DNA of 33,472 bases. Origin: a virus. This document shows positions 1 to 33,472 of the stretch, piece after piece. The notes beneath the pieces were generated by a model. That model did no database searches, had not been told where the DNA came from, and worked only from the letters and a program-made list of their open reading frames with translations. How positions within the stretch are numbered: the first letter of the stretch is position 1; each line of letters begins with the position of its first letter. The position numbers were made by a program, and so were the translations under genes. The stretch covers positions 1 to 33,472 of the IMG/VR virus record IMGVR_UViG_3300008113_000525; one strand, written 5' to 3'.

Positions 1-114
1 AGGTTACGATAAGGCAACGATAACGGCCTTGAACCCGATTGACATTAAACTTTTCAATTCCGCATACTATTCAAAAGTGATTGGCATTCGGTTTGAATTT
101 AATTTGCTAAATAA
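1..114. repeat. terminal direct repeat, left copy
   Basis: These 114 bases are identical to the last 114 bases of the window. An open reading frame runs through the right copy and ends with a normal stop just beyond the left copy. The repeat is therefore the overlap of a circular or circularly permuted genome. A short physical terminal repeat is possible but less likely, because the repeat lies inside a tail gene. Confidence 0.95.
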
Positions 115-118
115 TTAG
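2..118 (+). CDS. 3' end of the tail-terminator-position gene (continues from 32997)
   Basis: This is the C-terminal piece of the gene that starts at 32997. Reading the right end into the left end gives 159 residues ending in FEFNLLNN and a TAG stop at 116-118. An AGGAGG ribosome binding site for the major tail gene begins immediately afterwards. The first 113 coding bases here duplicate those at the right end, so this is one gene and not two. Confidence 0.85.
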   Translation, partial: GYDKATITALNPIDIKLFNSAYYSKVIGIRFEFNLLNN

Positions 119-132
119 CTAGGAGGAAAAAA

Positions 133-1008
133 ATGGCACTATCTAAACCACGGACAATTTTCGGCGTTCACTCCGTAACGCCTTATTCTCGGACGACAAA
201 AATCCCTTACGGCGAAGCGCAAGTTTTGCAGGGATCGACCTTCGCGATGGAAGGGAACACAATTTCCCTACTCGGAGGAAGCAACAAATTTTCTTGGCAA
301 ATCGAGGATGGCGACATTGACGCGACCCTATCTTTCACGGTTTCCGAGTATCCAAACTGGCTCTTTGAACTCTTCGGCGGTAAAGCTCCGACCCAGGGGA
401 CCGCGGAAACCTCCGGAAATATTTCGGCCGTTGTTGATTACAGCGGGACCTCAGTCGTTGCCGCCACGGGGATCGCATCGGTAACGGCAATCCCTTCGAC
501 CGGAGCGGCAAATCTGAAGTTTGGAAAATACACGATCGAAGCAACCGCGGCCGATGCGTTTAAAGTATATGCCTCATCCGATGCGGATTTTGGACGTGGG
601 ACTGACGGCTCTTTCCTGGACGACTCCCTCGCGATTTTCTCGCAAACCGGAGCAACGACCGGCTCGACCTATGATATTACAGCATTCGGTCTCCGGATCA
701 CTATGGGAGCCTCTGCGACCGCTATGGTTGCGGGCGATACCGCGATTTTCGAAGTACGTCCGATTAACACTTTCAACCGCTCCGTGCGGATCGGTGGAAT
801 TGCGGACACTTTCCCGGAGTTTGGTTGCTTGATCTATGCTCAAAAGTCAGGATCCGGCGCGCTCTTCGAAATCGACGCGTTCAAAATGAAGGCAATCGGG
901 ATGAACCTCGGAGCGGATCGCAAGGCATTCGGTCAGTCCGAATACTCCGCGAAGGCTTCTTACGACCAAACTCTCAACGGAATTTGCGATATTCGCGAAG
1001 TCGAATAA
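133..1008 (+). CDS. major tail (tube) protein
   Basis: This 291-residue protein is probably the tail tube subunit that stacks around the tape measure. I base this mainly on position: it follows the HK97-gp10-like and tail-terminator-position genes and precedes the tail chaperones and tape measure. The protein is rich in Ala, Thr, Gly and Ser and predicted to be mostly beta. Residues about 93-150 (VAATGIASVTAIPSTGAA and following) look like an extra surface domain within the tube fold. An AGGAGGAAAAAA site eight bases before the ATG gives strong initiation, as expected for an abundant virion protein. A rho-independent terminator follows directly. I cannot assign a named family from sequence alone. 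Confidence 0.75.
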   Translation: MALSKPRTIFGVHSVTPYSRTTKIPYGEAQVLQGSTFAMEGNTISLLGGSNKFSWQIEDGDIDATLSFTVSEYPNWLFELFGGKAPTQGTAETSGNISAVVDYSGTSVVAATGIASVTAIPSTGAANLKFGKYTIEATAADAFKVYASSDADFGRGTDGSFLDDSLAIFSQTGATTGSTYDITAFGLRITMGASATAMVAGDTAIFEVRPINTFNRSVRIGGIADTFPEFGCLIYAQKSGSGALFEIDAFKMKAIGMNLGADRKAFGQSEYSAKASYDQTLNGICDIREVE

Positions 1009-1029
1009 CCAGGTTTCAAGGATGATGGA

Positions 1030-1063
1030 CCCCTCCGAGATTCGACACTCGGGGGGGTTTTTT
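1030..1063 (+). terminator. rho-independent terminator after the tail tube gene
   Basis: CCCCTCCGAG (1030-1039) pairs with CTCGGGGGGG (1048-1057), with one wobble and an 8-base loop, followed by six T residues. It should end or reduce transcription after the tube gene, raising tube and capsid message over the distal tail genes. Its T tract overlaps the stop codon of the leftward gene that ends at 1062. Confidence 0.88.
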
Positions 1064-1250
1064 ATTGGGTCAGGTTATGAGTCCAAACCTCATTCCCGGT
1101 CTCCGGGTTTTTGTAAACCATAACAGGATCGCACCAACAAGCGCGGTCGGCTAAATGCTCCTTATTCGAATCGAAATCCGGCAAATGGTGAAATTCCGTT
1201 ATCTCATCCGGGAAATTTAAATCCTCATCAATCTTTTTTTTGATCGTCAT
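1062..1250 (-). CDS. small Cys/Trp-rich conserved phage-type protein, opposite strand
   Basis: This 62-residue protein has HHLPDFD near residue 22, then a Cys-Trp-Cys core (RACWCDPVMVYKN) and a C-terminal GNEVWTHN. It resembles small bacterial and phage hypothetical proteins with a CWCxP centre and a terminal V-W-x-H-N, whose function is not known to me. It is the only leftward gene in the virion block, lying between the tube terminator and the chaperone gene, so it behaves like a separately transcribed insert (moron). No good ribosome binding site precedes the ATG. Confidence 0.65.
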   Translation of the reverse strand: MTIKKKIDEDLNFPDEITEFHHLPDFDSNKEHLADRACWCDPVMVYKNPETGNEVWTHNLTQ

Positions 1251-1389
1251 TTCGTGGCCGTTTGAAATTGATAATTGCGTGCCTCAAAAGCGCGGAAACG
1301 TTTCCCTTGAAAAAATGCAGCGACCGGGCAATCAAAAGTTTGTTAGTTTCTGGGTCGATTCGAAACCTTACGACCCGCGTTTTATTCGT

Positions 1390-1418
1390 TTGTTTTTTTT
1401 CTTTCATGTGGCTACATT
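1390..1418 (+). promoter_or_regulatory. possible sigma70-like promoter for the distal tail genes
   Basis: TTGTTT (1390-1395) and TACATT (1413-1418) are separated by 17 bases. The matches are moderate (3/6 and 4/6), but the position makes sense. The tube terminator lies upstream, and the next gene (ATG at 1425) has no Shine-Dalgarno site. A start about 7 bases after the -10 would fall on or beside that ATG, giving a leaderless message. Confidence 0.35.
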
Positions 1419-1424
1419 AACACT

Positions 1425-1832
1425 ATGTTAAATAAACCGGCTAGGCCAAACGTATTTATCAAAAATTTAAACCGCTCTGTAACGCTGAATTTTATCACGA
1501 TCGAGGACGAGGATTATTTCAACGAGAGATTTCCCAACAATAGTTTGCATGAGCGACTCATTTCTGGGGACGTGGACGCGATCCTCGATATTTTTTGGAG
1601 GCTCCTCGATAACGACGGAAAACGAATCATCCGGGACGCGAAGCTCGTCAAATGGGAGGGAATGGAGGAGATCGTTGTGGGTACAAATGACCCAGTCCAG
1701 AAACTCCGTTTTATCGTATCCGGGGCGGATGAAATCACGTCAATCATGGAGGCCGTTTTCGGGGTCCGGGCCAAATCAAACCCGGAACCTCGCGACAATC
1801 AAAAAAAAAGTCCGAAGGCGGCCGCACGCTAA
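1425..1832 (+). CDS. tail assembly chaperone, G-type (zero-frame product)
   Basis: This 135-residue protein sits between the tube protein and tape measure genes, where lambda-like phages carry gpG. G chaperones coat the tape measure during tail assembly. The C-terminal coding region contains nine consecutive A residues (1801-1809). In the zero frame, translation ends at the TAA at 1830-1832. Slipping back one base on A_AAA_AAA opens the next frame to 2065 and makes a G-T fusion of about 213 residues. There is no Shine-Dalgarno site before the ATG; the leader reads GGCTACATTAACACT. Assignment rests on position and slippery site more than on sequence similarity. Confidence 0.8.
   Translation: MLNKPARPNVFIKNLNRSVTLNFITIEDEDYFNERFPNNSLHERLISGDVDAILDIFWRLLDNDGKRIIRDAKLVKWEGMEEIVVGTNDPVQKLRFIVSGADEITSIMEAVFGVRAKSNPEPRDNQKKSPKAAAR
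1802..1808 (+). promoter_or_regulatory. -1 programmed frameshift slippery heptamer
   Basis: In the zero frame the message reads CAA AAA AAA AGT, which provides A_AAA_AAA. After a -1 slip, decoding continues AAG TCC GAA GGC and stays open to 2065. Upstream in that new frame the sequence is also open across the A run. This is the arrangement known for lambda-like G/GT chaperones. I did not identify a clear downstream stimulatory structure. Confidence 0.85.
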
Positions 1833-1873
1833 CGGATCCGGAGATCGTCGACCTCCTCAAATTTGAGTACGGT

Positions 1874-2065
1874 ATGAGCATGGAGGAAATCCGCAAGTTT
1901 ACCAGGCGCGAACTCTCCGACCTCATCGAAGCAATGGTGTCAAGAAAACAGGGATACCAAGAAACCGCCGAAACCGGTAAAATCGAGCAAACGGACGAAA
2001 TCAGGGATAAGATTTTGAAGGCTCGAAAAAACCGGTTGAGGAATAAAGTAAATGGCGGCAACTAA
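1874..2065 (+). CDS. T domain of tail assembly chaperone (made by -1 frameshift as G-T)
   Basis: The first ATG in this frame gives 63 residues, but the frame is open from the slippery site at 1802. The functional product is most likely the fusion, which adds about 85 residues after the G part. The domain is highly charged and helical (EEIRKFTRRELSDLIEAM), typical of T domains that recruit the tube protein to the tape measure. The final 14 bases overlap the tape measure start at 2052, so the two are probably coupled. Independent initiation at 1874 has no convincing ribosome binding site. Confidence 0.8.
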   Translation: MSMEEIRKFTRRELSDLIEAMVSRKQGYQETAETGKIEQTDEIRDKILKARKNRLRNKVNGGN

Positions 2066-4133
2066 TCAGCTCACAATTGCGATAACAGGCGACCAAACGG
2101 ACCTCGTTAAAGCATTGAGGGACGCGTCTAAACAAATTGAACAATTCGGCAAGGAAACCGAAAAAACCGGCAAGAAAACCGGAGAGGGATTTGGCAGCGG
2201 TTTCGCGAATAGTGCAAGGGGCGGATTGCGACTCGTAACGGAGGGTTTTCGAGACGTTGAAACCGCAGCCGTCGGGGGGTTTTCCGGGATTGCTCAGGGG
2301 TTTATTTCTAAGGCTCTAAACCCGATGACCCTCGCGATCGCCTCATTTGGGGCGGTACTCTATGGAGCCTTTCAGTTTTCAAAGATTGGTGAAGAAAACG
2401 AAAAGATCGGCCGGACCTTTACTCGATTTGCAACGGACGCGGGCCTCAATGCCGAGCTCCTCAAGGAAAAGATTTCGGGGGTTGCCGAGGGATTCGTTGA
2501 CCTCGAGGACATTTTGCCGCGGGCCGGGGAGGCAATCCTCGCACTCGGGAAAAACGCGAACCAACTCCCTCAGATTTTGGAACTCGCGAGAAACATTGGG
2601 GTCCAAACCGGTCGAGACGTGACCCAGGTTTTCGACGAACTCACAAAAGGGATTGAAAACCAAAACGTCAAGCTCCTCCGAAATAACTCGATCCGGCTCG
2701 ATGGCGATAAAGTTTTACGGGATTATGCCGAAGCGAACGACCTCAACGTCAAGAGCCTTTCCGAGGCTGCCAAACAACAGGCATTTTTAAATGCGGCCCT
2801 CGAGCAGGGAAACAAGAAATTTGGAGAGGCCGGAGCTCAGGCCGCCCCCATTCAAGGCGGGATCAAGAAACTCGAGCTCGCATTTGACGACCTTAAGGAC
2901 GCAATCGCGGGAGTCGTAAACTCGAACCTCGGGGCGTTTTTTGCCGATGTTATCTCCGGGGCAGCCTCGGCAACAAAGGCCGTCGCGAATTTCTTCACTC
3001 CCGAAAAGACCGAAGCCGAAATGACCCTCTCGGAAAAGGTCGAGGCAACGAAAAACGAACTTGTTACCCTATCAAACGAGCTCTCGCGGGCCCGCCTGGA
3101 CGCTCCCTATTTGGTCGAAAACCTAAACAAACAGGTCCAGGACGCAAATACGAAACTCATGTCGCTCTCAGCGGCCCAAAAGGCAATCGAGGCCCAGGCG
3201 GCCCAGGCTGCCACCCTGGCCCCCGGAGAGAAGACAATGGGGGAAACCCCTGAACAGGCCGCGGCCCGCATTAAACAGGCGGAGGAGACCGCTAAACGGG
3301 TGGCAGAAATCGAGGCCCAAACCCAACTCGTAAACGAGCAAGCCAAACTCGACGCGCAAGCTCGAGCAAATGAAGCCTCCGCCCTTGACCTTACCGAATA
3401 CCAGGCACGCTCCGACGCTAAACTCCAAATCGACCTCGCTCGAAACCAGGCCGCAATGGACGCGGAGGTGATGAAAAACGCAGCCTCTAAACAAGGGGCC
3501 GAACTCGCTGCGGCCAACTCCCTGGCCCTTGCCAAAAAACAGGCAGCCGATGAGAAGGCAATCACTCAGCAAAAATTCGACTCGGAAAAGGCAGCCGCAG
3601 CCGGTCGAATGAAAATCGAGGAAAACCTCTGGGCAACCGCTTCCCTCCTAGCCTCTGATAATGCTGAATTGACCAAGGCTCTAAACATTGCCCAGGCGGT
3701 CCGGAATACCTATCAGGGAGCCTCCCTCGCACTCGCAACGTATCCTCCCCCCTTCGGTGCAATTGCCGCAGCCTCGACCGTTGCGCTCGGATTGGCCCAG
3801 GTCGCAAAAATCACGGCCGCAAACTCCGGGGCACTCGTTACGGGCGGGACTCCGGGAGTCGACAATCAACCGTTTCTCCTCTCGAAGGGGGAAATCGTGG
3901 CTCCGGCAAAATCATTCGACGAGGTCGTCGAGGGGACCGCGAGACAACGGGGGTTTTCGAAGTCGGGAGACTCAACCGACGAGCTCCTCCGGGAACTCAT
4001 TTCTAAAATGGACTCTCGAGCCGTTGCGATTACAGTCAATACGGACGTGGTAGCGGACGAAAACGGTATTAACAAACTCGTGACAAGAATACGGGACGCG
4101 ATAGACTTTAACTCCGCCCCGTCCCTGGGGTAA
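2052..4133 (+). CDS. tail tape measure protein
   Basis: This 693-residue protein sets tail length. The N-terminus has a charged helical stretch (about 15-45), then a Gly/Phe-rich hydrophobic segment (about 70-115, GGFSGIAQGFISKALNPM and onward) that may interact with membrane at DNA entry. A long Ala/Gln/Glu/Lys coiled coil follows (about 340-540). A second apolar stretch around 555-585 precedes the C-terminal region, which contains GGTPGVDNQPFLLSKGE, a motif type often seen near the end of tape measure proteins. At roughly 1.5 angstrom per residue, a tail near 100 nm is expected. The start overlaps the T frame. Confidence 0.9.
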   Translation: MAATNQLTIAITGDQTDLVKALRDASKQIEQFGKETEKTGKKTGEGFGSGFANSARGGLRLVTEGFRDVETAAVGGFSGIAQGFISKALNPMTLAIASFGAVLYGAFQFSKIGEENEKIGRTFTRFATDAGLNAELLKEKISGVAEGFVDLEDILPRAGEAILALGKNANQLPQILELARNIGVQTGRDVTQVFDELTKGIENQNVKLLRNNSIRLDGDKVLRDYAEANDLNVKSLSEAAKQQAFLNAALEQGNKKFGEAGAQAAPIQGGIKKLELAFDDLKDAIAGVVNSNLGAFFADVISGAASATKAVANFFTPEKTEAEMTLSEKVEATKNELVTLSNELSRARLDAPYLVENLNKQVQDANTKLMSLSAAQKAIEAQAAQAATLAPGEKTMGETPEQAAARIKQAEETAKRVAEIEAQTQLVNEQAKLDAQARANEASALDLTEYQARSDAKLQIDLARNQAAMDAEVMKNAASKQGAELAAANSLALAKKQAADEKAITQQKFDSEKAAAAGRMKIEENLWATASLLASDNAELTKALNIAQAVRNTYQGASLALATYPPPFGAIAAASTVALGLAQVAKITAANSGALVTGGTPGVDNQPFLLSKGEIVAPAKSFDEVVEGTARQRGFSKSGDSTDELLRELISKMDSRAVAITVNTDVVADENGINKLVTRIRDAIDFNSAPSLG

Positions 4134-4136
4134 AAA

Positions 4137-4724
4137 ATGTCATTATATATTCCGAGACTTGAATGGAACGATCAAACGGTAAACGCAACAAGAAGCTCCG
4201 GGAATCCGACTCTCTCCGGGATCAGCTCAACGGCCGCGATCAATGTCGGAATGATTGCCTCCGGGACTGGAATACCTTCAGATGCAACGGTAATTTCAAA
4301 GACTGTGAGCAGCGTGACCTTAAGCGGAAACGCGACCTCATCCGGGACCTCCGCCGTGACCTTTTACGAAAGGATTGATTTTCAATTTCCGCCCTCCGAG
4401 GACACGGAGGAGGAATATCGACCAAAACAAACCGTTACCGAATCCCTCTCAGGGTTGACCCAGTTTGTGACGGATTACCTCGAGGCATTCCGGACAGTAA
4501 AACTTGATTTCCTCTCCCTTACGGTCGCGAATAAGCTCCAAAACAATTTTTATTTGTACGCGTACCAGGGAGGGGCTTTTCGTTGGTTTCCTGATAAGGA
4601 CGTTTTACCGCTCGTCTCGACCTCTTATGAGCTCGGACGGTTTGATTTTAAAAGAATTAGACAAGTAAAAAAACATCCGTCATTTTTGTACCAGGTGCAA
4701 TTTACATTTCGGAGAGTCGTATAA
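4137..4724 (+). CDS. distal tail (Dit-like) minor tail protein with inserted Ig-like module
   Basis: This 195-residue protein directly follows the tape measure gene, the usual Dit position. Residues 1-15 (start MSLYIPRLEW) and 80-195 look like one domain. Between them, about residues 15-75 are a Ser/Thr/Gly-rich module of the kind GxGIPSDATVISKTVSSVTLSGNA, seen in many unrelated phage structural proteins as an added surface domain. The C-terminal part (DYLEAFRTVKLDFLSL and so on) should dock to the tube and hub. It ends three bases before the next ATG. The Dit role is inferred from order. Confidence 0.6.
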   Translation: MSLYIPRLEWNDQTVNATRSSGNPTLSGISSTAAINVGMIASGTGIPSDATVISKTVSSVTLSGNATSSGTSAVTFYERIDFQFPPSEDTEEEYRPKQTVTESLSGLTQFVTDYLEAFRTVKLDFLSLTVANKLQNNFYLYAYQGGAFRWFPDKDVLPLVSTSYELGRFDFKRIRQVKKHPSFLYQVQFTFRRVV

Positions 4725-6485
4725 ATGGATTACGCGGACGCGTTACCGAATAAAAAATACGTTCCAAACGTTATCGTTCGATTTGCGTCCAACTATTTCT
4801 CGATCCGTCAACCGGATTCGGGCCTAACCGTACCCGCTACAAATAACGGATTGATCACGTCCCTTTCGCTCAATCCCTCAACCGTCGACCCGTTTCGTCC
4901 GTCGACCTCGATCAACTCGAACTCTTTTAAAATCATCGACCGAAACAATGCGGTAACGACCCTATTCAATGGAAACCTTTCGTTATTTCAGGGCGAACTC
5001 TGCGAAATTTGGATCGGTCGCGTCGGGGTCGGAATGGATTTCTCCGAATATTTGAAAGTTACCGACACATATATTTCGAAAGTTAGTCGGCAGGACGGGG
5101 CCTATACCTTTCAAACTCAAGAGGTAAAGGACCGGCTAAATAAGGACGTTTATTCCGAGCAAACGAAACTCGCGGTGAACATCCTCTCGGCAACGACCGT
5201 CATCACGTTGCAATCCCCGCCGGTAAATACCTCGGGACTCGTAAAAATTGACGACGAGTTTATTTCTTATTCGGGGGTTTCAGGCAATCAAATCACGGGT
5301 TGTATCAGGGGGGAGGAGGGGAGCGTTCCCGCGTCGCATTCATTGGGCGCGGATGTTTATTTTTGCGAAGTCGTTTCCGGGAATCCGATTGATATTTTGC
5401 TCGGCCTTTTGATTTCGCCGTCCGGCGGGGGGCCTTATGACGTTTACCAGGACGGGGCCGGAATTGACCAAACCTTGATCGACGTTGCCGAGTTTGAAAA
5501 CGTGCGAGATGAGTTTTTCGCGGGTCAAACCTATGATTTCGTGCTCTACCAAATCGACAATCTCAAACAATTTATCGAAAACGAGCTCCTCTCTCCTGGG
5601 GGCCTCCGGCTCCGGTCGAATATCAACTCAAAAATTGGTCTCGGGATCCTGAATAAACCGGTCATAAATATCGACGCTCCGGACCTCGACGACGATCAAG
5701 TCACAAAACGGCCCTCGTATTCGGTCGACGAAACAAAAATCGTCAATCATTTGAATATCCAATGGGGATATAATTGGCCGACCGACACGTTTACGAAAAT
5801 TAACACATATAATGACGCGGCCTCGGTTGCTCAATTCGGGGATAAGAAGGCGGTAAACCTTTCATTTCGCGGGATCCAAACCCAGGCCCAAATCGACGAA
5901 ATCGCGTATTTCTATTTTCTCCGGTTTGCATTCCCGAAACCCTTGATCGACCTCAATACTCACATAAGCGCGAGCTCCTGGGAGCTCCTGGACAAACCGA
6001 CCCTTTACTCGACCCACGTCCCGACGACCGACGGGGATCTCAATTTCGGGGATTCGGTTGAGGTTTTGCAAAAGGCAATCAATTACCAAACCGGGGACGT
6101 TAGATTTCAACTCTCTTTCACTCAATTTACCGGGCTTCGAATTTGCTTTATCGCGCCCTCGGATACGATTTCGACCGCGACCTCTCAATCAATCGTAAAT
6201 ATTGGGGCCGGGAGGGGAACTCAATATCGCGTCGGGTGGAAAATGCGTTTGTATAGCAATACCGCTCGGGATTGGGTCGCGGATCCGATCAACACGATTG
6301 CGGCCATTAGCGGGGACCAAATCACTTTCGAAAATGCATGGTCTACGACCTTGACCCCTGGGGATTATCGAATCACTTTCGCGGATTATAACGACGTTAC
6401 GGAGCAACAAAAAAGGTTTTGTTTCATTTCGGACGACGGAAACACATTTTCGGACGGGTTGCCGTCCTATTTAATTTCTTACTAG
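4725..6485 (+). CDS. tail hub / baseplate central protein
   Basis: This 586-residue protein begins immediately after the preceding stop. Its place after the Dit-like gene and before the fibre genes suggests the tail-tip hub (gp27/Tal-like) that caps the tube. Visible parts are an N-terminal beta region (1-150), a segment reading KIDDEFISYSGVSGNQITG then CIRGEEGSVPASHS (about 185-220) of the type found in phage hub proteins, a central domain, and a C-terminal beta domain (about 480-586). No lysozyme or peptidase motif is visible. Family assignment is by context. Confidence 0.6.
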   Translation: MDYADALPNKKYVPNVIVRFASNYFSIRQPDSGLTVPATNNGLITSLSLNPSTVDPFRPSTSINSNSFKIIDRNNAVTTLFNGNLSLFQGELCEIWIGRVGVGMDFSEYLKVTDTYISKVSRQDGAYTFQTQEVKDRLNKDVYSEQTKLAVNILSATTVITLQSPPVNTSGLVKIDDEFISYSGVSGNQITGCIRGEEGSVPASHSLGADVYFCEVVSGNPIDILLGLLISPSGGGPYDVYQDGAGIDQTLIDVAEFENVRDEFFAGQTYDFVLYQIDNLKQFIENELLSPGGLRLRSNINSKIGLGILNKPVINIDAPDLDDDQVTKRPSYSVDETKIVNHLNIQWGYNWPTDTFTKINTYNDAASVAQFGDKKAVNLSFRGIQTQAQIDEIAYFYFLRFAFPKPLIDLNTHISASSWELLDKPTLYSTHVPTTDGDLNFGDSVEVLQKAINYQTGDVRFQLSFTQFTGLRICFIAPSDTISTATSQSIVNIGAGRGTQYRVGWKMRLYSNTARDWVADPINTIAAISGDQITFENAWSTTLTPGDYRITFADYNDVTEQQKRFCFISDDGNTFSDGLPSYLISY

Positions 6486-6494
6486 GAGAAAAAA

Positions 6495-8186
6495 ATGGCT
6501 CTACCCTACCCGATAGCATCATCCCAAACCGACGCACAAAGCCCGGTCGACGACAATTTGATGGACTCGATCCGGCTCGACCTGGACTATCTCGACGGCC
6601 TTATTTCGGGCGGAAATTATTCGTTGAGTTTCGGCCTGGACGGGGACCTCTCCCTCGCGGCCAACTTCAAAAGGGCGGTCGATACCGTGCCTCTTTATGC
6701 TTCACTGACCCCGGTTGTTTGTCGTTTCGGCCTCCGGCAATCCGGGACCTCGGGACAATTGCAAATCGACATTAGAAAACATAATGAGGTCAAAATCCCG
6801 ATCACTGGAATTGATCACCAATACGATCAAGCGACTCAATCAATCTCGAATATCGCCCCGGCTCTCGCGACTCAATCAATCTCCCTTGTGACCCCGGCCA
6901 TTAGTACGCAAACGATCACTTTCGCGAAGGCCGCAATCAACGTTCAATCCATCATCGCGGTCCCGTCGGGCCGGTGGCGGTATAATCTCGCATCCGCTCC
7001 GGATTCGGACTATGCGATCGGGGACTCGATCACGTTTGCGGGCTGCACGGCGGGAGCAAACAACGGAACTTTTACGATCGTCGAAATCAATCAATCCGGT
7101 TTCCCGTCGATCGTTATCGCAAACGCCTCCGGGGTCGCGCAAACCTCGGCCGCGGGAACGGCTCAACTTCAACTCATGAGCTACAATTTCACAAACCCAG
7201 TTTCAACCGAATTTGTTGCAGGAGAGCAAGCGGTTTTTGCTTCGCATACCTCGGCAAATAACAACGGGACCCTTACAATTTATTCCGTTAACTCCGGCGG
7301 AAATAACATCCTCGTAAAGAAAAGTAACGGGGTCACTCAAGGGGCCGCAGCCGGTACGGCCTCCGTTGGCCGTTGGGTTTATACCTATTCGAGCGCGGTC
7401 CCGACTCCGGATTTCACGGTCGGAGAAACTGCGAAAATGGCAACTCATACAAACGCGCTCAACAATGGAAACTTTCGAATCACTGCCACAAACTCCGGGG
7501 GAAATAATCTCGTCGTATATAATCCGGCCGGAGTCGCGCAGGGAGCCGCAGCCGGGACCGCAAATACAAACCGATGGATTTACTCGCAACCGATCGACCC
7601 CTCGACGCAATTCACGGCCGGGGATTTCGCTCAACTCGAAAACCATACGACCGCAGCGAATAACGGCCAATTTGTCGTTAAACAGGTTAACCGCTCGGCC
7701 CTAAACAATATCGTCATTTTGAACGAGGCGGGGGTTGCCCAGGCCGGGATCGCAGGGAATACCAGGCACACGCGGAAACTCATCGAGTTTGCGACGGATC
7801 AATCCGCGAACTTCACAACGGCCTCATTCATCGAAATCATCGACACTCCCTCCGCCCTTTACAATAAGGCGGACGGCCGCTCCCCTTTCCAGGTTTTGCA
7901 AGTGAACCGCGGGGGCGGGGCAAATTATAACGTGGTGATTGATTATTACGGGGCCCCTTCCCAGGCAAGCCCGGCGGGATACGTTCAGACGGAAATGAAA
8001 TCAATCTTTAACGCTCCCCCGACCCTTGCCATTGATGTAACGGGTTTACAGGCAAACGATTGGGTCGTTACCTCAACCACAAATTTTATTTCGCAAAATC
8101 TCCCGGCAAATACTTCGCTCGGTTTGTATATTCTGCAAATGCCGGGCGGATTGCCTGAAGATTTAAAAGTCACATTGCATAGCTAA
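6495..8186 (+). CDS. tail fibre/tip protein with five tandem beta repeats
   Basis: This 563-residue protein is preceded by AGGAGAAAAAA. Residues 1-110 form an N-terminal anchor. Residues about 110-155 carry short repeats around ATQSIS/STQTIT. Residues about 159-430 hold four copies of a unit of roughly 67 residues with the pattern RWxY...FTxGdxa.f..HTsAxNNGtftI..VN..GnNivv.n..GvaQ.aaAGTa, and a fifth, degenerate copy follows to about 500. The C-terminal region (about 500-563) resembles a beta cap. Repeated beta modules suggest an extended, receptor-facing fibre. Copy number could vary by recombination. Assignment to the tail tip is by context. Confidence 0.65.
   Translation: MALPYPIASSQTDAQSPVDDNLMDSIRLDLDYLDGLISGGNYSLSFGLDGDLSLAANFKRAVDTVPLYASLTPVVCRFGLRQSGTSGQLQIDIRKHNEVKIPITGIDHQYDQATQSISNIAPALATQSISLVTPAISTQTITFAKAAINVQSIIAVPSGRWRYNLASAPDSDYAIGDSITFAGCTAGANNGTFTIVEINQSGFPSIVIANASGVAQTSAAGTAQLQLMSYNFTNPVSTEFVAGEQAVFASHTSANNNGTLTIYSVNSGGNNILVKKSNGVTQGAAAGTASVGRWVYTYSSAVPTPDFTVGETAKMATHTNALNNGNFRITATNSGGNNLVVYNPAGVAQGAAAGTANTNRWIYSQPIDPSTQFTAGDFAQLENHTTAANNGQFVVKQVNRSALNNIVILNEAGVAQAGIAGNTRHTRKLIEFATDQSANFTTASFIEIIDTPSALYNKADGRSPFQVLQVNRGGGANYNVVIDYYGAPSQASPAGYVQTEMKSIFNAPPTLAIDVTGLQANDWVVTSTTNFISQNLPANTSLGLYILQMPGGLPEDLKVTLHS
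6969..7990 (+). repeat. tandem ~200-bp coding repeats
   Basis: Five in-frame units of about 65-70 codons encode the NNGtftI..VN..GnN motif series in the fibre gene. The unit cores GANNGTFTI, NNNGTLTI, LNNGNFRI and AANNGQFVV mark the first four; the fifth is degenerate. Nucleotide identity between units is low, so they are old duplications and not recent slippage. Confidence 0.75.
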
Positions 8187-8203
8187 AAAAGGAGAATGGA
8201 AAA

Positions 8204-8902
8204 ATGCCTCAAGTAAATCGAACGGATTTTAAAAACATGGTTCACATGGCAAACGGTGGAACCTTCACGGTCCCCATCGGGGTTTCAAAAATCACGGTCA
8301 TCGGGGCCGGTGGTGGTGGGGGGGGTGGTGGTGGTGGTGGTTCAAACGCCGGTTCAAGCGGTGGCTCTGGCGGTGCCGGTGGTTTTTCTATTGCATCTGC
8401 GGTTGAAATGGACGTTGTGCCGGGGGAGGTGTTGACCGCTACGGTTGGGAATGGGGGAACAGGTGGGGCGGGCGGTACTATTGGGGCGGCGGGCACCGCC
8501 GGATCAACTGGGACAACATCAACATTAGCAAGGGGAACAACAACAATTGTTTCCTTTCCGGGTGGGGCCGGTAGTTCGGGCGGGGTTACTGGTGGCGGGA
8601 CGGGGTCATCGGGAATCCCTTCATCAATCGGATTTAACACAATCACACAATTAAACACATTTGGATCATCAACATATAATAGCGGGATCACCTCGGTCGA
8701 TATGGCTGTTTTGGGGTATTTAAATTTTTCAAGAAACGGTGGATCTGGCGGTGCCGGTCAACCGTTTGCCTCTCCGGCTCCGACTGGGCCATCCGGATCT
8801 CCCGGCCAGAGATTTATTGCAAGCTCTTCTGGTGGTGGTGGTGGCCCGATAAGTGGTGGGGGTGGCGGTGGCGGTGCCGGTTTCATCATTATAGCATGGT
8901 GA
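8204..8902 (+). CDS. glycine-rich tail fibre / adhesin-like protein
   Basis: This 232-residue protein starts FTVPIGVSKITVIGAGGGGG, the opening typical of phage glycine-rich tail domains (VPxGVxKIxVxGxGGGGGGG). The glycine-rich stretches lie around residues 30-65, 85-145 and 185-225, and the chain ends in GGAGFIIIAW, also typical. Such proteins often form polyglycine sandwich tips that bind host receptors. It follows the repeat fibre gene with a GGAGAATGGAAAA site. The third-base composition (GGT-rich glycine codons) differs from neighbouring genes, suggesting separate origin or strong selection. Host receptor unknown. Confidence 0.7.
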   Translation: MPQVNRTDFKNMVHMANGGTFTVPIGVSKITVIGAGGGGGGGGGGGSNAGSSGGSGGAGGFSIASAVEMDVVPGEVLTATVGNGGTGGAGGTIGAAGTAGSTGTTSTLARGTTTIVSFPGGAGSSGGVTGGGTGSSGIPSSIGFNTITQLNTFGSSTYNSGITSVDMAVLGYLNFSRNGGSGGAGQPFASPAPTGPSGSPGQRFIASSSGGGGGPISGGGGGGGAGFIIIAW

Positions 8903-8930
8903 TTTTGTGGTCACATGGTAGCATGAGCAA

Positions 8931-9503
8931 ATGAAAAATAAATTCCCGATCGCAACTCTAAACAATTTCGACATTTTCGCATTTTATGAAAACGCGTTTT
9001 CTTCGGTTGAATGCGAGAGCGTCAAAAAATTGTTTACCGAAATGGAATCGGGAAAAGTAAGCGGAGAGAATAATCTCGACGAGAAAATCAGAAAATCAAA
9101 GGTCCGTTTCGTTGAAAGAGACGACGAGACGGATTGGATTTTCGACAAACTTACGGGATTTGCGTTCAATTGTAATTTGGCCCGTTGGCATTTCCAACTC
9201 GCGGGGTTTTATGAGGGATTACAACTCACGGAATACGGCGAGGACGGGAGTCATTACGATTGGCATATGGACAATGGGACGGGAGAGATGAGCATTCGAA
9301 AACTCTCCCTCATTTTGCTCCTGGACGACGCGGCCGATTACGAAGGCGGGGAGCTAGGATTTATTGGGCTCAACGAAAAAAGAAAATTCAACGCCGGGAC
9401 TCTTATCGTTTTTCCGAGCTATGTCGGACATAAGGTCTACCCGGTAACAAAAGGAACGAGGAGGACGGTTGTCGCTTGGATTAGCGGGGACCCTTACAAA
9501 TAA
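8931..9503 (+). CDS. 2-oxoglutarate/Fe(II)-dependent oxygenase (prolyl 4-hydroxylase-like)
   Basis: The 190-residue sequence carries the double-stranded beta-helix signature of this family: H112-x-D114 in HYDWHMDNG, the distal H167 in FPSYVGHKVYPV, and R177 ten residues later, which should bind 2-oxoglutarate. The segment LILLLDDAADYEGGELGF matches the family core. Members hydroxylate protein or small-molecule substrates using O2 and 2-oxoglutarate. The gene lies between the glycine-rich fibre and the lysis genes, so a fibre or cell-envelope substrate is possible but unproven. There is no signal peptide, so it acts in the cytoplasm. The promoter is probably shared with the tail genes. Confidence 0.85.
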   Translation: MKNKFPIATLNNFDIFAFYENAFSSVECESVKKLFTEMESGKVSGENNLDEKIRKSKVRFVERDDETDWIFDKLTGFAFNCNLARWHFQLAGFYEGLQLTEYGEDGSHYDWHMDNGTGEMSIRKLSLILLLDDAADYEGGELGFIGLNEKRKFNAGTLIVFPSYVGHKVYPVTKGTRRTVVAWISGDPYK

Positions 9504-9504
9504 A

Positions 9505-9744
9505 ATGAGCGATATTTTAGATCAAATTCAAAAGGATTTCGAGGAACTCAAGAAAATCAAACTCGCGAGGGAAAAGGCGGAACTTATCGAGCAAAAAACC
9601 CAGGAATGGATGACCCTCTCGAGCGAATACAATACGAAACTATATGAGGCCGTTGACGACGAGACCAAACTCGCGGAGGCGGTATCAATCAAAGAGGCCC
9701 TAAACGCTAAACAGGCCGAAATCGACGAGCTAAACAAACAATAA
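9505..9744 (+). CDS. small coiled-coil protein, function unknown
   Basis: This 79-residue protein starts two bases after the oxygenase stop. It is almost entirely charged helix (Lys/Glu/Asp-rich), with heptad-like spacing through EELKKIKLAREKAELIEQ and a C-terminal INKxA-type helix ending ELNKQ. Similar small coiled-coil proteins near fibre genes can act as fibre chaperones or virion linkers, but nothing here proves that. The gene might start 36 bases upstream, inside the oxygenase frame overlap; I prefer the later ATG because it gives the usual tight spacing. Confidence 0.6.
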   Translation: MSDILDQIQKDFEELKKIKLAREKAELIEQKTQEWMTLSSEYNTKLYEAVDDETKLAEAVSIKEALNAKQAEIDELNKQ

Positions 9745-9756
9745 AGGAGAAACAAA

Positions 9757-9906
9757 ATGATTTTATTTGCGGTTTTATGGGGAGCATTTGCGGGAACAAT
9801 GATCGAAAAACAAGGGGCCTATTGCGATTGTTTTCGCGATTCATTCAAGGGCGCGTATTGCGAGAGCATTAAGGGAAAAGGCTCCGAAGGATCATGTCAC
9901 AAATAA
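9757..9906 (+). CDS. small membrane-anchored Cys-containing protein
   Basis: This 49-residue ORF starts MILFAVLWGAFAGTMIEKQG, a short apolar N-terminal helix, and then has four cysteines (YCDC, YCES, SCHK). GGAGAAACAAA precedes the ATG at good spacing. Its last 13 bases overlap the following gene. The hydrophobic start could be a signal anchor. I do not recognise the family. It sits at the head of the lysis region, so a role at the envelope is plausible. Confidence 0.55.
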   Translation: MILFAVLWGAFAGTMIEKQGAYCDCFRDSFKGAYCESIKGKGSEGSCHK

Positions 9907-10160
9907 GCGAGGCACGGAAAAACCTCATCCTCGCGGTTGCGGATAATTACGGGGACGCGTTTCCTTTCCTTCACTCGCTCGAGAAGGCGAAGCGGAGGGA
10001 GGAGATTTATTCGTGGTTTTTGCGGAATAAGATCACCGGGAAAAAATTCGTTACCTTTTTTGAGGAGCGAAAATATTCGTTGTTGCAAGTCATGGCCGAC
10101 GTTTTGACGGAAATCGACCGCAAGAAAAAAGAGGCGATTATTGCGGGGGTCGACTTATGA
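9894..10160 (+). CDS. hypothetical helical protein upstream of the endolysin
   Basis: This 88-residue basic, largely helical protein (RRREEIYSWFLRNKITGKK type sequence) has no membrane segment, zinc motif or catalytic motif that I can see. The start overlaps the small Cys protein by 13 bases, and the stop overlaps the endolysin start by 4 bases (ATGA), so all three are likely translated in a coupled way. Function is unknown. Confidence 0.6.
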   Translation: MSQISEARKNLILAVADNYGDAFPFLHSLEKAKRREEIYSWFLRNKITGKKFVTFFEERKYSLLQVMADVLTEIDRKKKEAIIAGVDL

Positions 10161-10588
10161 GTCAGCGTTTGATCGACTATGCGAAACCCGACGTTAAAGA
10201 CCGGGTCGAATGGTTATGCATCGAGGCTATGCTCGTTTTGTGCGACGTGGTTTTGTGGGCCCGCTCGAAGCAATTGCCCGTCGTTATCTCGGACGCGGTA
10301 TCATCCCAGGCGGAGGACGAAAAGCTCCAAAGAGTTTCAAGCACTCACCGGGAGGGGAGAGCGTTCGACCTCTCGACTCGAGGATGGACGAAAGACTCAA
10401 TCGACGAATGCGTCCGGGTTTTCAATTTCAAATATCGGCAAATTGCGGCCCTTGGACAAAACGGGGATCCTCGCCTGGTATATTTTCACAATGCCGGGAC
10501 GGGGGACCATTTGCATTTTCAGGTCTCCAAACGGTTTTCGATGCCGCTACAAACCTTTAAGGTTGAAACCGCAACAAAAAAAGCATAA
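10157..10588 (+). CDS. M15-type zinc D-Ala peptidase, probable endolysin
   Basis: This 143-residue protein contains the complete M15-like zinc site: STHREGRAFD (H64 and D71, pattern SxHxxGxAxD) and GDHLHFQV (H118-x-H120), with D117 near the catalytic base position. M15 endolysins cut the L-Ala-D-Glu or D-Ala cross-peptide bonds of peptidoglycan. There is no signal peptide, so release would depend on a holin. The gene is followed by a small membrane protein with holin features. An alternative ORF in another frame (10179-10769) is longer but lacks these motifs. I am confident of the fold family; the exact bond cut is unknown. Confidence 0.85.
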   Translation: MSQRLIDYAKPDVKDRVEWLCIEAMLVLCDVVLWARSKQLPVVISDAVSSQAEDEKLQRVSSTHREGRAFDLSTRGWTKDSIDECVRVFNFKYRQIAALGQNGDPRLVYFHNAGTGDHLHFQVSKRFSMPLQTFKVETATKKA

Positions 10589-10614
10589 GTTTATAGAATA
10601 CCGGAGGAAAAAAA

Positions 10615-10776
10615 ATGGATATTATCGCAATCGTTGGCAAGGCTCAAGAAATCTCGGGAATGGTGGCTCTCATCCTGACGGGTTTGATCGGGATTTCTCT
10701 CATGATCCCAGGAGATCAACCGGAAAAGGCTCTCCAGGCCGTGCTCGATTTCATCAAAAAGTTTTCTAAAAAGTAA
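10615..10776 (+). CDS. small single-span membrane protein, holin candidate
   Basis: This 53-residue protein has one hydrophobic helix (about residues 14-31, GMVALILTGLIGISLM) and a basic tail ending FIKKFSKK. The gene has a strong GGAGGAAAAAAA site and sits directly after the endolysin. One helix with a C-terminal Lys cluster resembles small class III holins or pinholins, but the length and motif are not diagnostic. The next gene starts three bases after the stop. It could instead be a virion or envelope protein. Confidence 0.55.
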   Translation: MDIIAIVGKAQEISGMVALILTGLIGISLMIPGDQPEKALQAVLDFIKKFSKK

Positions 10777-10779
10777 AAA

Positions 10780-11013
10780 ATGGAACTCATCGGGCCCCTC
10801 CTGGGTTTACTTGCCGAAATCGGGAAAATCATAAATTTCGAAAATTCCCATTCGGTCCAGGAGCGGGTCGAGGAGTTACGAAAGGCTTATGATCTCGAAA
10901 TTTCGAAAGGTCCGGCACGCGATGACGCTCTCATTTATTCTATTCGCGTCGAGCTGCGCGACATTTGCGAGCTATATTGTGCCACGATTAAAGGATCGGC
11001 CTCTAAGGGTTGA
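10780..11013 (+). CDS. possible inner-membrane spanin-like (Rz-like) protein
   Basis: This 77-residue protein has an apolar N-terminus (LIGPLLGLLAEIGKII, residues 3-18) followed by a charged helix (RVEELRKAYDLEISKG). That matches the broad layout of i-spanins, a membrane anchor plus periplasmic coiled coil, though the anchor is weak. A second gene with a lipoprotein-like leader begins inside it in another frame at 10889, as Rz1 does within Rz. The role is inferred from this nesting and from the adjacent endolysin. Confidence 0.45.
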   Translation: MELIGPLLGLLAEIGKIINFENSHSVQERVEELRKAYDLEISKGPARDDALIYSIRVELRDICELYCATIKGSASKG

Positions 11014-11188
11014 CATTGAGACCCCGAGGACCGTTTTCCGGTACTATCGGGCGGCCCCGTGCGGACCTGGCAAGCTCTTCAAATGCCGGGAGGAGGTCCT
11101 AGAATACGATTTCGACCTATCGAAACGAGAGGATCGTTTGAAGTTTAACGAAATGGGGTTTGAATGCGCGGTACCGGCGCGGCCATAA
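10889..11188 (+). CDS. possible outer-membrane spanin-like (Rz1-like) lipoprotein
   Basis: This 99-residue protein starts with a basic n-region (SKFRKVRH), then a hydrophobic stretch ending FILFASSC, which could be a type II signal with C23 lipidated. The lipobox (ASSC) is imperfect. An ATG at 10922 gives a shorter form lacking the positive n-region, so I prefer 10889. Its first 125 bases lie inside the preceding gene in another frame, an Rz/Rz1-like arrangement. The mature part contains PRTVFRYYRAAPCGPGKLF and more cysteines. AAAGG precedes the start closely. It ends overlapping the RecU-like gene by 25 bases. Confidence 0.5.
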   Translation: MISKFRKVRHAMTLSFILFASSCATFASYIVPRLKDRPLRVDIETPRTVFRYYRAAPCGPGKLFKCREEVLEYDFDLSKREDRLKFNEMGFECAVPARP

Positions 11189-11625
11189 GGGGCGCAAAAG
11201 CTAAATTTTGGGGAGCGAATTTCGAGAATTTGCTCTCCCTCCATTGCCGATTGAATAAAATCGCATTCGAGAAAATCCCCTCCGGTTGCAAATGGGTCGG
11301 AAAAATGGCCGTCCCACAAAAAACCCCCTTCGATTTTATCGCAGCAAAAAACGGGCGAGCCGTTGTTTTCGACGCTAAAACCCTGGACCGCGAAACATTC
11401 CCGAAATCCTCATGTGAACCTCATCAGGTCGAGGCCCTCCATTCATTTGAAATGTCAAAATTGACGGCGGGTTATATTGTTTTTTTCCGGCCTATAAATT
11501 CCGTTGTCTTTTTTACGGCCTCGCAATTGAAAGGTTTACTCCCGCGGTATAGTCTAAAATCAACGGATGGAATAAGTCTAGGAACTGGGTCCGAGTTAAA
11601 TTTGGGGGTTTTGTTCGATGAGTAA
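11164..11625 (+). CDS. RecU-like Holliday-junction resolvase family nuclease
   Basis: The 153-residue protein shows a PD-(D/E)xK layout like RecU: GxxFExL near E21, KTPFDF with D57, VVFDAKT with D70 and K72, and EPHQVEAL with H87-Q88. RecU resolves four-way DNA junctions during recombination and packaging. The location among lysis and fibre genes is unusual, because the recombination genes are in the leftward early block. Late expression would suit removal of branched DNA before packaging. An alternative reading is a host-DNA-degrading or packaging-associated nuclease of the same superfamily. Confidence 0.7.
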   Translation: MRGTGAAIRGAKAKFWGANFENLLSLHCRLNKIAFEKIPSGCKWVGKMAVPQKTPFDFIAAKNGRAVVFDAKTLDRETFPKSSCEPHQVEALHSFEMSKLTAGYIVFFRPINSVVFFTASQLKGLLPRYSLKSTDGISLGTGSELNLGVLFDE

Positions 11626-11917
11626 ACCAGGTGAGGAAAAGTCTTTCGTAAAAAATCACCCTGATTTCGATTTCTTTTTTAATAAAATCGCATGGGCCGC
11701 AATAACGGCCGTTGTCAGTTTCGCGGCCTTTCAGTTAAACAAGCTCTCGGAGTCCGTCGCGGACCTCAACAAGAATATGACCCTAGTCGTTTACCAACTC
11801 GAAAACGTCGAGAAGGAGAGCGCGGATTTTAAAGTCGAACTAAAAAAGCTCGTCGATCGAGTCAACGATTTGGAGAAAAAAACAAATGGCAGCCGGACCC
11901 TACGAACTAACAATTGA
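11618..11917 (+). CDS. membrane-anchored coiled-coil protein (holin/hemolysin XhlA-like layout)
   Basis: This 99-residue protein has a membrane segment at about residues 28-45 (WAAITAVVSFAAFQLN) followed by a long coiled coil (SVADLNKNMTLVVYQLEN to NDLEKKT). XhlA-like proteins show a coiled coil with a transmembrane helix but usually in the reverse order. It could be a second holin-type or spanin-type component, or a membrane-tethered virion protein. It starts 8 bases before the RecU stop and ends 32 bases into the next gene. Confidence 0.5.
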   Translation: MSKPGEEKSFVKNHPDFDFFFNKIAWAAITAVVSFAAFQLNKLSESVADLNKNMTLVVYQLENVEKESADFKVELKKLVDRVNDLEKKTNGSRTLRTNN

Positions 11918-12227
11918 GCAAGGAGTCGACCGAATCATCGAGGTAACGATCAAGGATAAAGCGACCGAACTCCCTATTGACCTCACCGGATGGACGTTCC
12001 AACTCCAAATCCGCGAGAAATACACTTCGGCCTCCGTGCTATATGCTCCGGCGGTTACTATTTTTAACGCTCTCGGGGGCGTGATTCGAATCACTCTCAC
12101 GGCTACCGCAACCGCGGCCCTCCCGGTGAAACCCCTAGTGTACGACCTCGAGGGGACCCGGCCCGATACCACAAAAATCCGAATCCTAAAGGGTCCGGTT
12201 GAGGTGGATCCCGAGGTTACCCGATGA
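11886..12227 (+). CDS. BppU-like N-terminal beta-sandwich protein (fibre/baseplate accessory)
   Basis: The 113-residue sequence has the pattern seen in phage baseplate upper protein N-terminal domains: EQGVDRIIEVTIKD, then PIDLTGWTFQLQIREK, then GGVIRITLTATATAALPV and VYDLEGTRPD. These small Ig-like domains hold fibres to the virion. The following collagen-like and 954-residue fibre genes support this. The start lies 32 bases inside the preceding gene and the stop overlaps the next start by 4 bases. Confidence 0.6.
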   Translation: MAAGPYELTIEQGVDRIIEVTIKDKATELPIDLTGWTFQLQIREKYTSASVLYAPAVTIFNALGGVIRITLTATATAALPVKPLVYDLEGTRPDTTKIRILKGPVEVDPEVTR

Positions 12228-12619
12228 GCGATCAATTCAAGGTCGAAATCATAGACGACCCCCAGGCAATCGTCGTTTCGGTTGAGACCCAGGTCCAACC
12301 GGACATCGAGGTTTCGATTTCAAATGATCCGCAGGGCCTTATCGTTCAAATTGACAACGGAATCGCAGGGACTCCCGGCTCCCCTGGCTCCCCCGGCTCT
12401 CCGGGGTCTCCAGGTCCTTCGGGATCTCCGGGCTCCCCTGGCTCTCCAGGGTCCCCAGGCTCTCCCGGAGCTCCTGGGCCTAACCTCATTGACAACACAA
12501 CGTCAACGACCTTAACGGGGATTTTAGAGGGGAACGGCTCGACCGTAGGGGTTGCGACTCCGGACGTGGATTACGCGACCGTGCCTTTAACAATCGTAAA
12601 TGCTTTAATTTTTGGATAA
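12224..12619 (+). CDS. collagen-like fibre protein
   Basis: This 131-residue protein has an N-terminal beta domain (1-48), thirteen consecutive Gly-X-Y triplets (about 49-87, mainly GSP), and a short C-terminal cap (LEGNGSTVGVATPDVDY). Collagen-like triplets in phage fibres form trimeric stalks and usually contain Pro at X or Y, as here. Proline hydroxylation is a known collagen modification, and a 2OG-Fe(II) oxygenase gene lies about 3 kb upstream in the same block; a link is speculative. ATGA overlap with the preceding gene. Confidence 0.8.
   Translation: MSDQFKVEIIDDPQAIVVSVETQVQPDIEVSISNDPQGLIVQIDNGIAGTPGSPGSPGSPGSPGPSGSPGSPGSPGSPGSPGAPGPNLIDNTTSTTLTGILEGNGSTVGVATPDVDYATVPLTIVNALIFG
12368..12484 (+). 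repeat. Gly-X-Y collagen-like triplet repeats
   Basis: Thirteen nine-base units coding Gly-Ser-Pro or close variants. Codons vary (GGC/GGA/GGG/GGT, TCC/TCT), so units are not identical at DNA level, which limits slippage. Confidence 0.85.
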
Positions 12620-12628
12620 GGTGAAACA

Positions 12629-15493
12629 ATGAAAATCATACTCCCGTCAACTAACTACACATTCACACCGAGTTTAAACCGAGTAAGTTTTTCTCCAATG
12701 TCGGGGAATTTTGACCCCGCGAAGCTCCTCGGAATTGTGAACGTTACGACCGGGAAGATTATTTTTGCGACCGGATCGCAGCCGTCGGGCCTGGGGGGAA
12801 CGTTTTCAACGATAACGTTTACAAACGACACATTGACCTACTCCTCGTCTAACGTGGGACAAAACTCGACCGATATTTTACAGGTCATTTATGAGGACCC
12901 AACCGCGACCCAAACCGTAGGCGGTAGCGTTTCGATTTCCGGGCAGCCTCTCGACGTTTCGGCCGCATCGGTCCCGGTAAACCTAAGCGATGGAAACGGG
13001 GTCAAGGTTTTATCGACCGTTGACACGATAACCGGCGAGGACGGGCTCAACGTAAATCTTTTAAATTCAAGTTTTGGGGGGACCTTAGGGGCGGCAATGC
13101 CTCTCCCCTTCAACCAAAACGCTCTCTCGATTGGGGTTTTGAATGGCGGGACTCTCTACGCTCCGGCTCTTGATCCGACCTCCGGGGAGTTACAGGTCCA
13201 GGCAAAAATTACCGATAGCGCGGGCCTCCCAATTAACAAAGGTCAGCAAACAATGACGAACTCGGTCCCCGTGACCATTGCGTCGGACCAAAGCGCGATC
13301 CCTATCACGACAAGCTCCCCGATTGAGGTCAACGTCGCTCAATCCGTTTCCCAGGACATCCTCGGGGTTGCCATAAGCGGCAACCGAAACAATCAAATCG
13401 AGGTCAGTTTCAACTCCGCGCCCGGCGCGTCTCTTATTACAAACACTTTCGTCGGCTCCGGAGCCGTTTCGATCACAAACGGACACTCGATTTATTCAAC
13501 CGGAACGGTTGCAACATCGACCGCAAGGGCTCAATCTGTTCAATTGACGACATACCGGCCCGCCCATGAGATTTATTCGGCGTTTACGGCCGCATTTTTG
13601 AACCCTCAAGGTTTATGTCAATCAAGGATCGGTTTGTTTAATGCAAACAATGGATTTGCGATCGGATACGACGGGACGATTTTTAGCGTTTTTGTCCGAA
13701 ACAATGGGTCCGAATCTTCGATCAATCAAGGAACCTTCAACGTCGACAATTTGACGGGGGCCTCAACGTCGAAATTTACCAGGAACGGAACCCCGGAGGC
13801 CCTAAACCTTACTCTATCGAATTTGTTTCGAATCCGTTTCGCCTGGCTAGGGTCGGCAAACATCCTTTTCGAGGTTTTCTCCCCCGATGGCGAATGGATT
13901 TTATTCCACAATATCCGTCAACCGAACTCGTCGTATAATCCGAGCATAACGACCCCCGACCTCCCGATGACCCTGGAACTCGTAAAAACGGGAGGAGCAA
14001 CGAACTCAAGCATTGCGACGGCGTGCTGGGGGGCGGGAACGACCTCGGCTTATTCGCCTATCTCCTCGACATTAAACGACAATACGCTCGCAGCAATGAC
14101 CCGCTCGGTGATTACCGGCCAAACGACCGGGGGCGGACCTGGGGGCGGTTATGTAAATGTTAAAGTAAATCCGTCGGGAGCTCTCACGGTCGAAAATACG
14201 CAATCCGGGACCGCAAGTAATAACGTTGCACAATACGGAGGGGTTGCGACCTCACTCGGTCAAAAGGCAAGTTCAGCCTCCATGCCAGTGGTTATCAGCT
14301 CAGATCAGAGCGTTATTGATGTTGAACAGCCGGATTTGTATATCAACGGAGCGGTAAACATTGCCGCCGGAAATAACTTATTCAACAATCCGGCGGGCCC
14401 CGGTGGAACGGATGCCCAGGGATATAAATCCGGCTCATGCCAGGTGTTTATTACAAACGCCGGGGGATCAATAGAATTTCAACACTCGAGCGATAATTCG
14501 ACTTGGGTCACAATGCCCGCGTTTCGGGTCGATTCGGTTTCTCCTCCTCCGATCGTCGCTCCTATTTCTGGAACGGTTTCGTCATTCGTTTACACGTTTC
14601 CGATTCGGATGCGATATATTCGATTGAACGTAACGACGACCCTCGCGGGATCCCCACGGGCAAACCTTCGCTTGAGTCAGGATGCCTGGACTCCTATAGT
14701 CGGGACGGTCGTTTCGGCGGTGGCTGCGAACCTAAACGCGACCGTTGCGGGGTCGTTGACCTCGGTCGGAACAATTACAACCGTTACAGGAGTCACGACG
14801 GTTTCAACGGTTTCCGCTGTTAACTCCGCGGCCCTAAGCGCAACTCAGGTCGTTGACGTTGCCTCCGCTGCCATTACAACGACACAAACGAGCGCAAACA
14901 TAAATACCGCAGCAACTCAAGCGGCCTCGTTTGCGGTTTACGTTACGGCCATTTCAGGAGCCGGGGCGGCAATGGACGTTCAAGTTCAAGAGACGATGAA
15001 CGGGACGGATTATTTCACGATTTATCAATTCGAGCGGATTACAACGACCGGTCAGTTTTATAGTCCGGCGATTAAACTCTCCGGGTCCGGGTTGAGGTAT
15101 ATCCGAACGATTAGCGGAACGACTCCCTCGGTTACAAATTCGGTCAACCGCATTCAAAGATCGGGCCAGGCGGAAACCGTGAGGCGGTTTATCAATCGAA
15201 CGATTGACCCAAATACCTTGAACTCAAACACGGGCTCTTTTTTCTGCGACGGGGTCGAGGATTTCAATCTCATTGTTCGGTGTACCGCGCAAACAACGGC
15301 GGCAACGATCGCACTCCAGTTTTCAACCGATAATACAAATTGGTTTACCTCAACCGCAACCGTTACGACCTCGGTCGGAATCGTAATGGCTCAAATTGAT
15401 AACCAACAATTTAAATTTGTCCGGGCAAACGTTACTGCAGCCGGGACCGGAATTACGCTCGGAGAAATAACAATAGGGGGACACTCTGCATGA
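12629..15493 (+). CDS. large tail fibre / receptor-binding region protein
   Basis: This 954-residue Ser/Thr/Ala/Val-rich beta protein is preceded by an AAGGTGAAAC site. Two segments of the type SVPVTIASDQSAIPITTSS and SMPVVISSDQSVIDV (about 210 and 550) match fibre motifs seen in many phages. A Concanavalin-like beta region lies around 260-480 (RPAHEIYSAFTAAF, FRIRFAWLGSANILFEVF). The C-terminal third contains carbohydrate-binding-like jelly-roll units (FQHSSDNSTWVTM and FYSPAIKLSGSGLRYIRTI, then FDLIVRCTAQ-type). It probably forms the main side or tail fibre. The stop overlaps the next start by four bases. No enzyme motif recognised. Confidence 0.75.
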   Translation: MKIILPSTNYTFTPSLNRVSFSPMSGNFDPAKLLGIVNVTTGKIIFATGSQPSGLGGTFSTITFTNDTLTYSSSNVGQNSTDILQVIYEDPTATQTVGGSVSISGQPLDVSAASVPVNLSDGNGVKVLSTVDTITGEDGLNVNLLNSSFGGTLGAAMPLPFNQNALSIGVLNGGTLYAPALDPTSGELQVQAKITDSAGLPINKGQQTMTNSVPVTIASDQSAIPITTSSPIEVNVAQSVSQDILGVAISGNRNNQIEVSFNSAPGASLITNTFVGSGAVSITNGHSIYSTGTVATSTARAQSVQLTTYRPAHEIYSAFTAAFLNPQGLCQSRIGLFNANNGFAIGYDGTIFSVFVRNNGSESSINQGTFNVDNLTGASTSKFTRNGTPEALNLTLSNLFRIRFAWLGSANILFEVFSPDGEWILFHNIRQPNSSYNPSITTPDLPMTLELVKTGGATNSSIATACWGAGTTSAYSPISSTLNDNTLAAMTRSVITGQTTGGGPGGGYVNVKVNPSGALTVENTQSGTASNNVAQYGGVATSLGQKASSASMPVVISSDQSVIDVEQPDLYINGAVNIAAGNNLFNNPAGPGGTDAQGYKSGSCQVFITNAGGSIEFQHSSDNSTWVTMPAFRVDSVSPPPIVAPISGTVSSFVYTFPIRMRYIRLNVTTTLAGSPRANLRLSQDAWTPIVGTVVSAVAANLNATVAGSLTSVGTITTVTGVTTVSTVSAVNSAALSATQVVDVASAAITTTQTSANINTAATQAASFAVYVTAISGAGAAMDVQVQETMNGTDYFTIYQFERITTTGQFYSPAIKLSGSGLRYIRTISGTTPSVTNSVNRIQRSGQAETVRRFINRTIDPNTLNSNTGSFFCDGVEDFNLIVRCTAQTTAATIALQFSTDNTNWFTSTATVTTSVGIVMAQIDNQQFKFVRANVTAAGTGITLGEITIGGHSA

Positions 15494-15651
15494 TTTCGAT
15501 TTGGCGTTTGGTAAATGATTCGTGGGAAATGGTCGAAGAAATGGAGGACGATTTGGCCCTGGCGCAACGATTGATCGAATTAAGACAGGACGGAAACACA
15601 TATCGAGCAGAAAAAAGGACCGGCGGATTTTCGTCGGTATTGGAGGTCTAA
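15490..15651 (+). CDS. small acidic protein after the fibre gene
   Basis: This 53-residue protein begins at an ATGA overlap with the fibre stop. It has MISIWRLVNDSWEMVEEMED then a helix (LAQRLIELRQDG) and NTYRAEKRTGG. The next gene begins right after its TAA. Small proteins in this place are sometimes fibre chaperones, but no family is recognised. Confidence 0.5.
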   Translation: MISIWRLVNDSWEMVEEMEDDLALAQRLIELRQDGNTYRAEKRTGGFSSVLEV

Positions 15652-15936
15652 ATGGCGGCCCCGGCAAACAATCCATTTCCGTCGATTTATGACAAACAAG
15701 AGCAGCTCTCATTTGATATTTTGGCCGCATTTACTAATGCCGGAACTGAACTCCTAAACTCGGGAGTCACTAACTCGGTACAATATTTAGAAATTTACTA
15801 CGACGGGGCCGGGGAAATTCGGCGCAGATATGACGATACTAGGGTTAACGTTCTTCCCTCGCTCGAACAATTGCGTTTATATCCACAATTGAACGGCCTT
15901 TTTATCGAGGCCGCAAAAACAACACTTTATCCATAG
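15652..15936 (+). CDS. hypothetical protein, paralogue-like with the next gene (1)
   Basis: This 94-residue protein starts MAAPANN and contains YYDGAGEI near residue 50. The following gene starts MAAPPNK and has YTNGAGEI at a similar relative place. That suggests two diverged copies of one small structural or regulatory family. Mixed helix and strand, no membrane or catalytic motif. It starts immediately after the TAA of the previous gene, so translation is coupled. Confidence 0.55.
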   Translation: MAAPANNPFPSIYDKQEQLSFDILAAFTNAGTELLNSGVTNSVQYLEIYYDGAGEIRRRYDDTRVNVLPSLEQLRLYPQLNGLFIEAAKTTLYP

Positions 15937-15947
15937 GAAATTAAAAA

Positions 15948-16274
15948 ATGGCCGCACCTCCTAACAAAACAAGTCAGTTTCAACAAATCGCAAACGCTCA
16001 TACGGTCCAAATTTTAAATAAAACGAAGGCCGCGGAGGATGCTTACACAACACTTACAGGATATGATCCGATTGGATCCGGGGTTTTAAACTCTTTTACT
16101 TGGAATGATCCAACGGGAAATCAATACGTTTACACAAACGGAGCCGGTGAAATCAATTTTAAAGGGAGCTCTTACTCATCGTTGAGCCCCGAAGATAAAA
16201 AATTGTTTTTCCTATATTTGAAAAAATTCGTTGTCGAGGCTTTTAAAGAATACGACAAGATTTACAATTTCTAG
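15948..16274 (+). CDS. hypothetical protein, paralogue-like with the previous gene (2)
   Basis: This 108-residue protein begins MAAPPNKTSQ and carries YTNGAGEINFKG around residue 65. C-terminal helices (FFLYLKKFVVEAFKEYDKIY) are basic and aromatic. TAGGAAATTAAAA precedes the ATG. It is the last gene of the rightward block, and its TAG stop shares the CTAG at 16271-16274 with the stop of the leftward lipoprotein gene. No terminator lies between them. Confidence 0.55.
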   Translation: MAAPPNKTSQFQQIANAHTVQILNKTKAAEDAYTTLTGYDPIGSGVLNSFTWNDPTGNQYVYTNGAGEINFKGSSYSSLSPEDKKLFFLYLKKFVVEAFKEYDKIYNF

Positions 16275-16831
16275 TCGGGTTTGCAAACGTCCCAAATATC
16301 ATTCATTTGATACGGGACCGATTCGGCGTAATTTGTAACGTGCCGGAAACCCCACAAATGCGCGACCTCATGAATGAGATTCCGGGCCATATCGTCGGAC
16401 GTTGAGACAAAAAAACGGTTTTGGAAAACAGTGTCCGGGATAGAGTCGCGAATAAATCCGACGGTCCGGAAAATGTAGTTTTCTGCGAAACTCCCGGTGT
16501 AAAAAATCACTTTAATTTTCCGCGGCCCCTGGCGGATTGTATTGAAAACCTCCTGACCATTCATGTCTCCAATATCGGAATACGTCCGGGACGTGGTTTC
16601 CCCCTCGAAGCATTGCGAGGAATAAACGAGGTTTAATTTGTGGATGGCAATCGTTAGCCTCAAGAGCTCCTCGCGGGTCCCTTTCGCTTCGATCAATTCA
16701 ACCAGGGGAAAGTCGATCATTCCAAACGGCTCGACGACGGTCATTTTTGGGGCCGTCCCGGTGAACTCCGAGACCGTGCAGGACCATAAAAGCACAAAAA
16801 GCCAAACGACCGCGCAAACCTTAAACCTCAT
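16271..16831 (-). CDS. metzincin-like zinc metalloprotease lipoprotein
   Basis: This 186-residue protein starts with a type II signal (RFKVCAVVWLFVLLWSC, C18 as lipid site), so it should be an envelope lipoprotein. Residues 154-164 read HEVAHLWGFRH, an exact HExxHxxGxxH metzincin zinc motif. A candidate Met-turn is in SVPYQMND at M176. The catalytic domain looks small (about 165 residues), as in some compact metzincins. Its start overlaps the phosphoesterase stop by ATGA, so the two are co-translated. Possible roles are envelope remodelling or blocking of superinfection; this is inference. Confidence 0.75.
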   Translation of the reverse strand: MRFKVCAVVWLFVLLWSCTVSEFTGTAPKMTVVEPFGMIDFPLVELIEAKGTREELLRLTIAIHKLNLVYSSQCFEGETTSRTYSDIGDMNGQEVFNTIRQGPRKIKVIFYTGSFAENYIFRTVGFIRDSIPDTVFQNRFFVSTSDDMARNLIHEVAHLWGFRHVTNYAESVPYQMNDIWDVCKPD

Positions 16832-17856
16832 TTCCCCCCCGTAAACATTTTCCCATTGAACGAAAACTCCCCGTTAAAAATCTTCGGGCAATAAAACGAA
16901 TAATTTCCGTCCTGGCGGATCTCGAAAATACCGAAGGCATGGACCCAATTATTTGGGCGGCCCTTGAGGAAAGGCGCGTCCAGGCGGCACAAACAACCGA
17001 GGGAGGCGGCCTCGATATACCCGCCGATTGACGGCTCGTGGTGGGTCAAAACGTCGTGGGTATGAAAATAATAAATGTTTCCCTTGATCAGGCTCAAATG
17101 CTTTTTTGGGGCGGAGGGGCCGGTGTAAAGGCCGTGAGTAAAATGAAGTTTCCCGATCTTTAAAATTTCATTAACGGGGATGAGGTCAATATTCCGAGCG
17201 TTTAGGTCGAGCAAACTTTTGAGATCCGGGAGGAGGCCCAATTCGTCCAGGCCGAAAAAAAACTCTGGCATTTTGGCGACCATTGCCTGACGTATCCAAT
17301 CCTCGTGATTTCCCTCAATGTATAAAATGTCCCCATTCGCTCCAATTTTCGATTTAAGCGCGTCCAGGAACTCCCTAGCCTCTATGACCTCGGGGATAAA
17401 AGATTTCGGCGCAAGGTCATTTGACGGCCAGTGAGAGACCCCCTCCGCGTCGAGCAGGTCCCCCCCGATGATATGCAAATGGGGTTTATACCAACCAACG
17501 AAGTCAAGTAAGGCCCCGACGGCTGCATGGTCGCGGTTTTTTAAATGCGTGTCGGGTTGAGCAACGATCCGCAGGATTTCCGGGTTTCCGTGCCTGGCGA
17601 AAAGCTCGTCGAGGGGGATCTCGTGAACTTTAAACGACTCGATTTGTCGTTTGTTATACTTAAATTTTTTTTCTTTTTTACTCTTCGGCGAATCCGGGGC
17701 CATTCCCGCGGCCTGAAGCATTTGGGCGAATCCGCCGAAAACTCGGGTATATTCACCCTCCCCATAAACGGAGCGGAACTCGTCTCGTTTAGGTATCCTC
17801 CCCAGGTCGCACGCGAGGGACTGCAATTTTTGCAATAAAGCCGTTTTCGCGTCCAT
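16828..17856 (-). CDS. calcineurin-like metallophosphoesterase with N-terminal HNH-repeat-like domain
   Basis: This is a 342-residue protein. Residues 1-55 (LQSLACDLGRIPKRDEF and VFGGFAQMLQAAGM) match the homing-endonuclease-associated/HNH repeat type, usually a DNA-binding helix module. Residues about 95-310 carry the phosphoesterase metal ligands: D102-x-H104, GGD (D133), GNHED (182-186), FTHG and FHTHD. The family includes Mre11/SbcD-type nucleases and phosphodiesterases acting on nucleotides or lipids. The DNA-binding-like front domain favours a DNA substrate, by inference. It forms a two-gene unit with the downstream metzincin lipoprotein and faces a forward gene at its 5' end. Confidence 0.75.
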   Translation of the reverse strand: MDAKTALLQKLQSLACDLGRIPKRDEFRSVYGEGEYTRVFGGFAQMLQAAGMAPDSPKSKKEKKFKYNKRQIESFKVHEIPLDELFARHGNPEILRIVAQPDTHLKNRDHAAVGALLDFVGWYKPHLHIIGGDLLDAEGVSHWPSNDLAPKSFIPEVIEAREFLDALKSKIGANGDILYIEGNHEDWIRQAMVAKMPEFFFGLDELGLLPDLKSLLDLNARNIDLIPVNEILKIGKLHFTHGLYTGPSAPKKHLSLIKGNIYYFHTHDVLTHHEPSIGGYIEAASLGCLCRLDAPFLKGRPNNWVHAFGIFEIRQDGNYSFYCPKIFNGEFSFNGKMFTGGK

Positions 17857-17858
17857 GC

Positions 17859-18221
17859 GTGATTTTATTGTTTCACATAATGGGCGGAATCAAAGAAAAT
17901 AGTTTAGCAATGGGAAAAATACAAACGAGGCCGCTAGGTTTTAAGATCCCTCCGAAAATCAGGATTTCGGGCCGGGTAAGTTACCAGGTCGTTTTCCAGG
18001 ATGAGATCCGGGGAAATCCGGACCTCATGGGCCTGGCTGAACCTAACGAGCGGATCATTTATATAAAAATCGGAATGAGCGAGAGGGATACCTTCAAAAC
18101 CCTCCTCCATGAGGTCATCCATTGCATTGAATTTGAGTCGGAAACCCCGATCCCCGAGCGAATCACCGAAACGCTCGAGGAGGGGATTTTCAAGGTCCTA
18201 AAACTTAACAAGATTTTATAG
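17859..18221 (+). CDS. HExxH zinc-protease-like protein (SprT/ImmA-like), forward gene in the leftward block
   Basis: The GTG at 17859 gives 120 residues; ATG at 17880 or 17910 are alternatives and seem as likely, because no start has a clear ribosome binding site. The core reads FKTLLHEVIHCIEFESE (HEVIH zinc motif), then ITETLEEGIFKVLKLNK, the layout of small phage SprT or ImmA-like peptidases. ImmA-type proteases cleave repressors; SprT-like ones act on DNA-protein crosslinks. It is divergent from the phosphoesterase with only two bases between start codons and overlaps the next leftward gene end by six bases. Confidence 0.65.
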   Translation: MILLFHIMGGIKENSLAMGKIQTRPLGFKIPPKIRISGRVSYQVVFQDEIRGNPDLMGLAEPNERIIYIKIGMSERDTFKTLLHEVIHCIEFESETPIPERITETLEEGIFKVLKLNKIL

Positions 18222-18473
18222 GTCAATGTCATCGAAGGACGCGGAGCTCGGGGCCTGGTATCCGGTCCCGTAGGTTTTCCCGCCTCCGCCCGCGAGGGGT
18301 CGTTGCTCCTTTATCTCGAAATCCGGTTTCTTGTCTCCCGGTTGCTTAAAACCGTTAGGGAATGCGACGAAAGAGAGTTTCTTTCCGTCGAGCTCGAGCG
18401 AAATCGAGAGGAACTCTCCTCCGTTTGATGCGGTTTTTTTCCAAATCGCTCCGACTTTTTTCTGTTTTTCCAT
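18216..18473 (-). CDS. DUF736-like small protein with acidic C-terminal tail
   Basis: This 85-residue protein contains VGAIWKKTASNGGEFLSISL, close to the DUF736 pattern GAxWKKxxxxGxYLSxxL, then KKLSFVAFPNG and KKPDFEI. A Gly-rich linker (GGGGKTYGTGYQ) leads to an acidic end, SSASFDDIDL. A flexible linker plus FDDI-type tail recalls SSB proteins, but the body is too short for a full OB fold that I can confirm. It follows the winged-helix gene by about 20 bases. It may be an accessory DNA-binding or recombination protein. Confidence 0.6.
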   Translation of the reverse strand: MEKQKKVGAIWKKTASNGGEFLSISLELDGKKLSFVAFPNGFKQPGDKKPDFEIKEQRPLAGGGGKTYGTGYQAPSSASFDDIDL

Positions 18474-18493
18474 GATTTACTTTCCTTTCGGCA

Positions 18494-18850
18494 TTAACGG
18501 GAGGTTTCCTCGGCTAAATGTCCTTTCCCGTCGCAATGAGGACATTTGATTTTGATTGGTTTGATCACTTTTTTGGGGAGCTCGTCGTTTGTTCTCCAAA
18601 GGATCGCAAGGTTTCCGGAGACCTCGCACGTTTTCGTTCCGATCGACTCAATGACCCCGGCCCGCTCGAGCTCCGCGAACCTGGGGGAGATTGTGTCCCT
18701 AGTCATTTCCTTAAAATAGTTTGCATGGATCTCTCGAGCGGTCGAAGGCCCGGACATATAAAGGGCCGTGTAAACCTTAAACCGGAGGGGGGAGAGCAAA
18801 CCCTCCGAATCAATCCGCCGATAAGTATCAATCGAAGTCGGGCGTGCCAT
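18494..18850 (-). CDS. winged-helix protein with C-terminal zinc knuckle
   Basis: This 118-residue protein has a winged-helix-like core (about 15-75: LSPLRFKVYTALYMSG, STAREIHANYFK, then SPRFAELERAGVIESIG), typical of DNA-binding regulators or phage replication accessory proteins. Residues about 101-112 (KCPHCDGKGH) resemble a single DnaJ-like zinc-binding knuckle. It could regulate early transcription or replication. The next gene upstream ends three bases before its start. No ligand domain is seen. Confidence 0.65.
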   Translation of the reverse strand: MARPTSIDTYRRIDSEGLLSPLRFKVYTALYMSGPSTAREIHANYFKEMTRDTISPRFAELERAGVIESIGTKTCEVSGNLAILWRTNDELPKKVIKPIKIKCPHCDGKGHLAEETSR

Positions 18851-18853
18851 AAA

Positions 18854-18988
18854 TTAACTGCAAATAACCAGGCCGATAATGAGCCCGATTACTCCGAGGA
18901 TGATCCCGCCGATTGCATACCCAATGATTCCAAAAATCAGGGGCGGAAATATACAGCAAGCGGCCGCCCCGACAATAAAAGTTAGCAT
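18854..18988 (-). CDS. 44-residue hydrophobic membrane peptide
   Basis: The product MLTFIVGAAACCIFPPLIFG then IIGYAIGGIILGVIGLIIGL is almost wholly hydrophobic with two likely helices, Gly zippers and no charge. GGAAAGGAAAAAAATA precedes the ATG. The start overlaps the stop of a 20-codon ORF as TAATG. An out-of-frame ORF at 18828-19040 covers the same DNA but has no better signal. Likely an inner-membrane protein; function unknown. Confidence 0.65.
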   Translation of the reverse strand: MLTFIVGAAACCIFPPLIFGIIGYAIGGIILGVIGLIIGLVICS

Positions 18989-19050
18989 TATTTTTTTCCT
19001 TTCCCGCACGTACAAATAAAAACCAGGCACTCGAACTCATGTTCTTTCAT
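18988..19050 (-). CDS. 20-residue mini-gene
   Basis: MKEHEFECLVFICTCGKGKK begins just after the TGA of the preceding gene and ends at TAATG overlapping the next start. Three cysteines could bind metal. Both flanks are tight junctions like those of the neighbouring genes, which is the main support. It may only serve as a coupling ORF. Confidence 0.4.
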   Translation of the reverse strand: MKEHEFECLVFICTCGKGKK

Positions 19051-19269
19051 TCAATCCTCATCTCTAAACTCTTTATTTGATCCAAAAACTTTCGGAGCTA
19101 GGTCCCTGGCAAGATCCATGTCCGCATTGCTTGGAAATTGTTTTAGGCAATAATAAGCCTCGTCTCTGATCCATTTTGGAACTCGCGAGGCTTTTTTTGG
19201 ATTCAAAAGATCCATTAAAAATTCCCTAGTATTCAAAATTGCGAAACTTTTCGCGATTGGAATATTCAT
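19051..19269 (-). CDS. small helical protein, function unknown
   Basis: MNIPIAKSFAILNTREFL starts at an ATGA overlap with a tiny membrane gene, giving 72 residues with basic helix (LLNPKKASRVPKWIRDEAYY) and a terminal KEFRDED. The same frame continues upstream to 19683 as a 210-codon ORF, but the middle of that ORF (about 19270-19490) reads as Ser/Arg low-complexity and covers two ORFs with coupled starts. I therefore place the real start here. The C-terminal part is a normal-looking globular sequence. Function unknown. Confidence 0.6.
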   Translation of the reverse strand: MNIPIAKSFAILNTREFLMDLLNPKKASRVPKWIRDEAYYCLKQFPSNADMDLARDLAPKVFGSNKEFRDED

Positions 19270-19367
19270 AAAATAAACTCGTCGATGAGCCAAATCGCAA
19301 TTAAAACGGCGGCCGTTGTTATGAAGGAAACTAGAAACGAAATCCAATAAACTCGAAAATTTCGCAT
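19266..19367 (-). CDS. 33-residue single-span membrane peptide
   Basis: MRNFRVYWISFLVSFITTAA followed by VLIAIWLIDEFIL forms one strong transmembrane helix after a basic start. Its start overlaps the upstream stop as TAATG, and its TGA overlaps the next ATG as ATGA. This coupling, in a block full of similar junctions, argues that the ORF is real. Function unknown. Confidence 0.6.
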   Translation of the reverse strand: MRNFRVYWISFLVSFITTAAVLIAIWLIDEFIL

Positions 19368-19683
19368 TAGTCGCGCTCCCTATCGTCGAGCCTGGAAAGG
19401 GCCCGCTCGATCGTCTCGAGCTCCGCCTGGTATTTCTCGACCGCCTCCTCGTCAAGCTGCAACTCGGGATCGGTTGAGTTTGCGAAGGTTTGTTGTTTTC
19501 TAGCCAGGCCGCCCATTCGGTCGAATGAAGACAGGAGCGAACCTCCTCAGTCTCCGGCCTATACTCTCGGAGCATTTGGACAGCCAAATCGAAACCCCTG
19601 GACTCGGCCTCCCGGAGCGTATTCGTTTGATCCATCAAACCCAACTCCCAGGCTTTTTTATAATACTCGTTGAAATCACTCAT
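19367..19683 (-). CDS. small helical protein, apparently interrupted by a -1 frameshift
   Basis: The 5' part reads MSDFNEYYKKAWELGLMDQT and VQMLREYRPETEEVRSCLHS. A frame one base back opens from about 19551 and gives DPELQLDEEAVEKYQAELET, IERALSRLDDRERD and TAA at 19367-19369. Joining the parts makes a sensible protein of about 105 residues. No classical slippery heptamer is visible; CTAGAAAACAACAAA near 19495 is the most A-rich spot. The likely causes are a real or sequencing single-base loss between 19490 and 19551. The isolated second part could start at ATG 19516 but lacks a ribosome binding site. Confidence 0.5.
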
Positions 19684-19811
19684 TTTAGGCTCCCCGTGAA
19701 AACAGACTTAAACCAGGCATAAACCGCGACCCCGAGCAATCCGCCGAATACCATGCAAAGACCCAGGCAAATACAAACTCCACAAAGAAACAAAAACTCC
19801 TCGAAAATCAT
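19680..19811 (-). CDS. 43-residue membrane protein
   Basis: MIFEEFLFLCGVCICLGLCM is followed by VFGGLLGVAVYAWFKSVF. There are one or two hydrophobic helices, three cysteines in the first helix and a basic end. Its start overlaps the upstream stop as TGATG and its TGA overlaps the downstream ATG as ATGA. Function unknown. Confidence 0.6.
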   Translation of the reverse strand: MIFEEFLFLCGVCICLGLCMVFGGLLGVAVYAWFKSVFTGSLK

Positions 19812-20008
19812 CACTCCCTCCCTCGCGCTCTCATACACGCGTTACACGTTTTCCCATTCATTTTTGAACAGGTTTTCCCGCAGGTCGCACATTTTGACCG
19901 GCGGCAATTAAAACAAAGCTCATGCCGACTTGATTGGGGCCGATTGCATTTTTTGCAAGGTTGATAAAGCCCCGGATTTTTTGGTTTGAACGTTTCGACC
20001 GTTTCCAT
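19811..20008 (-). CDS. small multi-Cys zinc-binding protein
   Basis: The ATG at 20008 has a near-perfect GGGAGGTGAAA site, giving 65 residues; a start 51 bases upstream exists but lies in the preceding gene. The pattern is CKKC, then CFNC, CATC, C and CNAC, which fits two zinc-binding treble-clef or ribbon modules (QPCKKCNRPQSSRHELCFNC and KCATCGKTCSKMNGKTCNAC). It is very basic, so nucleic-acid binding or an adaptor function is plausible. Confidence 0.7.
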   Translation of the reverse strand: METVETFKPKNPGLYQPCKKCNRPQSSRHELCFNCRRSKCATCGKTCSKMNGKTCNACMRARGRE

Positions 20009-20010
20009 TT

Positions 20011-20106
20011 TCACCTCCCGAATATCCACCAAAAAAAATAAGTTACGAACAAACCCCAAAAACTGACGATTGCCAAAACCCCAATAATTGCTTTTTTGAT
20101 TGTCAT
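20011..20106 (-). CDS. 31-residue single-span membrane peptide
   Basis: MTIKKAIIGVLAIVSFWGLF followed by VTYFFWWIFGR gives a basic start and one aromatic-rich transmembrane helix. CGGGGGATTT precedes the ATG. It ends two bases before the zinc-protein start, and the stop TGA lies inside that gene's ribosome binding site (GGGAGGTGAAAATG), so termination here may aid initiation there. Function unknown. Confidence 0.55.
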   Translation of the reverse strand: MTIKKAIIGVLAIVSFWGLFVTYFFWWIFGR

Positions 20107-20127
20107 AAATCCCCCGATTTTATTTTG

Positions 20128-20159
20128 GGGGGCGACGAGCTTCAACATTCGCCGCCCCC
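20128..20159 (-). terminator. hairpin between annealase and small-gene cluster, works best on the minus strand
   Basis: GGGGGCGACGA (20128-20138) pairs with TCGCCGCCCCC (20149-20159). The one non-Watson-Crick position is an A-C mismatch in plus-strand RNA but a G-U pair in minus-strand RNA, so it is best formed in the leftward transcript. No U tract follows, so it may be an attenuator or RNA-processing stem and not a full terminator. Confidence 0.45.
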
Positions 20160-20199
20160 TCTGGACGAGGAGAGGAACCACCCAAACCCCGCCCGTATT

Positions 20200-21105
20200 T
20201 TATTTTTTCCGGCTCTCCCTGATGAAATTCTCGACGTGACCGATGAACTCCAACTCCTCCGCCGTATGGTCGCGGTTTTCCTCATGAGCCTTTTTATTGA
20301 AGTATTGAACGATCATGATCGCGTCGTCCATGCCGATTTCGGCGATCGTTTTCCCGACGTATTTCTTGCCGAATGGGACGCGGTATTCCGTGCCGATTGA
20401 GAGCTCGGGGGGATTATTTGAGTTTTCAACCGGCACGGATTTTTGAGGAGCCTCGACAATCATTGCCGCGGGCAACTCAATTTTCGTTATCTCTTTTTTA
20501 CTGGGAGCGGTTTCGACCGGCTCCTCGGCCTGGGCCATTTCCTCGCGGGTATAGATCCCGGAGAGGTCGTTCGGGAATGCCTTTCGAATTGCCAGGCTCT
20601 CGCAAACCTTTGAGAGCATGAGCGCGGGCATTTGGGCCCATAAACCGGAGAGGTCCCCGGCCTTATGCTTCCCGTATTGGTCATCATACTTATGTTTTTG
20701 CGCGTACTCGTCGAAGATCGCAACCGCGACGAGAGGCTCCCGGAAACCCTTTTTATGGACTCCGATTTTACAGGCGGAGGGAGGAGTTTTAGAGAGCCAA
20801 ACGTCTCTCCAGACTCCATCCTCTCCGCACCATTGAGGAGCGGTTTGTCCCTCATAAACCCCGGACCGCTCCGCAACCAGGCGAAAACCGTCGATCGAGG
20901 TCTGAATTTGGACCTTTCCGGTTTTCTTATTTTTGATGAAATAGATTTGTCGGAGGACTGGATCGAGTCCGGTCCGGCGACATTGTTCGATGAACAATTG
21001 CAGCTCGTCGTTTGTTGCTCCCTCGCAAATCGTTCTCTTGATAAGCTCGATTTTCTCGGGGTTGAACTGGATAGACTGATTCGGATTTGTAACGACTAGA
21101 TTCAT
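20200..21105 (-). CDS. bet: Bet/RecT-family single-strand annealing protein
   Basis: This 301-residue protein matches the phage Bet pattern: NDELQLFIEQCRRTGLDPVL near residue 30, then QIYFIKNKKTGKVQIQTSID and GFRLVAERSGVYEGQ, and the later RKAFPNDLSGIYTREEM. Bet proteins anneal complementary strands and promote recombination with the exonuclease. The C-terminal third (after about residue 200) is divergent and contains EAPQKSVPVE and a basic helix. The start at 21105 follows AAAGGAACCACAAAC; an upstream ATG at 21150 adds 15 residues but lacks the common leader. The exonuclease gene lies directly upstream. Confidence 0.92.
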   Translation of the reverse strand: MNLVVTNPNQSIQFNPEKIELIKRTICEGATNDELQLFIEQCRRTGLDPVLRQIYFIKNKKTGKVQIQTSIDGFRLVAERSGVYEGQTAPQWCGEDGVWRDVWLSKTPPSACKIGVHKKGFREPLVAVAIFDEYAQKHKYDDQYGKHKAGDLSGLWAQMPALMLSKVCESLAIRKAFPNDLSGIYTREEMAQAEEPVETAPSKKEITKIELPAAMIVEAPQKSVPVENSNNPPELSIGTEYRVPFGKKYVGKTIAEIGMDDAIMIVQYFNKKAHEENRDHTAEELEFIGHVENFIRESRKK

Positions 21106-21179
21106 GTTTGTGGTTCCTTTCAATTTGTGGTTACAAAACTCTTTTCGCAAACCGAAGAGAGTTTTGCAACCGCTTTTTT

Positions 21180-22049
21180 TTAAATTGTTACTTTTATATA
21201 TTTCGAGCCTTTTTTCCGATACGGGGCGAGGTCAACTCCGGAGAGCTCCGGGATTTTCTTATAATCAACCGACCCCTCGCGCTCGACCCAGGCGATCGAG
21301 ATTTCGGAGTTTGAGATTTGAGTCGCTCCATGCTCGGAGAGGATCCGCTCGGCAAGGGTTTTTATCTCATCATCAATCTCCGCGAGTCTCCGGGAGATTT
21401 GAACGGACGCGACTTTTAAAGCATGGATCCGCTCAATGTCTGGGGAGGTTAAATTTTGGATCGGAGCGGGGACGTTATTCGCGAGGACCTCATCGAGCTC
21501 GGCAATAAACTCGAGGCCGGAGATCGCGAGAGCGTTTTGAAATGCCGGATCCGCCTTAACCTCGAGGACCTTTACCTCTCCGGAGTATACGAAGGCGAGG
21601 AGCGTTTTCGCGTACCCAGTGCAAAGCATTTGCCATTGGACTTGTGAGAAATAATGCTCGGGGATTTTCTCGCAATACTTATTGAATGTTTCGACCCTCG
21701 CGCAGGACTTGACCTCGAGGATCGTTTCCCGATCAACGTCGATCCCGTCAAGGGAGGCGAAAAATCTCTCGTTAGCCGGATGCTCGACAACCATAGGCTG
21801 AAAATTGAACCCTTGAGCGTTCAACTTATCCCGGACGACGGCCTCCCATTCGTGACCCTCGCGAAAAAGATTCTCGAGGTATTGGCTCGGGGCCTCGGTT
21901 TGACCCGTTGCCTTTTCGGAGAGGGTTTTCGCTCTGGACTTGAAAGCTCCCTCGGCTCCGAAAATGTTAGCTATATCGGAGGCCCCGATCCGCGTTTGGC
22001 GGTATTCGTGCCATTGTTTTGACCCTTGCTCGACTTGTATTTTTTTCAT
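21180..22049 (-). CDS. YqaJ-family viral recombinase exonuclease
   Basis: The 289-residue protein shows the YqaJ/lambda-exonuclease core: R-x-GASD (22-25), GHEWE (65-69), SLDG with D101, LEVKS with E112-x-K114, and QVQWQM (136-141). These supply the metal-binding D-E-K nuclease site that degrades 5' strands to feed Bet. The C-terminal helix region (about 200-260) is a likely partner-binding part. The leader before ATG is GAAAGGGAACCAC. It lies between a small early gene and bet and so forms a SynExo pair. Confidence 0.92.
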   Translation of the reverse strand: MKKIQVEQGSKQWHEYRQTRIGASDIANIFGAEGAFKSRAKTLSEKATGQTEAPSQYLENLFREGHEWEAVVRDKLNAQGFNFQPMVVEHPANERFFASLDGIDVDRETILEVKSCARVETFNKYCEKIPEHYFSQVQWQMLCTGYAKTLLAFVYSGEVKVLEVKADPAFQNALAISGLEFIAELDEVLANNVPAPIQNLTSPDIERIHALKVASVQISRRLAEIDDEIKTLAERILSEHGATQISNSEISIAWVEREGSVDYKKIPELSGVDLAPYRKKGSKYIKVTI

Positions 22050-22075
22050 GTGGTTCCCTTTCGTTTGTTTGTTGG

Positions 22076-22327
22076 TTAGTTCAGTTTTTCACTCGGTCCA
22101 ATATCCTCGAGAGTCGGAGACTCATCGGAGAAAAACCCGACTCGCATCCGGCCCCTATCGTCCGTTTCCATGCAAAGGAGAGTCGTTCTCCATTCGTATG
22201 ATTTGACCTCGAGGCCCAGGTTTTCATTTGGTTGATAAAAGAAAAACAACTCCGATTTGTCGGATATGTTTTTATTGTTGAGGAGATTTCTTAAATCCCC
22301 GACGGTTTGGATTGCTCTTTTTTTCAT
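22076..22327 (-). CDS. small early protein, function unknown
   Basis: The start at 22327 follows GAAAGGGACCAC; an upstream ATG at 22417 lacks such a site. This gives 83 residues with an N-terminal helix (TVGDLRNLLNNKNISDKSEL) and a beta C-terminus. The phrase VGDLRNLLxxxxDxxEL is common in small phage hypothetical proteins. No enzymatic motif. The exonuclease gene follows after 26 bases. Confidence 0.6.
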   Translation of the reverse strand: MKKRAIQTVGDLRNLLNNKNISDKSELFFFYQPNENLGLEVKSYEWRTTLLCMETDDRGRMRVGFFSDESPTLEDIGPSEKLN

Positions 22328-22388
22328 GTGGTCCCTTTCTGTTTGTGTCCACAAATTTCCATGATTGATTTTTTTTTGCAAGGGTTTT

Positions 22389-22709
22389 TTAAAATGGGAC
22401 CTCGTCGTCGAAATCATCCTTTCCCTGATTCGCTACAACGGCCTTAAAATCGGTTTTCGGTACGGCCTGGGGTTTCGCTTGGATCACCGGGGCCGGAGCT
22501 CGGGAAACGGCCTCTCCGCTCGAATGGCCGTCCGGGATATACTCCCCGGAAAACCTCGAGCTCCATACCGGGATGGAATCGGACAAACCTCGCCGGATAG
22601 AGGATCCACAACCGCATTTAAAAGCGAAGACCCCAGGCTTAGATTTGTGCATGGCAACCACAAACCCCGAATCCTTACACTGAAAACAGGTCAATCGAAT
22701 CTCTCTCAT
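22389..22709 (-). CDS. zinc-ribbon protein with SSB-like C-terminal tip
   Basis: This is the first gene of the leftward operon, 106 residues. Four cysteines (C8, C11, C32, C34) may bind zinc in a ribbon (TCFQCKDSGF and FKCGCGSS). A Pro/Ala-rich linker (about 65-90, APAPVIQAKPQAVPKTD) leads to DDFDDEVPF at the extreme C-terminus. This matches the acidic SSB tip (consensus DDDIPF) that recruits replication and repair enzymes. It is a small SSB-like or SSB-mimicking protein without a clear OB fold, and should act with the exonuclease and annealase. The start has a GGGGAG site. Confidence 0.65.
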   Translation of the reverse strand: MREIRLTCFQCKDSGFVVAMHKSKPGVFAFKCGCGSSIRRGLSDSIPVWSSRFSGEYIPDGHSSGEAVSRAPAPVIQAKPQAVPKTDFKAVVANQGKDDFDDEVPF

Positions 22710-22729
22710 TAGCTCCCCTTTAATTCTTT

Positions 22730-22793
22730 ATTTCGTAATTTCGTTACCAACCGCAATACTTAAAAACATTATTTCGTAAATTCGTTATTTCGT
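22730..22793 (-). repeat. left iteron cluster: five ACGAAWT heptamers
   Basis: On the minus strand ACGAAAT or ACGAATT occurs at 22730-22736, 22738-22744, 22771-22777, 22779-22785 and 22787-22793. Within each group the copies are spaced 8 bases. The copies read toward the leftward operon, immediately upstream of its first gene. They may be binding sites for a regulator or an initiator. Confidence 0.75.
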
Positions 22794-22799
22794 AACCTT

Positions 22800-23320
22800 C
22801 GGGCGTAATTCCACCTTTTCCCCCTTTCCTTCTAGGAACGGGGTAAGGATTTCAGCGGGAGTCATCCGGCCGCCCGATCTGGATTTCTAAATCCTCAAAT
22901 TCAATCTCTTAAACTTGAGAGCTTAGGATTTCAGACCGACCCGGAGATTTCACTCTCCGAGAGAGGTTTCGAGAGAGGTGTCAACTCTCGACTCTGCACC
23001 ATAACCATTTGAGCCCGTTGGAGGCCATTTCCTCCGTTGGTCATTCCAAATCTGGCAGCGTCCCGTGTGGTTTTTTCCCCAGGAGTTCCGTTGCTCATCC
23101 ATGCACACCCTCCTCCGAGTTAGTTTCCAGGTTTCTTCCAATGTTGTTTCGTGCCTGAAAATTCCGCATCCGACCGGTTTGAAATGTCCTGGATCAGGTC
23201 CCAGGCAGACAATGAGCCTAAGTTTTAGAAGATTAGGCTCAACATACTTCGCTATTTACAAGTGATTTTTGAGTGATATGCTCGGGATCAATTGTTTTTG
23301 TAGCATCTAACAAGTATCAG
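22800..23320. other. structured gene-free control region
   Basis: No believable gene is present. It has several inverted repeats: CGGAGA/TCTCCG (22942-22959), TCGAGAG/CTCTCGA (22969-22991), GGAGG/CCTCC near 23020 and the 9-bp pair at 23213-23241. It ends in a strong terminator. The layout suits an origin, a long untranslated leader or a structured RNA on the plus strand. I saw no tRNA. A sigma70-like promoter could not be assigned here. Confidence 0.5.
23213..23241. repeat. perfect 9-bp inverted repeat
   Basis: TGAGCCTAA (23213-23221) and TTAGGCTCA (23233-23241) flank an 11-base loop. There is no T tract, so it is not a simple terminator. It may be an operator or an RNA stem. Confidence 0.65.
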
Positions 23321-23369
23321 GCCCCGGAGGCCGCCGCAATGGTGAAATCCGGGGTTTTTTTTTTTTTTT
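23321..23369 (+). terminator. strong rho-independent terminator with 15 T residues
   Basis: CCCCGGA (23322-23328) pairs with TCCGGGG (23348-23354) over a 19-base loop, followed by 15 T (23355-23369). It terminates rightward transcripts and isolates the gene-free region from the operon starting at 23541. Inside it, GGAGG and ATG (23339) open a 10-codon ORF MVKSGVFFFF. Confidence 0.85.
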
Positions 23370-23376
23370 AGAGTCA

Positions 23377-23400
23377 ACGAATTAACGAAATAAACGAAAT
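23377..23400 (+). repeat. right iteron cluster: three ACGAAWT heptamers
   Basis: ACGAATT (23377-23383), ACGAAAT (23385-23391) and ACGAAAT (23394-23400) occur on the plus strand. They read toward the rightward operon and mirror the left cluster. Spacing is 8 then 9 bases. Confidence 0.75.
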
Positions 23401-23465
23401 AATTCCCTCCCCTCCTCCTCCCCTAAAACTCATTTAAAAAAAATCACCTCCCCTTCTTTTTCTGG

Positions 23466-23494
23466 TTGCAAGTGTCACCGATTTGACATATAGT
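23466..23494 (+). promoter_or_regulatory. sigma70-type early promoter for the rightward operon
   Basis: TTGCAA (23466-23471) and TATAGT (23489-23494) are separated by 17 bases. The -10 matches 5/6 and the -35 4/6. A start near 23501 leaves a leader of about 40 bases carrying AAAAGGAACCACGAAA before the ATG at 23541. Confidence 0.75.
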
Positions 23495-23497
23495 CAA
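23483..23497. promoter_or_regulatory. candidate operator overlapping the -10 element
   Basis: TTGAC-ATATA-GTCAA is a perfect inverted repeat across the -10 box. A dimeric repressor here would block RNA polymerase. No protein is known for it; the winged-helix product is one candidate. Confidence 0.4.
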
Positions 23498-23540
23498 TTC
23501 ATAGGCCGGACGATCCGGTCGAAGAAAAGGAACCACGAAA

Positions 23541-23849
23541 ATGACAAACCATGAAATCGCAAAAACAATCATTGCACAAATCCAATTCGCAGACCCCCGC
23601 GCTATGTGGGCCTGGGGAGCAAAAAATTTCGTTGTGCAAACCAACGGAGTTAAATTCCAGGTAAACGGACTCAAGTTTAAAGGTCATGTTGTTGTTACCC
23701 TGACCCCGGCCGATACTTACACGATCGAACTCGGAAAACTTAACCTCCGCGCAAATGCGAAAAATTTCGGATGGAACTCAATCGCAAAAATTGAGGACGT
23801 TTATTGCGATAACCTCATGGAAACAATCGACGCGGCAATCGAAAGATAA
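23541..23849 (+). CDS. conserved small early phage protein
   Basis: This 102-residue protein starts MTNHEIAKTIIAQI and contains MWAWGAKNFV, GVKFQVNGLKF and HVVVTL, ending VYCDNLMETIDAAIE. I recognise the pattern AKTIxxQI...WAWGAKNFV...FKVNG...F+G from small hypothetical proteins of many phages and bacteria; its function is not known. It is the first gene after the early promoter. A GGCCCC/GGGGCC stem follows. Confidence 0.7.
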   Translation: MTNHEIAKTIIAQIQFADPRAMWAWGAKNFVVQTNGVKFQVNGLKFKGHVVVTLTPADTYTIELGKLNLRANAKNFGWNSIAKIEDVYCDNLMETIDAAIER

Positions 23850-23858
23850 CCAAACCCA

Positions 23859-23876
23859 GGCCCCACGGACGGGGCC
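23859..23876 (+). other. short GC hairpin after the first early gene
   Basis: GGCCCC (23859-23864) pairs with GGGGCC (23871-23876) over a 6-base loop. The following bases are ATTTAAAA, not a T run, so it is more likely an RNA stabiliser or attenuator than a full terminator. Confidence 0.4.
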
Positions 23877-23897
23877 ATTTAAAAAGGAAACAACCAA

Positions 23898-24122
23898 ATG
23901 GAACTCTATTTCTACCTTACCGCGACAAATATCGGAGTAAAAACTCTCCCTAATGGAATGTTTCAAATTTCATTCGATACTCAACAGGGAAAAGGGGCCT
24001 GGAACTTTAGAAGTGAAACCAAGGTTAAAAAAGTTTTGAGCGAATTGATCCGAAACAACGAGGTCCGGGTTTATTCGTTCGGCCCTGATTTTAAACCAAA
24101 CTTTCAAAAACCAAGAGTCTAA
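23898..24122 (+). CDS. small early protein, function unknown
   Basis: This 74-residue protein starts MELYFYLTATNIGVKTLPNG and then has IRNNEVRVYSFGPDFKPN. AAAAGGAAACAACCAA precedes the ATG. It is mainly beta and basic at the C-terminus. No family is recognised. It is part of the four-gene early set at the head of the rightward block. Confidence 0.55.
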   Translation: MELYFYLTATNIGVKTLPNGMFQISFDTQQGKGAWNFRSETKVKKVLSELIRNNEVRVYSFGPDFKPNFQKPRV

Positions 24123-24161
24123 TCAATAAAATGTCCCAGGGACGGGACGAAAGGAACCACT

Positions 24162-24389
24162 ATGAAAATCTTTGAAGCTCAAATTATCCGCAAATCAAAC
24201 CGCTCCTCCTGGCACGTGACCCCCCAGGGAGAGCAATTTAACGGACTCTCGGTCCTGGACCGCTCGACTTGCTTCGGCAATCAATCCGAGGCAATCATCG
24301 CAGCGTGTAGCGCAATGGCGAACTCGGTCGACTCGGACGAACTCGTTTTTCAAATCACCGAACACATGAGCGAAGGGGGCGAGGAATGA
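24162..24389 (+). CDS. small early protein, function unknown
   Basis: This 75-residue protein begins MKIFEAQIIRKSNRSSWHV and has CFGNQSEAIIAACSAMANS later, then an acidic C-terminus SEGGEE. The site GAAAGGAACCACT before the ATG matches the shared early leader. Its TGA overlaps the next ATG as ATGA. Not recognised. Confidence 0.55.
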   Translation: MKIFEAQIIRKSNRSSWHVTPQGEQFNGLSVLDRSTCFGNQSEAIIAACSAMANSVDSDELVFQITEHMSEGGEE

Positions 24390-24550
24390 GCTATTACGAA
24401 CCGCAGGAAACCCGCCTCGCATTCGTGCAATGCCTGGATTGCGACGAGATCCACGATTTTGCGAAAACGATCGACGACCTCAAGGATTTCGACCATTGTC
24501 CGGATTGCAAGTCGACAAATTTGGTCCAGGATTACGATTATTTTTGGTGA
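24386..24550 (+). CDS. 54-residue zinc-ribbon protein
   Basis: The sequence has CLDC and CPDC with about 23 residues between, the two halves of a rubredoxin-type zinc ribbon (VQCLDCDEIHDF and FDHCPDCKSTNLV). It is strongly acidic. Starts at the ATGA overlap with the previous gene, and a strong stem-loop follows its stop. Could act as a host transcription or translation modifier; not proven. Confidence 0.65.
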   Translation: MSYYEPQETRLAFVQCLDCDEIHDFAKTIDDLKDFDHCPDCKSTNLVQDYDYFW

Positions 24551-24560
24551 AGAATTAAAA

Positions 24561-24588
24561 ACCCCCGGAGAGTTTAAGCTCCGGGGGT
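24561..24588. other. perfect 10-bp stem-loop after the early zinc-ribbon gene
   Basis: ACCCCCGGAG (24561-24570) pairs with CTCCGGGGGT (24579-24588) with an 8-base loop. On the plus strand no T tract follows; on the minus strand TTTTTAAT follows, so a terminator would work on leftward transcripts. On the rightward transcript it may attenuate between early and terminase genes. Confidence 0.55.
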
Positions 24589-24629
24589 CCCAGGAATGAC
24601 ATAACAACGACGAAAGGAATACTCCCCTA

Positions 24630-24971
24630 GTGAAGCACAAAAAAAGAAAGGAAACAAAAAAAATTGACAGGCGGTTAAATACGGTCAAAATTGACGACAT
24701 GGCGAAACGCACTCTCACGATCCCGAAAAATAATTCCCTAAATCTCGATTTCCTGGTCAAAAACGACCTGGACCTCTACGAACTCCTCGAGCATCTCGAG
24801 GTCTCCCTCCTCATCGAAGCGATCAAGAAAAACAACGGGAATTATTCCGCAGCCGCTCGAATGCTCCGGATCAACCGAACCACGTTCATGATGAAAATTT
24901 ACAAAATCCGGCATTTCGACGTGCCATTTCCGAAGGATGCAGAAGAGAAACAAGAAACGTCGGGTATTTAA
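24630..24971 (+). CDS. Fis-type helix-turn-helix protein
   Basis: GTG at 24630 gives 113 residues with a basic start (KHKKRKETKK); ATG at 24699 is an alternative. Residues about 53-95 (LEVSLLIEAIKKNNGNYSAA and MLRINRTTFMMKIYKI) form the Fis/NtrC C-terminal HTH (HTH_8). There is no AAA+ or receiver domain. Such proteins bind and bend DNA. Its place just before terminase suggests a late-gene regulator or a packaging-initiation helper. AAAGGAAT sits 12 bases from GTG. The start is uncertain. Confidence 0.7.
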   Translation: MKHKKRKETKKIDRRLNTVKIDDMAKRTLTIPKNNSLNLDFLVKNDLDLYELLEHLEVSLLIEAIKKNNGNYSAAARMLRINRTTFMMKIYKIRHFDVPFPKDAEEKQETSGI

Positions 24972-25000
24972 CCGATCAAACCAAACTAGTCGGAATTAGT

Positions 25001-25315
25001 ATGCCAAAAGGAATTAAATACGGCGGGAGAAAAAAGGGAACTCCGAACAAATACACGGCCTCGGTCAAGGCCGCGTTTAAAGAGGCATTCGACCTGATGC
25101 AAGAAAACCCAGGCGTGAACCTATTCGAATGGGCCCAGGCGAACCCGACCGACTTCTATCGCCTATGCTCGAAGCTCATCCCAACAACGACCGAGCATAC
25201 CGGGGCCGAAGGGAAACCGATCGAGATAAAACCCGTGACCAACTTCGACGCGCTCCCGATCTCCGACCTCGAAGCAATCGACGCAATTATCACTCGGTCC
25301 ACTAAACTCGAATGA
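25001..25315 (+). CDS. small terminase-like subunit
   Basis: This 104-residue protein lies directly before the large terminase, overlapping its start by 4 bases. It begins MPKGIKYGGRKKGTPNKYT, a basic AT-hook-like start common to these small proteins, then VKAAFKEAFDLMQENPGVNL with FYRLCSKLIPT. It resembles phage small terminase-position proteins that recognise DNA for packaging. The sequence is too divergent for a firm family call. Confidence 0.6.
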   Translation: MPKGIKYGGRKKGTPNKYTASVKAAFKEAFDLMQENPGVNLFEWAQANPTDFYRLCSKLIPTTTEHTGAEGKPIEIKPVTNFDALPISDLEAIDAIITRSTKLE

Positions 25316-26781
25316 CCTTATCCGCGATCGACCTCCGGGCCGCTCAACTCGCACTCTCTCGGAAATCCTTTAAGCATTTCGTAAGGCATACCAAACCGGA
25401 TTATGAGTTTAATTGGCATCACGATTTTCTCTGCAAGAAACTCCAGGATTTCGCGGATAAGAAAATCAAAAGGCTCATGGTTTTTATGCCTCCGCGGCAC
25501 GGGAAAAGCGAACTCACTTCCCGGAGGTTTCCGGCCTGGCTCCTGGGGAGAAATCCGAAAACTAAGATTATCGCGACGAGCTACGCGGCCGAACTCTCCT
25601 CCTCCTTCAACCGGGACGTGCAACGGATCATCGACGACGAGAAATATTCCGAACTCTATCCCGAGACGAAACTAAACGGAGCAAACGTCCGGACGACGAA
25701 ATCCTGGCTCCGAAATAACGACATTTTCGAAATCGTAAACCACGGAGGATTTTATCGGTCCGCGGGAGTCGGGGGAGCAATCACCGGCCTCGGGGGCGAT
25801 TATCTCATCGTTGACGATCCCTTTAAAAATTACGAGGAGGCAAAAAGCCCGACGATCCGTCGAAAGGTTTTCGAATGGTACACCTCGACCCTATACACCA
25901 GGCAGGAAAAGGACGCAGGGATCCTCCTCATTCAAACCCGATGGCATGAGGACGACCTCGCGGGAATGCTCCTCCAAATGCAAAAGAAGGGCGGAGAGTT
26001 TGCCGACTCCTGGGAGGTCGTAAACTTTCCGGCAATCCTCGAGTATCCGTCCCCGGAGGATCCCAGGCAGCCGGGGGAGCCCCTCTGGCCCAACAAATAC
26101 GACTCGCGATGGATGCAAATCACGAAAACCTCCCTCGGCTCCTTTCAGTTTTCCGCGCTCTACCAACAAAACCCGACCCCGGACGAGGGGCAATTTGTCC
26201 GGGCCTCCTGGCTCAAAACCTACGACCTCACTCCGGACCATTTCGACAAGATTTGCATTTCCTGGGATATGACTTTCGGCTCTGATAAAAAGACCGGGGA
26301 TTTCGTCGTCGGGGCCGTGTACGGGAAACGAGGATCCGCGATCTACCTCCTCGACCGGGTCCGCGGTCAATGGGATTTCCCGGAGACGATCGCGCAATTT
26401 AAACGGCTCTCCGAAAAGTGGCCGAAGGTTTCCGCGAAGCTCATCGAAGCAAAAGCAAACGGCCAGGCCGTTATCGACTCGCTGAAAAAACAAATCTCGG
26501 GAATCATTCCGATCGTCCCCACGGCCTCGAAGGCTTCCCGCCTGGCAGCGTGCCAACCGTTATACGAGGCCGGAAATATCTTTTACCCGTCGAGCCTAAT
26601 CGCGCCCTGGATCGGGCAGCATATCGACGAGGTCGTCGGGTTTCCAAACGTCAAAAATGACGACTCGGTCGATGCGGAGACCCAGGCAATCTCCTGGCTG
26701 AATACTCACTCGAGCAAGTTTTCGGACGCGTTCACGGATTTTATTCCCTCCGGGTTTGATAATGGGCAAATAAATTGGTAA
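25312..26781 (+). CDS. terL: terminase large subunit
   Basis: The 489-residue protein has the ATPase Walker A-like PPRHGKSE (60-67), Walker B YLIVDDP (164-170) and a coupling region, followed by an RNase H-like nuclease domain (about 315-470) whose first acid is in SWDMTFGSDKKTGDFV. TerL cuts concatemers and pumps DNA through the portal. The size is normal. Start by ATGA overlap with the small subunit. Portal follows after 10 bases. The packaging style (headful or cos) cannot be decided from this sequence; no cos was seen. Confidence 0.95.
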   Translation: MTLSAIDLRAAQLALSRKSFKHFVRHTKPDYEFNWHHDFLCKKLQDFADKKIKRLMVFMPPRHGKSELTSRRFPAWLLGRNPKTKIIATSYAAELSSSFNRDVQRIIDDEKYSELYPETKLNGANVRTTKSWLRNNDIFEIVNHGGFYRSAGVGGAITGLGGDYLIVDDPFKNYEEAKSPTIRRKVFEWYTSTLYTRQEKDAGILLIQTRWHEDDLAGMLLQMQKKGGEFADSWEVVNFPAILEYPSPEDPRQPGEPLWPNKYDSRWMQITKTSLGSFQFSALYQQNPTPDEGQFVRASWLKTYDLTPDHFDKICISWDMTFGSDKKTGDFVVGAVYGKRGSAIYLLDRVRGQWDFPETIAQFKRLSEKWPKVSAKLIEAKANGQAVIDSLKKQISGIIPIVPTASKASRLAACQPLYEAGNIFYPSSLIAPWIGQHIDEVVGFPNVKNDDSVDAETQAISWLNTHSSKFSDAFTDFIPSGFDNGQINW

Positions 26782-26791
26782 CGTTTCAACC

Positions 26792-27124
26792 ATGGGATTA
26801 CTCGATTACATTTTGGGACGAAATTATACCGACTTAACTCCGACCCCCGCGACGACCGAGCGCGTCCGAGGAGTCGAGGTCAAGGTCGTTGAAATCGGGA
26901 CCCCAGGTACCGAAATTTATGCCGGTTATCTCTCCGAGGAATACCTAAAGGAACTCACCGGCAAGGATTGGGCCGATAAAGTCGATATGATGAGACGCTC
27001 GGACGCAAACGTCCGAATGGTCCTAAACGCGATCAAGCTCCCCCTCAAATCCTCTCCCTGGACGATTGCGGTCCGGGAGCAATCCGAAGAGGCCGAACTT
27101 TTTTCGACATTACGCACGCGGTAA
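26792..27124 (+). CDS. portal protein, N-terminal part before a frameshift
   Basis: The 110-codon ORF reads like the start of a DUF935/Mu gp29-type portal, including MRRSDANVRMVLNAIKLPL and SSPWTIAVREQSEEAE. It then ends with a short out-of-frame tail (LRTR) and TAA. The rest continues one frame back from the T6 run at 27099-27104 (FDITHAVKNSDELGGYNGLK). One extra T, or a -1 slip at TTT TTC, restores a single protein of about 845 residues with the next ORF. A portal is essential, so this is a sequencing or assembly error or a regulated slip, not a dead gene. Confidence 0.75.
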   Translation: MGLLDYILGRNYTDLTPTPATTERVRGVEVKVVEIGTPGTEIYAGYLSEEYLKELTGKDWADKVDMMRRSDANVRMVLNAIKLPLKSSPWTIAVREQSEEAELFSTLRTR

Positions 27125-27204
27125 AAAACTCGGACGAGCTCGGGGGATACAACGGCCTTAAATCCCTCTCTTATCGTTCCCAGCGCACGATCGACCGATG
27201 GAAT

Positions 27205-29328
27205 TTGAATGAGGACCGAGACCTTGAGACCGTGACACAAATCGCATACGGGGACGAGGGGGGATCCTATGAACTCGACGCAAAATTTTTGCTCTATTTC
27301 TCACCGGAGCGCGAGGGAGACAATTTCGAGGGGATCTCGATCCTCCGGGCGTGCTACGGACCATGGTTTCGGAAAAACGAATTTCTAAAAAAACTCGCAA
27401 TCGGGATTGAAAAATTTGCCGTCCCGACCGCGGTCCTAACCGTCCCCGAAGGGACCGAAGGAAAGCCAGAAATGGCAGCCGCAAAAAAGGCCCTCGCGTG
27501 CTACACGTCCGGCGCAACAAATTATCTTATCCTCCCCGAAGGATTCAAACTCTCATTCAACAACGTCTCCGTTGACGTGGAAAAGATTAGGGCGGCAATC
27601 AATGCGGAAAATCAGGAAATGGTTAACTCGATCCTCGCGTCGTTTTTGCTCCTGGGTCAAAACGGAGCGGGTTCCCTGGCCCTGGCTGGATCTCTCTCGG
27701 ATTTCTTTTCGCAAACGATCCAATATATTGCCGACCATATCGCGGAACAATTCGACCGGAAAATATTCAAACCTCTTGTCAAAATGAACTTCGGTCATGA
27801 TCGCGTTTTGGTTGACCTGAAATGCGACGGTCTCGAGCATCGGGCAAATGATACCTGGGCCGGAATGGTCAATGGGTTTATCCAAACCGGAGCAATTAAG
27901 GCGGACTCCGAGCTCGAAAAAATCCTCCGGGAAAAACTCAAGCTCCCGCCCCAAATGGAAACCGTCCAGGCGGCCCCCGCTCCCCAGGCTCCCGAGCTTC
28001 CCGAGCCGACCCCTCCCGGATCCTCTGAGTCAGGCCCCAAAACTTTAGCCGAAAAAAAAAAGCAAAAAGAGCCTAAGCAAGCGACCCTTATCCGGGACAC
28101 GGCGAACCGGATCCGCACGCTAGGCCGCTCGTATTTGCCGAATTTCGCTTCCAAATACGCTCGGTCGGTACTTATCCAAAAAGGAAAGTCGAACGATGCC
28201 ACGGCCATTAAGGCCCCGATAAAGGCAACCATTCCGGGATCCCCTCAATACCTCGCGGCCCTGAAGTCGGCCTATATGATAGCGGCCATTGAGTCCGACG
28301 AAATCACTTCGAAATCATTTAAAAATGCTCCGACCAAGCTCTCCGAGTTTCGAATGGGGGCCGCGAAACTTAAAAGGGTGACGGATGCGGTCAACGAATA
28401 CGAATCCGCGCTCAAGAGGCTCGAGAATGCGGAGGCCGCGGTCGAAATCGAGGATGCAATTTACGCTCTCGGACGGATCTCCGATAAGGTAAACCTCATT
28501 TTCGCGGACTATCTGACATTTGACCAACGTCAACGGATCGACGCAAAAACCGAAGTATTCGCGGAGACCCAAAAAAATGACATTGTGAAGGCGATCGACC
28601 TTCAATATCAATCCTCGCTCGGGTACGCGGAGGACGACCAACTCGAACTCGACCTTATGGACGCAGCCGATAAGGCAATCTCCGGCCCCATGACGGTCGC
28701 GGGTCCCGACGTTCAAGCCTCCCAGGTCGTAAACGAGACCTTGATCGAGACCGCGGAGAAATACTCCGAGGAGACCGGGGACGAAATCCTCTCGTTTACC
28801 TTTATCGCCGTTGACGACGGGGCAACGACGGAGATTTGCAAGGAACTCGGGGGCCTGAAGCCGGGTAAAAAACCGATGACCCTCGGAGCGGACGACCCGA
28901 ACCTAGACAAATACTCCCCGCCCCTTCACTTTAATTGCCGATCGTTCATGCAAGTTAACACGTCCAGGATGAAAGATAATCCGGAAATAACTGGGGTCCC
29001 GGACCTCTCCAAAGAAGCCCAAAAACAAATCCAACTCGCCGAAGGAAAAAACCTCGCGGAGTACAAGGGGAAGCAAGTCGAACTCGATAAACCTTTCCGC
29101 ACTCCCGACGGCCCGAAAAAATTCGGAGTTTATGTCAAAAATGACAAGGGAAACGTCGTTCTCGTTAGATTCGGAGATCCAAAAATGGAGATCAAGCGCG
29201 ATGACCTGGCTCGGAGGAAAAGTTTCCGCGCTCGGCACAAATGCGACATTGACCCAGGCCCGAAGTGGAGCGCGAAATATTGGTCTTGTAAATTCTGGTC
29301 GGATGAGAAAATCGGGGATCTCGTCTAG
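27205..29328 (+). CDS. portal C-terminal part fused to MuF head-morphogenesis domain and C-terminal cap
   Basis: This 707-codon ORF includes most of the portal (to about residue 240, with GISILRACYGPWFRKNEF and IEKFAVPTAVLTVPEG). The frame is open back to about 27103, where it joins the upstream part. After a Pro-rich linker (PAPQAPELPEPTPPG) and a helical region comes the MuF-like end, YSEETGDEILSFTFIAVDD to PPLHFNCRSF (about 515-595). The C-terminal cap reads PFRTPDGPKKFGVYVKND and then ARRKSFRARHKCD with KYWSCKFW, a module common at the end of phage virion proteins. It is a portal-MuF fusion as in some Mu-like phages. No ribosome binding site supports 27205 as a real start. Confidence 0.85.
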   Translation: MNEDRDLETVTQIAYGDEGGSYELDAKFLLYFSPEREGDNFEGISILRACYGPWFRKNEFLKKLAIGIEKFAVPTAVLTVPEGTEGKPEMAAAKKALACYTSGATNYLILPEGFKLSFNNVSVDVEKIRAAINAENQEMVNSILASFLLLGQNGAGSLALAGSLSDFFSQTIQYIADHIAEQFDRKIFKPLVKMNFGHDRVLVDLKCDGLEHRANDTWAGMVNGFIQTGAIKADSELEKILREKLKLPPQMETVQAAPAPQAPELPEPTPPGSSESGPKTLAEKKKQKEPKQATLIRDTANRIRTLGRSYLPNFASKYARSVLIQKGKSNDATAIKAPIKATIPGSPQYLAALKSAYMIAAIESDEITSKSFKNAPTKLSEFRMGAAKLKRVTDAVNEYESALKRLENAEAAVEIEDAIYALGRISDKVNLIFADYLTFDQRQRIDAKTEVFAETQKNDIVKAIDLQYQSSLGYAEDDQLELDLMDAADKAISGPMTVAGPDVQASQVVNETLIETAEKYSEETGDEILSFTFIAVDDGATTEICKELGGLKPGKKPMTLGADDPNLDKYSPPLHFNCRSFMQVNTSRMKDNPEITGVPDLSKEAQKQIQLAEGKNLAEYKGKQVELDKPFRTPDGPKKFGVYVKNDKGNVVLVRFGDPKMEIKRDDLARRKSFRARHKCDIDPGPKWSAKYWSCKFWSDEKIGDLV

Positions 29329-29379
29329 TCAAAAAAACAACATTTGAATAATTTGGTTTAACCGTGAAAAGATTGGCAC

Positions 29380-30543
29380 ATGGCGAATAGCTACAAATTG
29401 CAAATGACGAAATTTATCCTTGGAAACGACGGACTCGTTTCGTCCGACTCCGGGGATCGCATTCGGAAAATGCAAATCCTCCGCACGGGCGGATTTTCTG
29501 ACCCTCGTTACGGCCGTTTTGACATTACGAAAAAAATGCTCTCCCAAATGGTGAAAAATTTCTCCGAGGGGGTCCGCGGAGTAATTCCGGCCCTGGATTA
29601 TAAACACGACTCCGAGGACGTTGCCGCGGGTTGGTTCAAAAACCTTTATCTCGTCGATGATGGAAATGAACTCTGGGCCGAAATCGAAATGACCCCGAAG
29701 GGCGACAAGGTTTTAAGCGATAAGGAATTTGGTTACGTCTCCGCGGATTTCGACACTGAATATCAGGACAACGAAACACTCAAAAAATTTGGTTGCGTGC
29801 TACTCGGCGCGGGACTGACAAATCGTCCGGTCATCAAAAGAATGGAAAGCGTGATTTCATTAGCCGAAAAGGAAATGGATCCGGTTTCCGAAAAGATTTC
29901 GAAACTTGTCAAAGAGGGATACCCGCAGGATCAAGCGGTCGCGATCGCTCTCGACATGGAACGAAAAGGCAAACTATCTGAAGAGGAGAAACAAATGGAA
30001 GAAAAAATGAAGGAAATGGAGATGAAATGCTCCGACATGGAAAAGAAACTGGGAGAGTATGAAAAATCAATGGGCGATATGAAAATGCTCATGGATGCAG
30101 CTCCCGGAATGAGCATCGAGCAAATGATCGAGCTCATCAAAAAGGCAATGGAGGCGAAGGCCCCAGAAGCTCCCGAAGCTCCAGAAATGGAAGTCGAACT
30201 AGCAGCCGCAAAAAAGGAACTTGCCGAAGTTAAAGGTAAGCTCGAACTCAACGAGAAAAACTCCGAGTTTGAAAAGCTCCTTTCCGAAGGAAAAGCGGTC
30301 GAAGCGCAGCGCGAGTCATTCGTTGCCGGTGACATGAAAGAATTTATCGCGAAGAGCGTTCCCGTGAAACTCGCAGAACAGGGACACGCTAAAAATCCTC
30401 CGGTTGAAACCGAGAAGGATCCGCAGGAAGAAATCCTCTCTCAGGCAAAAAAACTGAGCGAAGAAAAGAAAATCAGCATGAAGGATGCCATTTCCTCCGT
30501 ACTGAAAACAAACCCAAAACTCGCCGAAAAAATCGGCGGGTAA
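29380..30543 (+). CDS. Mu gpI-like prohead protease / scaffold fusion
   Basis: This 387-residue protein has residues about 1-165 resembling the Mu I protease domain (RYGRFDITKKMLSQMVKNF, GVIPALDYKHDSED and AAGWFKNLYL, then FGYVSADFDTEY). A segment VKEGYPQDQAVAIALD follows at about 175, a helix-hairpin often seen in capsid-maturation proteins. The rest is a Glu/Lys/Met/Ala-rich coiled coil (about 195-320), the scaffold core removed by the protease. The start is ATG after TTGGCAC with no good site. A serine protease is expected from the family; I cannot confirm the catalytic residues. Confidence 0.85.
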   Translation: MANSYKLQMTKFILGNDGLVSSDSGDRIRKMQILRTGGFSDPRYGRFDITKKMLSQMVKNFSEGVRGVIPALDYKHDSEDVAAGWFKNLYLVDDGNELWAEIEMTPKGDKVLSDKEFGYVSADFDTEYQDNETLKKFGCVLLGAGLTNRPVIKRMESVISLAEKEMDPVSEKISKLVKEGYPQDQAVAIALDMERKGKLSEEEKQMEEKMKEMEMKCSDMEKKLGEYEKSMGDMKMLMDAAPGMSIEQMIELIKKAMEAKAPEAPEAPEMEVELAAAKKELAEVKGKLELNEKNSEFEKLLSEGKAVEAQRESFVAGDMKEFIAKSVPVKLAEQGHAKNPPVETEKDPQEEILSQAKKLSEEKKISMKDAISSVLKTNPKLAEKIGG

Positions 30544-30569
30544 CAAAAAAGACATAGGAGGAAACTAAA

Positions 30570-30944
30570 ATGTCTCAAGTCAACTTGAAATCAATCGTCC
30601 AGGCGTTTACCGCAGGGACCGATCTTTCGACTCATCAATATAAACTGGTTAAGTTTGATACCACAAACAATTCCGTTGTATTGTGCGGCAATGCCGAGAA
30701 ACCCCTCGGAGTCCTTTTGAATGCTCCGGCCTCTGGTGAAGTGGCCGAAGTAGCGGTTCAGGGCGGAGCGAAGGTTAAAATCGCGTCCACAATGTCGACC
30801 CTGGGAGGCTCCGTTGCCTCTGCGGCAAACGGTATCGGACGCGCTGCAATTGCGGGCGAATGGGCAATCGGCTCTCAACAAGATTCCGGAGTAAGCGGTG
30901 ATTTGATCCCAATTATCATCGACCTCCATCAACTTAACGCCTAA
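30570..30944 (+). CDS. head decoration protein (DUF2190-like)
   Basis: This 124-residue protein is beta-rich with KLVKFDTTNNSVVLCGNAEK, PLGVLLNAPASGEVAEVAVQ and ANGIGRAAIAGEWAIG. The pattern A...KPLGVL.nap..Ge.v.V...G..kv..g matches phage capsid decoration proteins (DUF2190). It lies between scaffold and major capsid genes, with a strong AGGAGGAAACTAAA site, as expected for a protein present in hundreds of copies. Confidence 0.8.
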   Translation: MSQVNLKSIVQAFTAGTDLSTHQYKLVKFDTTNNSVVLCGNAEKPLGVLLNAPASGEVAEVAVQGGAKVKIASTMSTLGGSVASAANGIGRAAIAGEWAIGSQQDSGVSGDLIPIIIDLHQLNA

Positions 30945-30965
30945 TTAAAAGGGAGGAAAAAATAA

Positions 30966-31892
30966 ATGTCTCAAACTAAAGCAATGGTAAATAAACTCCT
31001 TACCCAGGTGTCCAACGGGATTTTTCCCGCGGGCTATATCGCGGATAAGGTACTTCCACAATTGACTGTAAAGCAAATGAGCGGATTGATCGGATCCTAT
31101 GGAAACAACCACATCCGCGCAACCGATGACCTCATGGGCGGAGAAGCCCAGGCACGTCGCGCAAATCCAATCCTTTACAGTAACCAAACTTATCTCCTGA
31201 ACCGTCACGGTCTCGAAGATATTGTGACCTCGGACGATTACGCGAACGTTGAGCAGCCTTACGACGCAGAAGCGGACTCGGTTGCGGGTCTCACTCACCT
31301 CATCCTTACCAACAAGGAAAAGGCGTTTGCGGATCAAATGTTTTCGACGACCGTTTTCACTGGTCGCGTAACCACTCCGGCAACTAAATACGGATCAAGC
31401 TCATCGGATCCCCTGGCGGATTTCAAGACCGCTCAAAACGCGGTCGTTGATTCCGTAGGAATGCAGCCGAATGCGGTCGTTATGTCTCAAAAAGTTTTCA
31501 ACGTTTTGAAATATAACGCTCAATTGGCCGACGTTCTCGGTTTCAAATACAATCAGGCCGGATCTTTGTCAGTTCTCGACATTGCGAATGCCTTGAATGT
31601 CGAGGAAGTCCTTATTGCAAACGCGCCTTACAATACAGCAAAAGAAGGCCAGTCGGATTCAATCTCCCAAATTTGGGCCGATTCAATCCTCTTCTATGTT
31701 AAGCCGAAGGCCGCAGCGAAGTATCAAATCTCCCTCGGTTACAGCATGAAACTAGCAGGATCCGAAGGTCGCGAAGTCTACAAATACGACCTCAACAATC
31801 CTCCAGGATCAACCGGGATCATCGTTCAAGACGTTTACCAGTGCAAACTCGTCAACGTCGGAGCCGGTTATCTCCTGAACTCAGTTCTCTAA
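30966..31892 (+). CDS. HK97-fold major capsid protein
   Basis: The 308-residue protein is preceded by GGGAGGAAAAAATA. It has the order of a shell subunit: N-terminal helix, long E-loop-like region (about 40-85), spine helix (AGLTHLILTNKEKAFADQMF) and P/A domains (DFKTAQNAVVDSVGMQPNAV, VLDIANALNVEEVLIANAPY, then AAKYQISLGYSMKLAGSEG). Such proteins assemble with scaffold and then bind the decoration protein. A terminator follows within 15 bases. Confidence 0.9.
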   Translation: MSQTKAMVNKLLTQVSNGIFPAGYIADKVLPQLTVKQMSGLIGSYGNNHIRATDDLMGGEAQARRANPILYSNQTYLLNRHGLEDIVTSDDYANVEQPYDAEADSVAGLTHLILTNKEKAFADQMFSTTVFTGRVTTPATKYGSSSSDPLADFKTAQNAVVDSVGMQPNAVVMSQKVFNVLKYNAQLADVLGFKYNQAGSLSVLDIANALNVEEVLIANAPYNTAKEGQSDSISQIWADSILFYVKPKAAAKYQISLGYSMKLAGSEGREVYKYDLNNPPGSTGIIVQDVYQCKLVNVGAGYLLNSVL

Positions 31893-31905
31893 CCCAACCG
31901 CACGA

Positions 31906-31943
31906 CCCCGCCTCGGAGAGTTTCTTCGGGGCGGGGGATTTTT
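31906..31943 (+). terminator. rho-independent terminator after the major capsid gene
   Basis: CCCCGCCTCG (31906-31915) pairs with CGGGGCGGGG (31927-31936) with one wobble and an 11-base loop, followed by GATTTTT. It is common after capsid genes and would lower expression of the connector genes. Confidence 0.85.
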
Positions 31944-31963
31944 AAACTCGAAGGGAGGTCAAT

Positions 31964-32413
31964 TTGTACGCAAATACTCAAGACATAGAAGGCGAATTTA
32001 AGGCGACGCAATTCACCTCCTCCTCCGCCGTTACAAACAACCAAGTAACTGACTGGATTAAACAGGAAACCGCATATATCAACGCGGTGATTTCGGTCCG
32101 ATATGTGACCCCCGTAACGACCTCTTACGAAGAGGCATTTTTAATTTTAAAAAGAATTTGCACCTATCGCGTTTCCGAGCGCGTGAAAAATAAACTCGAA
32201 ACGAAATCCGGGATTAACCAAACCGATCAAGAGGTCAAGGCCCCAAACTATACCAGGACTCCAAACGCGGACCTCCGGGACATTGCCGAGGGACGGATCC
32301 TCCTCAAGGACGTTCCCCTGGTATCATCGACCGGAGCGATTTCCGCCCCTTGCCTCCCGGACGATTGCGACGAATCAACTTGCCACGTTTTTGACGGGAC
32401 TCAACAATGGTAA
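31964..32413 (+). CDS. head-tail connector protein (DUF1320/gp6-like), TTG start
   Basis: This 149-residue helical protein follows the capsid gene, where head-completion proteins (gp6/gp15-like) lie. It has DWIKQETAYINAVISVRYV and RICTYRVSERVKNKLETK, consistent with the DUF1320-type fold that forms a dodecameric ring under the portal. The start is TTG after GGGAGGTCAAT; no ATG is present in the N-terminal part. It ends with a Cys-rich tail (PCLPDDCDESTC). Overlap with the next gene is 7 bases. Confidence 0.75.
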   Translation: MYANTQDIEGEFKATQFTSSSAVTNNQVTDWIKQETAYINAVISVRYVTPVTTSYEEAFLILKRICTYRVSERVKNKLETKSGINQTDQEVKAPNYTRTPNADLRDIAEGRILLKDVPLVSSTGAISAPCLPDDCDESTCHVFDGTQQW

Positions 32414-32997
32414 AGTTTAAGGTTTCGTCTCAAGATTTGCAGGGAGCGATCGACAAGGCCCTCGAGCAAGTGGACGACCTTCGGCCCGCCTTTATCCAAA
32501 TGGCGCGGGAGTTTTACAAGGCAAATCGAGCAATCTTTCGACTCAAGGGACCTGGCCTATATACCGATTTCGTCGGTCCTAAAATCGCGAATACTTGGAA
32601 AAACCCAGGCCGTCCTGAGAAGCGGATCCGAAACGGGAACTATACCGCGTATCAATGGCACAAAGAAAAGACAACAAAACTCCAGGCCGGTTATCCTCTC
32701 CTTAAATTCACGGGCCGACTCGAGAAATCAATCACTCGAGAGACCGACCAAAACACGGTCCGAGTAATTTCGAGAAAATCTCTCGTCGTTGGAACTCGGG
32801 TCGAGTACGGGGTTTATCATCAGTCGGACGAGCCTAGATCCTCGAATCTCCCCATGCGGAAATTTCTCTTTCTGGATCCTACGACGACCGCATTCGCGGG
32901 CGCGCCGGAGTTTTCGCGTCGGAATACCGCATGGAAAAAAGCGATTGAGACTTACGTCGAGCGCGTCCTGGCTCCGATGCAGGAGGGGAAAAAATAA
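32407..32997 (+). CDS. HK97 gp10-like head-tail / tail completion protein
   Basis: This 196-residue protein starts in the connector's last codons. It contains RLEKSITRETDQNTVRVISR, RVEYGVYHQSDEP and NLPMRKFLFLDP, the phage virion morphogenesis (gp10/gpG-S like) pattern in which a YAxxHxxG segment precedes RxFL. It should join the connector and tail tube. The TAA overlaps the next ATG by one base. Confidence 0.8.
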   Translation: MVKFKVSSQDLQGAIDKALEQVDDLRPAFIQMAREFYKANRAIFRLKGPGLYTDFVGPKIANTWKNPGRPEKRIRNGNYTAYQWHKEKTTKLQAGYPLLKFTGRLEKSITRETDQNTVRVISRKSLVVGTRVEYGVYHQSDEPRSSNLPMRKFLFLDPTTTAFAGAPEFSRRNTAWKKAIETYVERVLAPMQEGKK

Positions 32998-33472
32998 TGG
33001 CTCAATTCACCCTCGAGAATTTGCTCGATAAACTCACCGATAAAATGCGGCTCGAATTTGGGTATCAAATCGACGCGATCAATCAACTAAACGATGATCT
33101 TATCCTCGCATCGGTTGACGAAAACGCCTGGATTTCTGGCAGCCTGGACGAGCGAGTCAACAATTACAATGAGGCAATGTTTTACTATGTCGATGACCTT
33201 CAAAGCATAGTAAACGGGCCTCATATCGTTTCGACAATTGCGATAGAATACGACTTGATTTTGTCTCAGCGCGAGGACTCAAACGATTACAAAAGATTGC
33301 TTCGATACCAGGCGGCCCTCATGGGCGCAGCCTCCGAAGCATGGGGGACCGTCGGGAGAGGTTACGATAAGGCAACGATAACGGCCTTGAACCCGATTGA
33401 CATTAAACTTTTCAATTCCGCATACTATTCAAAAGTGATTGGCATTCGGTTTGAATTTAATTTGCTAAATAA
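32997..33472 (+). CDS. tail terminator-position protein (continues at base 115)
   Basis: The ATG at 32997 overlaps the previous TAA. The frame remains open to the end and resumes at base 115, stopping at 116-118; in full it is 159 residues. It has helical N-terminal sequences (MAQFTLENLLDKLTDKMRLE) and a beta C-terminus (VIGIRFEFNLLNN). Position between the gp10-like and tube genes matches the tail terminator (gpU-like). The family call is by position only. Confidence 0.65.
   Translation, partial: MAQFTLENLLDKLTDKMRLEFGYQIDAINQLNDDLILASVDENAWISGSLDERVNNYNEAMFYYVDDLQSIVNGPHIVSTIAIEYDLILSQREDSNDYKRLLRYQAALMGAASEAWGTVGRGYDKATITALNPIDIKLFNSAYYSKVIGIRFEFNLLN
33359..33472. repeat. terminal direct repeat, right copy
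   Basis: It is identical to bases 1-114. See the left copy; the gene that runs through it shows the true circular junction. Confidence 0.95.

Follow-up and report, generated by a model that had tools for sequence, protein, structure and literature searches.

An uncultured phage, represented by a record of 33,472 bases (referred to here as the window), carries clustered copies of the seven-base word ACGAAWT between two divergent operons, and the question raised by this locus is what reads these copies and to what effect. Their arrangement is best explained as three triads acting as operator arrays, at which one small, cooperatively binding protein regulates both operons, a reading to which we give about an even chance of being correct; readings of the arrays as a replication origin or as a partition site are weaker.

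The record possesses a direct terminal repeat of 114 bases, so the window is probably a complete genome. Its leftward operon opens with a CxxC protein followed by RecE and RecT. The C-terminus of the CxxC protein, DDFDDEVPF, resembles the tail of single-strand binding proteins. Pfam and PHROGs scans of the window proteins place small genes, a Fis-type HTH protein, terminase, portal, protease and capsid among the rightward genes, and they recognised no replication initiator, integrase or ParA in the proteins covered. The features referred to below are as follows.

1228-1407, minus: RHH-like protein of 59 aa, the sole ribbon-helix-helix (RHH) candidate for the arrays
18494-18850, minus: winged-helix-like protein of the leftward operon, candidate binder
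20200-21150, leftward operon: RecT
21180-22049, leftward operon: RecE
22389-22709, minus: first gene of the leftward operon, CxxC protein with SSB-like acidic tail
22722-22744, minus: left triad 2, ACGAAAT-ACGAAAT-AAGAATT, 8-bp period, third copy degenerate
22771-22793, minus: left triad 1, ACGAAAT-ACGAATT-ACGAAAT, exact 8-bp period, kept in L002 and L003
23255-23282, plus: sigma-70-like promoter of the short RNA, TTTACA-16-TATGCT (consensus scan)
23289-23372, plus: predicted short RNA (about 85 nt, with an inferred start), intrinsic terminator at its end
23377-23400, plus: right triad, ACGAATT-ACGAAAT-ACGAAAT, periods 8 and 9, kept in L002 and L003
23466-23494, plus: sigma-70-like promoter of the rightward operon, TTGCAA-17-TATAGT (consensus scan)
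23541-23849, plus: first gene of the rightward operon, followed by Fis-type HTH, terminase and portal
24630-24971, rightward operon: Fis-type HTH protein

Layout of the arrays and of the gap between the operons

Exact ACGAAWT copies start at 22787, 22779, 22771, 22738 and 22730 on the minus strand and at 23377, 23385 and 23394 on the plus strand (n = 8), with start-to-start spacings of 8, 8, 33 and 8 bp on the left and of 8 and 9 bp on the right. The first-pass annotation had reported these eight copies, five to the left and three to the right, oriented with their operons and mostly spaced by 8 bp, and all of this was recovered. With a ninth, degenerate copy (AAGAATT, 22722-22728, minus), the layout becomes one of two left triads and one right triad. 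About 590 bp separate the left and right arrays, which face outward. The left array sits within AT-rich DNA (about 31-35% GC), and its triads adjoin the ribosome-binding site, triad 2 being 12 bp from the start codon of the leftward operon. On the other side, the right cluster had been described as preceding the rightward operon; it does lie upstream but is not adjacent, as it is found directly 3' of the terminator of the short RNA, about 65 bp upstream of the promoter at 23466-23494 and 140 bp from the first rightward gene.

Single copies of the word are at chance level genome-wide, with 28 found against 23.45 expected, so only their clustering is meaningful. That the motif might be equally common elsewhere, named beforehand as grounds for dismissing it, thus holds for the isolated word but not for the arrays, which are unique in the genome: exact same-strand pairs 8 or 9 bp apart occur at the arrays and nowhere else. 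In 300 dinucleotide shuffles a mean of 0.003 pairs (one pair in total) and no triple were obtained. Poisson probabilities at the genome-wide rate are about 4e-9 for the left array and 1e-6 for the right, but the shuffle outcome is the safer guide because the regions were chosen after the fact.

The gap had also been called gene-free, whereas it contains a strong terminator and a predicted short RNA with its promoter at 23255-23282. The promoters and the terminator are shown as sequence features. The terminator consists of a stem (23319-23357) and a subsequent T run, and a terminator occupies the same place in L016 and L017 (in L017, read by eye). The RNA has a predicted fold of -25.7 kcal/mol (z -2.75), better than shuffles; no Rfam family reached its gathering score for RNA of the gap, and the weak matches are those of chance. 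The longest run identical to the close relative L003, 173 bp at 23186-23358, contains the promoter at 23255-23282 and most of the predicted RNA, while its flanks differ by about 7-13%. Sequence partly similar to the rightward promoter is found upstream of the right operon of L016. For the leftward operon, no sigma-70-like promoter was found in the consensus scan. Ahead of the rightward operon, a promoter, a short RNA and a terminator succeed one another in an order that recalls the pR'-6S RNA-tR' late control of phage lambda, but in the window a second promoter follows the terminator and no Q-like protein was identified, and the resemblance is one of layout only.

Conservation in relatives

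All eight copies are kept in the close relatives L002 and L003. L003 is a relative of about 94% identity, with a divergence of about 8% around the arrays. Between 22710 and 23540, 52 of 831 positions differ from L003, and none of the 48 core motif positions has changed. Three array changes were found in L003 (22723, 22731 and 22737), all A/T swaps at W or spacer positions, one of them within the degenerate ninth copy. The first rightward gene is replaced in L003, and the arrays are nevertheless kept. More distant relatives carry no ACGAAWT arrays and have unrelated repeats in that place. A lack of conservation, which had likewise been set as grounds against the motif, is thus contradicted by the close relatives and borne out by the more distant ones. 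No DNA related to 21000-26900 was found among named phages, and none related to 22690-23540 among plasmids.

What stands in place of the arrays differs between relatives. In L006 the place is taken by an O-like gene that contains 11-bp iterons, L017 has a prim-pol gene and CTGATTACAA repeats, and L016, on the same contig as L006, has TTTTGACA repeats. The O-like gene of L006 is a candidate replication gene from its internal iterons and its place, with no family match. The 11-bp iterons, GATTnnGTACA, are located at 4356-4410 of L006 (4955-4999 of L016), inside this lambda-O-like gene. In L017, six CTGAYTACAA-like repeats (2850-3139, all on the plus strand) surround the end of the prim-pol gene and precede the Fis-type gene.

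The same arrays in ParA-RHH elements

A scan of IMG/VR for three ACGAAWT copies 8 or 9 bp apart matched at least 120 stretches, against 62 for a control motif of identical base composition, about a dozen of these 62 with 8-bp spacing. Repeats of 9 bp were set apart, as the control motif also matched mainly such repeats. Among the matches listed, a ParG-like RHH gene is present in 18 of 33 distinct records with exact 8-bp triads and in none of 12 control records with 8-bp arrays (Fisher p = 0.001), many of the 18 being from one phage family, so that their effective number is smaller. This association of arrays with RHH genes is a statistical link. In many of the 18 the RHH gene adjoins a ParA gene of about 215 aa; the 15 records with arrays and no RHH gene include long microsatellite-like arrays and short fragments. 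Many database arrays directly precede a start codon.

Named carriers are Vibrio phage VPHZ6, V. parahaemolyticus pVPGX2, an Aeromonas veronii plasmid and Halomonas pTHAF12_c, and the ParA-RHH cassettes of these Vibrio, Aeromonas and Halomonas elements, among others, share both the motif and the 8-bp period with the window. The parA promoter of VPHZ6, of pVPGX2 and of the Aeromonas plasmid is flanked by outward-facing arrays about 40-65 bp apart, and arrays precede other genes there too; those of the window are about 590 bp apart and stand beside recombination and small early genes. Cassettes of ParA and a ParG-like RHH protein were seen in the plasmid-prophages L065, L061, L064, L072, L125, L227, L230 and L231. 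The 8-bp ACGAAWT arrays are likely the sites of these plasmid-prophage cassettes. Against the PDB, the profile of the array-linked RHH proteins matched SvtR (E 0.06) and TP228 ParG (E 0.095) best, both weakly. A literature search for any described ACGA-type array returned nothing relevant.

An 8-bp spacing had been considered unusual and taken to point to a cooperative filament. It is the ordinary period of RHH-type operators, such as those of MetJ and TP228 ParG; cooperative side-by-side binding stays plausible, even though the premise of an unusual spacing fails. The same arrays occur mainly in plasmid-prophages with ParA and RHH genes, and the 8-bp ACGA boxes for this reason fit cooperative RHH-type binding. 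In Escherichia coli, the met boxes are 8-bp tandem palindromes (AGACGTCT) read cooperatively by RHH dimers of MetJ. The window has its boxes in direct repeat, and no relative of MetJ was found. The tetramer box of TP228 is ACTC, with spacers of 4 bp. TP228 ParG binds tetramer boxes with AT-rich spacers, its RHH dimer occupying the box array cooperatively, and is also a repressor (PMC7308502, PMC5016525). The window arrays resemble the type Ib system ParFG of TP228 (parH centromere, parFG operator) in their tandem short boxes, A/T-rich spacers, period of about 8 bp and combination of operator and site array. They differ in their box, ACGA, and in belonging to a phage with neither ParA nor a ParG-like protein recognised.

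Candidate binders and readings of the arrays

No protein of the window is supported as the array binder by what its sequence suggests. A profile of nine ParG-like RHH proteins, run against all window ORFs of at least 25 codons, gave a best E of 0.98, Pfam RHH_1 had no match in the window, Pfam and PHROGs gave no ParA match for the window proteins scanned, and phmmer with a ParA of the ParA-RHH class matched no window ORF. The Fis-type protein at 24630-24971, named for binding assays by the first-pass annotation, was rejected as binder: its close orthologs are conserved in phages that have no ACGAAWT motif, which makes it an unlikely binder. The winged-helix-like protein at 18494-18850, which was named along with it, has a low-confidence structure model and no relatives among viral contigs or phages.

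The phage's own RHH-like protein at 1228-1407, an ORF below the usual cut-off, might bind the arrays and regulate both operons, as a special case of the operator reading. No other RHH-like protein was found in this phage, and 8-bp periods suit RHH proteins. Its assignment as RHH-like is suggested by its sequence pattern and by a weak match to the RHH-like protein of L019. Its AlphaFold model, however, has a mean pLDDT of 68 and two helices with no strand, and a structural search with this model gave no useful match. L017, which is arrayless across its 19.4 kb, has a close ortholog in which the strand RVVRFRID is unchanged; another with that strand is found on the contig of L015, whose matching regulatory region is missing. 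In the phage's protein, the likely contact residues also depart from the NFK/NFR of the array-linked RHH proteins. With the arrayless ortholog and the differing contact residues, this protein is not supported as the binder, and its role as regulator of both operons is decidedly doubtful. Its gene and that of a 62-aa protein together occupy 1062-1407 (minus) between rightward late genes, and this gene pair is conserved in distant relatives.

A replication origin had been offered as a second meaning of the symmetry, with the arrays as flanking iterons bound by an unrecognised initiator, for example the winged-helix protein. The argument for it is one of position: in two relatives this place is taken by a candidate replication module (the O-like gene of L006, the prim-pol gene of L017), whereas the window has no recognisable initiator, and the surroundings of the left array are AT-rich. 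However, the DnaA box TTWTNCACA has no match in the whole window, no protein scanned matched an initiator family, a period of 8 bp is short for iterons, the arrays are far apart and outward-facing, and the replication label of the L006 gene itself comes from iterons and place. An origin is unlikely. The arrays may instead be a partition-type site, that is, a centromere-like array derived from the ParA-RHH plasmid-prophages and read in trans by the RHH protein of a resident plasmid or prophage. Motif, period and outward layout all match those elements, but neither a ParA nor a ParG-like gene was recognised in the window, and the operon-proximal position of the arrays, kept in two relatives, is also consistent with gene control; we consider such a site quite unlikely. 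It is very doubtful that a phage with no partition genes borrows a resident RHH protein in trans, be it for its divergent operons or for its own stability. The repeats might also act in the 5' leaders of both transcripts, for example as docking sequences for ribosomes or proteins, as their orientation with the operons, the left triads abutting the ribosome-binding site and the database arrays before start codons would suggest. The right triad is upstream of the rightward promoter and thus outside the rightward leader, barring terminator read-through, which makes an RNA element highly improbable.

One factor acting on both operons, as first proposed, therefore remains the best reading of the locus, although no binder within the window is supported. 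The operator reading is favoured by arrays that are placed at both operons, oriented with each of them, conserved in their core and clustered far beyond chance. Against it stand the lack of an array-binding protein among the candidates searched and the lack of a detected sigma-70-like promoter for the leftward operon; also, the distance from the right array to its promoter is far for a simple repressor. From these arrays we infer a binding mode and a regulatory role, whether repression or activation. A small dimeric DNA-binding protein, most likely with an RHH binding mode, would occupy 8-bp units side by side, each unit formed by an ACGA box and a 4-bp A/T spacer. It would govern together RecE and RecT on the left and the small early genes, terminase and head genes on the right. 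The left triads would occupy the DNA just before the first leftward gene, and the right triad would act from a position between the terminator of the separate short RNA and the rightward promoter, close to that terminator. Elsewhere linked to ParA-RHH partition cassettes, the 8-bp array of ACGA boxes here stands alone as the likely control element between two operons; if this is confirmed, one array design would serve both partition and phage gene control. ACGAAWT repeated every 8 bp also offers a simple motif for finding ParG-like systems in metagenomes.

No host was found, and terminase relatives in genomes were at most 38% identical. Amid the rightward genes, a 2OG-Fe(II) oxygenase (8931-9503) and a RecU-like Holliday junction resolvase (11164-11625) were also observed.
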